64,000 nucleotides of DNA from Candidatus Schekmanbacteria bacterium (GTDB taxonomy: Bacteria; Schekmanbacteria; GWA2-38-11; J061), in NCBI GenBank assembly GCA_016219965.1, contig JACRJM010000006.1, forward strand, positions 1-64,000. The letters are read 5' to 3'. Below are positions 1-64,000 of the stretch, piece by piece. The translations under genes and the position numbers were made by a program. The notes under the pieces are model-generated. The model was not told the DNA's origin. It did not search any database and saw nothing but the letters and a program-made list of their open reading frames with translations. Position 1 is the stretch's first letter; each line of letters begins with the position of its first letter.

Positions 1-711
1 GTAGTGATGTATCTGGTTATCCTTAAGTGAAAGTATCGGCTGGAACCACGGGCTTATTCTGTCTTCCTCAAGAGCGTTTTTAATCCGATCCTTCCATTCA
101 AGCCTTGAGTGCATCTGTTCTAAAACACGATCTTCCGATAAATACAAATGACAGCAGTTCCCCTTTTTTTCCTTTGCCCGATACAGAGCAGCATCAGTTT
201 TGGTTAACAGCTCTGATGTAGAACTGCCATGCTCCGGATAAATACCTATGCCTATGCTGACCGTGGAAGAAATCGGTATCCCAGCAAAATGCGTTTTCTC
301 TATTTTTAGCCTAATCTCTTCGGCTAACCTGATTCCTTCCTCTTTGTCTCTTTCAGGTAGGAAAACTCCAAATTCATCGCTTCCCAGATAGCCGACTATG
401 CAGGCGCTACTCGTATAATATTTTATTAAATCGAAGTTTATGACCGTGTCTTGGATAAGCACGGCAAGACGATGTAGAAGCTCATCTCCAACGGAGTGCC
501 CGTAAATGTCGTTGATTGACCGGAACTCGTCAACGTTGATTAAAAGAAGCACGCTGGTTTGATTTGAAGTATCTGCCTGGGATGTTAAATTCTTAAACAA
601 TTCCATAAAGCAGGTGCGGTTGACAAGCTTTGTGATCATGTCACAGGAAAGAGCAGTGAAGTTTTCGAAATTATATTGCTGAGAGCTAGGGGTATTTATA
701 TTTCTTTCCAT
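1..711 (-). CDS. GGDEF-EAL cyclic-di-GMP protein (C-terminus beyond window)
   Basis: The reverse strand is open from an ATG at 711 to the window edge, giving 237 residues with no stop, so the gene is cut by the window. Residues about 20-185 form a GGDEF (diguanylate cyclase) domain. It has a degenerate DxLTxLxNR start (DMITKLVNR), the signature GSDEF in place of GGDEF, and the downstream TVSIGI and DAALYRAK segments. A linker then leads into FQPILSL, the usual first strand of an EAL phosphodiesterase domain, so the whole protein is probably a GGDEF-EAL hybrid that makes or breaks c-di-GMP in the cytoplasm. No sensory domain precedes GGDEF: only about 20 residues lie upstream. The Gly-to-Ser change at the A-site may lower cyclase activity or be tolerated; the sequence alone cannot decide. 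Family assignment is firm, catalytic state is open. Confidence 0.9.
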   Translation of the reverse strand, partial: MERNINTPSSQQYNFENFTALSCDMITKLVNRTCFMELFKNLTSQADTSNQTSVLLLINVDEFRSINDIYGHSVGDELLHRLAVLIQDTVINFDLIKYYTSSACIVGYLGSDEFGVFLPERDKEEGIRLAEEIRLKIEKTHFAGIPISSTVSIGIGIYPEHGSSTSELLTKTDAALYRAKEKKGNCCHLYLSEDRVLEQMHSRLEWKDRIKNALEEDRISPWFQPILSLKDNQIHHY

Positions 712-862
712 TACAATCCACTCAGTCTTTTATTTGTTGTCTTTAAAAAAAGATATGTTTTGAGTTTCTAATACATGAAAAGCAAATATTGACCTACTAT
801 AACGTAAAATATTTAAGAAATCATTATTTATTTTAAACTATTTTTGAATTACGAAATAAAAT

Positions 863-965
863 ATGGACACCGGAATGGACACCAAAGCCAAAGTGCCCAC
901 TCGAGAAAAGTCGTCGGAGTATTCCGCTCCAAGAGGAAAAAATCTGGTGTCCAAATAGTGTCCAT
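863..965. repeat. Paired TGGACAC repeats in inverted orientation (possible integrase arm sites)
   Basis: Two direct copies of TGGACACC lie at 863-883 and two copies of (G)GTGTCCA lie at 946-965, so the pairs face each other across about 60 bp. The pattern resembles arm-type binding sites of tyrosine recombinases near an attachment site, and a truncated tRNA lies 120 bp away. The function is inferred. The rest of the 371-nt gene-free stretch 712-1082 is AT-rich, and I see nothing else in it apart from room for the promoter of the GGDEF-EAL gene. Confidence 0.5.
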
Positions 966-1082
966 AACATAGCGAAAATGACCTATTTTGACCTCACAGA
1001 ACCTAAGTCAGAAACAACTAAATTGTTTCTATATTTCAAAGCGTTATCAATGATTTCAAAAACTTAGAAAAACTACCAAAAT

Positions 1083-1125
1083 CAGATCCGGAGTCTGCCG
1101 CTCTATCCAGCTGAGCTACGGGCGC
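1083..1125 (-). pseudogene. tRNA-Arg(CCG), 5' half only
   Basis: Reading the minus strand from 1125, the sequence has the acceptor strand GCGCCCG, a normal D-stem and loop (GCTC AGCTGGATA GAGC), and an anticodon stem-loop with CTCCGGA as the loop, so the anticodon is CCG (Arg). Four base pairs of the anticodon stem form. Similarity to a tRNA then stops: no variable loop, T-arm (GTTCGA) or 3' acceptor strand follows within several hundred bases. This is therefore a truncated tRNA gene, most simply a displaced half left by site-specific integration or deletion at the anticodon loop. A tRNA intron is possible, but no 3' exon is visible between 712 and 1080. Confidence 0.75.
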
Positions 1126-1141
1126 AAAAAAAGTAATGTAT

Positions 1142-3427
1142 TCAGGAACAATTTTTCGCTAATATCTTCACCTTAAAAGCAAAACCTGATATCTCTGAAT
1201 TTTGTAAACGAAAATTAACTGAAGATGACCCGCTTGCAGTCAATGTACCATAATAGTAATAAGGAACATTTGCATAAGGCGCACCATCTATTGTTACATC
1301 CATATATCCATCAGGTGAAAGCACTGAAACCGATGGGGAAGAGAAATCGTAAAGTACTATCCTTGATTCATAAAAATTGGCAGAGCTAAGATTTGTAACA
1401 TCTACAGCACCTGAAAGCACCTTGTTAATTGAATCCCAGAAAGGAACACCGCTCAATGAAACTTCTGTATCAGAAACCGGATAATATTCTGAACAGGAAG
1501 TTGTCCAGCCCAGTGCTGCATAAGCATCTATCCTCTTAAATGTTAATCCCGTAGCAGAATCTGTTACAGGCACCCCGGTTGATTTGAATTTCGATTGAAT
1601 CTGCGTCGGAGTCATAGCAGTTCCATCAAGCTTTTTGGCATTCTGTTGGATTAAAGCTGCCGCACCGACAACATGAGGAGCTGCCATCGATGTTCCGCCA
1701 TAGTACGCGCCGCCATCAGAAACTTTGATCTGACTTCCCGGAGCCAGCAGGTCAAGCAAGCTGTTCCTGTTGGTAAAACATGTTATTTTGTCCGCATCAG
1801 TTGTAGAATCCGTACACCCGGGAGATCCGCTCCACGAGAGGCTTCCCCAGTCTTTGGAATAAACGGCACCGACAGATGTAGAACCGGATGCACAGGCAGG
1901 CAAGCTTATCCCATTGGTATAGCCGTCATTGCCTGATGCAACCGAGACAAAGATACCGTTCGCTACAGCGAGATTCACCATCTGTGAAATATAAAACTGG
2001 TCACAGTATAACGAACTATTGTATTTCCCACCGTCTCCAAAACTCATATTTATCAAGCTTATCCCATATTTGCTTTTATTGGCTATACACCACTCTATCG
2101 CTGCTGCAACATCTGAAGCTGATCCGCTACCGCTCTTATCCATTACTTTCAGCGCAACAAGTTTTGCTCCAGGGGCAACTCCAGCGTACACAGAATCCTC
2201 CGAGGCAATTATCTTTGCAACAGCGGTACCATGATTATTATCATCAAAAGGGTCATAATCATCGCTTATAAAGTCATAACCTCCAATAACTTTCTGACAG
2301 TTATTTAAAGGTTCTGTGTTTGTAATTCCATCTGCAACTTTTGTAATATTAAATCCAAAACCATTTACTGATGCATCGCTTATCATCCTTATTGTAACAG
2401 TATTTCCTGGAATTGAGTGGCTCCAGAAGTTATTGTTATAATTCCCGGTCAATGTCTGTATGATATTATTGTCTCCATCCAAAAGATAGATAAAATCAGA
2501 ACCGTTTTGAAGCTCTATTTTCTGGAAATATACTGCTATATTTGCATATCCCGGTTTAGTGATAGTCCATGAGTTATCATAATTTACAGGATAATCATGG
2601 GGTGAATCAAGGGTATAAGTCTCCTGGGCTGTTATAGTTATAAGATCCGAAGGAACACAGCCTCCAAGCGCAGAATTCTTATAATTTACGCCGGTATCTA
2701 TAACTGCCACTGTTTCACCTGTTCCATTTATATAATCAGAATTTATTCTCACAGCCTTTACATCATTGCCGTTTATCAGAGGAACACTTACATCAAGGTC
2801 AGGCGTTATCCTTTTGTTCTCAGATATAATAAGGACATCTTTATTCTTACGTAGAATTCTGTACCCCCTTTTGGTGAGTATACCGCTAAAGGCCGGGATT
2901 TTTGTAAACTTTCTTTTGGTTTCAATTAGGCTTTCATCAGTTCTTTTTTTCCTATCCAGAGTTGAAAGGATACGTTCAACCATTTCCTCTTCGCTTTCGT
3001 CTGAAAAAGTACTGACACTCTCTTCAAGGTTTTTGAGTTTTCCTGAAAGCTTCTTTATTTTCCTGCTGAGTTTGGCTTTGTTGTCTTTAAGATCTTTAAC
3101 CAAAGATTCATCTGAATATTTAGCTTTAAGTTCTTCTTCGATATCTTCCAGAGACCTCTTTTTTTTCGCAATATTGTTATTAATGCGGGAACAGAGCTTT
3201 TCTGCCCTTTGAGTGAGACGGGAATAGGCAATGCTCTCAGGGTTTTTTAAAACTACGATAACATCGGAGCGGTCATTTTTTTTATATTTATTGATTACTC
3301 CTGATTCCACAAAAACTCCGCAGGCATTAAGTTTTACTTTTGCATTAACTATACGCGGGTGGAAAAAACAAGATGTCATAAACAATATAATTGGAATAGC
3401 TATCTTTGCAGCATTTCTAATCTTCAT
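1142..3427 (-). CDS. Secreted subtilisin-like (S8) serine protease with CUB-like insertion
   Basis: The protein is an S8 endopeptidase. Counting from the ATG at 3427, the catalytic triad is Asp about 244 (VAVIDTG), His about 399 (NNHGTAVA) and Ser about 580 (GGTSMAAPH), with the oxyanion Asn near 500 (SGND). The start at 3427 is preferred over an upstream in-frame ATG at 3469 because it places a signal peptide (basic MKIR, then a hydrophobic core) at the N-terminus; MTSC could act as a lipobox. Residues about 75-160 are Lys/Glu-rich coiled coil, followed by an I9-like propeptide (ILTKRGYRILRKNKDVLII). Between Asp and His lies an extra module of about 95 residues resembling a CUB domain. The C-terminal 140 residues are a beta-rich domain. 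No obvious operon partner is present. Family call is firm; the substrate is unknown. Confidence 0.9.
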   Translation of the reverse strand: MKIRNAAKIAIPIILFMTSCFFHPRIVNAKVKLNACGVFVESGVINKYKKNDRSDVIVVLKNPESIAYSRLTQRAEKLCSRINNNIAKKKRSLEDIEEELKAKYSDESLVKDLKDNKAKLSRKIKKLSGKLKNLEESVSTFSDESEEEMVERILSTLDRKKRTDESLIETKRKFTKIPAFSGILTKRGYRILRKNKDVLIISENKRITPDLDVSVPLINGNDVKAVRINSDYINGTGETVAVIDTGVNYKNSALGGCVPSDLITITAQETYTLDSPHDYPVNYDNSWTITKPGYANIAVYFQKIELQNGSDFIYLLDGDNNIIQTLTGNYNNNFWSHSIPGNTVTIRMISDASVNGFGFNITKVADGITNTEPLNNCQKVIGGYDFISDDYDPFDDNNHGTAVAKIIASEDSVYAGVAPGAKLVALKVMDKSGSGSASDVAAAIEWCIANKSKYGISLINMSFGDGGKYNSSLYCDQFYISQMVNLAVANGIFVSVASGNDGYTNGISLPACASGSTSVGAVYSKDWGSLSWSGSPGCTDSTTDADKITCFTNRNSLLDLLAPGSQIKVSDGGAYYGGTSMAAPHVVGAAALIQQNAKKLDGTAMTPTQIQSKFKSTGVPVTDSATGLTFKRIDAYAALGWTTSCSEYYPVSDTEVSLSGVPFWDSINKVLSGAVDVTNLSSANFYESRIVLYDFSSPSVSVLSPDGYMDVTIDGAPYANVPYYYYGTLTASGSSSVNFRLQNSEISGFAFKVKILAKNCS

Positions 3428-3543
3428 AATGCGACAATCAGTTACAATTTTAATACAATAATCAGTCAATGCGGCAACAATGCGGGAGTATTAATAAAAC
3501 AACAGGATAGAAAAGCAAGTGTTATTTGAAGTGGCACTAAAAG

Positions 3544-3576
3544 CAGTTTGCCCGTCCACTGCGGACGGGCAAACTG
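3544..3576 (-). terminator. Hairpin downstream of TonB receptor 1
   Basis: A perfect 14-bp inverted repeat (CAGTTTGCCCGTCC and its complement) with a 5-nt loop lies 38 nt past the stop of the receptor gene. On the minus strand it is followed by a short T-run (CTTTTA). It is likely an intrinsic terminator, although the T-tract is weak. Confidence 0.65.
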
Positions 3577-3613
3577 AATTAGCTTATATATATAACTAGG
3601 AAGTGAAATTTAC

Positions 3614-6253
3614 CTAAAATTTCGCTTCTATACCTACTGAATACTTCGCGACGTTAGAAGGTATTCCACCGTCTTCATAATAAAGTTTGCTGAATACGTT
3701 ATCTATTGCAAAATTAATTTTAACCTTGTCACCCCATATTGGCTGGGCTACTTTGAAATCCCAAATCCAGTGTTCCGCTTGGGGGAATTGACCGCCCGGA
3801 TAAGAAGCTGTGGTAAAAATTGTGCGGCTCTTGAATCTGCCGGTAATATCCATATTCATCCCAAATGGGAAAGTATAAGATGTTCCGACTTTCAGAATAT
3901 GAGTAGGAGTATATTCTATCATGTTGCCTCCTTTGAATATCGGCCCTACCCCTTTACCGTCTACCAAATAAATATCCTGCGGAGTCCCCTGGCTGAAATC
4001 AAAGGGATTTGGGTTTCCTACTATATGTCTCTGGAATGTATACGAAACATTAAGATCCCAGTTTTCTATTGGGTTAAACTCAAGTGATGTGTCAAAACCC
4101 TGCGCAACTGCTTTCGGACCATTGATGAATATATGTGCTCTGTTCTGACCAAAATTCTTTCCTGAAGCTAACTGTGCGGCTTTTGAAATTCCAAGTACCT
4201 TTTCACTGTAGGTTGAAGCATCATATCCAAGAATAGCAAGAGGTATAGGAATCTCAAGTTCAGAATAGTCATCATAGAAGTAGGCAATGTCGCCTTTTAC
4301 ATATTTTGTCATAAACATGAAACCCATTTCATATGTCCAGTTTATCTCAGGTCCAAGGTTCGGGTTGGCAAAAAGTTTTCCGTCTGACTGGGCAAACCCG
4401 TTTGTCCTTGCAAATTCAGGGAATCTTCTCGCTCGTCCGACAGAGAACCTCACGCTTGTTCCGGGAGCGATGGAATAATTTACTCCAAAACGGGGAGAAA
4501 GCTCATCAGAAAATGTTGTCTGAAATCTGTTAGCCTGATCCCACCTTGCACCTAATGAAAAAGTGAAATCCTTTATAGACTGCATATCCTGAAAAAAGAA
4601 TGAATCCACTTTCCTTGTTGCGCTCAGGGTTGTGTAACTCATATCAGGAGACATGGTTTTTGACCACTGGTATTCCTGCCCGAAGGAAACTGTGTTCCCG
4701 TCAGCAATATCAAACTTATATGAAATATCATTTGCAAAGTTAAAACTTCTGTTCAGTATAAAGTCCGGCGCTGCTCCAAATGGGCTTTGAGTACCGTTCG
4801 CGAAAGCGTCTTTTATTCCGGTTCTCGCCTCTTCTTCTTTGCTGTAATCAATAAAATCATTAACAAAGATAAAATTTGCTATATCAGTGCTTTTCATCAA
4901 ACCTACTCTGAAGTTGTAAGTCAGCTCCGGTGTAATATCCCATTTGTCGGCAATATTAATAGTATCTCTCCTGTTTGAAACTTGCAAAAGGTACTGAAGA
5001 AAAGTGTCATCTGCCACCTTAAGAGGAATGAAACCAGGAGACGCCAATGCTGTATAAAAATTAAGGTATGAATAGGATGGACTGATTCTGAGTTTATTAT
5101 TCTTAAATAAATTTATGCCCAGGTTAAGAGAGGCATTATATCTTTCACCCTTGTCGTGGTCACCTACATCGAAAAGCTTATTAGGGTTTTGACCTACAAG
5201 AAATGGAATTTCCCTCCTCCCTCCAGGGACAAGTTTTATGCCGCTGGGAAGTCTTCCCTGTCCCGGATGCTCTTTAGCAAAAAGGATGTAAGCATTTCCA
5301 AGCGGGTTGGTGTCGGCAGTTGTAAAACCGCTTGTGTGTGAATATTGCAAGCTTAAAGAATAGTCAAAAACTTTATTTCCCCAGCTATGTGTAAACGCAT
5401 AGTTTTCTATAAGCTCCCTTTCAGCGCCATGCCTCATCTGATAGGTACCATAATTCACCGATGCTTTTGTAAAAGCGACCTTCTGTCCTTTTTTCGTTAT
5501 GATGTTGACAACACCTGCTGCTGCCTGTCCTCCGTACTGAGCTGAAGATGCTCCTTTAAGAACTTCAATCCTCTCAATATTTTCAGATGGGATCTGATAG
5601 ATGTTTGCATATCCTGACCCCGGGTCATTTGAAGGAACTCCGTCTATAAGAAGCAATATACCGGCAGATGCGACTTTCGGAGGAGCAACGGTTCTGCCTC
5701 TTATTTTTATTGTCTTTGAGAATTCTGAACTTCCTGATTCTACCTGAACGCCGGGGGTGTTTTTGAGGAGGTCAGAAGCATTAGTGGCAACAGAGATTTT
5801 ATCAACATCTTTTTGCGAGACTACGGAAACAGTTGCCGTTGTCTTTGAAAGGGGAACTGTCAGCCTCTCACCTGTTACAATAGTTTCCTCTCCTCGTATT
5901 ACCATTTGCTCTTCCATGGAGAGGTTAACTGTATTTGTTTCTCCTTCTATAATCATGACATTAGAAGCTTCAGCAGGTTTATAGCCAAGAAGTTCTGCCC
6001 TTAGCTTATATGTTCCCGGAGCAAGATCTATGCTATATTCTCCTTTTTCATCAGTATAGACAAGGATATTTGTCCCCTCGACCGAAACCGATATTCCTGG
6101 CAAAATCCCTTTGCTTGACTTGTCTATAACTTTTCCTTTGACTGTTCCTGTCTCTGCTGAACACACGACACTGCCAAGAGAAATTGCGAATACTGTAAAA
6201 AAGATAATGACGGTCATTGACAATTTCTTTTGTTTTAGTAGAACATTACTCAT
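3614..6253 (-). CDS. TonB-dependent outer-membrane receptor 1 (carboxypeptidase-regulatory domain + plug + barrel)
   Basis: An 879-residue outer-membrane receptor. It has a signal peptide to about residue 32, then a carboxypeptidase-regulatory-like beta-sandwich at 35-115 (GTVKGKVIDKSSKGILPGIS onward), a TonB-box-like EETIVTGER near 122, a plug domain at about 130-245 (IKIRGR, LLIDGVPSNDP, VLKGASSAQYGG, AAGVVNIITKKG), and a 22-strand-type barrel ending in the terminal aromatic (EAKF). A strong GGAGGAGGGGG ribosome-binding site sits just before the ATG at 6253. The roughly 200-bp region up to 6453 is a divergent promoter region shared with the next gene. Two paralogues lie at 48931-54029. The ligand is unknown: siderophore, cobamide, metal chelate or sugar are all possible. 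The nearest transporter is the MFS protein at 7449, which also has a paralogue next to the other receptors. Confidence 0.95.
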   Translation of the reverse strand: MSNVLLKQKKLSMTVIIFFTVFAISLGSVVCSAETGTVKGKVIDKSSKGILPGISVSVEGTNILVYTDEKGEYSIDLAPGTYKLRAELLGYKPAEASNVMIIEGETNTVNLSMEEQMVIRGEETIVTGERLTVPLSKTTATVSVVSQKDVDKISVATNASDLLKNTPGVQVESGSSEFSKTIKIRGRTVAPPKVASAGILLLIDGVPSNDPGSGYANIYQIPSENIERIEVLKGASSAQYGGQAAAGVVNIITKKGQKVAFTKASVNYGTYQMRHGAERELIENYAFTHSWGNKVFDYSLSLQYSHTSGFTTADTNPLGNAYILFAKEHPGQGRLPSGIKLVPGGRREIPFLVGQNPNKLFDVGDHDKGERYNASLNLGINLFKNNKLRISPSYSYLNFYTALASPGFIPLKVADDTFLQYLLQVSNRRDTINIADKWDITPELTYNFRVGLMKSTDIANFIFVNDFIDYSKEEEARTGIKDAFANGTQSPFGAAPDFILNRSFNFANDISYKFDIADGNTVSFGQEYQWSKTMSPDMSYTTLSATRKVDSFFFQDMQSIKDFTFSLGARWDQANRFQTTFSDELSPRFGVNYSIAPGTSVRFSVGRARRFPEFARTNGFAQSDGKLFANPNLGPEINWTYEMGFMFMTKYVKGDIAYFYDDYSELEIPIPLAILGYDASTYSEKVLGISKAAQLASGKNFGQNRAHIFINGPKAVAQGFDTSLEFNPIENWDLNVSYTFQRHIVGNPNPFDFSQGTPQDIYLVDGKGVGPIFKGGNMIEYTPTHILKVGTSYTFPFGMNMDITGRFKSRTIFTTASYPGGQFPQAEHWIWDFKVAQPIWGDKVKINFAIDNVFSKLYYEDGGIPSNVAKYSVGIEAKF

Positions 6254-6452
6254 TGCCCCCTCCTCCGTATTTGGTGGGATTTTATTTTCAAAAGTTTTTA
6301 TTTTTTTTGCCTTTTCCTTGACAACAAAGCAAATTTAATTGTTGACTATACCATCGCTTTTTTTTCGTGTCAAGAAAAGTGAGCTCATACTCGGAAATTT
6401 ATTTTTTAGTTTTTTACAACGTGTTAACAACCAAAAAAGGAGGAGCTATTTT

Positions 6453-7181
6453 ATGACGTTAATGCCGGATGCTTTTTTGAATTATGCCTATTTTTGGAGG
6501 AAGAAATGGGCTGAAGAAATGATAAATCTTCAGGGGCCTCCAAACCCCCATAAGATGCTCGTTGACACAACAAGAATACTCCCCGCTCTATGCACAGCAA
6601 CCAAGGGACCTGACGGTTCGCTGCTGACAAATGCCAAAATCATAGGAGCCGGGTTCGTACCAAAGAAAGACTATATGATAGAGGTCACAAAAATATTCAA
6701 GGACCATATAAAGAAAGAAGGGATGGCTGCTGATTCGACATCAGCTTTCGGGCGGCACGAACATGCCACCAAGGAAGACAGAGAAAAGCTTCGCGATTAC
6801 CAGAAAAAATCATTAATAATGCTCTCAAAGTTGATGTACCTTGAAAAAGAAGTAGCGGGACAAAAGATGGATTTTTCCAAGGTCTGCACAATAGAGCTTG
6901 GTCATCAGTATCCTGACAAACCAGGACATACATGGGATTATGTGCAAAAAAGCGACAAGGCAACGCTTCTTTATTTCACTCCTCCTGTTTTAAGTTTTGA
7001 ATTAAGATGCAGCGTTGAAGTCCACACAGAAGGACCTTACTTTGATTTCTCTCATGGAATTCACGATGCATACTTTGGAGAGGATCCAAGTGAGACACAT
7101 CTTCCTGTTTACATATTCAACGTGGAAGAAGTCTTTGACAACAGCGCAACACCTCAGGGATACGGCAAACAGATAGCGTAA
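6453..7181 (+). CDS. Hypothetical cytoplasmic protein between receptor 1 and MFS transporter
   Basis: I do not recognise this family. The start at 6453 is set by a GGAGGAG ribosome-binding site; upstream in-frame codons have none. The 242-residue product has no signal peptide and no membrane segment. It has a basic, helical middle (around residues 75-135) and an aromatic and His-rich C-terminal half with HTWDY and FDFSHGIHD segments. No CxxC or CxxCH motif or nucleotide-binding loop is visible. It is transcribed divergently from TonB receptor 1 and in the same direction as the MFS gene about 270 bp downstream, so a role linked to that uptake locus is a guess from position only. A stable hairpin follows its stop. 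Confidence 0.75.
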   Translation: MTLMPDAFLNYAYFWRKKWAEEMINLQGPPNPHKMLVDTTRILPALCTATKGPDGSLLTNAKIIGAGFVPKKDYMIEVTKIFKDHIKKEGMAADSTSAFGRHEHATKEDREKLRDYQKKSLIMLSKLMYLEKEVAGQKMDFSKVCTIELGHQYPDKPGHTWDYVQKSDKATLLYFTPPVLSFELRCSVEVHTEGPYFDFSHGIHDAYFGEDPSETHLPVYIFNVEEVFDNSATPQGYGKQIA

Positions 7182-7191
7182 GAAATAATGA

Positions 7192-7227
7192 ATGAACCTC
7201 CATGGATTTTACTCCGTGGAGGTTCAT
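7192..7227 (+). terminator. Hairpin after the hypothetical gene
   Basis: A 14-bp inverted repeat (ATGAACCTCCATGG with one G-T wobble) and an 8-nt loop lie 10 nt past the stop at 7181. There is no long T-run, so termination may be weak or the hairpin may protect the mRNA 3' end. Confidence 0.5.
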
Positions 7228-7266
7228 CATATTCGCTCGCAGACATTTATAACATCCCAGACAATT

Positions 7267-7285
7267 GCACGTTCGGAGAACGTGC
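7267..7285. repeat. Short REP-like palindrome
   Basis: GCACGTTC GGA GAACGTGC is an 8-bp perfect palindrome with a 3-nt loop in otherwise AT-rich intergenic DNA. It resembles short REP-type units but occurs only once in this window. The remainder of 7182-7448 shows nothing beyond the likely promoter of the MFS gene. Confidence 0.4.
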
Positions 7286-7448
7286 CCTACAAAAAATGTT
7301 GTTTGGTTTCCACATCTTTTACAATTCTCACAATAAAAGCTTACAAAAATTAACCAAAATAATTTGACTTAACGCTGTGAAATCTGGTTTTAATTTAACG
7401 ATTTATTTTTTTGCATTCATCAAGGTAGGAAAATCAAGGTGAAAAAAT

Positions 7449-8777
7449 ATGACAAAAGATAATAAGTTCCTCGGGATTACTGTAGCGCCGGATCTGAGCA
7501 GGAAAAACTTCATCGGAGTTTTCTTAAACTCTGCCTTGCTGCTGCTAGCCTACATGATACCTACCATCGCATTGCCCCGTTTCCTCAAGGAAACAATCGG
7601 CATAGGCGACGCTAACTTCGGCACTATAAATTCGGCGATACAGATAATAGGCTCGGTGACTGTAGTTATATTTGTAGGTTTTGTCGGCTCACTCTCAGAC
7701 AGGTATGGCAGGAAGATATTGCTTTTCTACGGAATGCTTGCCAGTACTGCTGCGTTTCTAATCTATTCGCTTCCATTATCCGCCTCTGCATTCACAGGAT
7801 TGCCGGCAATCTACTTCGTTTTTCTATTCCACTTTATCTTAGCCATCTCTATGACATTTGCATTCCCGCAGCCAATGATAATCACAGCAGACTACACAGA
7901 TTTTAAAAGCCGCGGAAAAGCAATGGCAATAAGCGCATCGATGATGGGGATAGGCGTTACCTTTTCATTTTTTATTTTTTCCGCAGTGCAGAAAATTTAC
8001 GGCGTATATTCATTATTCTTGGCAGGTGCAGGGATTTGTTTATTATCACTCTTTGTGACAAAGTTCATGGTCATTGACAGAAAGCTTCCTCATCACGAAG
8101 GAAGGGGAAGCGAACGTCAGTCAACTCTTCAAAGCCTCAAGGAGGTATTCGCAGAGCTTAAAATCAATAAAGGGCTGAGGTTTTGCATTGTATCAACATT
8201 CCCCGCATCATCAGACAGGATAATACTCGGTATATTCATAATGATATGGGCTGTTGAAAGCGCTCCTGATTTCGGCTACACAAGAGCGCAGGCAACTGCC
8301 ATGGGAGGAATAGTAGTCGGGCTTTCAAGCATCTGTGCGCTTGCCTTTACACCTGTCATGGGAATCCTTGTTGACCGGATCGGGAGAAGGCCGATTCTCG
8401 TCAGCGGACTTGCTTTAAAGGGACTAGGATTCCTATTGTTAGGCTTAACTTCAAATCCTTTTTCTGTTGCCGTTAAACTCTGCGGCATTGTCACGGGTCT
8501 TGGCGTAGCAGCGGTCTCAGTAAGCTCTTCAACACTGACTGCCGACCTTGCGCCAAAGAAGATACTCGGCTCAGTGATGACAACCGCCAGCATAGCAGGA
8601 TCGCTTGGAACACTTTTCTTTGTCCAGTGCGGAGGTATCATTTTTGACCGGATCTCCCATTCATCTCCCTTCATCCTTGTAGGTATAGCCGATTTACTTG
8701 CTCTCATTTATGGATTAATTGTCTGGACACACGTGCCAAAGATCAACCGCCACGCAGAATATAAGGAAAGAACATAA
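7449..8777 (+). CDS. Major facilitator superfamily transporter 1
   Basis: A 442-residue inner-membrane protein with about 12 hydrophobic segments in two six-helix halves. The MFS motif A is clear in the first cytoplasmic loop (GSLSDRYGRKILL) and is repeated in the second half (VDRIGRRPILV). A ribosome-binding AAGGTGA precedes the ATG. It is a paralogue of the MFS protein at 54043-55386: both share the N-terminal xFLKExIGI segment and DYT-xx-SRGKAMA. Both loci place such an MFS next to a TonB-dependent receptor, which suggests that the MFS moves the receptor's ligand (or its product) across the inner membrane. Direction and substrate cannot be read from the sequence. Confidence 0.9.
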   Translation: MTKDNKFLGITVAPDLSRKNFIGVFLNSALLLLAYMIPTIALPRFLKETIGIGDANFGTINSAIQIIGSVTVVIFVGFVGSLSDRYGRKILLFYGMLASTAAFLIYSLPLSASAFTGLPAIYFVFLFHFILAISMTFAFPQPMIITADYTDFKSRGKAMAISASMMGIGVTFSFFIFSAVQKIYGVYSLFLAGAGICLLSLFVTKFMVIDRKLPHHEGRGSERQSTLQSLKEVFAELKINKGLRFCIVSTFPASSDRIILGIFIMIWAVESAPDFGYTRAQATAMGGIVVGLSSICALAFTPVMGILVDRIGRRPILVSGLALKGLGFLLLGLTSNPFSVAVKLCGIVTGLGVAAVSVSSSTLTADLAPKKILGSVMTTASIAGSLGTLFFVQCGGIIFDRISHSSPFILVGIADLLALIYGLIVWTHVPKINRHAEYKERT

Positions 8778-8868
8778 ATATCCAACCTAACCATCCTGCT
8801 CTAAAAATATTTGACAGTCATATATTCAATGATTAATTATAAGCTGTCTTAAAGGAGAAAAAACACAC

Positions 8869-9837
8869 TTGCCCTATAAAATCGACAGACGCGAATTCAT
8901 AAAAAAATCCGGCAGAGCTGCGCTTGGTGTCACAGTTGCAGGTGGAGCGGGATATCTTCTCCTTGGAAGAGAAAAATCAGAAGAGAGTGCCCTCGCAATC
9001 CAGAACAGGGACTACTCCATTGCCGGCTTAAAAGAATCTCCGGTTTTAGGCATCGCTGAAGGTGAAGATATCGCGAAGCTTGTTGATAGGGTTGTTGAAA
9101 ACATAGGCGGCATAAATAAGTTCATCAGCCGGGGAGACAAGGTCACGATCAAACCAAACATCGGGTGGGACCGCGTCCCGGAGCAGGCGGCAAACACCAA
9201 TCCCTTTGTCATAAAACGTCTTGTCGAGCTGTGTCTCAATGCCGGCGCGGCACAGGTGATTGTTGTTGACGTGTCCTGTAATGACGCAGTGCGCTGTTAT
9301 GAGAGAAGCGGGATAGCCGCAGCCGCAAAAGGCGCAGGTGCAATCGTAAATCTCCCCAAGGAAAGAAATTTCAGGAAGCTTAAAATAAACGGCACCGTAT
9401 TAAAAGAATGGCCAGTTTACAGAGATTTCATTGAAGCGGACAAGGTAATCAATGTACCCATAGCCAAGCACCACAATCTCTCCGGACTTACCATGGGTCT
9501 TAAGAACTGGTACGGTATTTTAGGAGGAAGGCGCGAGGCATTGCATCAGAACATAAGCGAAAGCATTGCAGACCTTGCAGCGTTCATGACCCCAACCTTT
9601 ACGGTTCTCGATGCCTACAGGATACTCACGGCGAACGGCCCTCAGGGTGGGAACCTTGATGATGTGATTGAGAAGAAGACCATTGCCGCATCAACCGACC
9701 AGATAGCAGTCGATGCGTTCGGCGCAAGCCTTTTTGGAATAGAACCGCTTAGCCTGGGATTTTTAGCTGAAGCACATAAAAGAAAGCTTGGCGAAACCGA
9801 TATTTCGAAAATCAAAACAGTGAGGAGTGCTGTCTGA
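8869..9837 (+). CDS. DUF362 domain protein with Tat signal (first copy)
   Basis: A 322-residue protein with a twin-arginine signal (RREFIKKS followed by an Ala/Gly-rich hydrophobic stretch), then a DUF362 domain (VTIKPNIGWD, GLKNWYG segments) over most of its length. The start is TTG at 8869, supported by AAAGGAG upstream. DUF362 proteins often sit beside ferredoxins and are thought to be redox or Fe-S related, but no reaction is established. No Cys cluster motif is present here, so it may depend on the Fe-S partner encoded next. First gene of a tight four-gene set (DUF362, membrane Fe-S protein, DUF6599, DUF362). Confidence 0.88.
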   Translation: MPYKIDRREFIKKSGRAALGVTVAGGAGYLLLGREKSEESALAIQNRDYSIAGLKESPVLGIAEGEDIAKLVDRVVENIGGINKFISRGDKVTIKPNIGWDRVPEQAANTNPFVIKRLVELCLNAGAAQVIVVDVSCNDAVRCYERSGIAAAAKGAGAIVNLPKERNFRKLKINGTVLKEWPVYRDFIEADKVINVPIAKHHNLSGLTMGLKNWYGILGGRREALHQNISESIADLAAFMTPTFTVLDAYRILTANGPQGGNLDDVIEKKTIAASTDQIAVDAFGASLFGIEPLSLGFLAEAHKRKLGETDISKIKTVRSAV

Positions 9838-9878
9838 AAAAAACAAAAAAAACCGGGTCTATAAGATGGATAAGAACG

Positions 9879-11504
9879 TTGAGGATAGTGTCACAGACAT
9901 TTTTCCTCCTATTGTTCATCTTCTTTATATTCCAGAGCGAATACAGGGGAACTTTTGAAAATGACGTAACTGATATTCATCTTAATTACCCTGTGCAGAT
10001 ATTCCTCGAGGCAGATCCCTTAGTCGGTATAACTACATCGATTGCGGCTCACACACTCTTTGAAGGTCTTAAATGGAGCATCCCTGTTCTTATTCTCTCC
10101 ATGCTTTTCGGAAGATTCATCTGCGGATGGGTATGTCCTCTCGGCACACTGAACCACCTTACCGGCACAGCAGTGACCGAAAAGAAAAGAAGCGCATGGA
10201 TAAAGGAAAACCGTTACAAAGAAAGTTTCAGGATAAAATATATCGTCCTCATAGTAATGCTCGGAGCTGCAACGTGTACAAGCCTTCTCACTGGTTTTAT
10301 GGATCCCATAGCTCTGCTTACAAGGTCGCTTGTCACCTCTGTAATTCCTGCTTTGACATTAAGTATAAGATGGACTCTCGATTCCCTCTCGCTTACAAAT
10401 ATGAAATTCATCCAGCGAGCAGGGGACATTCTTTATAATCTTGCAGACAAGAGCGTGCTGAGTTTCACACAGCCTCATTTCCACCGCGGCTATATCATCG
10501 GAATAATATTTATAACCATTCTTCTACTTAACCGCCGCATGCTTCGCTTCTGGTGCCGCATACTCTGCCCGCTTGGCGCGCTTTTAGGTGCGGCATCATG
10601 GTTCTCGATCTTCGGAATGGAAAAGAGGAATGAAAAATGTACGGATTGCAATCTCTGTCTTGTAAGCTGTCAGGGTGCATGTGAGCCGATAGGGAGAGTC
10701 AAATGGCGGGCGCCCGAATGCCACATGTGCTTTAACTGCAGGGTAGTATGCCCTGAGGATGTAATACGTTTCAAAGTGATGCCAAAGGGCGTGGATATAA
10801 TTGAAACCCCGGACATAAGGCGCAGAAAGGTAATTACATCAATTGCCGCAGGGCTTGTCATTTACCCTTTTGCACGGACAAGCGACGAAGTAGAGGTGAA
10901 CTTCAATGAAAAGCTGATCCGCCCCCCCGGCTCGCTTGCCGAAAAAGATTTCCTTGCAAAGTGCATAAAATGCGGACAGTGCATGAAGGTATGCCCCAAC
11001 AATGCCCTTCATCCCGCATCATGGGAGGCGGGTCCTGAAGGAATATGGACGCCGGTTCTTATTCCGCGAATCGGCTACTGTGAATTCAACTGCACACTCT
11101 GCTCTCAGGTATGCCCCACGGGAGCCATAAAGAAACTGACAGAAGCTGAAAAAACCGGCAAAAATGGTGTACCTGTAAGAATCGGAACAGCATTTTATGA
11201 CAGGGGGCGGTGCCTTCCCTGGGCTATGGCAACTCCCTGCATAGTCTGTGAGGAATGGTGCCCTACTCCCAAAAAAGCAATACGTCTTGAAAAAACTGAG
11301 GTACGCGCCCCTGACGGCAGGATCATAACAGTGCAGCAGCCCTATGTTATCCCCGAGCTTTGCATCGGATGCGGAGCCTGCGAGACAAAGTGTCCTGTGC
11401 AGGACAAAGCCGCAGTCTATGTCACATCAATTGGTGAGACAAGAGCGCCTGATAATCAGATACTCTTAAACCCCGCTGGTCCAAATAAAAGGAGAAAAAG
11501 CTGA
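9879..11504 (+). CDS. NapH-like membrane polyferredoxin (4Fe-4S binding protein)
   Basis: A 541-residue membrane protein. The N-terminal half has about five hydrophobic segments with two NapH/RdxA-type CxxxCP motifs facing one side (CGWVCPLG and CRILCPLG). The C-terminal half carries several ferredoxin-type clusters: CTDCNLCLVSC, CHMCFNCRVVCP, CIKCGQCMKVCP, CNCTLCSQVCP-like, CIVCEEWCP and CIGCGACETKCP. It should pass electrons between the quinone pool and periplasmic or cytoplasmic partners, here probably the flanking Tat-exported DUF362 proteins. The TTG at 9879 is the conservative start. The frame is open upstream and a CTG at 9834, overlapping the previous stop and preceded by GAGGAG, would add a basic KKTKKTGSIRWIRT leader typical of this family. 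The true start is therefore uncertain. Confidence 0.9.
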   Translation: MRIVSQTFFLLLFIFFIFQSEYRGTFENDVTDIHLNYPVQIFLEADPLVGITTSIAAHTLFEGLKWSIPVLILSMLFGRFICGWVCPLGTLNHLTGTAVTEKKRSAWIKENRYKESFRIKYIVLIVMLGAATCTSLLTGFMDPIALLTRSLVTSVIPALTLSIRWTLDSLSLTNMKFIQRAGDILYNLADKSVLSFTQPHFHRGYIIGIIFITILLLNRRMLRFWCRILCPLGALLGAASWFSIFGMEKRNEKCTDCNLCLVSCQGACEPIGRVKWRAPECHMCFNCRVVCPEDVIRFKVMPKGVDIIETPDIRRRKVITSIAAGLVIYPFARTSDEVEVNFNEKLIRPPGSLAEKDFLAKCIKCGQCMKVCPNNALHPASWEAGPEGIWTPVLIPRIGYCEFNCTLCSQVCPTGAIKKLTEAEKTGKNGVPVRIGTAFYDRGRCLPWAMATPCIVCEEWCPTPKKAIRLEKTEVRAPDGRIITVQQPYVIPELCIGCGACETKCPVQDKAAVYVTSIGETRAPDNQILLNPAGPNKRRKS

Positions 11505-11505
11505 T

Positions 11506-12033
11506 ATGAATTTTAAAACTGCAAATGTCATTTTGATTATTGTAATGATTTTTTCTCTTAGTCTGATTTATGTGCAAACTATCCATGCTGAGGAAGATGG
11601 GCTTGCCTCACTCCTCCCTTCGGAGATGAAAGAGAAGGGATTTACCAATCCATATAAATATGAGTTCTACGATGATAGGAATCTCTTTGATTACATAGAT
11701 GGCGGCGCTCCATATTATATAGACAGGGGTTTTGAAAGGCTCGTCACAGAGGCTTATTCAAAAGACGGCGAATCATTCACGGTTGACATCTACAGGATGA
11801 AGGACGCTAAAAGTGCGGTCACACTCCTTGAAGGAATGAAAAAGAAGGGACTTCCAAAACCTGCTTTCGGCGCAGACGGACAGGAGGGGAAAAACCAGAC
11901 AGAATTCATCCGCGGAAAATACTTTGTAAGGATAACAGCCTTTAAGAGCGACCCAAAGACTCTTGCCGTCATAAAAGATTTTGGCAAAGCCGTTGACTCC
12001 AGAATTCAGAAAAAAGAGAAAGGGGCAAAGTAA
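11506..12033 (+). CDS. DUF6599-family secreted protein
   Basis: A 175-residue protein with an N-terminal signal peptide (hydrophobic to about residue 27, then HAEEDG). It contains the LFDYIDGGAPYYIDRGF segment, a variant of the YI(D/N)GGAxxY signature of DUF6599. The domain covers the rest of the protein. The start is 2 nt after the previous stop, so it is translationally coupled. Function unknown; the position between a membrane polyferredoxin and a Tat-exported DUF362 protein suggests a periplasmic accessory subunit. Confidence 0.8.
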   Translation: MNFKTANVILIIVMIFSLSLIYVQTIHAEEDGLASLLPSEMKEKGFTNPYKYEFYDDRNLFDYIDGGAPYYIDRGFERLVTEAYSKDGESFTVDIYRMKDAKSAVTLLEGMKKKGLPKPAFGADGQEGKNQTEFIRGKYFVRITAFKSDPKTLAVIKDFGKAVDSRIQKKEKGAK

Positions 12034-12035
12034 TT

Positions 12036-13133
12036 ATGAAGAAGCATCCGGAAAATGACACAAAAGATATTTCAAGACGGAATTTCCTGAAGGGCGCAGT
12101 CGCAGGCTCTCTGGGAATAAGTGTCCTCTCATTGCCTTTTACATCGTCGTTAAATGAAAGTGCAGCAATGGAAGCCGCAGTCAACAACAACTCATCATCC
12201 TCTGGGGCAGCGGGCGTTCCTAGGAGCGGTCTGAAAGACCTTTTCATGAAAGACGGAAAACCTGTTGTCGTGAGCATTTCCGGAGGCGAGAAGATAAAAC
12301 GCCTTGAAAAGGGAATCGAAGCCCTTCCGAACTTTGCCTCGATAATGAAGGGAAAAAAGATAACTCTAAAGCCCAACACAGTTGCCGCTGGTCCCTACCC
12401 TGTCTCATCGGATCCGGAGCTGGTCATTCATTTATGCAAGATACTTAAAGACTGCGGGGCGGCAGATGTTTCAATCTATGATGCATCGGGAAGGACTGCC
12501 GCAAAATTTTCTATGATGGGACTTGAAGCCGCAGCGGCAAAAATAGGTTTTAACCTTGCCCCTGATGAACCGGGAAATAAGAGTCTATTCAGAGCTGTTA
12601 CAAATCCTGCATGGCAGGTAATGCCTGTCATAGACCTTTCCAATTATCTTTGCGGGCGCGACATTATAATAAATATGCCGACTGTGAAAAGGCATTCCGA
12701 AGCTGGTTTCAGCTCTTCGATGAAAAACCTTTTTGGCTGTGTTTACGGACCGAACCGCTATGAGAGCCATGCAAGGCTCCGCCAGCGCCAGAACCCTCAG
12801 GAGTTCGAAGAATCTTTCAGGATTCCATTCCGCATGCTTTCAGCGGAGTTCTCCGATGCCGTAAGGTGCGAGCTTTCAGTTGTTGATGCCGCAGACCTTC
12901 TCACAAAGAGCGGTCCACTGCTTGATGGTGCAGAGATAAAGAAAGGCGTAAACCAGATGTTCATCTCAGGTGATATCGTAGCCTGCGACACGTTAAGCTC
13001 AAAATTGATGGCAGAGCATGACTCAACCTACAGCGAAGACATGTGGAAAGATGCCCTCGCCCACGCAAGAAAGCTGAGATTAGGAACAGATGATTTAAAT
13101 GCAGTGAGCCTGGTGAAATATAATCTGGGGTAA
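12036..13133 (+). CDS. DUF362 domain protein with Tat signal (second copy)
   Basis: A 365-residue protein starting 2 nt after the preceding stop. The N-terminus has a Tat motif (SRRNFLKG) and an Ala-rich hydrophobic stretch. A low-complexity Asn/Ser/Gly linker follows (residues about 48-62), then a DUF362 domain with ITLKPNTV and MKNLFGCVYG segments. It is a distant paralogue of the gene at 8869. Having two DUF362 copies around a membrane polyferredoxin suggests a heteromeric periplasmic module. No Cys-rich metal site is apparent. Catalytic role unknown. Confidence 0.88.
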   Translation: MKKHPENDTKDISRRNFLKGAVAGSLGISVLSLPFTSSLNESAAMEAAVNNNSSSSGAAGVPRSGLKDLFMKDGKPVVVSISGGEKIKRLEKGIEALPNFASIMKGKKITLKPNTVAAGPYPVSSDPELVIHLCKILKDCGAADVSIYDASGRTAAKFSMMGLEAAAAKIGFNLAPDEPGNKSLFRAVTNPAWQVMPVIDLSNYLCGRDIIINMPTVKRHSEAGFSSSMKNLFGCVYGPNRYESHARLRQRQNPQEFEESFRIPFRMLSAEFSDAVRCELSVVDAADLLTKSGPLLDGAEIKKGVNQMFISGDIVACDTLSSKLMAEHDSTYSEDMWKDALAHARKLRLGTDDLNAVSLVKYNLG

Positions 13134-13217
13134 AGAAAAACAGGCTACTGCGATTTTGAGTTTCATGAGTAGATTTAATTAGAAGAATCCCTCTATGCTC
13201 TGCATCGGGATAAATTG

Positions 13218-13266
13218 TTGTCATCCCCGCTTATTCTTTGTCATCCCCGCGAACGCGGGGATCCAG
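13218..13266. repeat. CCCCGCG-type REP palindrome
   Basis: TTGTCATCCCCGC occurs twice (13218-13230 and 13238-13250). The second copy forms a TCCCCGCG/CGCGGGGA hairpin ending in GGATCCAG. A related unit lies at 24971-24999. This is a dispersed REP-like element and not coding. The surrounding stretch 13134-13324 holds nothing else I can support. Confidence 0.7.
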
Positions 13267-13324
13267 AAATGAGGTATTATTCAGACTGACTGATTCGGTC
13301 CCGTTCCTATGTTGCTCTTACATA

Positions 13325-13462
13325 TTACAAATTTCTCCATGCTTCATCTTCTTCCGGTTTATTCCAGTCTTTTTTAAGAAATGATTCACCGGTAATAGCG
13401 ATATCAAGTTTTTCTTTTGTTTTTTTTGACTTCAGAAAATGCACAACCTTCCCATTTGTTTC
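13325..13462 (-). pseudogene. C-terminal remnant of a small antitoxin-like protein, copy A
   Basis: The minus-strand frame encodes a tail reading ESFLKKDWNKPEEDEAW, the typical end of DUF2281/antitoxin-type small proteins. It is closed upstream by a stop after about 45 codons and no N-terminal DNA-binding part is present. Positions 13325-13411 are an almost exact direct repeat of 14247-14333. Regarded as a broken gene. Confidence 0.6.
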
Positions 13463-13518
13463 CTACTAAAAAATCTAATAGAAAAGATTACATTTGTGTT
13501 CTTTGGTTTCTATTGCTA

Positions 13519-13821
13519 CTACCCATTGACATAAACGTGCACCTCTTTATTAAGTCGGCCACTTAATCGGTCTTTTTCAATTTCAAGGTCATACCGTGCT
13601 TGTAGATTTATCCAAAATCGTTCTGAAAGACCAAAAAAACGTGACAGCCTCAAAGCAGTGTCAGGAGAAATGGAACGTTTCCCCTGAACAATTTCATTGA
13701 TACGCCTTGCCGGCACACTAATATCTTTTGCCACTTTATATTGGCTAATTCCCATAGGTTTAAGAAATTCTTCCAAGAGGATTTCACCAGGATGAATCGG
13801 CTGCAGCTTTTGCTTAGTCAT
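13519..13821 (-). CDS. higA: HigA-family antitoxin (XRE-type HTH), orphan
   Basis: A 100-residue protein beginning with the HigA hallmark HPGEILLEEFLKPMGIS. A Cro/C1-type helix-turn-helix follows (residues about 25-75, VPARRINEIVQGKRSISPDT), then a C-terminal dimer segment with RFWINLQARYDLE. The family represses its own operon and neutralises the HigB mRNA interferase. An AGGAG site just upstream overlaps the stop of a higB remnant, the standard higB-higA order. Because only the toxin tail survives (13832-13939), this antitoxin is now alone. Confidence 0.9.
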   Translation of the reverse strand: MTKQKLQPIHPGEILLEEFLKPMGISQYKVAKDISVPARRINEIVQGKRSISPDTALRLSRFFGLSERFWINLQARYDLEIEKDRLSGRLNKEVHVYVNG

Positions 13822-13831
13822 TTATAGTCTC

Positions 13832-13939
13832 CTAATGATAGTCAGCGATTTCTACGTTGTAAGCATCCCCATCATGCCATTCAAAGCAGGGAATCTTTTG
13901 GTTTGAGTTAGGTCGCAAAATGCTACCACATATTATTAT
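13832..13939 (-). pseudogene. higB: higB toxin remnant (C-terminal end only)
   Basis: Ends at a TAG 10 nt upstream of the higA start. The frame gives IPCFEWHDGDAYNVEIADYH, which matches the conserved C-terminus of HigB/RelE-fold toxins (xxxFxWxDGDAYxVEIxDYH). The N-terminal two thirds, including most catalytic residues, are absent: the sequence upstream is the tail of the next gene. The toxin is therefore truncated and inactive. Confidence 0.8.
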
Positions 13940-14124
13940 GCAACTTTCCGAGATTTGTTCTTTGCAGGAAATTTAGTCAATTTAATGCCGTTATCAGAAA
14001 GGAGTTTCTCTGCATCACTTTTTATTTCTTCGATATAGTCCTTTGATGGTAATCCTTTTAAATGGTCATAAACTTTTTCTTTCCATTTCCATACTTCAAC
14101 CAGAGATTTGTCATTTTTATTCAT
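13936..14124 (-). CDS. Small hypothetical protein (62 aa)
   Basis: Begins at an ATG with a perfect GGAGGT site about 6 nt upstream, so it is probably translated. The product is charged and helical (WKWKEKVYDHLKGL, then a Lys-rich tail) with no membrane segment. It resembles small antitoxin-like proteins that accompany toxin genes, but no partner toxin adjoins it. It sits within a toxin-antitoxin remnant island. Confidence 0.6.
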   Translation of the reverse strand: MNKNDKSLVEVWKWKEKVYDHLKGLPSKDYIEEIKSDAEKLLSDNGIKLTKFPAKNKSRKVA

Positions 14125-14246
14125 CAGACACCTCCATAGGAGTTATCAATTCAAGCCTGCAATTTGTGAACTCAAAGATTTAGTTACGAACTATTTCTAT
14201 AACTTTGTCTATAACAATGGAATTGGAACAACTATAACATCACCTT

Positions 14247-14345
14247 TTACAAATTTCTCCATGCCTCATCTTCTTCCGGTTTATTCCAGTCTTTTTTAAG
14301 AAATGATTCACTGGCAAGAGAGATATCAAGTTTGGAAATTAGCAT
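14247..14345 (-). pseudogene. C-terminal remnant of a small antitoxin-like protein, copy B
   Basis: A 32-codon frame, from an ATG at 14345, encodes the same ESFLKKDWNKPEEDEAW tail as copy A at 13325. The 87-bp core (14247-14333) differs from copy A at only a few bases. The N-terminal domain is missing. Copies A and B are in the same orientation and bracket the higBA remnant and the 62-aa gene. Confidence 0.6.
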
Positions 14346-14360
14346 TAAGCATGGCATAGC

Positions 14361-15962
14361 TTACGAACCGCCTAGAATGATGACACGTGGATTTGTTGAA
14401 TACCTGTCTAAAAATAAATTATCAGATCCAAATGCTTTTAAAATCCTCAGTCCTTTAAATCTGTTATTAAATTCACTTGCAAGCTTCCGACGGGCTTGAT
14501 CTTCCGGAAACCAGAAGTATCCGAATTTATCTGAAGTTATAAAATACTGAACTTTATTTTCTTTAAACCATGACAACTGTCCCCCCTGATCGCATTCCAG
14601 AATATTGATTTTTTTCACTTTCAGGTCATTAAAATAAAAATGTAACTGTGATGCTACAGCGATGGTTGAACCCTCCGGGATATTCTCTTTAACCCATTCT
14701 GCTGTTTCCGTTCGTGAGTCCTTAAGATAATGAAGTTCTTTTGCATCGGATACAGATTTTACAAAGGGCCATATAGTCAAGATTACCATACTGCCGCATA
14801 AAATATGCTGCTTGTATTTGCTGATCCAGCTCTTTTTTTCAGCCAGATATTCCAATGAATAGTAAAGTGCAATAGCCGCAAAGATACATGCGAAAGGTAA
14901 AAGAGGCATAGTATTTCTTATAAATCTGACTCTCTGCATTGACATAAAAAAATAATATAAAACCGGGAATGATAAAATTATCAATTGAGCCTTGAGATTC
15001 TTTAAAAATCCTATCACCAGACCTGAAAGGCAAAAGATGGTCAATGGTATCCCCAAAGAATAATCATACAAAGATGAGAAATAAAAAAATCCGCTGTCAG
15101 TTCCTTCGGCGCCGGGATGATCCACTAATTTATAATGACGGACTTCCCAGCCTGCGCCTTTTAAAAAACCCGGCAAATCCCATAATGCATACGGACAACC
15201 CAGATAAAACCCAAAAATCAAAAAAAACATCATAAGGAAAAAATTTTTTTTGAAAAATCCCTCTTTTCTTTGATTGAAAGCATGGGCAATGATCAATGGG
15301 AATATAACCCAAAAATTATTATATTTTGTGGCAACTGCAAATCCTCCAAATAAACCGGCTAAACTGTAGATAGTGGAACTGCCGCCATACTTATAAATAT
15401 AAGATGCGAACAAAACAGCAGCCAAAACAAATAAAGTCCCCGGTACATCCGGACCTATATATCTCGAATGTTCAATATGCCCCGGAGAAAGGGCCAGGAA
15501 TAATGCAGAAAGCAGAGCGACTTTTTCATTGATAAGAGTCATGGCTATTTTATAAACAAAAAATATCGTTATTGTCCCCAATAGACATGTCAAAAGACGG
15601 CCCCATAAGTAAAATGAAGGGTGGCTCATAGTCCAAGGCCAATGCGTATCAGCTTCAGTCTTGATTTCATCAAGCGAAGAAATAATCCCTGTCCCCATGG
15701 CATAGAAATAATGGATGACATAAACAATTAGCTGAAGATAGATATAAAGCGTGGGGTATTTGAAGAAATGTGGATTGTAATCTCCGGTCTTCATCATTTT
15801 TAATGCGGTATCTGTAAGCTGCGATTCATCCCATTGATAGGGATATGGCAATCCGAAACCTATGCCTGTCAGCCTTAACAGAAAACCAATAACAAGAATG
15901 AAAATAAGAAAACACTTAAACAGGAAGTTATTAGGAAATGTTGATTCTTCGCTCATATTCAT
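14361..15962 (-). CDS. Family 39 glycosyltransferase (PMT/ArnT-like membrane protein)
   Basis: A 533-residue polytopic membrane protein with about 10-12 hydrophobic segments. The first periplasmic loop contains the acidic pair expected of GT39 enzymes (YQWDESQLTDTALKMM), followed by FKYPTLYIYLQLIVY. A soluble C-terminal part spans about residues 410-533. GT39 enzymes transfer a sugar from a polyprenyl-phosphate carrier to a lipid or protein acceptor on the periplasmic face. Its ATG overlaps the stop of the upstream gene (ATGA), so the two are co-translated. It lies next to, but diverges from, the arn cluster and could use the same undecaprenyl-linked donor. The acceptor is unknown. Confidence 0.85.
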   Translation of the reverse strand: MNMSEESTFPNNFLFKCFLIFILVIGFLLRLTGIGFGLPYPYQWDESQLTDTALKMMKTGDYNPHFFKYPTLYIYLQLIVYVIHYFYAMGTGIISSLDEIKTEADTHWPWTMSHPSFYLWGRLLTCLLGTITIFFVYKIAMTLINEKVALLSALFLALSPGHIEHSRYIGPDVPGTLFVLAAVLFASYIYKYGGSSTIYSLAGLFGGFAVATKYNNFWVIFPLIIAHAFNQRKEGFFKKNFFLMMFFLIFGFYLGCPYALWDLPGFLKGAGWEVRHYKLVDHPGAEGTDSGFFYFSSLYDYSLGIPLTIFCLSGLVIGFLKNLKAQLIILSFPVLYYFFMSMQRVRFIRNTMPLLPFACIFAAIALYYSLEYLAEKKSWISKYKQHILCGSMVILTIWPFVKSVSDAKELHYLKDSRTETAEWVKENIPEGSTIAVASQLHFYFNDLKVKKINILECDQGGQLSWFKENKVQYFITSDKFGYFWFPEDQARRKLASEFNNRFKGLRILKAFGSDNLFLDRYSTNPRVIILGGS

Positions 15963-16486
15963 TGTCTGCTGCCGTGGAAATTCCCTGTTATCTTTGCAGT
16001 GTATGATGTCCCGCTGATTTTAATGGACATCCTGCCGGAGATTCTTCCGCTGATTTTGCCGTCTATAACAGTGCCTTTGAGATTCATGTAGCGGATGGAA
16101 ACGTCAACATTCTTTAAGCCAAAATCTGCAAACTGTTTTTTCATGAATTTGGCAGTCTCACTCTTTTCATATGACACAATAAATTTATTCCTTCCCTTCT
16201 GTTTCCAGTGTCCTTTCATCCCGATGCTGTCGCTGTAACTCCCGCCGGAATTAAGATGGATTTCGTCGGCAAACGGCATGGATTGTTTTTCTCCTAAAAT
16301 AGAAACATATTCCTTGCCTGTGATGTCATAACTGCCGCTGATGTCCGACTGCACTCTTCCCGTGTCACTGCGCGTCGCCGCCGCAACCTGAAAGCAAAGG
16401 GAGAGAAACGATATTATGATTAATCCCTTGAAAATAAAAATGCCGGAGATTTTTTTTAAATAATCCTTTTTTACAGACATCATCAT
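15959..16486 (-). CDS. Secreted hypothetical protein upstream of GT39
   Basis: A 175-residue protein with a signal peptide (KKDYLKKISG, then a hydrophobic core ending near CFQVAAAT). The mature part is beta-rich and basic, with GSYSDSIGMKGHW in the middle and repeated GxISGRxS-type strands at the end, reminiscent of a small lipocalin- or START-like barrel, but I do not recognise a family. Three consecutive Met codons make the exact start uncertain. It overlaps the GT39 start by 4 nt and faces the arn operon across a 153-bp divergent promoter region. Confidence 0.65.
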   Translation of the reverse strand: MMMSVKKDYLKKISGIFIFKGLIIISFLSLCFQVAAATRSDTGRVQSDISGSYDITGKEYVSILGEKQSMPFADEIHLNSGGSYSDSIGMKGHWKQKGRNKFIVSYEKSETAKFMKKQFADFGLKNVDVSIRYMNLKGTVIDGKISGRISGRMSIKISGTSYTAKITGNFHGSRQ

Positions 16487-16639
16487 CCACCCTTACAAAG
16501 ACCAATCCCACTGCTTATACAGTAAAATCAAAAACACGACTACATAAATATAGCTGATTGAAGTATGAGTGTAATATTTCTTTTCAGTTCTGTTTTCAGA
16601 AATATATGATAGTATAAAATTTAAAATAGGAGAAATATT

Positions 16640-17824
16640 TTGAGTGTAAATGAACTTCATATAAGAAAAGACTTCCTTCCGCTTTCTAAACCAACATTAA
16701 AAAAAGAAGAGATAAACGAAGTTGTCTCCTCCATGAAATCAGGCTGGATAACGACGGGGCCAAAAGTCATAGAATTTGAAAAAAGACTTCAGGAATACAC
16801 CGGAGCAAAGCATTGCATTGTTTTGAACTCAGGCACCGCAGGGCTTCACATCGCACTTATTGCGCTTGGCATAAAAGCGGGCGATGAGGTGATAACAACA
16901 CCGATGACATTTGCCGCAACAGTTAACGTCATTGAACACGTCGGGGCAAAACCTGTATTCGTTGACATCAATCCTGACACGATGAATATCCTTGAAGACC
17001 AGATAGAAAAAAAGATAACTAAAAAAACAAAAGCTATAATTCCCGTGCACTTTGCAGGACAGCCCTGCGACATGGACAGGATTCTCAGCATTGCAAAAAA
17101 ACATAAGCTGGCCGTCATCGAGGATGCAGCCCATTCTATCGGTACTGAATACAAGGGAAGGAAAATCGGGACACTGAGTGACATGACTGTTTTCAGTTTC
17201 CACCCGCTAAAGAACATAACAACAGGCGAAGGAGGTCTCATAACAACCAAGAGCGATAAGCTCAATGAAGAACTGCGGCTCCTCCGTTTTCATGGCATAA
17301 CGGCAAGCGCATGGGACAGGTACTCCAAAAAAGGAAAGGTACAGTATGAGCTCGTTATACCGGGCTTTAAATACAACATGCTCGACATACAGGCAGGGAT
17401 AGGAATTCACCAGATAGGCAGGCTTGACGGCTTCATTGAAAAAAGGACAAAGCTTGCTGAACTTTATAACCGGGAGCTAAAAAACTGCGATGGCATTTCT
17501 ATTCCCGGAGTGGTTGATTATGATTGCCGCCATGCATGGCACCTGTATATAATAAAAGTAAATCTTGAAAAGCTTAAGATTTCGCGTAATGAATTTATCG
17601 ATGAATTGAAAAAATTTAACATAGGGACAGGGATTCATTTCCCTGCAATACATATCCAGCCTTATTACAGAAAAAAATACGGATACAAAAAGAATGATTA
17701 TCCGGAATCCGCTTTCGTATCTGACAGGATTATTTCACTGCCGCTCTATCCCCGCATGAAAGCGGCTGATGTTAAATATGTCTCTAACGCAATCAAATGC
17801 ATAACCGAGGCAAACAAGAAATAG
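16640..17824 (+). CDS. arnB: UDP-4-amino-4-deoxy-L-arabinose aminotransferase (ArnB-type DegT/DnrJ/EryC1 family)
   Basis: A 394-residue PLP enzyme of the DegT/DnrJ/EryC1/StrS family. It carries the internal-aldimine lysine in FHPLKNITTGEGG, the preceding EDAAHSIGTEYKG segment, and PMTFAATVNVI near residue 90. In the arn pathway it converts UDP-4-keto-pentose to UDP-L-Ara4N using glutamate. The TTG start at 16640 has TAGGAG about 8 nt upstream and gives the usual family length. It is first in an operon with arnC (3-nt gap), the formyltransferase (3-nt gap), the decarboxylase, arnD and a GT39 gene, and that context makes ArnB the best name over other sugar aminotransferases. Confidence 0.88.
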   Translation: MSVNELHIRKDFLPLSKPTLKKEEINEVVSSMKSGWITTGPKVIEFEKRLQEYTGAKHCIVLNSGTAGLHIALIALGIKAGDEVITTPMTFAATVNVIEHVGAKPVFVDINPDTMNILEDQIEKKITKKTKAIIPVHFAGQPCDMDRILSIAKKHKLAVIEDAAHSIGTEYKGRKIGTLSDMTVFSFHPLKNITTGEGGLITTKSDKLNEELRLLRFHGITASAWDRYSKKGKVQYELVIPGFKYNMLDIQAGIGIHQIGRLDGFIEKRTKLAELYNRELKNCDGISIPGVVDYDCRHAWHLYIIKVNLEKLKISRNEFIDELKKFNIGTGIHFPAIHIQPYYRKKYGYKKNDYPESAFVSDRIISLPLYPRMKAADVKYVSNAIKCITEANKK

Positions 17825-17827
17825 ATT

Positions 17828-18778
17828 ATGAGCGTCAAACCCTATGAAGAAGCCCTGAATCCCGTTTATGTTTCTATTGTTGTGCCGGTCTATAACGAAG
17901 AGGAAAACCTTGAAGATTTTATGGTTGAACTTGATGGGGCTCTTTCAACGGTCGGCAAAACTTATGAAGTAATATTTGTAGATGACGGAAGCAGGGATAA
18001 AAGCTGGGATATACTCGTTAAACTTAAATCAGCAAATAATCACATCCGCATTTTCCAGCTTGCAAAGAACTACGGTCAGCACACAGCCATATTCGCAGGC
18101 TTTGAAGTTTCAAGAGGGAAAGTGATAGTTACCATAGACGCAGACCTGCAAAATCCTCCTGAAGAGATACCAAAACTCCTCGACGGGATTGAAGCAGGGC
18201 ATGACTCAGTCGGCGGATGGAGAAAGAACCGTCGTGACCCTTTCCTCAGGAAGGCTATATCAAAATTCGGCAACCGCGTTCTTGAGAGGATAACAGGAAT
18301 AAAACTCAATGATTATGGCTGTATGCTTCGCGCATACAGGCGGGATGTTGTTGAAAGGATAATTGAACTTAACGAATTTTCAAGCTTTTTTATACCAGCT
18401 CTCGCATTTTCTTATTCTAAAAATCCTACGGAGATTGCCGTTGACCACAGGGAACGTGAAAAAGGAGTCTCAAAATATAACACTCTCAAACTGCTTAAAC
18501 TCAACTTTGACATACTGACGAATTCTTCTCTTTTCCCTCTCCAGCTTATAACGCTTCTCGGTATAATATTCGCAAGCCTTGGAGCCTTAGCAACAGTCAT
18601 ACTGTCCGTATTATGCGTTCTCCTCCCGGAAGTCCGTTACATACATGTTTTAATAGCAGTTCTTTTTACATTCCTCGGTATACAGTCAATACTGTCAGGT
18701 GTGCTTGGCGAATATGTAGGAAGGATCTACATAGAGGTGCGCGGGAAGCCCAGATATGTCATATCAAAGTTCGAATAA
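17828..18778 (+). CDS. arnC: Undecaprenyl-phosphate 4-deoxy-4-formamido-L-arabinose transferase (ArnC-like GT2)
   Basis: A 316-residue GT2 enzyme. The N-terminal catalytic domain has IVVPVYNEEENLEDF, FVDDGSRDKSW and the donor/metal site TIDADLQNPPEE. Two C-terminal transmembrane helices (about 235-300) anchor it in the inner membrane, as in ArnC and PglC/DPM1-type enzymes. It would move formyl-L-Ara4N from UDP to undecaprenyl phosphate. Gap of 3 nt to arnB and 3 nt to the formyltransferase. Confidence 0.88.
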   Translation: MSVKPYEEALNPVYVSIVVPVYNEEENLEDFMVELDGALSTVGKTYEVIFVDDGSRDKSWDILVKLKSANNHIRIFQLAKNYGQHTAIFAGFEVSRGKVIVTIDADLQNPPEEIPKLLDGIEAGHDSVGGWRKNRRDPFLRKAISKFGNRVLERITGIKLNDYGCMLRAYRRDVVERIIELNEFSSFFIPALAFSYSKNPTEIAVDHREREKGVSKYNTLKLLKLNFDILTNSSLFPLQLITLLGIIFASLGALATVILSVLCVLLPEVRYIHVLIAVLFTFLGIQSILSGVLGEYVGRIYIEVRGKPRYVISKFE

Positions 18779-18781
18779 ACC

Positions 18782-19726
18782 ATGAGAATACTGCTTTTCG
18801 CCTACCACAACATCGGTTACGCATGTTTGGAGGAGCTTCTAAAGATGAAAGCTGAGATCGTGGGTGTTGTCACGCATGAAGATGACGAAGGGGAAAATGT
18901 CTGGTTTAAATCCGTAGCTAAACTCGCCGCAAAAAAAAGAATCCCTGTGTTTAAGCCTGAAAAGGCTGAGATAAAGACAGAGGATTTCCTAAACATTGTA
19001 AAAAATTTAAAACCTGATCTCATTTTTTCATTCTACTACCGGCACATGATCCCTGAGACAATCCTCAATATCCCTCCAAAAGGCGCAATGAATCTTCATG
19101 GCTCATATCTGCCTGCATACAGGGGAAGGTGTCCTGTAAACTGGGTCATAATAAATGGCGAGCCATACTCTGGAGTAAGCCTTCACTTCATGGAGAAAAC
19201 ACCTGACTCAGGATTGATCGTGGCGCAGAAGAAGGTCGCAATCTCCAAAACAGATACTGCGTTCACGCTCTTTAACAAAATGGAAAAGGCGGCACGTGTG
19301 CTAATAAAGAAGACCTATCCTCTTATAGTAAAAGGGACATACAAAGCTGTTCCTCAGGACATATCAAAGGCAAGCTACTATGGCGGAAGAAAACCTGAAG
19401 ACGGAATGATACATTGGAACGAGCCGGCGTTTAAAATCTATAATCTGATACGAGGTGTGACTCACCCATATCCGGGGGCAGTCACTAACATTGGCGGCAA
19501 CAAACTTCTTATCTGGCAAGCCTCTGTTTCGGGGAAAAATGACAACCGAAGCAAAGTACAGCCCGGAACAATAGTGAAAGTCTCACCTTCAGCAGGGGTT
19601 CTCGTAAAGACGGGAAAAGGATATCTGCTCATAAAATCATTGCAGTTTGAAGGAAAAGGAGAGATAAAGGGAAAGCAAATTTTCAAGCAATTGAAAGAAT
19701 TTGAAGGGAAAACATTTAATAATTAA
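18782..19726 (+). CDS. arnA: UDP-L-Ara4N formyltransferase (ArnA N-terminal domain as a separate protein)
   Basis: A 314-residue formyltransferase fold. The catalytic triad of the family is visible: Asn and His in AMNLHGSYLPAYRG and Asp in KTPDSGLIV. The C-terminal 100 residues match the OB-like formyltransferase C-domain. It would transfer formyl from N10-formyl-THF to UDP-L-Ara4N. In Escherichia coli this domain is fused to the decarboxylase as ArnA; here they are two genes about 80 bp apart in the same order. A methionyl-tRNA formyltransferase is less likely given the arn neighbours. Confidence 0.87.
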   Translation: MRILLFAYHNIGYACLEELLKMKAEIVGVVTHEDDEGENVWFKSVAKLAAKKRIPVFKPEKAEIKTEDFLNIVKNLKPDLIFSFYYRHMIPETILNIPPKGAMNLHGSYLPAYRGRCPVNWVIINGEPYSGVSLHFMEKTPDSGLIVAQKKVAISKTDTAFTLFNKMEKAARVLIKKTYPLIVKGTYKAVPQDISKASYYGGRKPEDGMIHWNEPAFKIYNLIRGVTHPYPGAVTNIGGNKLLIWQASVSGKNDNRSKVQPGTIVKVSPSAGVLVKTGKGYLLIKSLQFEGKGEIKGKQIFKQLKEFEGKTFNN

Positions 19727-19786
19727 ACCACAGAGGTCACGGAGGACTGATGATAAATCTCTGCGTTATCTGCGGTTAAAACTTCA
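19723..19786. repeat. ACCACAGAG...CTGCGGTTAA palindromic repeat between arnA halves
   Basis: TTAAACCACAGAGGTCACGG is followed about 20 nt later by its imperfect inverse (CTCTGCGTTATCTGCGGTTAA). This type of imperfect palindrome is a dispersed intergenic element in many bacteria. It occupies almost the whole gap between the two ArnA-domain genes. Confidence 0.6.
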
Positions 19787-19805
19787 ATAAGATGGAGGTC
19801 GCAAT

Positions 19806-20771
19806 TTGAAAGTACTCATAACCGGCGGAGCAGGTTTTCTTGGCTCACATTTAGGCGATGCATTCTTAAAAAGAGGCGATGAGGTGTTTGCCCTTGATAC
19901 GGCAAAGGACTTCAAGATTTCACATAACATAGGAAACCCTAAGTTCCACTACATCCGCGACTCTATTTTCAACGACGAGCTTTTGGACACTCTCGCACTT
20001 AAATGCGACCTCATCTATCACATGGCAGCAGTCGTGGGTGTTGAACACTATGTAGGCGACCCATACAATGTCCTTAACGTAAATATCAACGGCACACAGA
20101 ACGTTCTTAAGTCAGCATTCAAATATAATAAAAAAGTCGTTTTCACATCAACATCCGAGGTCTATGGCAGGAACCCGAAAATACCCTTCAGGGAAGATGA
20201 CGACAGGGTATTAGGTTCCACAAAGATTGACCGCTGGTGCTACTCCACTTCCAAGGCTGCAGGAGAACATTTCTGCTTTGCATACCACAGCATGGGGCTT
20301 CCCGTAACAGTGGTGCGCTATTTCAATGCCTACGGGCCAAGGTTAGACAGGGTCGATGTCGGAAGGATACTCACCATATTCATGGGGCAGATATTAAAGG
20401 GAAAAGACCTCACGATAATCGGTGACGGGAAACAGACACGCTGCTTCACTTATATTGATGATGCGATAAGGGCAACTATGGCGGCGGGGCTAATGGATGA
20501 GACAAACGGCGGGATATTCAATATCGGCACAGATGTAGAAACAGATATATTGACCCTCGCCAATCTCATGATAAAGATTGCAGGCGCAAAGGTGGGCACA
20601 AAGCACGTCACCAAGGAATCAATTTACGGCGACAGCTACGAAGACATTCAGAGAAGGGTTCCTGACAATACACGCATGAAGACGATTCTCAAGGTAACTC
20701 CTGAAATCTCTCTTGAAGAGGGGCTTAGAAGGACCATTCAATGGTTCATGGAAAATGAAGGGCGTTACTAA
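19806..20771 (+). CDS. UDP-glucuronate decarboxylase / NAD-dependent epimerase (ArnA C-terminal domain type)
   Basis: A 321-residue extended short-chain dehydrogenase/reductase. It has the Rossmann GGAGFLGSH at residues 7-15, STSEVYGR with the catalytic Ser/Thr-Glu region, and the YxxxK pair in WCYSTSKAAGEHF. The TTG start follows a GGAGG site. In context it should oxidise and decarboxylate UDP-glucuronate to UDP-4-keto-pentose, feeding ArnB. Closely related families (UDP-xylose synthase, UDP-glucose 4-epimerase) share these motifs, so the exact reaction rests on the neighbouring arn genes. Confidence 0.8.
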   Translation: MKVLITGGAGFLGSHLGDAFLKRGDEVFALDTAKDFKISHNIGNPKFHYIRDSIFNDELLDTLALKCDLIYHMAAVVGVEHYVGDPYNVLNVNINGTQNVLKSAFKYNKKVVFTSTSEVYGRNPKIPFREDDDRVLGSTKIDRWCYSTSKAAGEHFCFAYHSMGLPVTVVRYFNAYGPRLDRVDVGRILTIFMGQILKGKDLTIIGDGKQTRCFTYIDDAIRATMAAGLMDETNGGIFNIGTDVETDILTLANLMIKIAGAKVGTKHVTKESIYGDSYEDIQRRVPDNTRMKTILKVTPEISLEEGLRRTIQWFMENEGRY

Positions 20772-21684
20772 GTCCGACCTTCCCCCTACGATAGGAATAA
20801 AGGTTGATGTCGATACTTACATCGGCATGAGGGACAATGTCCCTTCCCTGCTAAGAGTGTTTGAGCAGTTCAATATAAAGGCTTCATTTTTTATCTCCAT
20901 GGGGCCTGACAATTCCGGCAAAGCGCTTGTAAGGATATTCAGGAAAGAGTTCTTCAAGATGTCGGCGCGGACGCGGAAGATAAAAAAATTCCCTCTCAGG
21001 ACTTTGTCGTATGGCTCAATATGCAAAGCTCCAATAATAGGCTCCGGCAACAAGGATGTAATAAAGGAAGTTGACGCTCGCGGCCATGAGGTCGGGATTC
21101 ACGGCTATGACCATGTCAAATGGCATGAGAAACTTTCCTTTCTCACCGAGGAAGAGATAAAAGAAGAGCTTTCAAAATCATCCCGCATCTATGAGGATGC
21201 CCTTTCTCGCAAACCTCTTGCCTGCGCCTCTCCCGGCTGGCGGGCAACTGATTCAAGCCTTAGAGCAGAGGACTCATTCGGATTCACCTATCATACGGAT
21301 ACACGAGGCACTACGCCCTTTTTTGTAAAATCACCGTCGGGAAATTTCAGCACTCTCGAACTTCCAACGACTGTCCTCACCTTTGATGAGATTTACGGCA
21401 TCGACGGCATAAGGGAAAAAGAGATGCCCGGCTATTACATGGGAGAGATTGCAAAAAGCGATCTTACAATAATGACTGTACATCCGGAGCTTGAAGGGGT
21501 TGAGCCGGGAACAACCATATTGAAAAATCTGCTTCAGCGGTTGATTGAGCACGGCACAAAATTTTTGACTCTCCGCGATATTGCAGAGCGGTGCCTTAAA
21601 GATAAAGAAAATATCCCTGTCTGCGCGATTCAGGAAAAAATGATAACCGGCAGAAGCAGTAAAGTTGCGGTGCAGTTACGCTAG
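20755..21684 (+). CDS. arnD: 4-deoxy-4-formamido-L-arabinose-phosphoundecaprenol deformylase (ArnD)
   Basis: A polysaccharide-deacetylase (NodB) fold protein of about 310 residues from the ATG at 20755, which overlaps the preceding gene by 17 nt; an upstream in-frame TTG is less likely. Hallmarks are GIKVDVDTYIGMRDNVP (the metal-binding DxD motif in the ArnD style), HGYDHVKWH (the HxxxxH metal site), ASPGWRATD, and a late TVHPELEG with the distal His. ArnD removes the formyl group from undecaprenyl-P-L-Ara4FN. The match of the N-terminal segment to ArnD, together with arnB/C/A upstream, makes the assignment strong. Confidence 0.88.
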   Translation: MKGVTKSDLPPTIGIKVDVDTYIGMRDNVPSLLRVFEQFNIKASFFISMGPDNSGKALVRIFRKEFFKMSARTRKIKKFPLRTLSYGSICKAPIIGSGNKDVIKEVDARGHEVGIHGYDHVKWHEKLSFLTEEEIKEELSKSSRIYEDALSRKPLACASPGWRATDSSLRAEDSFGFTYHTDTRGTTPFFVKSPSGNFSTLELPTTVLTFDEIYGIDGIREKEMPGYYMGEIAKSDLTIMTVHPELEGVEPGTTILKNLLQRLIEHGTKFLTLRDIAERCLKDKENIPVCAIQEKMITGRSSKVAVQLR

Positions 21685-21718
21685 GGAGCTGAGCAGTTAT
21701 AGGAGGAAGATAAAAAGA

Positions 21719-23488
21719 ATGGAAGAGAAAAGCAGAATTAACGACATCTTTCTTCTTCTTGCAATCACTGTTGCGGGAACACTGCTACGCTGTTACAACC
21801 TCGCTCTGATAGGCTTCTGGGGCGATGAGATTCAGGCGACAACATTCGCAGAAAAGCCTTTCAGAGAGATATTCCGCCTCATCACGCAGACCGAGGTGTC
21901 ACCTCCACTCGATTATTTCATACTCCATATAGCACACCTGCTCGGGGCATCTTCGGAATTCACATACAGGATACCGGCACTTATCTTTGGTGCAGTCGCC
22001 ATCATAGGAATTTATTTTCTTGGAAAAGAACTTTTTGGAAAGAAAGAAGGCTTTATATCATCAATCCTCCTTTCACTTGCGCCGCTTCATATCCTCTATT
22101 CCCGTGATGCAAGGATGTATTCTCTCTTTGCATTGCTCTCAATATTGTCCTCGCTCTTTGTTTTGAGGGCATTAAAGACAGGCAAGATTTTTTACTGGGG
22201 ATGCTATTCCGCGGTAACTGTTGTCTCATTCTACACACACTATTTCACCCTATTCATAGTCATATCGCATATAGCTTATGTAATCACATTATCCGGTTTA
22301 GAAAAAAAATTATCTCATATACGACAGCTCGCAATCAGTCTCGCTGTTTCAGGAATCCTTTATCTGCCGTGGCTCAGGTTTCTCATTACTCAGGCTCCGC
22401 ACAGGCAGGAAATGATAATCCCGCTCACATTTGCCGAGATTTTGAGCAATGACTTTTCCACGACATTTCTCTGGTTAGGAGGAGGGAACATAACTGCCGC
22501 AACATTTATTCCGGTTTTTTTTATCTGCGGGCTTTTTGCATTCAAGAGAGAGAAAAACTCCGTAATTTTCGCTATCATAAACTCGCTTCTGCTCGTTCCT
22601 TTGATTTCATTTTTTATATTCAAAACAAGATGGGTATTCCAGATAAGATACGTCATCTTCCTTCTCCCCCCTTTCCTGATCCTCTGTTCAAGAGGTATGA
22701 CATTTTTATCTGGCATGAGGGTTTTCAACTCGCAAAAAATGAAAATATCAGCAGTGCTTAACACATTCATTGCAATTCTCATATTGGCTCTCTGGTATCC
22801 CACAATGCACGACGCAATCTTTCTGCAAAAAGAAAACTGGAGGGACGCGGCAAGTTCAGTAAAAAAAATCTACAAGCCCGGCGACCTTCTCATAAGCGTA
22901 CCATACTGGGGACTCTGGTGCCTTGAAAAATATGGCGCCATGGCGGAAGATGGAAAAATTACAACGCCGATTTTAGGAGAGCATTCGCTTGTCTTCATAA
23001 GACCCTATGGCGACCATCCCGGAAAAATGTGGGAAGATATGTGTGACGGCGAAATGGAGATCGTCTCGACTTTCCCCGGATGGAATCCCATTAATATATG
23101 GAAGGGGAAATTAAAATATTCATTTTATGCGGTCAAACCATCAATTAAAATCTCAGGCACATCTGTTGATAGAGAAAAAATCCTGCTCAACAATGCAGGC
23201 ATGATTTTTATCTCCGGCAGGGAGAAGACCTCTGACTATAGAATTACTCCGCAGTTAATGGCGAGGTTCTTTGACGCAAACGGGAAAGAGACAGGGAGCA
23301 GCAAAGAGCTAAATGCAAAAGCGCTTTTAACCGGTGACTTCACTTACTGGGGATGGATACGTGATTTTGTAGATATCCCGGAAGGTGCGACCACAATGGA
23401 GCTATCATTCTCAATGGCAGGAAATGATCCGGCAGATGGATATACCGAGTTTAAGGATTTGCAGGTTTTTCTGTCAGCTCCCCGTTAA
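21719..23488 (+). CDS. Family 39 glycosyltransferase, candidate L-Ara4N transferase of the arn operon
   Basis: A 589-residue membrane protein, starting at the ATG at 21719 behind AGGAGGAAG. About ten transmembrane helices cover residues 10-400, with the GT39 acidic motif in the first loop (GFWGDEIQATTFAEKPF). The PPLDYFILH and SPRDARMYSL-like segments (LYSRDARMYSLFALL) are typical of the general GT39 group rather than of enterobacterial ArnT. The last 180 residues are soluble and beta-rich. Its place after arnD makes it the likely enzyme that moves L-Ara4N from undecaprenyl phosphate to lipid A, but the acceptor cannot be proved. Confidence 0.8.
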   Translation: MEEKSRINDIFLLLAITVAGTLLRCYNLALIGFWGDEIQATTFAEKPFREIFRLITQTEVSPPLDYFILHIAHLLGASSEFTYRIPALIFGAVAIIGIYFLGKELFGKKEGFISSILLSLAPLHILYSRDARMYSLFALLSILSSLFVLRALKTGKIFYWGCYSAVTVVSFYTHYFTLFIVISHIAYVITLSGLEKKLSHIRQLAISLAVSGILYLPWLRFLITQAPHRQEMIIPLTFAEILSNDFSTTFLWLGGGNITAATFIPVFFICGLFAFKREKNSVIFAIINSLLLVPLISFFIFKTRWVFQIRYVIFLLPPFLILCSRGMTFLSGMRVFNSQKMKISAVLNTFIAILILALWYPTMHDAIFLQKENWRDAASSVKKIYKPGDLLISVPYWGLWCLEKYGAMAEDGKITTPILGEHSLVFIRPYGDHPGKMWEDMCDGEMEIVSTFPGWNPINIWKGKLKYSFYAVKPSIKISGTSVDREKILLNNAGMIFISGREKTSDYRITPQLMARFFDANGKETGSSKELNAKALLTGDFTYWGWIRDFVDIPEGATTMELSFSMAGNDPADGYTEFKDLQVFLSAPR

Positions 23489-23758
23489 ACCGTCGGATTT
23501 CTGGACATTTTTTATCTTTAAAAATCAAGAGGTTAAAAATCCCTTCAAAAAGTGTCAGGCAGAGTGAACAGTTTTAAAATTTGCAGCTCTGTGGATAAAC
23601 AAGACTAAAAAAGTATAATGCAATAAATCAGCAAGTTATCTCCCACTCCTTCAATTTCTATTTTTGGCATATTGTTTGCTTCTTTTTACGCTATCTTTAA
23701 GTTTTTTATATTTCGCTGTTAAAAAAACATTCTTTCTAGATTTCAATAAGGGGAAGTT

Positions 23759-24958
23759 ATGAGAAAGCCAAAATCAATTCTAATTACTTATTTATTTTTA
23801 TCCATTGCGTTCATCATCTTTATAAATAACATTCACGCGGGTGAAATAACATTGGCACCCGTCATTGATGGAACAGTGACAAAACACTTAGCTAAAGGCT
23901 TTGGGGGATATGGTTCATACTATAACACTTCCAGCATACCTCCTCTTTCATACACCCATCTACCCTGTGGCTTGGGGGGGTGGACAAAAAGGGCAGAAAC
24001 AATAAGCACCTCACTTGAAAATGATAACATAGAATTATTTGAATATTATAAAAATCATAACGGCGTTATATATGAGAATTACCGCAGAATTGGAATATTA
24101 GAATTTGATATAAGCTCATTAAGCACATTGCAGCAAAACACCTTCACAGCAGAATTATTATTCCAAATAGATAATTCATCTATCCCGGCTCATACTGGAG
24201 GAAACCAACTTATTATTCTCAGAGAGAAAGAAGAAAACCAGGATGGAGCAATCAGCGCTGAGGATTCTCCAAGAACATTTTATTGCAATAATCAATCCGG
24301 TTATTCTGGGGTTACAAGAAACTATTATTATCCTGATTCTAAAATCGGGACTCTTATCACGTATTCAAATGGGGGTACGCTACCTATAACAGGAACACTT
24401 ATTTCTGTTGACGTAACATCAGACATAGAAAGCGAGATTTCAAATATAAGTTCAAACAATTATGCTGGCTTTCTTATCTTCTGGAACCAACTATATATTG
24501 CTAACAACTGCTTCCCTTATTCTTGTAATGACCCGACTATTGCCAATAGCCCTTTAATTTCATTCACCGACTCATCTGAAGCAGGGACGTATGCAGCACC
24601 TGTACTTAGAATTATCACCAATGAACCTACTGCCATCACCCTCTCATCTTTTTCAGCAACATCCAAAGATAAAAAAGTAAGTTTGGCATGGCAGACTACA
24701 ACTGAAATCGACAACATTGGCTTTAACATCCTCCGCAGTGAATCTGAAACTGGTCCATATACGAAGATTAACAAAAAGCTTATCAAGTCAAAAGGCAGCA
24801 GTACAAAAGGTGCAAGCTACAAGTTAAAAGACAAGAACATCGAGGCCGGCAAAACCTATTGGTACAAGCTCGAAGATATTGACAGCAATACTGGACCGTC
24901 TCAGCATGATGCTGTGAAAGTGGAAGTTACGGCGAAGAAGATTAAATCTAAAAAATAA
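23759..24958 (+). CDS. Secreted protein with DNRLRE-like domain and FN3-like C-terminal module
   Basis: A 399-residue exported protein (signal peptide to about residue 27, INNIHAGEI). Residues about 30-280 are beta-rich, with RIGILEFDIS, AELLFQID and VDVTSDIE segments resembling a DNRLRE/CBM96-type domain. The C-terminal 105 residues form an FN3-like module (AITLSSFSATSKDKKVSLAW, FNILRSES, TYWYKLEDID) ending in a Lys-rich tail. That module is nearly identical in protein and DNA to the end of the next gene. The start context CAATAAGGGGAAGTTATGA is also identical to the next gene's. The roughly 270-nt gap upstream (23489-23758) shows no other feature. Confidence 0.75.
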   Translation: MRKPKSILITYLFLSIAFIIFINNIHAGEITLAPVIDGTVTKHLAKGFGGYGSYYNTSSIPPLSYTHLPCGLGGWTKRAETISTSLENDNIELFEYYKNHNGVIYENYRRIGILEFDISSLSTLQQNTFTAELLFQIDNSSIPAHTGGNQLIILREKEENQDGAISAEDSPRTFYCNNQSGYSGVTRNYYYPDSKIGTLITYSNGGTLPITGTLISVDVTSDIESEISNISSNNYAGFLIFWNQLYIANNCFPYSCNDPTIANSPLISFTDSSEAGTYAAPVLRIITNEPTAITLSSFSATSKDKKVSLAWQTTTEIDNIGFNILRSESETGPYTKINKKLIKSKGSSTKGASYKLKDKNIEAGKTYWYKLEDIDSNTGPSQHDAVKVEVTAKKIKSKK

Positions 24959-24970
24959 AAAAGAAAGACT

Positions 24971-25070
24971 CTGGATCCCCGCTTTCGCGGGGATGACAGA
25001 AGTGAAAGTGCGGGGATGACAGATTGGTTATGCTGGGGTAACAAAGTGGTTGTGCGGGGAGAACAAAAGA
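24971..25070. repeat. CCCCGC palindrome plus degenerate GCGGGGATGACA repeats
   Basis: An ATCCCCGC TTTC GCGGGGAT hairpin (24975-24994) is followed by three partial copies of its right arm (GCGGGGATGACAG, then GCTGGGGTAACA and GCGGGGAGAACA) spaced about 22-27 bp apart. It belongs to the same family as 13218-13266. Confidence 0.65.
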
Positions 25071-25116
25071 CCAGTAGAATAATTTTAGCTGCTTTGAACT
25101 ACAATAAGGGGAAGTT

Positions 25117-27579
25117 ATGACAAAGCTTAGATTAAGTTCATCTATTCTGTTCCTGTTAATTTTATTGGCTCCATGCTTTGCTTTCGCCAATACTGCGCCA
25201 GATACATCAAAGATAATGTCGAAAGCCGCAAAGCTTCAAATCCCATTCATCGAGAATCAAGGACAGATACAAGATAAGTCAGTAAAGTTCTATGCAAACA
25301 CCTTTGCCGGGAATGTTTATGTTACTGATAAGGGTGAAATCGTTTATGGGTTGTCGAACAAAGAAGATTCCACATCTCTACGCGAAACACTCATTGGCTC
25401 AGCACCCTCAGCCATTAAAGGTGAAAGCAAATCCGTCACAAACGTAAATTACTTTGTCGGAAATAAAGACAACTGGAAGTCAAACATCTCTACATTTGAA
25501 AGCGTAAGCCTCGGCGAAGTCTACGAAGGCGTAGAGCTTAAACTCAAAGCCTATGGCAAGAATGTTGAAAAACTTTTCTATGTGAATGAATGCGGTGATG
25601 TTGAAGACATAAAACTCAAGGTTGAAGGAGCAGAAGATATTTCAGTTAACAAAGACGGCGAGCTCGAAATCGAAACAGAACTCGGCACCATAAAATTCAC
25701 CAAACCTTTTGCCTATCAGGAAATTGATGGAAAGAAGATTGAAGTGAAATGCGACTTTGTCATTGATTTTTCATCTTATTCATTCCGCGTCGCGTCTTAT
25801 GACAAAAACTATCCTCTTGTAATTGACCCGTTGATCGCCTCAACATATATATGGGAAGTAGGTGAGGATTATAGTTATGATATAGCATTAGATTCAACAG
25901 GAAATGTTTTTATAACAGGACATACTGTTGGTAATTTCCCGACTACGGCTGGTGCATATAGCCCCACGCGTATTGATATTCATAATGCTTTTGTATCAAA
26001 GTTGGATAACACATTAAGCACTTTGCTTGCCTCAACTTATCTGGGAGGAAGCATTTCTGAGACAGCCTATTCTATAGCCATAGATCCATCAGGAAATGTT
26101 TATGTGGCAGGGACCACCGGTTCTTCTAATTTTCCAATAACTGCGGGCGCATATGATAGCTTGATGAATAGTAGCGATGTTTTTATATCTAAATTCAATA
26201 ACAATTTAAGTTCATTGCTTGCGTCGACCTTCTTAGGTGGCAGTACTTATGAGGGTGCCTATGACTTAGAATTAGACCCAACAGGGAATATTTATGTGAC
26301 CGGATATACAAACTCATCTGATTTTCCAACAACCACAGGTGCATATGACATATCACATAATGGTGGATATGATGTTTTTATATCAAAGTTAAACAGTACC
26401 TTAAGTACATTGATGGGGTCGACTTTTTTAGGCGGCGTCAACAGCGATTATGTCAAGAAAATGGCATTAGATTCATCAGGAAACGTTTTTGTGACAGGAT
26501 ACACCCGTTCATCTGACTTTTCCATAACTACAGACGCATATGATACTTCATACAATGGGGGTGAAGATGTTTTTATATCAAAGCTGGACAATACGTTGAC
26601 CTCACTCCTTGCTTCTACCTTCATAGGAGGAACCTATAATGACTATGGGCGTGCTATAGCTATAGATTCATCGGACAATGTTTTTGTGACAGGGGAACCT
26701 TCAACTGGGTTTCCTACAATAGCAGGTTCTTACGATACCTCGCCAAACGGTGGTTATGATGTTTTTGTCATAAAGATGAATAATCAATTAAATACCCTGG
26801 TTGCTTCTACCTTTATAGGCGGAAACAATAATGATTATGGGTATGGTATAGCCGTAGATTCTTGGGGAAGTGTTTACGTAACCGGCGAGACTTCTTCATC
26901 TATTTACCCTGTGGGTAGTGCAATTCCTTTTCCAACCACAGAAGGTGCTTTCGATACAAGCCATAATCTTCAGCGTGATGTTTTTGTATCAAAACTGGAC
27001 AATATGCTAACTTCCCTGAACGCCTCAACTTTCTTAGGTGGAGAACATAGTGAATATGGCCGTGCCATAGTCTTAGACTCCTCAGGAAATGTTTATGTAA
27101 CCGGGGAAACTGATTCAAATGGATCTTCCGGTTCACATGTTTTTCCTACCACAGAAGGCGCTTATAACACCACTCCAGAATATTACGTTACTTTTTTTAT
27201 TTTTATATCAAAGCTGGATCATTACTTAACCGCTGGAAAAGGAATCCCTACCGCCATCACCCTTTCCTCCTTCACTGCTGATTTAAAAAACAAGAAAGTT
27301 CTTCTTACCTGGCAGACCGCAACTGAAATCGACAACCTCGGCTTCAACGTCCTCCGCAGTGAATCGGAATCCGGTCCATATACGAAGATTAACAAAAAGC
27401 TTATCAAGTCAAAAGGAAGTAGCACAAAAGGGGCAAGCTACAAGTTAAAAGACAAGAACATCGAGGCAGGCAAAACCTATTGGTACAAGCTTGAAGATAT
27501 TGACAGCAATACCGGACCAGCTCAGCACGATGCGGTGAAGGTGGAAGTGACGGCGAAGAAGGTTAAAGCTAAAAAGTAA
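25117..27579 (+). CDS. Secreted seven-repeat SBBP beta-propeller protein with FN3-like C-terminus
   Basis: An 820-residue exported protein. It has a signal peptide to about residue 25 (APCFAFA), an N-terminal DUF7948-type domain at about 35-235 (IPFIENQGQIQDKSVKFYA), and seven SBBP repeats at about 240-710. Each repeat follows D-x-x-GNVYVTG, then FPTTxGAYD, then DVFISKLD, LLASTFLGG, consistent with one seven-bladed propeller. The last 105 residues are the FN3-like module shared with 23759-24958. The role is probably cell-surface or extracellular binding; no enzyme motif is seen. Located 158 nt after the previous gene, with the same ribosome-binding context. Confidence 0.85.
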   Translation: MTKLRLSSSILFLLILLAPCFAFANTAPDTSKIMSKAAKLQIPFIENQGQIQDKSVKFYANTFAGNVYVTDKGEIVYGLSNKEDSTSLRETLIGSAPSAIKGESKSVTNVNYFVGNKDNWKSNISTFESVSLGEVYEGVELKLKAYGKNVEKLFYVNECGDVEDIKLKVEGAEDISVNKDGELEIETELGTIKFTKPFAYQEIDGKKIEVKCDFVIDFSSYSFRVASYDKNYPLVIDPLIASTYIWEVGEDYSYDIALDSTGNVFITGHTVGNFPTTAGAYSPTRIDIHNAFVSKLDNTLSTLLASTYLGGSISETAYSIAIDPSGNVYVAGTTGSSNFPITAGAYDSLMNSSDVFISKFNNNLSSLLASTFLGGSTYEGAYDLELDPTGNIYVTGYTNSSDFPTTTGAYDISHNGGYDVFISKLNSTLSTLMGSTFLGGVNSDYVKKMALDSSGNVFVTGYTRSSDFSITTDAYDTSYNGGEDVFISKLDNTLTSLLASTFIGGTYNDYGRAIAIDSSDNVFVTGEPSTGFPTIAGSYDTSPNGGYDVFVIKMNNQLNTLVASTFIGGNNNDYGYGIAVDSWGSVYVTGETSSSIYPVGSAIPFPTTEGAFDTSHNLQRDVFVSKLDNMLTSLNASTFLGGEHSEYGRAIVLDSSGNVYVTGETDSNGSSGSHVFPTTEGAYNTTPEYYVTFFIFISKLDHYLTAGKGIPTAITLSSFTADLKNKKVLLTWQTATEIDNLGFNVLRSESESGPYTKINKKLIKSKGSSTKGASYKLKDKNIEAGKTYWYKLEDIDSNTGPAQHDAVKVEVTAKKVKAKK

Positions 27580-27686
27580 AACTCGTCCCTGAAGAAGCAG
27601 TGCTCGGTGTATGCAAGAGCGACACAGGTGCAGGTCCTAATCAGTCAGCATGCATCATCCCGCAGTGCTTTAACCCGGGAAGCTGA
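27573..27686 (+). other. Possible coding remnant (Cys-containing 36-codon tail)
   Basis: Directly after the propeller gene, a frame without a proper start reads ...EEAVLGVCKSDTGAGPNQ... with three cysteines and ends at a TGA. It looks like the C-terminus of a lost gene. It may equally be chance, and no family is recognised. Confidence 0.3.
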
Positions 27687-27698
27687 GGAAAACAGCCC

Positions 27699-28418
27699 TC
27701 ACCACTTTGTTCCGCCATTGATGAGGCTGAAGCGCTTTTTGAAAAGATAGAGAAGGTTCTTGGTGCCGTCGCCCCAGAGGTTGAGTTTGCTCACCCCTTC
27801 CCTTTTCTGGTAGAAGAATTCAATAGGAATTTCCCTTGCGCGAAGATTCTTGTTCGTGAATACCTCAATCTTTAACTCCTCGGAAAAAGGCATCCCGTCG
27901 CTCAACACATTGATCTGGGATAAGACTTCACGTTTAAATACCCACATGCCCGATTGCGAATCATGGATTGATTTCCCGAAAAGAAAGAGGACTGACAGTG
28001 AGAGCACCGTGTTGCCAATATATCTAAGCACAGCCTCCTTATAGTTCTTCTTACTGAGGATATCCCAGCTTGAGAAGATCCTTCTTGCCGAAATGAAGTC
28101 AAGTTTATCAACAAGAAGTATGTCAACAAGATATGGGATGGCAAGCGCCGGATAAGTTCCGTCACCGTCAAGTGTGGCTATTATATCGCCTGTCGCGCAT
28201 TTCAATCCTGTCTTATATGCCCGTCCATAACCTTTCCTTTCTTCGAAAACAACCTTTGCCCCAAGAGAAGTTGCAATCTCTCCTGTCCTGTCCGTGGAAT
28301 TATTGTCAGAGACTATGACCTCATCAACAAAGCGGGGAATACTCTTGATCACTCCGCCGATTGCTGCCTCCTCATTGTAACATGGCATTACAACAGATAT
28401 TTTTTTGCCGTTATACAT
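27699..28418 (-). CDS. DPM1-like family 2 glycosyltransferase
   Basis: A 239-residue GT2 enzyme from the ATG at 28418, which overlaps the upstream stop as TAATG and has GAGGATG before it. The catalytic core shows VVMPCYNEEAAIGGVI, VSDNNSTDRTG and ATLDGDGTYP (DxD). A C-terminal QKREGVSKLN segment matches polyprenyl-phosphate hexose synthases. There are no C-terminal transmembrane helices, so it is peripheral. Last gene of the minus-strand series that includes a radical SAM enzyme and another GT2. Likely involved in lipid-linked or surface glycan synthesis. Confidence 0.85.
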   Translation of the reverse strand: MYNGKKISVVMPCYNEEAAIGGVIKSIPRFVDEVIVSDNNSTDRTGEIATSLGAKVVFEERKGYGRAYKTGLKCATGDIIATLDGDGTYPALAIPYLVDILLVDKLDFISARRIFSSWDILSKKNYKEAVLRYIGNTVLSLSVLFLFGKSIHDSQSGMWVFKREVLSQINVLSDGMPFSEELKIEVFTNKNLRAREIPIEFFYQKREGVSKLNLWGDGTKNLLYLFKKRFSLINGGTKW

Positions 28419-29521
28419 TAAGCTTTCATCCTCCCGATCTTTATCCCTGCCCATTCCCGGAACACAGTGGGAAATATGGAAGGGGTAAAAAGTATGCTGT
28501 TAGTAAGAAAACACTCATAGGTGCAGAAGCATTTTGACTCTTTTATATAGCGCCTTATATTATCCGCAGTTTCGCTGTTCCAGACTTTTTTAAAATCATA
28601 GTTTGCATCACGGAGATTTCCCATTTTTCTGTCCAGCAGTTCACAGGGGCAAAGCTCCCCGTTGCTTGTTATGACAGCGCTTAAAGAGCCGGCATAACAT
28701 GGGAGGACTGATTTATTTTCTGTCACTATCTCGGCAATCACTTTCTGCCTCACTATTTTCATGGCATTTATAAGGTCGCATCCAAAAAAACGCTTATACC
28801 CTGACAATGCATTTTTCTTTGTATCATTTTCAATTATATTGGCAAGCTCAAGGTATTTGTTAATATCTACCTGTTTTGCAGAAGGGTCACGCGGGGTTCC
28901 CCTCGTCAAAAGATACGTTATGGCATCAGCGCCAAGCTCATCTTTTAGATAGGCATAGATCTCAGGGAGTTTTTCCTGATTGTAGCCTGATGCTGTAAGG
29001 GCAACATTCAGATTGAAGTTGTTATACTTCTTTTTTAGTTTCCTCAGTTCCCTGTATGTCCACAGGGCTTTTTCGAAAAGCCCTTCATAACCTCTAAGCC
29101 TGTCATGCTCTGCATCAATCGCATCAATGGATATATCTATGGCAAAATCAATACCCGGGCATTTCTCGAGTATCTTTTCTGCAGAAGAGACCACTTTTCC
29201 CTGAAGCGAGCCGTTAGACGGTATGCCAAGATTACTTACCCGGTTGTTCTTAAAATAGATATAAGCGATCTCCGCAATGTCATCCCTAAGGAACGGCTCT
29301 CCGCCTGTAAGAAGAAGGAAAAGTATCTCATCCATCGAGGCTGATATTTTTTCAATCTCATCAATGGTGAGTTCGTCTTTGCGGGCTGCCCTTTCGCCGA
29401 GAAGGCAATGAACACATTTTGCCGTGCAGTTCTCTGTGATGAAAAAAACAAGGTAGAGAGGTGTCGAAGATTTTTTCCTGATTATATCGCCAAGATGTCT
29501 TAAATAACCTGATGCTTTCAC
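28418..29521 (-). CDS. Radical SAM protein with SPASM-like C-terminus
   Basis: A 367-residue radical SAM enzyme. The [4Fe-4S]-SAM cluster motif CTAKCVHC lies at residues 32-39, and LTGGEPFLRDD is the GGE motif. The C-terminal third has further cysteines (LPCYAGSLSAVI, ELCPCELLDR, CFCTYEC) consistent with an auxiliary SPASM/twitch cluster. The neighbours are two GT2 genes, 10 nt upstream and overlapping by 1 nt downstream. Such SPASM-type proteins in glycan loci may modify sugars or peptides; the substrate is unknown. Confidence 0.87.
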   Translation of the reverse strand: MKASGYLRHLGDIIRKKSSTPLYLVFFITENCTAKCVHCLLGERAARKDELTIDEIEKISASMDEILFLLLTGGEPFLRDDIAEIAYIYFKNNRVSNLGIPSNGSLQGKVVSSAEKILEKCPGIDFAIDISIDAIDAEHDRLRGYEGLFEKALWTYRELRKLKKKYNNFNLNVALTASGYNQEKLPEIYAYLKDELGADAITYLLTRGTPRDPSAKQVDINKYLELANIIENDTKKNALSGYKRFFGCDLINAMKIVRQKVIAEIVTENKSVLPCYAGSLSAVITSNGELCPCELLDRKMGNLRDANYDFKKVWNSETADNIRRYIKESKCFCTYECFLTNSILFTPSIFPTVFREWAGIKIGRMKA

Positions 29522-29530
29522 TATATCCTC

Positions 29531-30532
29531 TCAGTAATAGCGGCTGCCAAAGAGATATGACACAAAACCCGTTATCAATCCCGCTGCAACCGCCAGATTA
29601 TCAGAAACTATGAAAAAAAAACCTGCCATCGCGAAGGCAGCTCCTTTCTTCTTTTTTAGAAAATTAAGAAAACTGATATTCGCAACAAATATAACCAGAA
29701 AAAAGAATAATCCTGCCAGAAGAAACATTTTTTCTCCGGTCAAGGCAAATGACAAAAAAAGGAAAAGAAAGAGCATAAAAAAAATGACCTGCATGATATA
29801 TGTGTTTGGAACAGAAGTTTTATTTCCACCACTAAACATTGCAGCACCTCTGCGCATTGTCATTTTTATAAGCCCGCGGGCCCTGTAATAATCTGTCTTT
29901 AGAATAGACCAGAAATTGTACCCCTTCAGGTGCTCCACGGCAAGCTCTCTCGCAAGAAGAATCTTTACTCCCTTCATAGCAAGCTTCTGTCCAAAATCAG
30001 TGTCCTCAACATTAGGCATTCTGTAATTCTCGTCAAAACCACCCATAGCGAGAAAAATATCCTTCTTTATCGAAGCCATGCTTGTATAAAACAATGAAAC
30101 ATAATCGGGCTGGCTTAAATAAGTATAACGCATCCATAGGTTCTTGAACTGGCTCAGGAAATTAGTGTATCGCAGGAATTCGGACTGTACGCCGACAACA
30201 GCATCAACATTCTTCTCATTATAGATTTTCATTATCTTATCAAGAGAATCTTTTTCTATCAAGATGTCTGCATCAATAAACAGGATTATTTCTGCCCCGG
30301 CAGCGGCAGCGGCAGCGCCGGTATTTCGTGCCGCTGAAACGCCATGAGGTGAATGGGATTTAACAACCGTGCAGCCATGCTTTCTGGCAATATCAATCGA
30401 GTTGTCAGAGCTTAAATCATCAACGACAATAATCTCATAATCCTGAAAAGTGCCGGCTCTGACTGCGAGGATGCATTCCTCAAGAGTTTTTCCGGAATTC
30501 TTAACTGGAATGACAACCGAAATTTTAACCAT
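29531..30532 (-). CDS. Membrane-anchored family 2 glycosyltransferase
   Basis: A 333-residue GT2. VVIPVKNSGKTLEECI, VVDDLSSDNSIDIA and FIDADILIEKD give the nucleotide-sugar and metal sites, and NVEDTDFGQKLAMKG gives the acceptor-side motif. Three or four transmembrane helices follow from about residue 235. Located 10 nt from the CcdA gene and 9 nt from the radical SAM gene, so part of one operon. Donor and acceptor unknown. Confidence 0.85.
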   Translation of the reverse strand: MVKISVVIPVKNSGKTLEECILAVRAGTFQDYEIIVVDDLSSDNSIDIARKHGCTVVKSHSPHGVSAARNTGAAAAAAGAEIILFIDADILIEKDSLDKIMKIYNEKNVDAVVGVQSEFLRYTNFLSQFKNLWMRYTYLSQPDYVSLFYTSMASIKKDIFLAMGGFDENYRMPNVEDTDFGQKLAMKGVKILLARELAVEHLKGYNFWSILKTDYYRARGLIKMTMRRGAAMFSGGNKTSVPNTYIMQVIFFMLFLFLFLSFALTGEKMFLLAGLFFFLVIFVANISFLNFLKKKKGAAFAMAGFFFIVSDNLAVAAGLITGFVSYLFGSRYY

Positions 30533-30541
30533 GAATCCCGT

Positions 30542-31249
30542 CTACCATGCTATAAGGTAAATAAGCTTCTGGAAATTATTTGTCATTATCAGCAGACCAA
30601 CTACCACAAGGAAAACCCCCGCAACGATTTCAATGGTCCGGAAATGTTTTTTTACTTTGCCGAAGAATCTGAAAAACTGATTGATGCCGAGAGATGTGAG
30701 CAGGAACGGTATGCCAAGCCCGGCTGAATAAAAGGAAAGAAGCACCATCCCCTCTTTTACAGAGTCCTGCGCAGAAGCAAGGGCAAGGATTGCGCCGAGC
30801 ACCGGGCCAATGCAGGGTGTCCATCCAAAGGCAAAAGCAAATCCTACAAGCAGTGAGCCTAAAACGCCGACCCTTTTCTTCCCGATGTTGAATCTTTTTT
30901 CAATGTCAAGCGCCTTTATCCTGAAAACACCCATCGTGTGGAGGCCGAATATCACTATAATGGCGCCGGCTATCTGGCTTACCAGTGTAACCTTGCTGCC
31001 GAGAAAGCTTCCTAAAAAAGTTGCAGAGGCACCGAGGATTACAAATACAATGGAAAAACCCGCTACAAAGGCAAGGGAATTTATGAATGTAATCCATGTT
31101 GTTCCTCTCCTTTTCTCTGGCTCATCTCCGTTTCCTGCAATCATTCCTGACACAAAGGAAATATAAGCCGGTACAAGAGGAAGAACGCATGGAGAGACAA
31201 AGGATAGAATCCCAGCCACAAAGGCGGTGGTATTCGATACATTACTCAT
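30542..31249 (-). CDS. ccdA: CcdA-type thiol:disulfide transmembrane protein (cytochrome c biogenesis)
   Basis: A 235-residue protein with six transmembrane helices. The paired redox cysteines sit in SPCVLPLVPAYISF (helix 1) and GWTPCIGPVLGA (helix 4), the DsbD/CcdA signature. It moves reducing power from cytoplasmic thioredoxin to the periplasm for cytochrome c maturation or other thiol targets. Overlaps the end of the K+ channel gene by 8 nt. A periplasmic c-type haem protein (55404) is one possible client in this window. Confidence 0.9.
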   Translation of the reverse strand: MSNVSNTTAFVAGILSFVSPCVLPLVPAYISFVSGMIAGNGDEPEKRRGTTWITFINSLAFVAGFSIVFVILGASATFLGSFLGSKVTLVSQIAGAIIVIFGLHTMGVFRIKALDIEKRFNIGKKRVGVLGSLLVGFAFAFGWTPCIGPVLGAILALASAQDSVKEGMVLLSFYSAGLGIPFLLTSLGINQFFRFFGKVKKHFRTIEIVAGVFLVVVGLLIMTNNFQKLIYLIAW

Positions 31250-32288
31250 TACTGAGTTTCGTTAATGTTGACAATGCACTGCTGTCAGCAAGAACTATCA
31301 GCACTGTCCCCGGGGAAAGTTTCATGTCAGCAGGAGGATTATATATATATTCCTTTTTCCCTTTTTCTCTTACAGCAAGGACAGGGATATTAGCTTCAGT
31401 GTATACGCCTGAAGAAAGGATTGACTTACCGGAAAGCTTCGAACCATCCGGTATCTGAAATTCTTCTATACGGAAATTCTTCTCTCTTCCCCTTAGCATC
31501 TCATCAAGAAAGCTTACAACACTGGGGCGTATGAGTTCTGAGACCATCCTCAGACTTCCGATCGTACTGGGGGAAACAATAGAATTCGCGCCTGCCTTTA
31601 AAAGCTTTTGACCTGAGCTATAGTCAATCACCTTTGATATTATCCGTATATCAGGATTCAACTCCCGCGCTGTCATGGTTACAAAGAGGTTATCCTTGTC
31701 TTCCGGAAGGCAGGCTATAAGACCGGCAGCCTCAAGTATATTAGCGTCTAGCAATACTTCGTCAACCGAGGCATCACCGGCTATATACAGGAACTCACCC
31801 TCTTTTCTGGCTTTCTCGATTTTTTCGATGTTGCTGTCAATCACCACAAAATCTCTTTTTGTATCGAGAAGCTCTCTTATTACGCCGGAGCCAGTGACCC
31901 CTGCACCGCAGACTATATAATGTCCTTTCTTCTCCTGTATCTTTTTTTTCATTTTATTTCTCGCAAGAATTTTTGTGAGATCACCTTCAACGATAAATGC
32001 CGTGATCGTACTTACTCCATAAAGCAATATACCCATCCCGCAAAGGATGAGGAAAACTGTGAACCCTCTTCCGTACAAGCTGTTGCCGATGTCAAGAATT
32101 TCACCAAAACCTACAGTTGAAAGGGTTATCACCGTCATGTAGGCGCATTCCGCAAGCCTCCATCCCTTCCCTTCTGCAATCCCAATCAGATAATAACCGC
32201 CTGTTCCAAAAAGAAAGATAGCCAGAACAAGAAAAACTGACTTGAATATCCTCCTCAGTGAAAAATAAAGTTCCTCTTCAGCGATCAT
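31242..32288 (-). CDS. Potassium channel with RCK (TrkA-N/TrkA-C) domains
   Basis: A 348-residue protein of the MthK/Kch type. Two transmembrane helices flank a pore loop with the filter TLSTVGFGE. A TrkA-N/RCK Rossmann domain follows at about 120-235 (YIVCGAGVTGSGVIRELL; DASVDEVL), then a TrkA-C domain at about 255-345. It conducts K+ under ligand control in the inner membrane. It overlaps ccdA and sits 12 nt after the PNPOx-like gene, so it is co-transcribed. The filter is TVGFG rather than TVGYG, a common variant. Confidence 0.9.
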   Translation of the reverse strand: MIAEEELYFSLRRIFKSVFLVLAIFLFGTGGYYLIGIAEGKGWRLAECAYMTVITLSTVGFGEILDIGNSLYGRGFTVFLILCGMGILLYGVSTITAFIVEGDLTKILARNKMKKKIQEKKGHYIVCGAGVTGSGVIRELLDTKRDFVVIDSNIEKIEKARKEGEFLYIAGDASVDEVLLDANILEAAGLIACLPEDKDNLFVTMTARELNPDIRIISKVIDYSSGQKLLKAGANSIVSPSTIGSLRMVSELIRPSVVSFLDEMLRGREKNFRIEEFQIPDGSKLSGKSILSSGVYTEANIPVLAVREKGKKEYIYNPPADMKLSPGTVLIVLADSSALSTLTKLSNE

Positions 32289-32300
32289 GCGTTAAAATGC

Positions 32301-32840
32301 TCACTTTGTCCACACAGCCTCGGGAAGACCTCTTGCATAACATATAAAATTCACATTCACCGGACTTATTCTTATTAGTTTCATAACATCAGGGCGCGGA
32401 GTTACACCTTTTACCTCTTTTTTGAAGTTCTCTATCACATGACTGAAGAGCGGCAGGACTTTCATAAAAATATCTTTGTGTTCCTGGAACGTGAAGACTT
32501 CCGCTGTCCCCTGATAATTCAGTCCCATGACTCCCCGCATGGTCTTGTGAGGTGCGTATATGCCGAGCGAGACATTGGGATTGCCAAGGATGTTGTCAAC
32601 CTTAACGCCACCCTCTGTCATTATATAGATTATCATTCCTTCATGTTCATAGTCAACGACAGTTGAACGCGGCTTTCCGTCGCTGCCTACCGTAGAAAGG
32701 ACACAGACATTGTTCAGCGACAGGAATTTCACTATTTCCTGCTCTGTCTCCTCTTTACTGAGATGCCTTCGCTCAATGCCAAGACCGTTGACATAGGAAG
32801 TCAATAACTGCTGTCTTTCTTCTTCTGTAAGTTTGATCAT
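32301..32840 (-). CDS. Pyridoxamine 5'-phosphate oxidase-like FMN-binding protein
   Basis: A 179-residue split-barrel flavoprotein. NNVCVLSTVGSDGKPRSTVVDY is the first strand pair of the PNPOx-like fold, and a GMIIYIMTEGGVKVDN segment follows. About 20 helical residues precede the barrel. Activity could be a flavin reductase, F420 or haem binder; a genuine PdxH is unlikely as its PLP-site motifs are absent. GGAGGGA lies just upstream of the ATG, and a GGGGACGC repeat abuts it. First gene of the PNPOx-K channel-CcdA-GT2-SAM-GT2 series. Confidence 0.8.
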   Translation of the reverse strand: MIKLTEEERQQLLTSYVNGLGIERRHLSKEETEQEIVKFLSLNNVCVLSTVGSDGKPRSTVVDYEHEGMIIYIMTEGGVKVDNILGNPNVSLGIYAPHKTMRGVMGLNYQGTAEVFTFQEHKDIFMKVLPLFSHVIENFKKEVKGVTPRPDVMKLIRISPVNVNFICYARGLPEAVWTK

Positions 32841-32857
32841 TCAAAAATCCCTCCATT

Positions 32858-32883
32858 TTAAAAAGGGGACGCAACCCTTTTTC
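32858..32883. repeat. AAAAAGGGGACGCAACCCTTT repeat
   Basis: One copy of a short imperfectly palindromic repeat (AAAGGGG...CCCTTT) whose other copies lie at 42763-42862. It sits between two co-oriented genes, next to the ribosome-binding site of the PNPOx-like gene. Confidence 0.7.
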
Positions 32884-32902
32884 CTAAAGCTTACACTCCA
32901 AC

Positions 32903-33535
32903 TTATTCCTCTATCAATACAGCCCTAACCGGTGCCCCGTCGCACCCCTTAAGGTTTAATGGAAACGCGCAGAGCGTGTAATTTCCCGGCTTCACTGTCA
33001 AAAGATTCAATCCCTCAAGAAGAATGACTTCAGCAGAAAGGAAAACCGAGTGTGCCGGATGCTTTTCATTTCCATATTCTTCAACAGAAAGATAGTCAAT
33101 ACCAACAAGCTTTACTCCGCATTTTACAAGATGCTCAGCCGATTTTTCAGTGAAGTAAACAAAGTCTTTTATGAATTTTTTGTTCTTCCATAAAGATGAA
33201 TTACGGGTTTTAAAAAGAACCCTTTTCTTACCTTTAAGTTTCAAAGCCGAGAGATCCCTGATATTTATCTTGTCCTTAGAATCCAGTTCAACCACGACAG
33301 CATCTCCATAAAATGCTTCAAGCGGGAGGCGGTCAACAGTTTTTCCTTTTTTTATAAAATGAAAAGGTGCATCGATATGCGTCCCTGAATGGGCGCTCAT
33401 AACTATCTTTGTGAGATTGCAGGGGGCTCCGGACTCTATTTTACTTTTCAATCTTAGTTTGACCTTCGGATCCATAGGCCAGCCGACCATCTTTTCATAG
33501 ACAGGTAGAGAAATATCGTGAATCTTCATAATCAC
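32903..33535 (-). CDS. Cyclase family protein (kynurenine formamidase-like metal hydrolase)
   Basis: A 210-residue protein of the Cyclase/KynB family. The metal-binding motif HSGTHIDAPFHF lies near residue 55, and a second conserved region LVGIDYLSVEEYGNEKHPAH follows near residue 145. Members hydrolyse formamides, isatin or similar amides using Mn or Zn. No kynurenine pathway genes adjoin, so the substrate is open. The 196-nt region upstream (33536-33731) carries short TTTATCAAT repeats and a small CCATAT/ATATGG hairpin. Confidence 0.87.
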   Translation of the reverse strand: MIMKIHDISLPVYEKMVGWPMDPKVKLRLKSKIESGAPCNLTKIVMSAHSGTHIDAPFHFIKKGKTVDRLPLEAFYGDAVVVELDSKDKINIRDLSALKLKGKKRVLFKTRNSSLWKNKKFIKDFVYFTEKSAEHLVKCGVKLVGIDYLSVEEYGNEKHPAHSVFLSAEVILLEGLNLLTVKPGNYTLCAFPLNLKGCDGAPVRAVLIEE

Positions 33536-33731
33536 TCCATTTACTTTATCAATTACTTTATCAATCCTTTATCTTGTCAATCTTTTATTTTATCAATCCC
33601 TATGACTCCATATCACTTCTTTATATGGAGCTATGGAAAAACACTACTCATTTATCTTTAACTTCGATTGAAGAGGAATGTCAATTCAAAGCTGCAAACG
33701 TAGTTGTAATGTATTTATAGATGTAAAAAGA

Positions 33732-34040
33732 TTAACCTATCGTAATGCCTGTTCTTTCAATTTCTTCAGAGAAGCCTGATCGATCTTCAGATTTTATAAA
33801 AAGATGCGGCTCTATTCTGACATCAATATCATCAGCTAATTCGTAAAGCCTTTCCATCAAATGAAAATAATCATCATCCGGATCTAAGCTGTCAATAAAC
33901 AAACCAATATCTATATCACTAAAAGACTGCGGATTTCCATTGGCATACGACCCAAACAGAACAGCTTTTCTTAAAAAAAGAATCTCTCTGATTAGCTTTA
34001 TATATTCTTCTGCTTTTCTAATAATTTCTGTTTGATCCAT
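33732..34040 (-). CDS. MNT-type minimal nucleotidyltransferase (antitoxin of HEPN/MNT pair)
   Basis: A 102-residue minimal nucleotidyltransferase. GSYANGNPQSFSDIDIGLF gives the GSx10DxD active site, and the full NTase core is present. In HEPN/MNT toxin-antitoxin systems the MNT protein blocks the HEPN RNase, in some cases by AMPylating it. Overlaps the end of the HEPN gene by 43 nt. Confidence 0.87.
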   Translation of the reverse strand: MDQTEIIRKAEEYIKLIREILFLRKAVLFGSYANGNPQSFSDIDIGLFIDSLDPDDDYFHLMERLYELADDIDVRIEPHLFIKSEDRSGFSEEIERTGITIG

Positions 34041-34405
34041 TTCTGCATCTCCTGTGTCTTGCTTAGAATTTCTTTGCAGTTTTCATAGGTTAAAGAGTCA
34101 AATATTCTTTCTTTATACTCAGGATATCGTGCATCTATGTTCATTGGCTCCAACATTCTAAAAAAAGATTTCTGGGTTTCTGACAATGATTCACTTAACC
34201 CAGTTTCTTTTGCAAGAAATCTTAGATTATGAGTCTTTGGAGGGATTTCATCTCTTATCAGCTGATAAAAAGCTTTTAGAATTTTCTCTATAGCCTGATG
34301 ACACATGAAACCTACATACAAAAATCTTCTCGTTTCCAACATTGCACTTGCAGTTTCAATATCGTAGTCGGAAATTTCAATCCAGTATTGGACTTTGTCA
34401 TTCAC
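33998..34405 (-). CDS. HEPN domain protein (toxin of HEPN/MNT pair)
   Basis: A 135-residue all-helical HEPN protein. MCHQAIEKILKAFYQ in helix 2 and RDEIPPKTHNLRFL with the conserved Arg and His are the RNase-type signature. First gene of a two-gene overlapping unit with the MNT protein, the classic order. No promoter can be assigned with confidence in the 217-nt region between it and the divergent HTH-EIIA gene. Confidence 0.87.
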   Translation of the reverse strand: MNDKVQYWIEISDYDIETASAMLETRRFLYVGFMCHQAIEKILKAFYQLIRDEIPPKTHNLRFLAKETGLSESLSETQKSFFRMLEPMNIDARYPEYKERIFDSLTYENCKEILSKTQEMQKWIKQKLLEKQKNI

Positions 34406-34622
34406 TATAATAGTTCTTAATTAGAAGGTACAATTAACATTGGAAATGTTACTATCAAAATTGATTTATTGTCAAAAGAATTCAACTTGCAGAGAGATTT
34501 TTAATCATGCCTATACATCAAATCTGTGCGATTATTGACAGAGGCTCACAAAAGGAGTATTAATCACGTTTTAAATATTTGGCAGTTCTGTAGTGCAGTA
34601 AAAGCATAATGGGAAAGGTATA

Positions 34623-35339
34623 ATGCAGTTAAACATCAGGGACGCTGCAAAGCTTCTGCACGTCTCAGAAAAAAAAATATATGAATGGATCCGGGATCGG
34701 AAACTTCCGGCAAATCAGGTTAGCGGACGTACATGGTTCAATCGGGCCGAGCTTCTTGAATGGGCTACTTCGCAGGGCGTAAACATCTCAGAAGAAATTA
34801 TTGAAACAACGGATGCCACCTCTGTTTCAGGTGTGGGTTCAGGTTCTGGCTCAGCTTTAAGTTTTTCCAGCGCTCTTGAACGGGGGGGAATTTTCTATAA
34901 TGTCGAGGGTGATGACAAACCATCAGTACTTAAATCTGTTCTTGATCTCATGCCGCTTCCAAAGGAGGCTGACCGCAAGTCATTGCTGCGCGTTCTTCTT
35001 GCAAGAGAAGAATTATCATCAACCGGAATCGGCAAGGGGATAGCAATACCGCATTCCAGAAACCCTATAGTTTTTCATGTTTCACAACCTGTAATTTCTT
35101 TATGCTTTCTGAAAAAAGAGATAGATTTCTGCGCTATCGACGGAGAACCTGTTCATACTCTTTTCACGATTGTGACTCCCAATGCCCGTATTCATTTGCA
35201 ACTCCTTTCAAGGCTCGCATTTGCGCTTCATAATCCTTCCTTCAACAAAGTCATCAAACAGAAACTCCCGAAGGAAGAGATTCTAAAGATGGCGCACCGG
35301 ATCGATTCAAATATCAAATCACCTGGTTCAACCGGATAA
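34623..35339 (+). CDS. HTH (excisionase/MerR-like) - PTS EIIA fusion regulator
   Basis: A 238-residue two-domain protein. Residues 1-55 are a winged HTH of the excisionase class (LNIRDAAKLLHVSEKKIYEW, RTWFNRAELLEW). A Ser/Gly-rich linker follows (65-83), and residues 90-235 are a PTS EIIA (fructose/Ntr type 2) domain with phosphorylatable His144 in GKGIAIPHSRN. It could sense PEP-dependent phosphorylation and act on DNA. It starts 22 nt upstream of the Ehr operon in the same direction, so it is probably its regulator or a co-transcribed sensor. Pairing of such a fusion with an Ehr complex is inferred from position only. Confidence 0.85.
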   Translation: MQLNIRDAAKLLHVSEKKIYEWIRDRKLPANQVSGRTWFNRAELLEWATSQGVNISEEIIETTDATSVSGVGSGSGSALSFSSALERGGIFYNVEGDDKPSVLKSVLDLMPLPKEADRKSLLRVLLAREELSSTGIGKGIAIPHSRNPIVFHVSQPVISLCFLKKEIDFCAIDGEPVHTLFTIVTPNARIHLQLLSRLAFALHNPSFNKVIKQKLPKEEILKMAHRIDSNIKSPGSTG

Positions 35340-35360
35340 ATAAAGGGCAGGACATTTCCA

Positions 35361-37349
35361 ATGTTCTATATTCTCATAGCAATCAGTGTTTTCATAATCA
35401 GCGGTTTCGGCGCACTTGCAACCCGCAGGTCTCCGATAACAGCCTCAGGTATTGGAGCCGCAGGCGCAATAGCAGGCTCTGTTGCCGGGCTATTCCCGGC
35501 AAGCCGGATCCTTACCGGAGGAAGCTCTGAATCATTCCATGCTTCATGGAATATACCATACGGCTCCTTTAACATCGGACTGGATGGTCTTTCCGCATGG
35601 TTTGCTGCAATTATCCTCGGATTGTCCATTATAGCCGCAATGTACGGCTACCGGTATCTCATGGCTTACAGGGAGAAAAAATCTCTCGGGACGCCGTGGT
35701 TCTTCTTTAACCTGCTCATTGCAAGCATGCTCATGGTCGTCATCGCAAGAAACGGGATATTATTCCTTGTTGCATGGGAGATCATGTCTCTCTCATCTTT
35801 TTTTCTGGTCACATTCGAAAATGAAAAAGAACATGTGCAAAAAGCCGGCTGGACTTATCTTGTTGCAACGCACACAGGCACAGCATTTTTATTCGTCATG
35901 TTTATTCTGCTTGGAGGCAGGAGCGGCTCTCTTGACTTTGAACGGTTGGGTCAGGTAAACAATCTTTCCCCCACAGTCATAACCATAATATTCTTATTTG
36001 CCATTGCCGGATTCGGCACAAAGGCCGGTTTTGTTCCGCTCCATGTGTGGCTTCCTGAAGCACATCCTGCCGCGCCAAGTCATGTATCTGCCCTGATGTC
36101 AGGAGTCATGATCAAAACAGGCATTTACGGCATTATGCGGATCTTAATGCTTCTTGGCACGCCGCAACCATGGTGGTGCTGGATGATGGTAGGGATTGGA
36201 TTGAGTTCAGGTATCATTGGTATTCTCTTTGCGCTTACCCAGCGTGAGCTTAAACCTTTGCTTGCATATAGCAGTGTAGAAAACATCGGAATCATAATGA
36301 CAGGGCTTGGTCTGGGATATCTCGGGCTGAGTTTCGGATCCTTTACAGTAGCGATACTTGGTTTTGGAGGTGCACTGCTTCATGTCATGAACCATGCAAT
36401 TTTCAAGGGTTTGCTTTTTTTAGGCGCAGGCTCGGTGATACACAGTACAGGCACGGGAAACCTCGACCGTCTCGGAGGTCTTCAAAAAAGAATGCCGTGG
36501 ACAGGGATGACATTTCTCACCGGCGCGGTTGCAATCTCGGGACTGCCTCCGCTTAATGGATTTATCAGTGAGTTCATGATCTATTCGGGCGCATTTTATT
36601 TAATCATTGCAAATCACGGGGAGACAGCAGGATTGATGCTCGCAATTATCGGAGGTCTAGCCCTGATAGGCGGACTTGCCGCCACCTGTTTTACAAAAGT
36701 TTTCGGAATATGTTTTCTTGGCGAACCAAGGACAAAACATGCCGCAGACGCTCATGAGCCGGGTCTTTTAATGCGGATACCGATGTTGATTCTTTCTGCT
36801 GCATGTCTCTTTATCGGGATATTCCCCTATGCTGTTGTAAAGCTCCTTATACCCGTTTTAAGAGATATAACCGGAGGAGGCGCAGGAGCTATTGAAGAAA
36901 GCATGAGAAAAGTCACAGACATGCTTTCATTTATCGCAGTTTGTGCATGCGGAGTCTTACTTCTCGCATGTGTGATAGCGATTATTCGCCATATACTCCT
37001 CAAGGGACGAAAGACAGAAGAAACTGTTACATGGGACTGCGGATATGCAAAGCCTTCACCGCGAATGCAATACACTTCATCTTCATATCCTGCGGTGCTG
37101 ACAGGACTTTTCAGCAAATTCATCTGGTTAAAAGGAAGAGGTCTTCCGCCAAAAGGTTTTTTTCCTGCGCACGCATCATTTGCAAGCGAACCTGAAGATA
37201 CTTTTCTTGAAGGCTTTTATCAACCTGTCTTCAATGTAATAAACCATGGCATATCCAAACTGAAGTGGCTTCAGCGCGGAAAAGTGCAGGTTTATGTTCT
37301 TTATATTGCCCTTACACTTTTAATCCTTTTAATCTGGGGGCTGATGTAA
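35361..37349 (+). CDS. Ehr complex antiporter-like subunit (HyfB/HycC, NuoL/MrpD family)
   Basis: A 662-residue membrane protein with about 14-16 transmembrane helices. The proton/ion-pumping core motif WLPEAHPAAPSHVSALMSG lies near residue 235, and the N-terminal helices have SWEIMSLSS-like AWEIMSLSSFFLV. The C-terminal part (about 560-640) is a long loop ending in a final helix. It would couple electron transfer in the Ehr complex to cation movement. First structural gene of the operon; 3 nt separate it from the NuoH-like gene. Confidence 0.9.
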   Translation: MFYILIAISVFIISGFGALATRRSPITASGIGAAGAIAGSVAGLFPASRILTGGSSESFHASWNIPYGSFNIGLDGLSAWFAAIILGLSIIAAMYGYRYLMAYREKKSLGTPWFFFNLLIASMLMVVIARNGILFLVAWEIMSLSSFFLVTFENEKEHVQKAGWTYLVATHTGTAFLFVMFILLGGRSGSLDFERLGQVNNLSPTVITIIFLFAIAGFGTKAGFVPLHVWLPEAHPAAPSHVSALMSGVMIKTGIYGIMRILMLLGTPQPWWCWMMVGIGLSSGIIGILFALTQRELKPLLAYSSVENIGIIMTGLGLGYLGLSFGSFTVAILGFGGALLHVMNHAIFKGLLFLGAGSVIHSTGTGNLDRLGGLQKRMPWTGMTFLTGAVAISGLPPLNGFISEFMIYSGAFYLIIANHGETAGLMLAIIGGLALIGGLAATCFTKVFGICFLGEPRTKHAADAHEPGLLMRIPMLILSAACLFIGIFPYAVVKLLIPVLRDITGGGAGAIEESMRKVTDMLSFIAVCACGVLLLACVIAIIRHILLKGRKTEETVTWDCGYAKPSPRMQYTSSSYPAVLTGLFSKFIWLKGRGLPPKGFFPAHASFASEPEDTFLEGFYQPVFNVINHGISKLKWLQRGKVQVYVLYIALTLLILLIWGLM

Positions 37350-37352
37350 CGG

Positions 37353-38288
37353 ATGGAAACTCTTTCATTTATTCCTCTATTTATTCCTCTATTTATTCCG
37401 CCATTAATGGCCATAATTTTATCACCACTTATCCCCGGAGTGATAAACCGTACCAAGGCGTTATTTGGAGGAAGAAAAGGCCAGCCTATTTTTCAGCTTT
37501 ATTACGACCTCTGGAAACTTGCTGGCAAAGGAGCTGTTTACAGCCGTACGACATCATGGATCTTCCGGGCAGGCCCCATAGCAGGACTGTCTTCTGTTTT
37601 GATAGCGCTAACTCTCATTCCTTTCGGCGGGATCAGGGCTCTTATTGCTTTTAACGGCGACATCATACTGTTTGCGTACATACTCGGTCTTGGCCGTGTT
37701 TTTACTATCCTCGCAGCGCTCGACACAGGGTCAAGCTTTGAAGGTATGGGGGCAAGCCGCGAAGCACAGTTTTCAACCCTTGCAGAAGTCACACTTTTTT
37801 TAGGGCTTTCAGCGGTTGTGATCAAGACCGGGACATTTTCTATCTCAGGAATCTCTAAGGCTTTATCACTTGATACATGGACAAGCTCTTTGGCAGTACT
37901 TGTTCTTGCAGGTATCTCCATTCTCGCCGTATTCCTTACCGAGAATTGCCGTATCCCGGTAGATGACCCTAACACACATCTTGAACTCACTATGATTCAT
38001 GAAGTAATGGTGCTGGACCACGGAGGTCCTGATTTGGCATTGATTCTTTATGCAGGAGCATTGAAGCTCTGGGTGCTTGGTGCACTGATGGCCGGAATAA
38101 TCCTTCCTGTACTTAGCAGCAATTACTGGATGAACATCCTGATGACATCAGCTTTTCTGTTCATACTTTCTGTCAGCGTCGGGATCATTGAATCAACAAT
38201 GGCAAGGCTCAGGCTTCGCAGGATTCCGCAACTCCTCATCGGAGCAAGCGCAACCGCGGTCATTGCACTTGCCCTGGCGCTAAGGTGA
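37353..38288 (+). CDS. Ehr complex NuoH-like membrane subunit (HyfC/HycD)
   Basis: A 311-residue protein with eight hydrophobic segments. GRKGQPIFQLYYDLWKL in the first cytoplasmic loop and ENCRIPVDDPNTHLELTM (the ExxRxPxDxPxTHLELT motif of NuoH and HycD) are conserved. NuoH-like subunits dock the peripheral arm to the membrane arm. Good length for HyfC (about 310). Confidence 0.9.
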   Translation: METLSFIPLFIPLFIPPLMAIILSPLIPGVINRTKALFGGRKGQPIFQLYYDLWKLAGKGAVYSRTTSWIFRAGPIAGLSSVLIALTLIPFGGIRALIAFNGDIILFAYILGLGRVFTILAALDTGSSFEGMGASREAQFSTLAEVTLFLGLSAVVIKTGTFSISGISKALSLDTWTSSLAVLVLAGISILAVFLTENCRIPVDDPNTHLELTMIHEVMVLDHGGPDLALILYAGALKLWVLGALMAGIILPVLSSNYWMNILMTSAFLFILSVSVGIIESTMARLRLRRIPQLLIGASATAVIALALALR

Positions 38289-38304
38289 TATCTAAGGTGA
38301 TATA

Positions 38305-38958
38305 ATGATAAATTTCTTTGATGCCATAATGATCGTATTTATGATCACAAGCCTTCTTCTTCTCGGCTCAAGCAGGCTTGCAGGCTGCATACGGATCGTT
38401 GCATTGCAGGGGATACTCCTAAGTCTTCTGCCTCTCATGGTAAGCGGGGGCGGGTTAACTATCGACTCATTGATCCTTTCTATAGGGACAATCATTTTAA
38501 AGGGGATGGTCTTCCCGTGGTTATTGTCCCGTGCAATCCGTGAGGCCGAAGTACGTCGCGAAGTAGAGCCTTTTGTAGGCTACATAACATCGCTTGGCTT
38601 TGGAGGTGCGGCATTCGTAATCTCATTATGGATAGGCTCACGGCTTCCAGTCCCTCACGGGGAAGCTTCATCTCTTACATTGTCCGTTGCATTCTTCACT
38701 ATTTTAACAGGATTTTTCCTTATAGTCACAAGGCGGAAAGCCATAAGTCAGGTGCTTGGGTATCTTACGCTTGAAAACGGAATCTATACTTTCGGGGTAG
38801 GACTCGCATACGATGAGCCTCTCCTTGTTGACCTTGGAATATTACTCGATATTTTCGTTGCCGTATTCGTCATGGGTATCACGCTTTTTCATATCAACCG
38901 TGAGTTTGACAGCATAAGCACCGACCAGCTCGTAGAATTGAAGGACGGAGAAAAATGA
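38305..38958 (+). CDS. Ehr complex HyfE-like membrane subunit
   Basis: A 217-residue polytopic protein with six or seven helices and an acidic C-terminal tail, the length and profile of HyfE (NuoK-related). A GTIILKGMVFPWLLSRAI segment and LGYLTLENGIYTFGV are its most family-like parts. AAGGTGAT precedes the ATG, and its stop overlaps the next ATG (ATGA). Assigned largely by position plus membrane pattern. Confidence 0.8.
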   Translation: MINFFDAIMIVFMITSLLLLGSSRLAGCIRIVALQGILLSLLPLMVSGGGLTIDSLILSIGTIILKGMVFPWLLSRAIREAEVRREVEPFVGYITSLGFGGAAFVISLWIGSRLPVPHGEASSLTLSVAFFTILTGFFLIVTRRKAISQVLGYLTLENGIYTFGVGLAYDEPLLVDLGILLDIFVAVFVMGITLFHINREFDSISTDQLVELKDGEK

Positions 38959-40433
38959 TCTCAGCATTGATATTAGTCCCTCTCTTTGCAGGTATCGCGG
39001 CGCTGATCCTGCGAAATAATATTTGGCGCAGGGGATTGCTGTTGATCACTGCGATTTTCCACACAGGTATGACTTTGTCAGCATGGTCGGTGAAACCAGC
39101 ACCTTCACTTGAAGGATGGCTTGCTTTTGATGCAATAGGTCTTCTGTTTCTCACGATAACAAGCCTTCTTTTTTTCTTCTGTAGTTTATATGCGATCAAT
39201 TATCTGAAAAACGAACCGCCTGTAAACCATGAGGACTTTGAAGAAAGGGTTTTCTTTTCAAATGCACCTGAAGCAAGGTTCACCGGATGTCTTCTTTTTT
39301 TTCTTGCAACCATGACCCTTGTCCCGCTTTCCCAGCATTTCGGGATACTCTGGGTATCAATTGAAGCAACGACGCTTGCCAGTGCGCCGCTTATCTTTTT
39401 TCACAGACATCACAGGTCTCTGGAGGCGACATGGAAATATCTGCTTGTCTGCTCTGTCGGAATCGCAGTTGCATTGCTCGGCAATTTCTCCCTTGCCGTA
39501 GCTGCCTCCATGGAAAAAGGGAACCATATCTCCATGGTCCTTGGCGAGATGATAAAAGATGCACCACATCTTCATATCCCGTGGCTTAAAGCAGCTTTCA
39601 TATGTTTTCTGGTAGGCTATGGGACAAAAATGGGGCTTGCTCCGATGCACACATGGCTTCCTGATGCTCACAGTGAATCACCTTCAGTAGTCTCCGCACT
39701 TCTCTCAGGAGCGCTTCTAAACTGCGCCTTTGTAGGGATATTAAGGGCATATCAGATTTGCTCTGCCGCGGGAATCGCACAGTTCAGTCAGAAATTACTT
39801 ACTGTATTCGGTCTTTTTTCAATGCTTGTAGCCGCAGTTTTCATTATCGGCCAGACCGATTACAAGCGGCTTCTCGCATATTCAAGCATAGAACACATGG
39901 GTATCCTCTCTCTCGGTGTCGGTATCGGGGGAAGCGCAAGATTCGGCGCAATCCTTCATGCAATCAATCATTCGTTTACAAAGGGGATGCTTTTTCTTCT
40001 GGCAGGGAACATCCTTAGTTTTTATAAAACCAAGGACTGCGGCAGGGTCAAGGGGATATCACGCATCCTTCCTCAATCAGGAGCATTATGGATAGCCGGG
40101 CTCTTTGCGATTACCGGTTCTCCTCCATTTGGCTCATTTATAAGCGAGTTTCTCATATTGAAAGGCGCCATTGAAAGCGGACACTTCATCGCAGCATCAG
40201 CATATCTCCTGTTTCTGGCCCTGATTTTCATAGGGATGGCAACCGTCATGATGCCAATGGTACAGGGAACCCCGTCAGAAGAGATTAAAAACCTCAAACC
40301 GGGAAAAGAAACCCTGCTTTCAATAATACCCCCAGTGGCGCTCGGTATTATAATGGTAGTGCTTGGCATCTATATTCCCTCCTTTCTAAGCCGTGCGGTT
40401 GAGCAGGCATCTAATATGTTGGGAGGATTCTGA
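38955..40433 (+). CDS. Ehr complex second antiporter-like subunit (HyfF, NuoL/M/N family)
   Basis: A 492-residue membrane protein with about 14 helices and the WLPDAHSESPSVVSALLSG core motif near residue 240. The N-terminal YAINYLKNEP segment and LKRLLAYSSIEHMG-like YKRLLAYSSIEHMG are typical of NuoL/M/N. Having both a HyfB-like and a HyfF-like pump is the Hyf/Ehr layout. Overlaps its neighbours by 1-4 nt at both ends. Confidence 0.9.
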   Translation: MISALILVPLFAGIAALILRNNIWRRGLLLITAIFHTGMTLSAWSVKPAPSLEGWLAFDAIGLLFLTITSLLFFFCSLYAINYLKNEPPVNHEDFEERVFFSNAPEARFTGCLLFFLATMTLVPLSQHFGILWVSIEATTLASAPLIFFHRHHRSLEATWKYLLVCSVGIAVALLGNFSLAVAASMEKGNHISMVLGEMIKDAPHLHIPWLKAAFICFLVGYGTKMGLAPMHTWLPDAHSESPSVVSALLSGALLNCAFVGILRAYQICSAAGIAQFSQKLLTVFGLFSMLVAAVFIIGQTDYKRLLAYSSIEHMGILSLGVGIGGSARFGAILHAINHSFTKGMLFLLAGNILSFYKTKDCGRVKGISRILPQSGALWIAGLFAITGSPPFGSFISEFLILKGAIESGHFIAASAYLLFLALIFIGMATVMMPMVQGTPSEEIKNLKPGKETLLSIIPPVALGIIMVVLGIYIPSFLSRAVEQASNMLGGF

Positions 40434-41959
40434 TGGATAATTTTCCTTTTTTAAATATCTATAACTCCGTAGCCGTACCCTTTGAAAACATTCCATTACT
40501 TGATATTTCCCGGTTCAGAAAAGAAGTTATAGAGTATGTTGAAGCCGGGGCAAGGATTGTGTCATTGTTCGGTTTTAGAAGAAAAGATAATTCTGTCCTT
40601 CTCATAGCTGTTATTGCGCAGGATCAGACCGGAGTCCTGTCTCTTGCGGCCAGTGAATGCGGGAATACCTATAAATCATTGACACCCGACTGCCCGCAGG
40701 CGCACTGGTTTGAAAGGGAAATAGCAGAACAATTCGGCATCCATCCTGAAGGTCATCCATGGTTAAAGCCGGTCCGTTTTCACTTACCATTTGGCGCTGA
40801 AAAGAATAAGCAGAAACAACATCAGGGAGAGAAAGAAATGCTTCCGGGCGTTACTGATTTTTTTGAAGTCGAAGGTGAAGAGGTGCATGAAGTCGCAGTC
40901 GGCCCTGTTCACGCAGGGATAATCGAGCCGGGACATTTTCGTTTCCAGTGCCACGGAGAAAAAGTCCTGCACCTTGAGATATCACTTGGCTACCAGCACC
41001 GCGGTATAGAGCAGGTTATTCCCGGAGGACCTGACAAGCGCACAATCCACTACATGGAAACACTTGCCGGCGACACTTCGGTGGGACATGCTTCCGCATA
41101 TTGCCATGCCGTTGAGGCATTGGCAGGATGCAATATTTCCGCAAGGGCGCAGACTCTTCGGGCAGTCGCCCTTGAGCTTGAACGCCTTGCAAATCACACA
41201 GGAGATCTGGGAGCGCTTTCCGGAGATATCGGCTATCTTCCGACAGCATCATATTGCGGAAGGCTGCGCGGCGATTTTCTCAACATGACGGCGCTCCTTT
41301 GCGGAAGCCGTTTCGGACGCGGGTTTATAAGACCGGGAGGAACAGCATTCGACACAGATGAAGCTCTCGTCTCAGAACTTTTAAAAAGGCTTGAACGTGC
41401 AACGGAAGAGACAGCAGGGGCTGTAAACCTGCTCTGGGAAACTGCAACCGTTGTGGGAAGGTTTGAAGAAACAGGAAAACTTGAACGGGAAACCTGTGAA
41501 GCTTTAGGAATCGTGGGCGTTCCTGCAAGAGCAAGCGGCATAGTGCGTGACGTAAGGTTCGATTTTCCATACGGCTACTTCAGGTTCTCTCAAATCCCTG
41601 TATCCACGTGGGGCTCAGGTGATGTATTTGCCAGAGCTTATGTTCGCTGGCTTGAGATACAGAGGTCTGCAGATTTCATCCGGCAGGAGCTTAAAACAAT
41701 GCCCGATGAAAAGGTGAAAACCAGCATAGGTAAATTATCTTCCGATTCACTCGTAGTATCACTCGTTGAAGGCTGGCGCGGGGAGATCTGCCATGTAGGG
41801 ATAACAGATGAGAACGGCCGCTTTTCCCGCTATAAGATAGTCGATCCTTCATTCCACAACTGGTTCGGGCTTGCAATGGCCATGCGCAATGAGGAGATAT
41901 CAGATTTTCCTTTATGCAATAAAAGTTTCAACCTTTCATACTGCGGACATGATTTGTAA
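40433..41959 (+). CDS. Ehr complex large subunit (HyfG/HycE-like, NuoCD fusion) lacking Ni-Fe cysteines
   Basis: A 508-residue protein: a 30-kDa NuoC-like domain at about 1-140 (ADCPQAHWFEREIAEQFGI-type segment), then a NuoD/[NiFe] large-subunit domain. The N-terminal Ni-binding motif RxCGxC is replaced: the aligned stretch reads METLAGDTSVGH (Ala and Thr for the two Cys). The C-terminal DPCxxC is replaced by VDPSFHNW (Ser and Asn). All four nickel ligands are thus absent, the defining feature of Ehr as opposed to group 4 hydrogenase. Catalysis of H2 is not expected; the site may bind quinone or another acceptor. Central gene of a six-gene operon. Confidence 0.92.
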   Translation: MDNFPFLNIYNSVAVPFENIPLLDISRFRKEVIEYVEAGARIVSLFGFRRKDNSVLLIAVIAQDQTGVLSLAASECGNTYKSLTPDCPQAHWFEREIAEQFGIHPEGHPWLKPVRFHLPFGAEKNKQKQHQGEKEMLPGVTDFFEVEGEEVHEVAVGPVHAGIIEPGHFRFQCHGEKVLHLEISLGYQHRGIEQVIPGGPDKRTIHYMETLAGDTSVGHASAYCHAVEALAGCNISARAQTLRAVALELERLANHTGDLGALSGDIGYLPTASYCGRLRGDFLNMTALLCGSRFGRGFIRPGGTAFDTDEALVSELLKRLERATEETAGAVNLLWETATVVGRFEETGKLERETCEALGIVGVPARASGIVRDVRFDFPYGYFRFSQIPVSTWGSGDVFARAYVRWLEIQRSADFIRQELKTMPDEKVKTSIGKLSSDSLVVSLVEGWRGEICHVGITDENGRFSRYKIVDPSFHNWFGLAMAMRNEEISDFPLCNKSFNLSYCGHDL

Positions 41960-41968
41960 GGTAAAAAT

Positions 41969-42748
41969 ATGCTGAAGGTCTTAAAAGAGCGTTTTAAACA
42001 GGGTAAATGTACAATTGCCTATCCGGCAGGAGATGCACCTCCTCTGCCGAACCGCTTTAGGGGATATCCTGCGATCGACCGGTCTAAATGTCCCGACAAC
42101 TGCCGCGCCTGTATAGACGCATGTCCTGTGGGCGCTGTTTCATTTGTTGTTTCATCTGCACTTTCATGTAATGACAAGACAATTCAGATTGATTTAGGTA
42201 AATGTCTTTTCTGCACCGAGTGCACAGATGCATGCACAGGGAAAGCAATAAGCTTCACGAAAAATCACGAGCTTTCAAAACATAAGAGGGAGAACCTGAT
42301 TTTAAAAGCAGGCGAAACAATGAATGTTGAGACAGGGCTTGATAAAAAAATAAAAAAACTTTTTGGCAGGTCTCTAAAGCTCCGCCAGGTCAGCGCCGGA
42401 GGATGCAACGGCTGTGAGGCTGATATAAATGTGTTGAGCACCATAGTCTATGATCTTGGCCGCTTCGGCATTCAGTTTGTCGCATCGCCACGCCATGCAG
42501 ATGGCCTGCTCATAACAGGCCCGGTCACTGAAAATATGAAACTTGCCCTTGAAAAAACTTATGCTGCCGTACCGTCTCCAAAGCTTGTCATTGCAGCAGG
42601 CGCTTGCGCTATCTCAGGAGGTCCATATATTGGCCACTGTCAGGCTAACAACGGAGCTGACAGCATAGTACCGGTTGATTTATATATCCCGGGCTGTCCG
42701 CCCCATCCGCTTACAACTCTTCACGGTCTGCTAATGCTAAAAAAGTAA
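41969..42748 (+). CDS. Ehr complex fused ferredoxin + NuoB-like small subunit (HyfH-HyfI fusion)
   Basis: A 259-residue fusion. Residues 30-95 hold two ferredoxin-type clusters (CPDNCRACIDACP and CLFCTECTDACTGKAI), as in HyfH/NuoI. Residues 125-255 are a NuoB/HyfI domain with the N2-like cysteines in GGCNGCEAD, GACAISGG and PGCPPHP. The proximal cluster near the vacant active site is therefore kept. In E. coli Hyf these are two genes. Last gene of the operon, followed by a repeat/hairpin region. Confidence 0.9.
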   Translation: MLKVLKERFKQGKCTIAYPAGDAPPLPNRFRGYPAIDRSKCPDNCRACIDACPVGAVSFVVSSALSCNDKTIQIDLGKCLFCTECTDACTGKAISFTKNHELSKHKRENLILKAGETMNVETGLDKKIKKLFGRSLKLRQVSAGGCNGCEADINVLSTIVYDLGRFGIQFVASPRHADGLLITGPVTENMKLALEKTYAAVPSPKLVIAAGACAISGGPYIGHCQANNGADSIVPVDLYIPGCPPHPLTTLHGLLMLKK

Positions 42749-42762
42749 GTAAAAAAGAGAGT

Positions 42763-42862
42763 AAAAAAGGGACGCAACCCTTATAAAAATTAAAAAGGGG
42801 ACGCAACCCTTATTAAAGAAAAGTAAAAAAGAAAGAAAAAAAGGGTTGCGTCCCCTTTTTAA
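42763..42862. repeat. Cluster of GGGGACGCAACCC repeats forming a bidirectional terminator
   Basis: Two direct copies (AAAAAGGGACGCAACCC at 42763 and AAAAAGGGGACGCAACCC at 42792) and one inverted copy (GGGTTGCGTCCCCTTTTT at 42843-42860) lie between convergent genes. The second direct copy and the inverted one can pair over about 20 bp and end in T-runs on both strands, so the array probably ends both the Ehr and the MoaD transcripts. Another copy is at 32858. The stop codon of the MoaD-like gene lies within it. Confidence 0.75.
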
Positions 42863-43104
42863 TTCCCGCCGGCGACAGGTGGGAAAATCGCAACGCGGTC
42901 GTTTTCTTTTACAATGTAATCAAGCTCGGCATGGACGCCGTTCACGATTATGATCTTTGTTTCTTCTTTTGGTATGCCAAGCAGTTTAAGAAGACTTTCT
43001 ATTGAAGTGTTGTCTTCAATATCTATCATCTTCCCCTTCGCAAGATCAAGGTCCGGCATATATTTCAAAAGGGTAGCATAAGCTCTGACTTCGATTTTCT
43101 GCAT
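42859..43104 (-). CDS. MoaD/ThiS-family sulfur carrier protein (AOR-associated)
   Basis: An 81-residue ubiquitin-fold protein with IEVRAYATLLKYM at the N-terminus and DRVAIFPPVAGG before a final Asn. The usual C-terminal Gly-Gly that becomes a thiocarboxylate is followed by one extra residue. MoaD-like proteins next to AOR genes supply sulfur for the tungsten-pterin cofactor, and the AOR gene lies 65 nt upstream. The terminal Asn would have to be removed or tolerated before activation. A terminator hairpin separates it from AOR. Confidence 0.85.
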   Translation of the reverse strand: MQKIEVRAYATLLKYMPDLDLAKGKMIDIEDNTSIESLLKLLGIPKEETKIIIVNGVHAELDYIVKENDRVAIFPPVAGGN

Positions 43105-43128
43105 AAAAAATTACCTTGCCTCAAAAAA

Positions 43129-43159
43129 AAGCCTGCCGTCCGAGCGAGACGGCAGGCTT
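43129..43159 (-). terminator. Intrinsic terminator between AOR 1 and MoaD-like gene
   Basis: On the minus strand a perfect 12-bp stem (AAGCCTGCCGTC) with a 7-nt loop is followed immediately by eight T residues. It lies 10 nt past the AOR stop, so it should sharply reduce read-through into the MoaD-like gene. Confidence 0.85.
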
Positions 43160-43169
43160 GAAATTAAAC

Positions 43170-44909
43170 TTATAGTTTTGCCCAGACCTGATCCAGCTCA
43201 GCCGGGGTGATACCGAAATTGATGTTATGCGGAGGACATGTTTCAAGGTCAAAGAACTCCGGAAGCCTGTCGTCGTTCTTGTTGAAACCTGCTGCCTCGT
43301 TGAATTTGAGCTCTGTGCGGATAATGCTCTTGCCAAGCTCGATAATATCAGGAACCGTGAATGTGATTCCGTACTGAGCACTGATCATATCTGCAATAGC
43401 CTGCAATCCTTCTGGCATATCAAGGCATGCAATCGCAACAAATAGACAAAGCCCTGTTGCATCAACAGCCGCTGTTGCAACCTGCATATCCCTTGAGCAG
43501 TCAACCTGTCCCTCTTTCTTAAGAGGATTGATATCGCCGCCTACCTTGAGGATGTTCTGGCATACAGAATAACCTGCTGTATGGTCTGCGCCCATTGTGC
43601 TTGTGGCATAGGTTACGCCGATACCTTTTACTGTCCTCGGGTCATAAGCAGGAAGCGCCTGTCCTTTAACAACAGGAACGCGGGTAATCCCGTATATCTT
43701 GCCGAGAACTGCTGCGCCCTGTCCTACTATTCTGCCGAGAGGCGTTTTCTTTCCTACTTCTTCAAGGACTTTGATAAAGGAAGCTGCATCGCCAAACTTT
43801 GCAAGCCCTGCTTCTGCAGCAACTGCAAGGGTAACTCCTGCTTCTATCGTATCAATTCCCACGTCATTGCAAATCCTGTTCATTATCGCAACGCTGTCAA
43901 TGTCGCCAACTTCAAGATTGCCGCCCAATGACCATGCTGTCTCATATTCAACTGGAGCACAAAGTGATTTACCATTCTTGTCAGGGAAAATATTGGAACA
44001 CCTGATTACGCATCCTGGATGGCAAACATGTACTGCTTTTCCTTCACCGCCGCGGCTCTTACATTCTTCAGCTATCTTTTCTCCGCTGATTCCTGCTGCG
44101 CCTGCAAAACGGCCGTTCCTGAAATTCCTGGTCGGGAATCCGCCTGCTTCATTCAGGATGTTGACCAGAACTGCTGTCCCGTAGTTGGGAAGCGCTTCAC
44201 CTGTAACCGGGTGCTTTAACAGGACCTGGCTGAAAATCTTTGCTGCTGCCTTGAATTTCTCTTCATCTTTGATGGCAACCTTACCTGCGCCTGCATCATC
44301 AACGACTATTGCCTTTAGTTTCTTTGAACCCATAACTGCGCCTAAGCCGCCTCTTCCTGCAAACCTTCCTGAGCCGCCTTCAGGGTCGCATACGGAGATT
44401 CCGGCATTCGCCATTCTCTCTTCACCTGCGGGTCCAATGCTGATTACGCCAACGCCTTTGCCGTGCTTGTTCCAGAGCTTCTCAACTGTCGCATAGGTTC
44501 CAAGACCTGCAATGTCATCTGCTGAAACGAGTTCCGCGCCATCTTTTGTAACTTTCAGAAGATGCCACTTGTTGTCTTTAGGTTCACCTTCAATGATGAT
44601 AGCCTTGACATTGTTCTTTGCGAGCTTCTGGCTTGCGATACCTCCGACGTTCGATTCTTTGATCGTGCCGGTAAGAGGACTCTTTCCGCCAAAAGACATC
44701 CTGCCTGAGCATGCTGCAGATGTGCCGCTTAAAACTCCGGGCGCTGCGATAAGCTTGTTAAGCGGTCCCAGAGGATTGCATGTCGCCTGAATTTCGTCTG
44801 CAACTATCTGCGAAGTCAGACTGCGTCCGCCTAGCAGTGCATACTTAGCCGGGCACTTCTCCTCTTTCACTTTCAGTGTGGTCATATCCACTCTGATGAT
44901 TCTGTCCAT
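43170..44909 (-). CDS. Aldehyde:ferredoxin oxidoreductase (tungsten AOR family) 1
   Basis: A 579-residue AOR. The N-terminal tungstopterin-binding region contains PLTGTIKESNVGG and GRGGLGAVMGSKKLKAI. The [4Fe-4S] cysteines are C296, C300 and C304 (CHPGCVIRC), with a distal Cys near 500 (ATGLCLFVAI). AORs oxidise aldehydes to acids with ferredoxin as acceptor, or the reverse under strongly reducing conditions. The MoaD-like gene lies directly downstream. The exact subfamily (AOR, FOR, GAPOR, BamB-like) is not decided by motifs alone. Transcribed alone apart from leaky termination. Confidence 0.92.
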   Translation of the reverse strand: MDRIIRVDMTTLKVKEEKCPAKYALLGGRSLTSQIVADEIQATCNPLGPLNKLIAAPGVLSGTSAACSGRMSFGGKSPLTGTIKESNVGGIASQKLAKNNVKAIIIEGEPKDNKWHLLKVTKDGAELVSADDIAGLGTYATVEKLWNKHGKGVGVISIGPAGEERMANAGISVCDPEGGSGRFAGRGGLGAVMGSKKLKAIVVDDAGAGKVAIKDEEKFKAAAKIFSQVLLKHPVTGEALPNYGTAVLVNILNEAGGFPTRNFRNGRFAGAAGISGEKIAEECKSRGGEGKAVHVCHPGCVIRCSNIFPDKNGKSLCAPVEYETAWSLGGNLEVGDIDSVAIMNRICNDVGIDTIEAGVTLAVAAEAGLAKFGDAASFIKVLEEVGKKTPLGRIVGQGAAVLGKIYGITRVPVVKGQALPAYDPRTVKGIGVTYATSTMGADHTAGYSVCQNILKVGGDINPLKKEGQVDCSRDMQVATAAVDATGLCLFVAIACLDMPEGLQAIADMISAQYGITFTVPDIIELGKSIIRTELKFNEAAGFNKNDDRLPEFFDLETCPPHNINFGITPAELDQVWAKL

Positions 44910-45075
44910 AAATTTCCCCCTTCGAGTTTAAATTTGCTTCTTTACTGAACTTGCAATATTAGTCCGGTAAGCCGGTATTTTTCGAATGCTCACTCGATAC
45001 TAAATAATAGAAATAAAGCACGTCGTCAAGCTAATTCTCTGACCGTCTGCATCTTCCCGATTAATCATAAAAACC

Positions 45076-45852
45076 CTATTTATCCGATTCCATTATTTCC
45101 CTGAGCCTCTTTGCATTTTTAACCGCATTACCCCGGTAATGGTTGTTCATATAGACCAAAGTACTCTTGCTCTTTTCATCAAGGGCTTTTATCTTCGGCA
45201 CCCACCCGGCAAGCTCAGCATCTGTGTAGGAATAATCATATCTCTCAAATGCTTCCTTATGATCCCACCACTTTTCACTGTTTCTCCCATGGAACCTCAC
45301 ATATGCAACATCCGACGTAGAGACACCAACAGGAGGCATAAGCCCTTTTAACTGAGGCTCGTCAACACATACATATCCGATATTTTTCTCTTTAAGGAAT
45401 GAGAAGGTGTTTTCAGAAATCCATACACGGTTTCTGAATTCAACGACCATAGGCAAGGGATTAAACTCTTCATTAAGCACAGTTATATATTTCATCCCCG
45501 CCGAGACATCCTTAAATGAATAGGGAAACTGGAAAAGGAGTGCCGCAAGCTTCCCTTCATCAACAAGGGGCGACAACGAATCTTTAAATTGCCTGATTAT
45601 CTCAGGAGGGCATTGAGGTTTATGAGTTATATCCTGAAATGCCTTTACGGAAAAGCTGACTTTCCCCCCGCTCTTTTCAAGCATTCTTTCAAAGATATTA
45701 CTGTCAGGCATCCGGTAGTAAGAGAAATTGAGTTCGCAGGTATCAAAATATTTCGAGTAATAAGCGAGAAACTCCCCCTGCGGCATCTTATCCGGGTAGA
45801 AAGCTCCGCGCCAGTCATCATAGCTGAAACCTGAGGTGCCAATGGATATCAT
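45076..45852 (-). CDS. DUF72 family protein
   Basis: A 258-residue DUF72 TIM-barrel protein with ISIGTSGFSYDDWRGAFYP at the N-terminus, FQFPYSFK in the middle and a YVRFHGRNSEKWW motif. Function is not established. Transcribed in the same direction as DUF190-CrcB upstream (38-nt gap). Confidence 0.88.
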   Translation of the reverse strand: MISIGTSGFSYDDWRGAFYPDKMPQGEFLAYYSKYFDTCELNFSYYRMPDSNIFERMLEKSGGKVSFSVKAFQDITHKPQCPPEIIRQFKDSLSPLVDEGKLAALLFQFPYSFKDVSAGMKYITVLNEEFNPLPMVVEFRNRVWISENTFSFLKEKNIGYVCVDEPQLKGLMPPVGVSTSDVAYVRFHGRNSEKWWDHKEAFERYDYSYTDAELAGWVPKIKALDEKSKSTLVYMNNHYRGNAVKNAKRLREIMESDK

Positions 45853-45890
45853 GAAACATCTGCTTTAAGGCATAAATTGCCAGCTTAATC

Positions 45891-46232
45891 TTATTTCGGT
45901 TTTCCGGCTCTGTAAAAACGGATCTGGACTTTTTCAAGAGTTGCAAGCCCTTCCGGAATGGCATCGTCGATTACCGGAAGGAAGTTTTCTATCTTGTCTT
46001 TCGTATCAACTATTTCAACTACGATTGGCAGGTCAGTTGAAAGGCGGAGTATCTTTGCAGTGTGTACGCGGCTATGAGCCCCGAACCCTTCAAGCCCGCG
46101 CAGAACCGTAGCTCCTGCAAGCCCGAACTCCCGCGCCTTTTTCACTATCCATTCATAGAGCGGGATACCGTCATGTTTGTCGCTTTCTCCAATGAAAATA
46201 CGAAGTAAATGTCCTTCTTCCGGCAAAACCAT
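45891..46232 (-). CDS. DUF190 family protein (CrcB partner)
   Basis: A 113-residue DUF190 (PII-like fold) protein: LLRIFIGESDKHDGIPLYEWI at the start and AGATVLRGLEGFGAHS in the middle. It sits 8 nt after crcB. DUF190 genes commonly accompany CrcB and may modulate the channel. Co-transcription is likely. Confidence 0.87.
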   Translation of the reverse strand: MVLPEEGHLLRIFIGESDKHDGIPLYEWIVKKAREFGLAGATVLRGLEGFGAHSRVHTAKILRLSTDLPIVVEIVDTKDKIENFLPVIDDAIPEGLATLEKVQIRFYRAGKPK

Positions 46233-46240
46233 ATATCACC

Positions 46241-46618
46241 TCACATAAAACGTGAAACAACATTACCAAGCCATACGGCAGAAAGCCCAAGAACAACCTG
46301 AAGCGCAACATTTGCTAAAGCTGCCAGTGTCTCACCATCCTGCGCAAGAGCGAATGTCTCATATCCGAAGGATGAGAATGTGGTGAAACCACCAAGAACT
46401 CCTATGAATAAAAAAAGTCGGCTTTCGCCTGTAAATAGCTGCCGGGATTCTGAAAGCCCGCCAAGAAGACCTATAAGAAAACAACCGCAGATATTAACCG
46501 CAAGCGTCCCGAATGGAAACGATGAGTTATTAAGTATCCTGTGCACCCAGCCTCCAGCGAGATATCGCGACACAGAGCCGAGAAATCCGCCAATACCAAC
46601 TATAAGAATATTCCTCAT
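46241..46618 (-). CDS. crcB: Fluoride exporter CrcB (Fluc)
   Basis: A 125-residue four-helix membrane protein. GGFLGSVSRYLAGG at the N-terminus, NICGCFLIGL, and GVLGGFTTFSSFGYE contain the residues lining the fluoride pore. The ATG at 46618 gives the family length; an upstream in-frame ATG at 46690 would add 24 residues absent in relatives. Fluc channels work as antiparallel dimers. No fluoride riboswitch (crcB motif) is recognisable upstream. Confidence 0.9.
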   Translation of the reverse strand: MRNILIVGIGGFLGSVSRYLAGGWVHRILNNSSFPFGTLAVNICGCFLIGLLGGLSESRQLFTGESRLFLFIGVLGGFTTFSSFGYETFALAQDGETLAALANVALQVVLGLSAVWLGNVVSRFM

Positions 46619-46767
46619 TTTTTTATCTATAACATAAACTATTGCAGACAATAAATTGAATTTTTGGTCGCTAAAAACTTCAGCACACATCTAATGCGAA
46701 GATTATTTACATAATAATTTTATTTTTGTAAGATAAAATTGTTTATTCAATTGCGGGAAAATTTCAA

Positions 46768-47703
46768 ATGACTAAAAAAATTGCATCATTTATTCAGGAT
46801 TATCTTGTCCTCAATGTAATGATCTTTTCTGCGCTCGCATATTTAGTGCCCTTCTGGGCTCTTTCAGCGGCTCCATACCTGAATTATTTTTTTGCCATTA
46901 CTATGTTTTGCGTTGGAATGCTTATGCCTAAAAAACAGGTAGAGATGTTGAGGCAGAAACCAACGCGTGCGATCTCAGGTACGGCAATGCAGTTTTTCTT
47001 TATGCCGCTGCTTTCATTTCTTGTGGTATGGATTTTCAGGATAGACGGAGATGCACGCACAGGCATATTAATTGCAGGAGCAGTGCCGGGAGCAATGGCA
47101 AGCAATCTCATGTCACTTCTTGCAGGGGCTGACGTGGCTCTTTCCGTATCCATAACATCGCTATCAACTATTGTCTCTCCTATACTTACCCCAATGATGC
47201 TTATGTTTTACGGGGGAGGGAAACTCGAACTTCAGTTCTTCTCAATGGTATTGAGTATTCTCTGGATGGTAGTAATTCCTGTTATCGCAGGATACATTAC
47301 CAAAACCCGTTTTGAAAAGACTATCGAGGGAGTAACGGTTTATCTTGGAGCAATAGCATCAATAACAATAATATTGATTGTCTCAATCGTTGTCGCATCG
47401 AACCGTGAACATATTCTTTTTTCTTCACTATATGTCCTTGCAGCTCTCATAGTTCTGAATTTCGGAGGGTATCTCTGCGGTTACGGCGGGGGAGCCATTT
47501 TAAGATGGAATGTGGAGGCAAGAAAAACTGTAGCCATTGAGGTAGGGATGCAGAATGCAGGGCTTGGAACGGTTCTTGCTCTCAAGCATTTTTCAAAGGA
47601 TGCAGCCATAGCGCCTGCTATTTATACAGTTCTTTGTCTTGTTACTTCCTCTATCCTGGTAAATTTCTGGGAATGGAGGATGAAGAAAAAGTCAACCAGG
47701 TAA
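46768..47703 (+). CDS. Bile acid:sodium symporter (BASS) family transporter
   Basis: A 311-residue membrane protein with ten predicted helices. PGAMASNLMSLLAGADVALSV and EVGMQNAGLGTVLAL are the two cross-over, Na+-site regions of the BASS/SBF fold. Substrate is likely an organic anion (for example pantoate or a 2-keto acid). Followed 12 nt later by hemD. Confidence 0.87.
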   Translation: MTKKIASFIQDYLVLNVMIFSALAYLVPFWALSAAPYLNYFFAITMFCVGMLMPKKQVEMLRQKPTRAISGTAMQFFFMPLLSFLVVWIFRIDGDARTGILIAGAVPGAMASNLMSLLAGADVALSVSITSLSTIVSPILTPMMLMFYGGGKLELQFFSMVLSILWMVVIPVIAGYITKTRFEKTIEGVTVYLGAIASITIILIVSIVVASNREHILFSSLYVLAALIVLNFGGYLCGYGGGAILRWNVEARKTVAIEVGMQNAGLGTVLALKHFSKDAAIAPAIYTVLCLVTSSILVNFWEWRMKKKSTR

Positions 47704-47715
47704 GAGGAGAAATAA

Positions 47716-48564
47716 ATGGGAAAAGTAATAAATATAGATTTTAACCAGAAGTTAATAGCAAAGGAAGAGCTTCCTTTGTTTGGAAAACATATTCTTATAA
47801 CATCTCCGAGAAATTATGCCGGGATCCTTGTAAAGTATCTTGTAGAGCGCGGCGCAAAGCCGGTATGGATGCCAACAATCGAGATAGAACCTGTGAAGGA
47901 TTACCATGCTCTCGACAATGCCATAAACGGACTTTCTGGCTATGACTGGGTCGGCTTTTCAAGCCGTAATGGAATAGAGGCATTCTTTAAAAGGCTTAAC
48001 GTGCTTAAAATAAATCCACAAGAGGCTTTCAGAAAAACAAAGACCTGCGCCATAGGAGCAGACAGCGAGGCATTGGAATCAAGAGGGATAACACCTGACC
48101 TTATCCCCGAGGAGGCTAGTACAGAGGGAATAGTTGAAGAAATGAAAAGAAGAAACATCAAAAGCGGCAGGATCCTCCTTCCAGTACCTGAAGTAATCGG
48201 GATGAAGGAGCCGCGCATTGTACCGGAATTCGTTGCAAGGCTTAAACGTTTAGGGATGGATGTGGAACGGATACCTGCATATACAACGGCTCCCGTAAAA
48301 AACGGTTATGATTTAGAGAAAAAAATGCTGATTAATTGTGAAATAGATGTTGTTACTTTTACAAGCTCTGCGGAAGTTGACAGCATGCTGTCAATCTTAG
48401 GCAATAGAAAAGAAGCACTCAACAGCACGACAATAGCCTGCGTCGGACCTTATACCGGAGCAACAGCAAAGAATATGGGGCTTGATGTCAAGATCATGCC
48501 TGAAAACAACTTCTCATCTTTTCATTGCCTGATTGAAGAAATGGAAAGGTATTTCGGGAAATAA
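47716..48564 (+). CDS. hemD: Uroporphyrinogen-III synthase (HemD)
   Basis: A 282-residue protein of the HemD fold. Two alpha/beta domains are joined by a hinge: GKHILITSPRNYAGILVKYL opens the first, and DVVTFTSSAEVDSMLSIL lies in the second. It cyclises hydroxymethylbilane to uroporphyrinogen III for haem and corrinoid synthesis. Slightly longer than usual at the N-terminus (about 25 residues extra). No other haem genes adjoin. Confidence 0.82.
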   Translation: MGKVINIDFNQKLIAKEELPLFGKHILITSPRNYAGILVKYLVERGAKPVWMPTIEIEPVKDYHALDNAINGLSGYDWVGFSSRNGIEAFFKRLNVLKINPQEAFRKTKTCAIGADSEALESRGITPDLIPEEASTEGIVEEMKRRNIKSGRILLPVPEVIGMKEPRIVPEFVARLKRLGMDVERIPAYTTAPVKNGYDLEKKMLINCEIDVVTFTSSAEVDSMLSILGNRKEALNSTTIACVGPYTGATAKNMGLDVKIMPENNFSSFHCLIEEMERYFGK

Positions 48565-48571
48565 TACCCTG

Positions 48572-48647
48572 TAGCCTATGGCTTGCCAGTCCCGCGCAGG
48601 CTTAGAACTACATGCGCCTTCTGCGGGACATGCCAAGCCATAGGCTA
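48572..48647. terminator. Long hairpin after hemD
   Basis: A perfect 14-bp inverted repeat (TAGCCTATGGCTTG and inverse) encloses a second pair (GTCCCGC/GCGGGAC). It lies 8 nt past the hemD stop. There is no clear T-run, so it may act as an RNA-stabilising or REP-like element as much as a terminator. The rest of the 366-nt gap 48565-48930 holds only the hairpin at 48829. Confidence 0.55.
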
Positions 48648-48828
48648 AGCACTGCAGCTCATACTTTATAGAAGTTTCGTATTTTAATCTGAAGCTCCCC
48701 CAGCAGGAGTTGAAGGAATCATTATATGTAAGGTTTTGTCATTTCATCAGACTCGCCCGCTGATCATATTCATTTCATGGCTGGCTTAGCGTTTAAACTT
48801 CTTGTTAACTATATCCAAGCAAGGATTT

Positions 48829-48888
48829 AGCTGAGGCAGTCTGCATGGAGCGCATGAATTTTTAAGCGAAACGCAGACTGCCTCAGCT
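48829..48888. repeat. GGCAGTCTGC hairpin repeat, copy 1
   Basis: A perfect 16-bp inverted repeat (AGCTGAGGCAGTCTGC and inverse) encloses a 28-nt loop with GAGCGC-TGAA-TTT-AAGCGAA. A second copy with the same loop core is at 57376-57430. Both lie just beyond the 3' end of a minus-strand gene. Confidence 0.75.
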
Positions 48889-48930
48889 TATGCTTTACAG
48901 GAAACTTGTGCTTTGATTTAAATATGAGAA

Positions 48931-51324
48931 CTAAAATTTAGTCTCGATACCGGCTATGTATCTTGCAACTGCGGATGGGAATCCTCCATCTTCGTAGTAG
49001 AATTTACTGAAGATATTTTCTATCGCAAAGGTGAGCTTCATCTTCCCGTCAAACAAAGGCTGTGCCATCTTTAAATCCCATATCCAATGCTCAGGCTGGC
49101 GTAGTGAACCGCCGGGATATACGGCAGTCACAAAATGAGTGGTGCTCTTAAAACGCCCTTCAACATCAAACCATAGACCGAATGGAAAAGTATAATTGGA
49201 GCCAATCTTCAATATATGGGTAGGAGTGAACTCCATTCTACTCCCATCCTTAAACTTAGGCCCTATGGCTGTTCCGTTAACGGCAATAAAAAGTCTTTGA
49301 GGAGCTCCCTGACTGAAGTCAAAGGGATTGGGGTTTCCTGCAACATGTCTCTGGAAAGTATATGCAACATTGATATCCCATTTTCCCAATGGAGTAAATT
49401 GAAGTGCTGTATCGAAACCCTGAGCCACTGCATCAGGGCCATTGATAAATGTATACGCCGTGTAGTTAGCGAAATTCTTGCCTGATCTGTACTGCTGCTC
49501 TGGCGAAATTCCGAGAACTTCTTCGCTGTAAGTCGAACCATTGTATCGGACACCATTTCTATCCCTGCCAACGAAACCTAATGGCACAGGGATTTCAATA
49601 TCAGAATAATCATCATAAAAATAAGCGATGTCACCGCTTACGTATTTAGTTGAGAACTTAAAACCCATCTCATATGTCCAGTTCACTTCAGGTTTCAAAT
49701 CAGGGTTGCCAAAAAGAATGCCATTTGACTGGGCAAAGGCGAATTTATCTGTAAACCCCGGGAACCTTCTTGCTCTTCCAACTGAAAAACGAAGGCTTGT
49801 TCCGGGACTGAACTCGTAATTTAAGCCCGCTCTCGGGGAGAATTCATCATCAAGATCATCTATAAATGTTGTTGCCTGATCCCATCTTCCGCCAAGGGAC
49901 AATGTAAAGTTTTTAACATAAAGTAGATCATTAAAAAACAGGGAATGAATATTCCTTTTTTCACTTGGGTTTAAATATCCCAAAGATTTTGATGTGCTCT
50001 TAGTCCATCTGTATTCCTGACCGACAGTCAATATATTCCCGTCAAAGATATCAGACCTGTAACTTAAATCATTTGCAATGCTAAAACTCCTGTTAATGAG
50101 TTCGTCATGAATAATGGAAAAAGGATTTTCAGGGTCGCCATTTGCAAACATGTCTCTTAGACCATTTATAGTTTCTTCTTCCGGGCTATAGTCAATATAA
50201 TCATTTACTAGAATAGCGTCTGCCATGTCAGTGCTCTTCATAAGACCAGCCCTGAAATTGTATGTAAGCCCTGGCGTTATCTCCCATCTGTCTGAAATAT
50301 TAAGTGTGTCCTTCCTGTTTTTAATCCTTATTAAATACTGCGAGAATATCGCACTAGGTCTTTCAAGCGGCATATTACCCGGAGAAACAACATTGTAAAA
50401 ATCAACATAAGAATACCCCGGCATTATTCTCAGGGTATTTCCTTTAAAGAGATTGAAGCCAAGATTAAGGTTAACAGAATATCTCTCAGACTTATCATGG
50501 TCTCCAACATCTATAAGTTCATTGAGATCCTCTCCTAATTTGAATGGGATTTCTCTTCTGCCGCCGGGGAGAACCTTTGTTCCATCAGGAAACCTGCCCA
50601 TTCCGGGATTGTTCTTTGCAAAAAGGGTGTATGCACTTCCTACCCTATTTTTATCAGCAGTGGTAAACCCGCTTGAATGAACATAATCAGCGCTTATTGC
50701 ATAGTCAAAATACTTGTTGCCCCAGCCATGAAACATTGAATAGTTCTCATATAACTCTCTTTCAGCACTTCTTCGCCGCTGGTAAGTCCCATAGCTAACC
50801 TTGGCATCTGTAATAGGTTTCAATGTTCCTTTCCTGGTGATGATATTTACAACACCTGCTGAAGCCTCTGTGCCGTAGCGTGCCGATAATGCTCCTTTTA
50901 AAATCTCGATTTTTTCGATATTGACAGATGGAATCTGGTAGATGTCTGCATAACCGGTTGCAGGGTCATTGTATGGAATACCATCTATAAGAAGCTTTAT
51001 CCCGCTCGATGCGATTCTTGGCGGAACAGCAGTCCTTCCCCTGATCTTTATCGTTTTCATCATTATCGATGAACTCGATTCAGTTTCTACCCCAGGAACA
51101 TAAGTAAGGAAATCTGCTGCATCAACCGGAGAAGGGATTTTTTCAAAATCCTTTTCTGAGATTCTTTCAGAAGAGACAGTATTATCACTCAGCTCTTCTT
51201 CTGCTGAATAAGCTGCACCTGTCTGGAAAAAAAACATGGTAAATATTAGGAGTGTTGTAGTTCTCAAGCAGATGCAAGATTTTCGCGTAAGACGCGAAAG
51301 TTGCCAGTGAGAAAAGCGGAGCAT
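48931..51324 (-). CDS. TonB-dependent receptor 2, lacking the N-terminal regulatory domain
   Basis: A receptor of about 797 residues from the ATG at 51324. A signal-peptide-like start (LLIFTMFFFQTGAAYSA) leads almost directly into the plug (FEKIPSPVDAADFLTYVPG; GILLLVDG equivalent GIKLLIDGIPYNDP; ILKGALSARYGTEAS), then a barrel ending in ETKF. Unlike its two paralogues it has no carboxypeptidase-regulatory domain and no VTGER TonB-box-like segment. The start is uncertain: an in-frame ATG at 51417 and a TTG at 51267 are alternatives, and a large palindrome lies across this region. Transcribed after receptor 3. Confidence 0.88.
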   Translation of the reverse strand: MLRFSHWQLSRLTRKSCICLRTTTLLIFTMFFFQTGAAYSAEEELSDNTVSSERISEKDFEKIPSPVDAADFLTYVPGVETESSSSIMMKTIKIRGRTAVPPRIASSGIKLLIDGIPYNDPATGYADIYQIPSVNIEKIEILKGALSARYGTEASAGVVNIITRKGTLKPITDAKVSYGTYQRRRSAERELYENYSMFHGWGNKYFDYAISADYVHSSGFTTADKNRVGSAYTLFAKNNPGMGRFPDGTKVLPGGRREIPFKLGEDLNELIDVGDHDKSERYSVNLNLGFNLFKGNTLRIMPGYSYVDFYNVVSPGNMPLERPSAIFSQYLIRIKNRKDTLNISDRWEITPGLTYNFRAGLMKSTDMADAILVNDYIDYSPEEETINGLRDMFANGDPENPFSIIHDELINRSFSIANDLSYRSDIFDGNILTVGQEYRWTKSTSKSLGYLNPSEKRNIHSLFFNDLLYVKNFTLSLGGRWDQATTFIDDLDDEFSPRAGLNYEFSPGTSLRFSVGRARRFPGFTDKFAFAQSNGILFGNPDLKPEVNWTYEMGFKFSTKYVSGDIAYFYDDYSDIEIPVPLGFVGRDRNGVRYNGSTYSEEVLGISPEQQYRSGKNFANYTAYTFINGPDAVAQGFDTALQFTPLGKWDINVAYTFQRHVAGNPNPFDFSQGAPQRLFIAVNGTAIGPKFKDGSRMEFTPTHILKIGSNYTFPFGLWFDVEGRFKSTTHFVTAVYPGGSLRQPEHWIWDLKMAQPLFDGKMKLTFAIENIFSKFYYEDGGFPSAVARYIAGIETKF

Positions 51325-51391
51325 ACTTTTTCCGTATGTGAGCATTTTCGATCCGGCAACTGACAAAGTATTATGCAAAATATTGCATCTG
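51269..51391. repeat. Nested palindrome at the 5' end of receptor 2
   Basis: Outer arms CAGATGCAA (51269) and TTGCATCTG (51383), inner arms AGTTGCC (51299) and GGCAACT (51355), a TTTCGCG-TAAGA-CGCGAAA hairpin at 51281-51299 and a CATAC/GTATG pair at 51322-51338 make a nested structure of about 123 nt. It lies between the end of receptor 3 and the core of receptor 2. Confidence 0.65.
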
Positions 51392-51392
51392 T

Positions 51393-54029
51393 TTAAAATT
51401 TGGTCTCCAACCCCCAAACATACCTCGCCACATTGGACGGTATTCCGCCATTTTCAAAATAGAGCTTGCTGAAAACGTTCTCTATGGAAAAGGTAAGTTT
51501 CGCCTTGCCATTAAATAAAGGCTGCGCCATCTTGAAATCCCATATCCAGTGCTCGGGTTGCGGAAGTGTTCCGCCGGGATACACAGCAGTCACAAAATGA
51601 GTGGTGCTCTTAAAGCGCCCCTCTACATCAACTCTCAGGTCGAATGGAAAAGTATAACCGGAACCTACTTTGAATATATGGGTAGGATACCACTCGAGTC
51701 TGTTGCCTTGCTCAAGAAGTGGTCCTATTGGTATCCCGTCAGCAGCAATGAAAAGTCTCTGAGGAGTTCCCTGACTGAAGTCAAAAGGATTGGGATTTCC
51801 TACAATAGCCCTCTGGAACAGGTACGAAAGTGAAATCTGCCAGTCTTTTGTTGGATTTATTTCAACAGATGTATCAAATCCCTGGAAAACAACATTAGGT
51901 CCGTTTATATAAGTATTGCTCCTTTGTTGTTCAAAATTCTTGCCAGTGGCTGCCTGTGCTGCTCTTGAAATACCAAGAACCTGTTCCGAATAAGCCGCAC
52001 CGTCTGCAAATCCCAATGACTGCAGGGTCACGGGAAGTTCAAAATCCGAGTAATCATCATAGAAGTATGCGATATCGCCATTTACATATTTAGTCGAGAA
52101 CTTGAATCCGAGTTCGTATGTCCAGTTAATTTCCGGATCTAAGGCAGGATTCCCGAAAGAACGTCCATTTGACTGAGCAAGTCCGAATTTTCTTGCAAAC
52201 TCAGGAAACCTTCTTGCCCTTCCAATTGAAAAACGGAAACTCGTGCCCGGAGAAATCTCATAATTAAATCCAACACGAGGTGAAAACTCATCATCAAAAT
52301 CATCGATAAACGTTGTAGCCTGGTCCCATCTGCCGCCAACTGAAAATGTCAGGTCCTTTATAACAAGCATATTCTGAAAAAACAGGGAATGAATATTCCT
52401 TTTAACGCTCGGCTGTACATAACTTAAGGTGGGCGATGAGCTTTTTGTCCATTGATATTCCTGGCCTATTGTAAGCGTGTCGCCATCTAAAATGTCAAAT
52501 TTGTAGCTTAAGTCATTTGCAAATGTGAAGCTCCTGTTTAACATAAAGTCAGGGGCAGGTGAAAATGGGCCACCTCCTCCTACGAAACCGTCTTTCAAAC
52601 CAGATACCGCTTCCGTCTCCTTATCATAGTCAATAAAATCATTCACAAATAGGAAATCAGCGATATCAGTGCTTTTTATTAGTCCCATCCTGAAATTGTA
52701 AGTAAGATTCGGGGTGATATCCCATTTGTCAATTATGTTAAGAGCATCCCTTCTGTTAAGTATCCTTAAGCCTGACTGGAGAAATGTTTCACTTGGTATT
52801 GATATAGGTATGTTTCCGGGAGAGAATATGCTGTAGGAGTTAAGAAAGGAATAACTCGGGTTGATTCTCAGCTTATTCCCTTTGAACAGATTAATGCCAA
52901 GGCTAGCACTTGCTGAATATCTCTCAGCCTTGTCATGGTCACCAACATCAAAAAGCTCGTTGACATTTTTCCCCAGCATAAAAGGGATTTCCCTTCTGTT
53001 GAGAAGAACCTTCGTACCATCAGGAAGACGCCCTTGCCCGGGATGGCTTTTGGCAAACAGGCTGTAAGCGCTTCCAACCTTATTGGTATCTGCGCTCGTA
53101 ATACCGCTTGTATGGGCATACGCCACGCTTAATGCATAATCAAAATACTTATTTCCCCAGCCGTGACTGAAGGTATAACTTTCATATAACTCTCTTTCAG
53201 CCCTGCTTCTGCGCTGGAATGTCCCGAAACTTGCTCCTGCAGATGTATAAGGTTTAGTCTGCCCTTTCCTCGTTATGATATTTATGACACCCGCTGCTGC
53301 CTGACCACCGTACTGTGCTGATGAAGCACCTTTTACAACCTCGATCCTCTCGATGTTCTCGGAAGGTATCTGGTAAATGTTCGCATATCCTGACGCAGGG
53401 TCATTTGAAGGTATGCCGTCAACAAGGAGAAGTATCCCGCTTGATGCGGTACGCGGAGGGGTTGCAGTCCTTCCTCTTATCTTTATCGTCTTGGTAAAAG
53501 GAGATGAGCCGCTTTCCATCTGTACACCCGGGGTATAAGCAAGAAGATCAGCAGCATTTGTTGCAACCGGGACTTTCTCAATATCCCTGGAAGACACTAC
53601 AGCAACCGAAGCTGTTGTCTTTGAAAGGGGAATATTAAGCCTTTCTCCCGTGACTACGACTTCCTCACCTTTGATGGCAAGGGCTTCCTCCATTTTTAAA
53701 TTGACTTTGGTTGTTTCCCCTTCAAGTACTGTTACATTCAATGCCTCAGAGGGTTTATATCCTAAAAGTTCAGCCCTTAGCTTATATGTGCCGGGTTTAA
53801 GACTTATCTCATATTCTCCCTTTTCATTCGTATAAACGATAATGTCCGTTCCTTCTACGGTTACAGCTATACCGGGAAGAGGCGTTTTGCTTGCCTCATC
53901 TGTGACAGTGCCTGAGATATTTCCTTTTTCTGCCGCAAAGGAAGCTAAAGTGCCGGAAAAAGATAAAATCAAAAATAAAGCAAAAAGCACGGCAAACCAG
54001 TATCTCCCCCCTAAAAACCTGAAAGTCAT
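51393..54029 (-). CDS. TonB-dependent outer-membrane receptor 3 (carboxypeptidase-regulatory domain + plug + barrel)
   Basis: An 878-residue receptor closely related to receptor 1 along its length. Signal peptide to about residue 32 (LASFAAEKG), carboxypeptidase-regulatory-like domain (GNISGTVTDEASKTPLPGIA), TonB-box-like EEVVVTGER, plug (LLVDGIPSNDPASGYANIY; VVKGASSAQYGG), and a barrel ending in LETKF. The start is preceded by GGAGGACACCGC. It is 13 nt after the MFS gene, so co-transcribed with it, and directly followed by receptor 2. Confidence 0.95.
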   Translation of the reverse strand: MTFRFLGGRYWFAVLFALFLILSFSGTLASFAAEKGNISGTVTDEASKTPLPGIAVTVEGTDIIVYTNEKGEYEISLKPGTYKLRAELLGYKPSEALNVTVLEGETTKVNLKMEEALAIKGEEVVVTGERLNIPLSKTTASVAVVSSRDIEKVPVATNAADLLAYTPGVQMESGSSPFTKTIKIRGRTATPPRTASSGILLLVDGIPSNDPASGYANIYQIPSENIERIEVVKGASSAQYGGQAAAGVINIITRKGQTKPYTSAGASFGTFQRRSRAERELYESYTFSHGWGNKYFDYALSVAYAHTSGITSADTNKVGSAYSLFAKSHPGQGRLPDGTKVLLNRREIPFMLGKNVNELFDVGDHDKAERYSASASLGINLFKGNKLRINPSYSFLNSYSIFSPGNIPISIPSETFLQSGLRILNRRDALNIIDKWDITPNLTYNFRMGLIKSTDIADFLFVNDFIDYDKETEAVSGLKDGFVGGGGPFSPAPDFMLNRSFTFANDLSYKFDILDGDTLTIGQEYQWTKSSSPTLSYVQPSVKRNIHSLFFQNMLVIKDLTFSVGGRWDQATTFIDDFDDEFSPRVGFNYEISPGTSFRFSIGRARRFPEFARKFGLAQSNGRSFGNPALDPEINWTYELGFKFSTKYVNGDIAYFYDDYSDFELPVTLQSLGFADGAAYSEQVLGISRAAQAATGKNFEQQRSNTYINGPNVVFQGFDTSVEINPTKDWQISLSYLFQRAIVGNPNPFDFSQGTPQRLFIAADGIPIGPLLEQGNRLEWYPTHIFKVGSGYTFPFDLRVDVEGRFKSTTHFVTAVYPGGTLPQPEHWIWDFKMAQPLFNGKAKLTFSIENVFSKLYFENGGIPSNVARYVWGLETKF

Positions 54030-54042
54030 GCGGTGTCCTCCA

Positions 54043-55386
54043 TTATTTTAAAACTGCTTCTGCGGCCCCAAGATTTTCAGCATTTGCTGTCAATGTGAGT
54101 TCTGCCTCACATTTTTTCCTTACAACCAGTAACCAGACGATGAAAAGTACGTTAAGAATAGCTTTGAACATGAACGCGAACTGGGTCGAGAATATATCGC
54201 GGATAACTCCTGCCGCCTGCAAAAGTAATATTAACCCTACTGACTGGACTGTATTCAGCCCGCCCATAACAGTGCCGACCAGATACCTCGGTGCTGCATC
54301 TGCCGCAAGTGTATTTGCGCCGATCACCACTCCAGACATCCCGAATCCTATAAGACCTATTGGCAATGCTACAGCATATGAAAAGGGATTATCAACAAAA
54401 TACAGCAGACCAAATCCTATGGATGCGCTTGCCATGGAAAGGATTATTGTTGCTACGCGGCCTATCTTATCCACAAGAGGACCTGCTACAACATTACTAA
54501 GCATTGCCATTACTGCAAAACCCATCATTATAAGTCCACCGATACCGGTTGCTTTGACAGGGGTTAATCCATGTTTTTCTGCTGCCGTGACGAGCCAGAC
54601 CATCATGAGAAGCCGGATTATGGGCGTATCCGCACGGCCTATGAAAGTAGCGGCATAACTCACTTTCAACGGTGTTGATTTTTTTACAAGTGCCATGAGC
54701 TCTTTGAATCTGCCGGGCTGTTTTTTCTTCTCCTCTGACATCCTGTCAACCAGCCCTGCCCAGATAACAATGGATGCAAGGAAGGCAACTCCCGCCGCAA
54801 CAAGGAAGCTGTTGTATATCCCGAATACCCTGGGCATCTGACCTATTGCACCGAAGGAAAGGATAGTGCCAAGTCCCATCGCTATTCCATACATAGCCAT
54901 AGCTTTTCCGCGGCTTGATGGATTGGTATAATCAGCAATGAGAGGACTGAAATGTGGCCAGGTAAATATAAGGGCAACTCCCAGAATGAATCTTGTCACA
55001 TAGACAGCATACTCTGGTGACAATCCGACTATCATGCCCAATTCTTTTGAATAGCCAAAACTGATTATGAAAAGCCCTGTGATGGCTGCACCTGACATGA
55101 GCATAATCCTTCTTCCAAGTCTGTCGGAAAGAAATCCAACATAGCCTGCAAGGAAAAGCGAAGCCACCTGGCTTAAATTCTGTAAAAGCGAATTTATTGA
55201 GCCTGCCTTGCTGTCTGGAATACCTATTATCTCTTTCAGGAATACAGGCTGTATGACAGCCGGGAAAACCATCAATACATTTACAAGAAAAGCAGCAGTA
55301 TAAAGGAAATAGAAATTCCTTCTGGTTACCCCAGAAGGAATTTCTATACCAACGAATTTTGAATTAGTTTTACTTTGCTCTGTCAT
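54043..55386 (-). CDS. Major facilitator superfamily transporter 2
   Basis: A 447-residue transporter with 12 helices, motif A as GFLSDRLGRRIML and its repeat VDKIGRVATI. It is a paralogue of the MFS at 7449 (shared FLKExIGI, DYT-xx-SRGKAMA and surrounding helices). It lies immediately upstream of receptor 3 and downstream of the cytochrome-PNPOx gene. Confidence 0.9.
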   Translation of the reverse strand: MTEQSKTNSKFVGIEIPSGVTRRNFYFLYTAAFLVNVLMVFPAVIQPVFLKEIIGIPDSKAGSINSLLQNLSQVASLFLAGYVGFLSDRLGRRIMLMSGAAITGLFIISFGYSKELGMIVGLSPEYAVYVTRFILGVALIFTWPHFSPLIADYTNPSSRGKAMAMYGIAMGLGTILSFGAIGQMPRVFGIYNSFLVAAGVAFLASIVIWAGLVDRMSEEKKKQPGRFKELMALVKKSTPLKVSYAATFIGRADTPIIRLLMMVWLVTAAEKHGLTPVKATGIGGLIMMGFAVMAMLSNVVAGPLVDKIGRVATIILSMASASIGFGLLYFVDNPFSYAVALPIGLIGFGMSGVVIGANTLAADAAPRYLVGTVMGGLNTVQSVGLILLLQAAGVIRDIFSTQFAFMFKAILNVLFIVWLLVVRKKCEAELTLTANAENLGAAEAVLK

Positions 55387-55403
55387 TTATTTATTCCAAT
55401 CCC

Positions 55404-56162
55404 TCATTTTTCCCAAAGCTGATAAGGTGAAAACCCTTCTTTCATAAGTGAGGAATCAAAATAAATTATCCTTTCAACATCTATCCTTGTCATAATCATT
55501 CTTTTCAAAGCGCGGTCAGGAGTTACTCTGTAAAAGACATATTTTTTTGCAAGATCACTAAATTCCGCGGTACCAGGCTCATAAGGAGTTGCCTTGCCAA
55601 AAACCTGAACACTCTTCCACCAGCGGACCGAAGGAGGTGTTGGTCCTTCGATGGAACCTTCATAATGTACCATGCTTACAAGTGAGTTCTTCGTAAGCTC
55701 TGTCATCTTTTCAGTTCCCTTTTCATTGGAGCAGATGAAGATATGCTCATCAGGAACAAGGGTAAAGTCAGCAGTAGTTGCCGTAGGATAATATTTGCCG
55801 TCTTTTTCTCCAACTGTTGCCATCACGAAACGCTGCCTGTTGGGAAGAAAATCAGAGATCTTTTTCCAGAGAGCATCTTTTGGCATCTGAGCATAGTTGT
55901 TAATCCATGTTTTAGTTGCTGTTGACTCTGCATCGTACTGAACTTCATGGCATTCAGAGCAGGTCATTGATATTTCAACATTCGGGTGGTTCGGGATTTT
56001 TTTATCCGTTGCTTTTATTGCAGCAGGCTTTACTTTTGTTTCAGCAGGTGCACTTGCCGCTGAAGCAGCTCCCGGTTTTTCGTCAGCAGCAAAAAGACCA
56101 GCAGAATAAAAACCTAGAGAACCGCAAAGCACAATCACCAACAGCCATCTGAGTCTCGTCAT
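55404..56162 (-). CDS. Periplasmic monohaem cytochrome c / PNPOx-like fusion
   Basis: A 252-residue exported protein from the ATG at 56162, preceded by GGAGGA. Signal peptide to about residue 25. An Ala/Pro/Lys-rich linker follows, then a single haem c site C68-SE-C71-H72 and a split-barrel domain of the PNPOx/flavin-reductase type at about 95-215 (RQRFVMATVGEKDGKYYPTATTAD). The C-terminal 40 residues are a helical tail. A c-type haem next to a flavin- or haem-binding barrel is uncommon. Sits between the MFS gene and apbE. Cytochrome c maturation may use ccdA at 30542. Confidence 0.8.
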   Translation of the reverse strand: MTRLRWLLVIVLCGSLGFYSAGLFAADEKPGAASAASAPAETKVKPAAIKATDKKIPNHPNVEISMTCSECHEVQYDAESTATKTWINNYAQMPKDALWKKISDFLPNRQRFVMATVGEKDGKYYPTATTADFTLVPDEHIFICSNEKGTEKMTELTKNSLVSMVHYEGSIEGPTPPSVRWWKSVQVFGKATPYEPGTAEFSDLAKKYVFYRVTPDRALKRMIMTRIDVERIIYFDSSLMKEGFSPYQLWEK

Positions 56163-56286
56163 ACAACATTCCTCCAAAATTAAAAGTTAGAGTGGGTGCT
56201 CGAAAATCAAATTTATCTTAAACCAATTGTAAAAAATGTGCAAATTTTTTTTACACTATATTTACACCAAAAAAATCAATTAGTTC

Positions 56287-57312
56287 CTACTCGATTTGAA
56301 CACCTGAAAATCTTTTTCGAACCCATTTATTGAAAACCACGCGTCCATCATTCTCAATTATTATTACACCTGTGCCGCCAATCTTATCAGCAAAATCCTT
56401 CCCTTCCTCAGGGCCCATTACAAAAACAGACGATGAAAGACCATCTGCATCTTTTATTGTTTTTGCGATGACAGTAACACCGTGGCATCCTGTCGCAGGC
56501 ATACCGGTTCTTGGATCAAAGATATGATGAAAAGTTTTCCCTTCATTTGAAAACTTCCGTTCATAGTCGCCTGATGAAAACACTGCCATATCTGTAAGAG
56601 GCAGGATTGCAAGAGGTGTTTCAGGGTTTCCCGGATTCCTCACAGCTACATTCCAGAGGTTTCCGTCAGGCTTTTCCCCCCAGACATAAACATCTCCGGA
56701 ACCATTGATTAGTCCTGCCTGTATTCCATTATCTTCGAGGACCTCATACCCTTTTTCCAGGATGTATCCTTTCGCGATACCTCCGAGATCAATCTCAATG
56801 CCAGGTTTAATGAAACGGAGCATTTTTTTTACGCGATCCAGTTCGATAAACTTATAGCTCACATACCCCATGGCATTGCGCTGTTCTTTTTCCGAAGGTT
56901 CCAGAGGATTACGCGAATAAAAATTCCAGAGATGCAGAAGCTTTCCCACAGTAATGTCAAATGCCCCGTTTGTCTCTTTAGAAAGACTCTGCGCTCTTGA
57001 TAGCACTTCAAACATTTCATCAGAGACTTTAATCCATTCCGTAGAGCTGTTCCTGTTTATCTCCGATACTTCACTGTCATCTTTCCAGTTGCTCAGCATC
57101 CTGTCGAGGCGTTTCATTTCTTCAAATGCTTCCATTGCGGCGTTTTGGGCGGTATTCTCGTCACTGCTTCTAAGCGTAAGCTCGACCTGCACACCCATTA
57201 CGAAATCACGGTAAACATAAAGGGAATCATTGCTCCCTTCATGGAACTTTAAAGACGAGCACGAAGAAAGAATAATGGCAAACAACAAAAAAATAATATT
57301 TGCTCTGCGCAT
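56287..57312 (-). CDS. apbE: FAD:protein FMN transferase ApbE (lipoprotein)
   Basis: A 341-residue ApbE. The N-terminus has a lipobox (AIILSSCSSL), so the enzyme is tethered on the periplasmic side. IDLGGIAKGYILEKG and GDVYVWGEKPDGNLWNV are conserved FAD/Mg sites, and HHIFDPRTGMP and DADGLSSSVFVMG complete the pattern. It attaches FMN to Ser/Thr of target proteins. No FMN-binding-domain target (RnfG/NqrC type) is encoded in the window; the neighbouring cytochrome-PNPOx protein is a possible but unproven partner. Confidence 0.92.
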   Translation of the reverse strand: MRRANIIFLLFAIILSSCSSLKFHEGSNDSLYVYRDFVMGVQVELTLRSSDENTAQNAAMEAFEEMKRLDRMLSNWKDDSEVSEINRNSSTEWIKVSDEMFEVLSRAQSLSKETNGAFDITVGKLLHLWNFYSRNPLEPSEKEQRNAMGYVSYKFIELDRVKKMLRFIKPGIEIDLGGIAKGYILEKGYEVLEDNGIQAGLINGSGDVYVWGEKPDGNLWNVAVRNPGNPETPLAILPLTDMAVFSSGDYERKFSNEGKTFHHIFDPRTGMPATGCHGVTVIAKTIKDADGLSSSVFVMGPEEGKDFADKIGGTGVIIIENDGRVVFNKWVRKRFSGVQIE

Positions 57313-57375
57313 ACAAAATTAGAATTCAGATTTTCCTGGAATTGTCAACAGGCAGATTTGAATTGACGGCTAAGT

Positions 57376-57430
57376 GGTGGCAGGCTGCATATGAGCGCCT
57401 GAAGTTTGAAGCGAAATGCAGACTGCCACC
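57376..57430. repeat. GGCAGTCTGC hairpin repeat, copy 2
   Basis: Arms GGTGGCAGGCTGCAT and ATGCAGACTGCCACC (14 of 15 bp pair) surround a 25-nt loop with GAGCGC-TGAA-TTT-AAGCGAA, shared with copy 1 at 48829. It lies 2 nt past the AOR 2 stop, between it and apbE. Confidence 0.75.
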
Positions 57431-57432
57431 CC

Positions 57433-59313
57433 TTAATACGTGCTGAATACCTCATTCATTCCGTCTCTAAGCTCTTTCCAGTAGCGGCGGGCAGTATTGC
57501 GCTTATCATTTCTAAATCCGTCGCACCATTTTTTAAGCTCTTCATTGGACGGACTCTCCTGAAGATGCTTCTCAAGGTATTTTCCGACAATATCAATAAT
57601 CCTGCTGCTTTCCCAAAAGTGGGAGTGGTTTGACTCATTCATCGCAGAGACAAGCTTTAAGTGATGAGCAAAAAAATCTACTTTCATAGCAAAATAATCA
57701 TTGAATATTTCTTCTATAATGTCCTCAGCCCACCCCCGATGGAAACGGCACATTCCTGCGTTATCTATGGAAATCTCCTTTACCATACGTTCTGCATTCA
57801 GCCTGCCAAGCTCGCGCGGCTCATGGTAATCATATCCGTAATACTCAAAATATTTTCCCATTATGGACATAGGAGAGAACATACCTGGTGTCCAATACTG
57901 GTTAGGCACCATTGTGCCATACTCTCCGAAGGCATTAAAAACAGCATAATCTATTGTGTTTATGCCAACACTTTCATCCAGCTCCTTTGCGGCCTGTCTC
58001 ATACCAAGCCTGAAGTTCTTCCCCCATTCCTTAAAAAGTATCATGTCAATTATTTCTCTGGAAAGCCGCGCATTATTCTGCGAATCTTCTATAATCCTGA
58101 AGTTCTTGTAATCGAAAACCGGTTCACAACTTAACCTGAGGAGATCTTTTTTTATTATTCCTTTAGAGAGAAGTTCCATGACCCATGAAACCATGCCCCC
58201 TATCTCTATGGCATCAAATCCCATGGAATCAGCATAATACACGATTTCTTCAGCGGCTCTCTGGTCAAATATCCCGCAGTTGGGTCCTAATGCCTCGTAT
58301 GGCTCATAATCTTTTTTGTATTCCCCCCGTACCTTCTTACAAACTGCGACACAGGGTTCTCCGCAGGTAAAAAAACTCTTTTCCGCTATTATCTCGCTGT
58401 TGAACTGTTTTAGATAATGAGCTTTTATAAACCTCTCATGTATTTCAAGACGTTCTGCGTCTGTAAGATAAATGGAACTGTAATTGAAGCTGAAAAGAAG
58501 TTCTTTCAGGGAGGTAAAGTTAACACCAAATGTCCCTCCGGTATCAAACTTTGGGTCAAAGCGGTATTTTTTAGTGACCTCGAAATCCTTGAGTTTCATC
58601 TTCATCTGGTATTTATCCAGGAAGTAACGGTCAACAAGGGTCTTGTCCATCAGGTCATCGTCGATATAAGTGCCGCCGAATATTATGGCAGCAATATTAT
58701 GTTCCCTCAAAAGCTTAGACCCGAATCCGCCTCTTCCTGCCCAGCATTCAGCATTGGAAATCCCGTCACTCGTAATCTGAGAAGAGCAGATTGCACCGAA
58801 ATTTGTATGAAGTGCTGCCGGACCTGTTACAAGAATGCGCGGTGATTTTGAAAAGTGCGATAGATACCTGTCGTAAAGATAGGACTGAAGGGCTAAAGTG
58901 CCTTTAAGATTTTTATAGGACTTCCATATCTCCTGAAGTGCGGGCAAAGGCTCAATGTCTATATCTATCATCTCAGACCTGTCACGCTTGAGCTTCAGGA
59001 TGCTCGCCTGCGGACACTTCCCTTCGATGACAATAAAGTTTATTCCCAGGTCATCAAATACAAGGGCAGCTCCCCCCATTGTGGATACATAAAATCCTTC
59101 CCAGTGGGGGGAGCGTCCGCTGAATATAAGCCTGTTGGAGCCGGGGATAATGGAGCCGGCAAGCAAACCTCCTCCGATACAAAGCCCGTTCCGCTCCTGA
59201 TAGACTTTGAAACCATAGTCAACCGGGCCTATTACTTCGCCGCTCTCAAATTTTACAAGTCTGTAATAACCAGTTGCTGCATCTATATGCAGCGCTCTCA
59301 GAAGATGTGCCAT
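57433..59313 (-). CDS. Aldehyde:ferredoxin oxidoreductase family protein 2 (divergent)
   Basis: A 626-residue AOR-family protein with the N-terminal pterin-binding region (LLAGSIIPGSNRLIFSGRSP, then WAGRGGFGSKLL) and [4Fe-4S] ligands C317, C321 and C325 (CGEPCVAVC), with a distal Cys in DNAGMCRFHRGWAE. It is only distantly similar to AOR 1: it is about 45 residues longer and lacks a MoaD-like neighbour. Physiological substrate unknown. Downstream of rubrerythrin (45-nt gap) and upstream of apbE. Confidence 0.88.
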   Translation of the reverse strand: MAHLLRALHIDAATGYYRLVKFESGEVIGPVDYGFKVYQERNGLCIGGGLLAGSIIPGSNRLIFSGRSPHWEGFYVSTMGGAALVFDDLGINFIVIEGKCPQASILKLKRDRSEMIDIDIEPLPALQEIWKSYKNLKGTLALQSYLYDRYLSHFSKSPRILVTGPAALHTNFGAICSSQITSDGISNAECWAGRGGFGSKLLREHNIAAIIFGGTYIDDDLMDKTLVDRYFLDKYQMKMKLKDFEVTKKYRFDPKFDTGGTFGVNFTSLKELLFSFNYSSIYLTDAERLEIHERFIKAHYLKQFNSEIIAEKSFFTCGEPCVAVCKKVRGEYKKDYEPYEALGPNCGIFDQRAAEEIVYYADSMGFDAIEIGGMVSWVMELLSKGIIKKDLLRLSCEPVFDYKNFRIIEDSQNNARLSREIIDMILFKEWGKNFRLGMRQAAKELDESVGINTIDYAVFNAFGEYGTMVPNQYWTPGMFSPMSIMGKYFEYYGYDYHEPRELGRLNAERMVKEISIDNAGMCRFHRGWAEDIIEEIFNDYFAMKVDFFAHHLKLVSAMNESNHSHFWESSRIIDIVGKYLEKHLQESPSNEELKKWCDGFRNDKRNTARRYWKELRDGMNEVFSTY

Positions 59314-59358
59314 TAATCCTTCTCCTGCAGACGAAGTTGGGCATAAGATTTCTGCAAA

Positions 59359-59859
59359 TTACAGATCTATTTTTTTAAATGTACTCCCCTTAACAGCGCA
59401 AATAGGACAAGCCTCAGGAGCTTCCTTCTCGGAAGTATAACCACACACAGGGCAGACAAAATACGCATACTCATCTTTCGATGAATCAATTCCATCGAGT
59501 AGCTTCTGATAAAGTTCAGCGTGTCCTTTCTCAACCTGAAGCGCATAGCTGAAGGACCTTTCCGCTTCCTTGTTCCCTTCAGCCCTTGCCTGCTCAAGCA
59601 TCCCGGGATACATATTCTTGAATTCATGGGTTTCTCCTGAAACTGCCTCTTTCAGGTTATCTTTGGTACTGCCAATCCCTTTAAGGGCACGCAAATGATT
59701 GTGGGCATGAATGGTCTCAGCCTCGGCAGCAGCAAGGAACATCCGTGCAGCTTGTTTGAACCCTTCCTTTTTTGCCTTATCGGCGAATGCGAGATATTTG
59801 CGGTTAGCCTGTGATTCTCCTGCAAATGCAGCTTTTAGATTTTCTTCGGACTTTGACAT
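59359..59859 (-). CDS. rbr: Rubrerythrin
   Basis: A protein of about 166 residues. The N-terminal four-helix ferritin-like domain carries the diiron Glu/His ligands (FAGESQANRKYLAFA; AEAETIHAHNHLRAL; ALQVEKGHAELYQ), and the C-terminal rubredoxin domain carries FVCPVCGYT and ACPICAV for the Fe(SCys)4 site. It reduces hydrogen peroxide in anaerobes. The second ATG (59859) lies at a better distance from GGAGG than the one at 59868. Confidence 0.93.
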   Translation of the reverse strand: MSKSEENLKAAFAGESQANRKYLAFADKAKKEGFKQAARMFLAAAEAETIHAHNHLRALKGIGSTKDNLKEAVSGETHEFKNMYPGMLEQARAEGNKEAERSFSYALQVEKGHAELYQKLLDGIDSSKDEYAYFVCPVCGYTSEKEAPEACPICAVKGSTFKKIDL

Positions 59860-59987
59860 GATTGCCATCCTCCACGGTTAAAATAATTTTTTCAGTTTAC
59901 AAAAAAAACATGAATAAAAACATATAATAATTATATTAATAGAATATGCTTTGGTCAATCAAAGCGTAAATATGAGGAGGATTTGAA

Positions 59988-60569
59988 ATGATAAAATTTA
60001 ACGGTGTAAATCATCTTGCTATGGCAACGGGGGACATGGACAAAACTATCCGGTTCTGGCGAGACCTTCTCGGAATGAGGCTTGTTTCAGGACTTGGCCG
60101 GCAGGGGTACAGACATTATTTTTTCCAAATATCTGAATATGACCTGATAGCATTCTTTGAATGGGAAGCAGTTAAACCGGTAAAAGAAAAAGACCACGGC
60201 GAGCCTGTCAAAGGACCTTTTATTTTTGACCATGTATCCTTCGGAGTGGAAACAGAAGAAGCACTTTGGGAATTGAAAGACAAAATTTTCGCCGCAGGTT
60301 TTGAGGTTTCAGATGTAATAGACCACGGCTTCATACATTCAATCTATGCCTTTGATCCAAACGGCATCCCAATAGAATTCAGCCATAATGTGGAAGGAAT
60401 TGACGTGAGAAAGAATCCCAATATGGGAGATAATTCGTGTTCAACTGTTGCGAAAGAAGGGGCTGAACCTCAAGCAGGGAAATGGCCGGCCGTAACAAAT
60501 CCAACACCTTTGAAGGAACGAAAAATTTATCCCGGCGCAGGAAGCGAACTCTTCCATGGGAAGAAGTAA
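59988..60569 (+). CDS. VOC (glyoxalase/dioxygenase-fold) family protein
   Basis: A 193-residue protein with a vicinal-oxygen-chelate fold: FNGVNHLAMATGDMDKTIRF opens the first beta-alpha-beta unit, YHFFQISEYDLIAFFEW-type strands carry a metal Glu, and FDHVSFGVETEEAL opens the second unit. GAGGAGG precedes the ATG. A metalloenzyme or binding role is expected; substrate unknown. Divergent from rubrerythrin across a 119-nt region. Confidence 0.82.
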   Translation: MIKFNGVNHLAMATGDMDKTIRFWRDLLGMRLVSGLGRQGYRHYFFQISEYDLIAFFEWEAVKPVKEKDHGEPVKGPFIFDHVSFGVETEEALWELKDKIFAAGFEVSDVIDHGFIHSIYAFDPNGIPIEFSHNVEGIDVRKNPNMGDNSCSTVAKEGAEPQAGKWPAVTNPTPLKERKIYPGAGSELFHGKK

Positions 60570-60584
60570 AAAGAGAAAAAAATT

Positions 60585-63500
60585 CTAAGGGGCAGGTGTG
60601 CCCGCCCATTCAACGGCGTTTACAAAGAGAGTTGAATAATCAGAGTTTGAAAGCTCAACATCAGAAAGAAGTGTGGAAAAGCTAATGACACGTCCGCTTC
60701 CATAATCCCAGCCTACCACACCAGCGGCACCGGAATTACTGCTGTAGTAATATTCTGTTGCTCCGGATTTGGCAGCAAGATTTGATTCTGAACCGCTAAT
60801 ACTGTTCATTGAAAAAGTGAAAGATGAAGGAAGCCCATTGTTAAGTATTGGGTCAGATATATCATATTGCGAATAACTTGTAGATGATGCACTGTTCCAT
60901 GAGACCATATCAGCCGGAATAATAGGATCAAGCCCTGTATGCCTGCCACCTGAATCAATATTCCAGATGAGCCATTCTCCTGTGACAAGCCCGCCGCCGC
61001 TGTCTACAAAATCAATAAGGGCATTTTCACCGGAAACCGGCATGCTGCCGCTTGAACTCCAGTTATAGCTATTCTGAAGCACTACAACATTATATCCGTA
61101 AATATCTGTCTGTGTGCCATCCCATTCTCCCACTTGTGGTCCAAGAACAGGGATATGCTTGCGGGCAACAAGTGCATTAATCACTGCCTGGTCGGTATCA
61201 GCATCGCCGCTGCTCATTACATAAACGACAAGCGACCCAATAAGAGGTGCAGAACATTGTGTTGCAGATGCGAGAGAGCTTGTGCCGCTGGTAATAGATG
61301 TGGAAGAAACTGCTAAAGTGACTGTTACAGGTGATACAATTGTATCAACCGGAGATAAAGTAGTGACGCCAGAAACAAAATCCTGCGGGAAAACATAGGA
61401 ACAATCGATTCCGATATCTCCATTCGAATCAATACGCAATATCCAGAAATCTTCGCTTCCTGCTCCAGTTGAATCTGTCTGTCCTGCAACAATATAACCG
61501 CCTTCTAAAGTCTGCCATACAGATGAAGACAGTTCATTGTATGGACCAACATAGGTATTCCCCCATTCAACAGTTCCGGCTGAATCAAGTTTCAACACAA
61601 AGGCATTAATATCAGAACTTGTTAAGAAGGTGTAGCCTGTTATTATATACCCTCCGTCCTTTGCCTGCTCAATTGAACGAGGGTATTCGGTTAACGAGCT
61701 GTCATAGATATTCTGCCATGCAACCGAGCCGTCAGAATTCAGTTTTAATATCCAAACATCTCCATCAGAATGAATTGACGTCGAATAAGCCGCTACTATA
61801 TAAGCGCCGTCAGAAGTTTCTCTAACGGACGTGGCTAAATCATAATTGGTCCCGCCAAAAGTTTTCTGCCATGCAACTGTGCCGTCTGAATTAAGCTTCA
61901 ATATCCATGCTTCAGTGCCTGAACCAAAAGAACCTTCACCTGCAACAATAAACCCGCCATCAGATGTTTCATCTATTGAATAACCCCACTCTGAATTGCT
62001 TCCTCCATATTTTTTCTGCCATAAAACAGTTCCCGATGAATCAAGCCTTGCTACCCATAAATCATTGTTCCCGGAAGAAACAACAATACCTCCGGTAACG
62101 ATATAACCACCGTCAGATGTCTGATGCACTGACTGGGCAATTTCAGTATTGCTATCTCCCGAGCCTCCGCCAAACTTCTTCTGCCATTCAATATTGCCGG
62201 CTGCGTCAACCTTAAATAGCCAGATATCCGCAACCTCGGAACTGGCAGTTCCTGTAAAACCAGTTGTCCCTGCAACTATATATCCGCCGTCTGATGTCTG
62301 CTCGCAGGAATAGACAAGGTCATCATGCGTCCCGCCAAAAGTTTTCTGCCACTCAATTGAACCGTCAATCTTCAGTTTCATTAATAAAATATCCCACCAA
62401 CCTCCCGATTCAGTATTGCCTGCGACAATATACCCGCCGTCTGATGTCTGCCTGACAACTTTGGCATTATCCCTCTCAGGACCGCCGTATGTCTTTGCCC
62501 AGAGCACATCAACAGGAGTAAGGGTTCCTCCGTAAATACACTGACTTATGGGCGTAAGGGAATAGCCTACCTCGTCAACAACAGACGTTGATGCAATACT
62601 TACTGATGTATCAGAGGGAATTACAGTTGTAGCAACCGCTAAAGCAGTAGTAGAAAGAGGAATTACATCCGTATCAGCAACCACAATATTGCAAACTCCG
62701 GGTAAATTTCCTTCTGAATTGAGTTTCATTACCCAGGGATCATGATAGTCCGCATCAAATGTGTCAGCATATCCAGCCACAATAATGCCACCATCCGGGG
62801 AGAGAGCAACAGAATTAAATCTTTCTCCCAATGTAGATGCCGGCAGGGAATATGTCTTCTGCCAGATTATATCACCTGACGAACCTACCTTTATTAACCA
62901 GCCGGCGCTGTCTCCGTCATGGATAAATGAATAAGTCCAGCCAGCTACAATAAAATTGCCATCTGAAGTTTCCCGGACATCCTCTGCAATGTCAGTGGAC
63001 GTACCTCCATATGTTTTCTGCCATAATATATTGCCCGATAAATCGAGCTTGATAAGCCAGAAATCAGTGGGACCTCCTCCATAGGAACTCTTATAGCCAG
63101 CAATCAGATATTCTCCGCCTGATGTTTCTATTACAGATTGAGCTCTGTCATTAGCCCCTTCGCCGATCTTTTCCTGCCAAGAAATTGAGCCATCAGAGTC
63201 GAGCTTAAGCGCCCACACATCATAACCCGAGCTTATTTCGGAAGATGAAACAGTGTGTCCCACAACAAAATAGCCTCCGTCAGATGTTTCAATTATTTTC
63301 GTAGCTTCTTCAGTAATGCCCTCTTCACCGTATTTTGCTTTCCAGGCAACACTCCCGTCAGAATTAAGCTTTAATATCCATATATCATCACTGCTGGAAC
63401 TGAATGAATAGGACCACCCTGCAACTATATAGCCACCGTCTGAGGTCTGCTGGATTGATTCAGCCTGCTCCATAGAAGAGCCTCCATAGGTCTTCTGCCA

Positions 63501-64000
63501 CTCAGGGGTTCCATCGGAATTAATTTTAATAACACAGAAGTCATCAGTAGAACCTACAACAGAACTTGAAACTGTGTAACCGGCAAGCACATATCCGCTG
63601 TCAGTTGTCCGCTCAATAGCAAGTATTTCATCTCTATTTACATCCGGATTATACGTTTTCTGCCAGTTCACCGTGCCTTCGCTTCCAATATTCGCTATCC
63701 AGAAATAACCTTCAGAGGGATTTGTTTCTGGAACAGTATATCCTGCTGCAACACACCCTCCGTCTGGAGTAGCGGTAACAGAATTAGCTTGATCATCATC
63801 CAATCCGGTTGAAAATGTCCATGACCATGGAGAAGGCGCAGGCAGTGGAGACTGAGTTTTAAAAAACCAGACATAAGGAGATGCCATATTATTACCTGCA
63901 AGGTTTTCAACACCTGCTGTAATAGTAGCTGTGTAAACCATGTCATAGCTTAAAGGAGCAGAAGGAGTAAAAACAGCAGACATGGAATCAGTGAAATAGA
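60585..64000 (-). CDS. Giant secreted protein with two seven-bladed propellers and a ThuA-like C-terminus (partial)
   Basis: Open from the right window edge to 60585, more than 1137 residues, so the N-terminus lies outside. The first about 45 residues are the end of a Big_5-like Ig domain (FTPSAPLSYDMVYTATITAG). Seven repeats of the form SDGGYIVAGYT-n-WILKLNSDGSVAWQKTYGG follow, then a Cys-bounded Ser/Thr-rich cap, seven more repeats and a second similar cap. That fits two tandem seven-bladed propellers. The last 230 residues form a ThuA/GATase-like domain (VVLQNSYNW, SGGGLVTGEWLIW). The role is probably adhesive or surface binding. Ends 15 nt from the convergent VOC gene. Confidence 0.85.
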   Translation of the reverse strand, partial: YFTDSMSAVFTPSAPLSYDMVYTATITAGVENLAGNNMASPYVWFFKTQSPLPAPSPWSWTFSTGLDDDQANSVTATPDGGCVAAGYTVPETNPSEGYFWIANIGSEGTVNWQKTYNPDVNRDEILAIERTTDSGYVLAGYTVSSSVVGSTDDFCVIKINSDGTPEWQKTYGGSSMEQAESIQQTSDGGYIVAGWSYSFSSSSDDIWILKLNSDGSVAWKAKYGEEGITEEATKIIETSDGGYFVVGHTVSSSEISSGYDVWALKLDSDGSISWQEKIGEGANDRAQSVIETSGGEYLIAGYKSSYGGGPTDFWLIKLDLSGNILWQKTYGGTSTDIAEDVRETSDGNFIVAGWTYSFIHDGDSAGWLIKVGSSGDIIWQKTYSLPASTLGERFNSVALSPDGGIIVAGYADTFDADYHDPWVMKLNSEGNLPGVCNIVVADTDVIPLSTTALAVATTVIPSDTSVSIASTSVVDEVGYSLTPISQCIYGGTLTPVDVLWAKTYGGPERDNAKVVRQTSDGGYIVAGNTESGGWWDILLMKLKIDGSIEWQKTFGGTHDDLVYSCEQTSDGGYIVAGTTGFTGTASSEVADIWLFKVDAAGNIEWQKKFGGGSGDSNTEIAQSVHQTSDGGYIVTGGIVVSSGNNDLWVARLDSSGTVLWQKKYGGSNSEWGYSIDETSDGGFIVAGEGSFGSGTEAWILKLNSDGTVAWQKTFGGTNYDLATSVRETSDGAYIVAAYSTSIHSDGDVWILKLNSDGSVAWQNIYDSSLTEYPRSIEQAKDGGYIITGYTFLTSSDINAFVLKLDSAGTVEWGNTYVGPYNELSSSVWQTLEGGYIVAGQTDSTGAGSEDFWILRIDSNGDIGIDCSYVFPQDFVSGVTTLSPVDTIVSPVTVTLAVSSTSITSGTSSLASATQCSAPLIGSLVVYVMSSGDADTDQAVINALVARKHIPVLGPQVGEWDGTQTDIYGYNVVVLQNSYNWSSSGSMPVSGENALIDFVDSGGGLVTGEWLIWNIDSGGRHTGLDPIIPADMVSWNSASSTSYSQYDISDPILNNGLPSSFTFSMNSISGSESNLAAKSGATEYYYSSNSGAAGVVGWDYGSGRVISFSTLLSDVELSNSDYSTLFVNAVEWAGTPAP

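Follow-up and report, generated by a model that had tools for sequence, protein, structure and literature searches.

Ehr complexes (Ech/energy-converting hydrogenase-related complexes), exemplified by Geobacter sulfurreducens GSU0739-0745, have the same subunit types as the locus analyzed here and likewise have no Ni-Fe ligands, according to available excerpts of PMC6349859 and PMC7894505. Such excerpts also report that G. sulfurreducens has more of its Ehr subunits on formate (PMC7894505) and propose a formate dehydrogenase-Ehr complex in Margulisbacteria (PMC6349859); within their Ehr descriptions, the regulator pairing and operator presented below are not mentioned. Escherichia coli formate hydrogenlyase-1 and hydrogenase-4 resemble Ehr in the shared fold of HycE and the Ehr large subunit, EhrL, and in their membrane subunits, which match through HycC/HycD and Hyf. 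Ehr differs from them in having no Ni-Fe ligands, in its large-subunit C-terminus, in the fusion of its electron-transfer and small subunits, and in its kind of regulator. The Pyrococcus MBS (Mbx) sulfane sulfur reductase is, like Ehr, group-4-like, with no Ni-Fe center and no counterparts of the Nqo4 residues H38 and Y87 (PMC7684303). Two of the four cysteines remain in MBS, whose proximal-cluster loop is shortened and which has no E21 (PMC7684303), whereas Ehr has lost all four cysteines and kept the equivalent glutamate (E165) and CxxC.

On the regulatory side, BldC, a small MerR-like winged helix-turn-helix (HTH) protein, binds direct repeats of 9 bp in a head-to-tail arrangement (PMC5859096). 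PtsN (EIIA-Ntr) shares its fold and His site with the C-terminal domain of the regulator considered here; PtsN is a free single domain, whereas the regulator couples its EIIA domain, with the common signature IPHxRNP, to a DNA-binding head. The Geobacteraceae possess a vestigial, signaling-only phosphotransferase system (PTS), whose third IIA protein is absent from P. carbinolicus (PMC3543383, the Pelobacter genome paper).

Here we describe an Ehr operon preceded by an HTH-EIIA gene, found in a window of 64,000 nucleotides of a Candidatus Schekmanbacteria contig. No paper on an HTH-fused EIIA beside Ehr was found in a literature search outside whose reach lay most subscription papers. Within that scope, no earlier account was found of the pairing across many phyla, of the operator, or of the covariation between helix and operator; Ehr complexes and EIIA domains themselves are already known.

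Results

All seven genes between 34623 and 42748 lie on the + strand with intergenic gaps of at most 21 bp (Table 1), and coordinates, gene order, and domains all match the preliminary description of an HTH-EIIA regulator joined to a six-gene Ehr complex. The regulator open reading frame (ORF) joins HTH_17 (1e-11) and PTS_EIIA_2 (5e-26) domains in one frame (Pfam); its stop lies 21 bp 5' of ehrA on the same strand, directly upstream as first described. Its AlphaFold model has a mean pLDDT of 88.8, and the EIIA part matches PtsN structures. The locus has the antiporter-type and NuoH-type membrane subunits, together with the group 4-type large and small subunits without Ni-Fe cysteines, that characterize the Ehr class. 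An AFOR/MoaD pair neighbors the Ehr operon and is convergent to it.

Table 1. Features of the Ehr locus, in coordinates of the window
Feature	Coordinates	Strand	Source
Candidate sigma70-type operon promoter, TTGACA-N17-TATTAA	34535..34563	+	read from sequence
Leader; site of the TGTCC tandem operator in relatives, absent here	34564..34622	+	
HTH_17-EIIA regulator, 238 aa	34623..35339	+	Pfam
HTH recognition helix region VSEKKIYEW, diverged from the EK[TS][VIL][YH]R type	34662..34688	+	
Codon of H144, phosphorylatable His of EIIA site (IAIPH)	35052..35054	+	alignment, 24/26
ehrA / hyfB-like antiporter-type subunit, 662 aa	35361..37349	+	
hyfC / hycD / NuoH-like membrane anchor, 311 aa	37353..38288	+	
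hyfE-like membrane subunit, 217 aa	38305..38958	+	domain matches
hyfF-like antiporter-type subunit, 492 aa	38955..40433	+	domain matches
ehrL, NuoCD/HycE-like large subunit, 508 aa, without Ni-Fe cysteines	40433..41959	+	
Codon of EhrL E165 (= MbhL E21 proton gate), invariant	40925..40927	+	HycE alignment
L1 remnant LAGDT; Ni-Fe Cys to A212 and T215, quinone Tyr87 to G213	41063..41077	+	HycE alignment
DPSFHN, misread earlier as L2	41843..41860	+	pairs with HycE RAATYANW
True L2 remnant NLSYCGHD, residues 500-507; Ni-Fe Cys to S502 and G505	41930..41953	+	HycE alignment
ehrS, two-[4Fe-4S] ferredoxin domain fused to HycG/MbhJ-type small subunit, 259 aa	41969..42748	+	

A profile of seven EhrL proteins aligned to E. 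coli HycE (7z0s) over nearly the full length. All four Ni-Fe cysteines are replaced in this alignment, as had been noted, although one of the two motifs had been misplaced. LAGDT does stand in for the L1 motif VCGIC. DPSFHN, previously taken as the counterpart of DPCxxC, was rejected as L2, since DPSFHNW aligns to HycE RAATYANW some 30 residues before the true L2; the HycE L2 loop SLDPCYSCTD instead pairs with SFNLSYCGHD at the extreme C-terminus of EhrL, so that its ligands become S502 and G505. Across 36 aligned EhrL proteins, I164, E165, D214, S502, and G505 never vary, and invariance of D214, S502, and G505 argues that the cysteine loss is not a sequencing artifact, a possibility raised for the missing CxxC motifs that is thus contradicted.

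EhrL retains the hydrogenase proton-gate glutamate (E165, corresponding to MbhL E21) and has neither complex I quinone residue, Nqo4 H38 being replaced by I164 and Y87 by G213 (roles of these three reference residues from PMC7684303). The EhrL model has HycE as its best structural match (TM 0.83) and also matches the NuoD fold. Its pLDDT falls below 50 over residues 124-141, 150-163, 165-175, and 490-508, stretches that take in the pocket loops, and we therefore make no ligand claim. No substrate of Ehr could be read from the sequence.

EhrS contains, in one chain, eight ferredoxin cysteines and a CxxC...C...C proximal motif with its four cysteines, which confirms both the fusion of ferredoxin-type and NuoB/HycG-type domains and the persistence of the proximal cluster cysteines. 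Around CNGC it aligns without gaps to MbhJ and HycG, with hydrogenase-type CxxC spacing, and the fusion is retained in most relatives. Compared with described classes, EhrL lacks the four cysteine ligands of group 4 [NiFe] hydrogenases; the locus has neither the His38 and Tyr87 (Nqo4 numbering) nor the CC proximal motif of complex I; and the E21 loss and shortened proximal-cluster loop of MBS/Mbx are not seen, E165 being invariant and the CNGC spacing MbhJ-like. Since E165 and the clusters are kept, the Ni-Fe and quinone ligands are lost, and MBS differs, Ehr is, as judged by these alignments, a separate solution with a hydrogenase gate and clusters and with neither the metal nor complex I quinone ligands.

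Linkage between the regulator and Ehr was surveyed by scanning GTDB contigs with the EhrL alignment, which gave at least 575 relatives, and by searching the best 80 of these, taken with their flanks, for the HTH-EIIA gene by tblastn and an iterated HMM. The gene lay inside the fetched stretch at 44 of the 80 loci and on the same or a split contig at 7 more; 18 loci with complete flanks were unlinked, and 11 were scored neither way. Informative loci numbered 69, from about 12 phyla, and 51 of them have a linked regulator; this proportion (74%) holds for the part of the family closest to the window's EhrL, and five of the 51 depend on split contigs (L054, L057, L065, L097, and L108). A genome-wide search for the 32 loci without a regulator or cut by a contig end recovered strong copies (>220 bits) in 11 genomes, in 9 of which the copy adjoins an ehrA gene within the fetched stretch; in the genomes of L066 and L093, the regulator-linked ehrA belongs to a second Ehr operon. 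Across 336 diverse genomes, all 11 regulator matches of at least 240 bits shared a contig with ehrL and lay no more than 10 kb from it, as did three weaker matches (G344, G098, and G294); another three weaker ones (G102, G151, and G288) did not. The survey supports the view that the pairing remarked on in the preliminary description is meaningful, and the 51 linked loci together with 11 of 11 strong-match genomes contradict the notion that no other Ehr operon is linked to an EIIA regulator.

The regulator may lie upstream of, inside, divergent from, or downstream of the Ehr operon while linkage persists, and in several Verrucomicrobiota its gene sits between ehrA and hyfC. Because 18 loci with full flanks have no regulator, it is not required. 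Mapped onto the EhrL tree, linkage requires 17 changes versus 29 in shuffles, and none of the eight members of one basal group is linked; Ehr itself is patchy, being absent from the three nearest relatives of the window's genome among those compared. When all flanking ORFs of the 80 loci were clustered, no other specific non-subunit family recurred (a generic kinase type occurred 13 times and the rest at most 4 times). Two additional flank clusters are, by their coordinates, antisense readings of the regulator gene. A conserved Ehr partner such as formate dehydrogenase or AFOR was considered and rejected, as none recurs in the 80 loci, and no conserved dehydrogenase was found beside these operons.

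A 10-bp tandem repeat, TGTCCAAAWW-TGTCCAAA, often occurs at promoters of regulators with the helix EK[TS][VIL][YH]R. TGTCY-N5-TGTCY direct repeats in either orientation were present in 16 of 43 regulator upstream regions, versus 0.3 expected from dinucleotide shuffles, with 18 repeat pairs spaced exactly 10 bp. The exact repeat occurred 24 times in 2.7 Mb (both strands), 20 times upstream of a regulator, and by leave-one-out scoring the best site adjoined the regulator in 16/16 loci. In the arrangement seen most often, the first repeat starts where the -10 box ends (TTGACA-N17-TAnnAT-GTCC), which puts it 45-51 bp ahead of the start codon. The held-out regulator G300 is preceded by TGTCCAAAGATGTCCAAA (25 bits, at -51); G032 has a weaker site, and G346 and G344 have partial sites only. 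No second target shared across the 16 genomes was found, and a wider regulon was rejected since, regulator promoter aside, exact repeats in these genomes were near the reversed-pattern control.

The regulators of all 16 repeat-bearing loci have the recognition helix [ED]K[TS][VI][YH]R. With held-out regulators and the window counted, the repeat accompanies EK[TS][VIL][YH]R in 18/25 cases versus 0/31 for other helices (Fisher p = 2e-9, ancestry not removed). On the regulator tree, motif and helix each change at least 10 times; independent pairs differing in both are always concordant, at about two pairs, too few for significance. Since the repeat covaries with the recognition helix, canonical-helix regulators probably bind it, head to tail as BldC does, as local autoregulators; the behavior of BldC on direct repeats makes such a mode plausible for HTH_17-EIIA proteins. 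BldC differs in having no EIIA domain and in repeat sequence and period (9 bp per subunit versus 10-bp repeats here), and any likeness would lie in the regulator's HTH_17 domain and in repeats present in relatives and absent from the window.

The window's regulator has the helix EKKIYE, and no TGTCC tandem operator occurs upstream of it (best score, 4.1 bits). Lags of 9, 10, 11, 20, and 21 bp gave weak self-similarity only, and a recognizable operator in the window was rejected. As its promoter carries no recognizable repeat, the operator is demonstrated for relatives only, and the window's regulator is, by its sequence, better seen as a diverged family member. Several relatives have TTGACA-N17-TAnnAT at a place similar to that of the window's candidate promoter, which a consensus scan did not list because the scan demands T at -10 position 6.

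The EIIA fold of the regulator carries both a phosphorylatable His (H144) and the second His (H191) of EIIA-Ntr proteins. These site residues are conserved, H144 missing only in L082 and L102; the L082 genome has no HPr and that of L102 a weak partial match. The His is present in L040, L113, and G294, in whose genomes HPr was not detected. The window's genome has a cluster rpoN-hpf-ptsN-hprK-EIIA(man)-EIIB-EIIC-EIID-HPr-EI, which includes a separate PtsN. HPr occurs in 51/55 linked versus 14/25 unlinked Ehr genomes (p = 2.5e-4, confounded by ancestry), against a base rate of 236/336 diverse genomes, and phylogenetically independent pairs, too few to confirm it, gave no support for HPr dependence. 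From the conserved His, the complete PTS, and loss of the His in genomes with no or degenerate HPr, we infer phosphotransfer control of the regulator. The Geobacteraceae loci L074 and L078 have both complex and regulator, and the third IIA protein of this family may be the Ehr-linked regulator.

Discussion

With moderate confidence, we propose that an operon-dedicated, phosphotransfer-responsive autoregulator controls the Ehr complex. This is the best explanation of the linkage, operator motif, helix-operator covariation, conserved His, and Ni-Fe/quinone ligand loss computed here, with binding, control sign, phosphorylation, ion pumping, and substrate as its inferred parts. The EIIA domain might instead dock on the Ehr complex or another protein for posttranslational control, the HTH only limiting the level of its own gene. 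Free EIIA-Ntr-type PTS proteins can act via other proteins, as in (p)ppGpp accumulation in Caulobacter (available excerpts of PMC4848567), and the Verrucomicrobiota gene order with the regulator between ehrA and hyfC would suit such a role, but the conserved HTH and a covarying operator at the same promoter favor a transcriptional output, and we regard docking as unlikely. A different transcription factor might bind the TGTCC repeat, with the HTH-EIIA protein binding elsewhere, which would account for the 7 of 25 canonical-helix regulators without a repeat; this seems very unlikely given that none of the 31 noncanonical-helix regulators has the repeat despite similar operons and that no repeat was found in Ehr loci without a regulator.

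The linkage could also reflect shared ancestry or hitchhiking on transferred cassettes, with no present regulatory coupling to the PTS. Clustering of the linkage on the EhrL tree, the patchiness of Ehr around the window's genome, and the independent-pairs result all point that way. Against this, linkage spans its many phyla while operon position shuffles, the operator occurs only where the helix is canonical, and the His persists in 24/26 regulators and is lost where HPr is absent or degenerate, which leaves an ancestral explanation quite unlikely. A separate question, independent of the regulator, is whether EhrL is a complex I-like quinone reductase. Its match to the NuoD fold and the complex I-like loss of Ni-Fe cysteines would fit, yet neither quinone residue is kept, an invariant isoleucine occupying the His38 position, and the hydrogenase-type E165 and CxxC proximal motif are retained; there is accordingly little likelihood of such a role.

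Under the autoregulator model, the HTH_17 head would bind the promoter that drives both the regulator's own gene and the Ehr complex, and in relatives with the ancestral helix it would do so on head-to-tail 10-bp repeats, (TGTCCAAAWW)n, which commonly span the -10 box to the start site, a repressor position. The EIIA-Ntr-type C-terminal domain would accept phosphate from HPr at His144, and this phosphorylation would alter cooperative DNA binding. The phosphorylated regulator (high PEP, no sugar) would most likely release DNA and derepress ehr; the sign phosphorylated = derepressed is our guess, based on where the operator lies and on the formate data. The Ehr complex itself may be an ion pump like FHL and Mbh, in which a soluble low-potential donor would feed electrons through the two ferredoxin clusters of EhrS and then the proximal CxxC cluster, and these electrons would reduce a small acceptor in the EhrL pocket left empty by the loss of Ni-Fe.

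In sum, we tentatively suggest, as a possibility somewhat short of probable when all its parts are taken together, that undescribed HTH_17-EIIA switches in multiple phyla act locally, reading PTS state and repressing or derepressing a single target, Ehr, via head-to-tail assembly on a 10-bp tandem operator, with an Ehr acceptor site of a third kind that is neither hydrogenase, quinone reductase, nor MBS. The pairing would join central carbon state, as PEP/HPr phosphorylation, to a bioenergetic complex, and the EhrL active-site map narrows the acceptor search by pointing away from both Ni-Fe and complex I-type quinone chemistry. In these widespread, expressed complexes, a regulator of their own with a predicted operator turns the matter of when Ehr is needed into a testable question.

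Neighboring genes and variant loci

Beside the regulator lie two genes, HEPN and MNT, whose own predicted -10 is covered by a palindrome; they resemble a toxin-antitoxin-type pair under autoregulation. At the ehrS end, neither the MoaD/ThiS-like nor the aldehyde:ferredoxin oxidoreductase (AFOR) family recurred beside other Ehr operons when the flanking genes of the fetched loci were compared.

Features beside the Ehr operon and linked regulators lacking the EIIA-site His
Feature	Position	Strand	Relation
HEPN and MNT-type nucleotidyltransferase genes	33732-34405	-	divergent from HTH-EIIA regulator
Palindrome TAACATTGGAAATGTTA	about 34435-34451		overlaps predicted -10 of HEPN/MNT promoter
MoaD/ThiS-like and AFOR genes	42859-44909	-	convergent with ehrS
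Linked regulator, His lost	L082:4277-4963
Linked regulator, His lost	L102:4231-4917

The operator repeat is still present, in reverse orientation, at both His-less regulators. TGTCCATCYGTGTCCA, found in eight scattered copies within the single genome G372 (that of locus L041), is probably an unrelated repeat family. HTH-EIIA genes occur as two tandem copies, one sometimes diverged, at L053, L067, and L130, and two genomes carry one Ehr operon with the regulator and another without it (L124/L093 in G071; L133/L066 in G063). At six loci (L040, L055, L062, L067, L071, and L074), ehrA and hyfC are separated by ~2 kb, an interval that probably represents an additional antiporter-type subunit.
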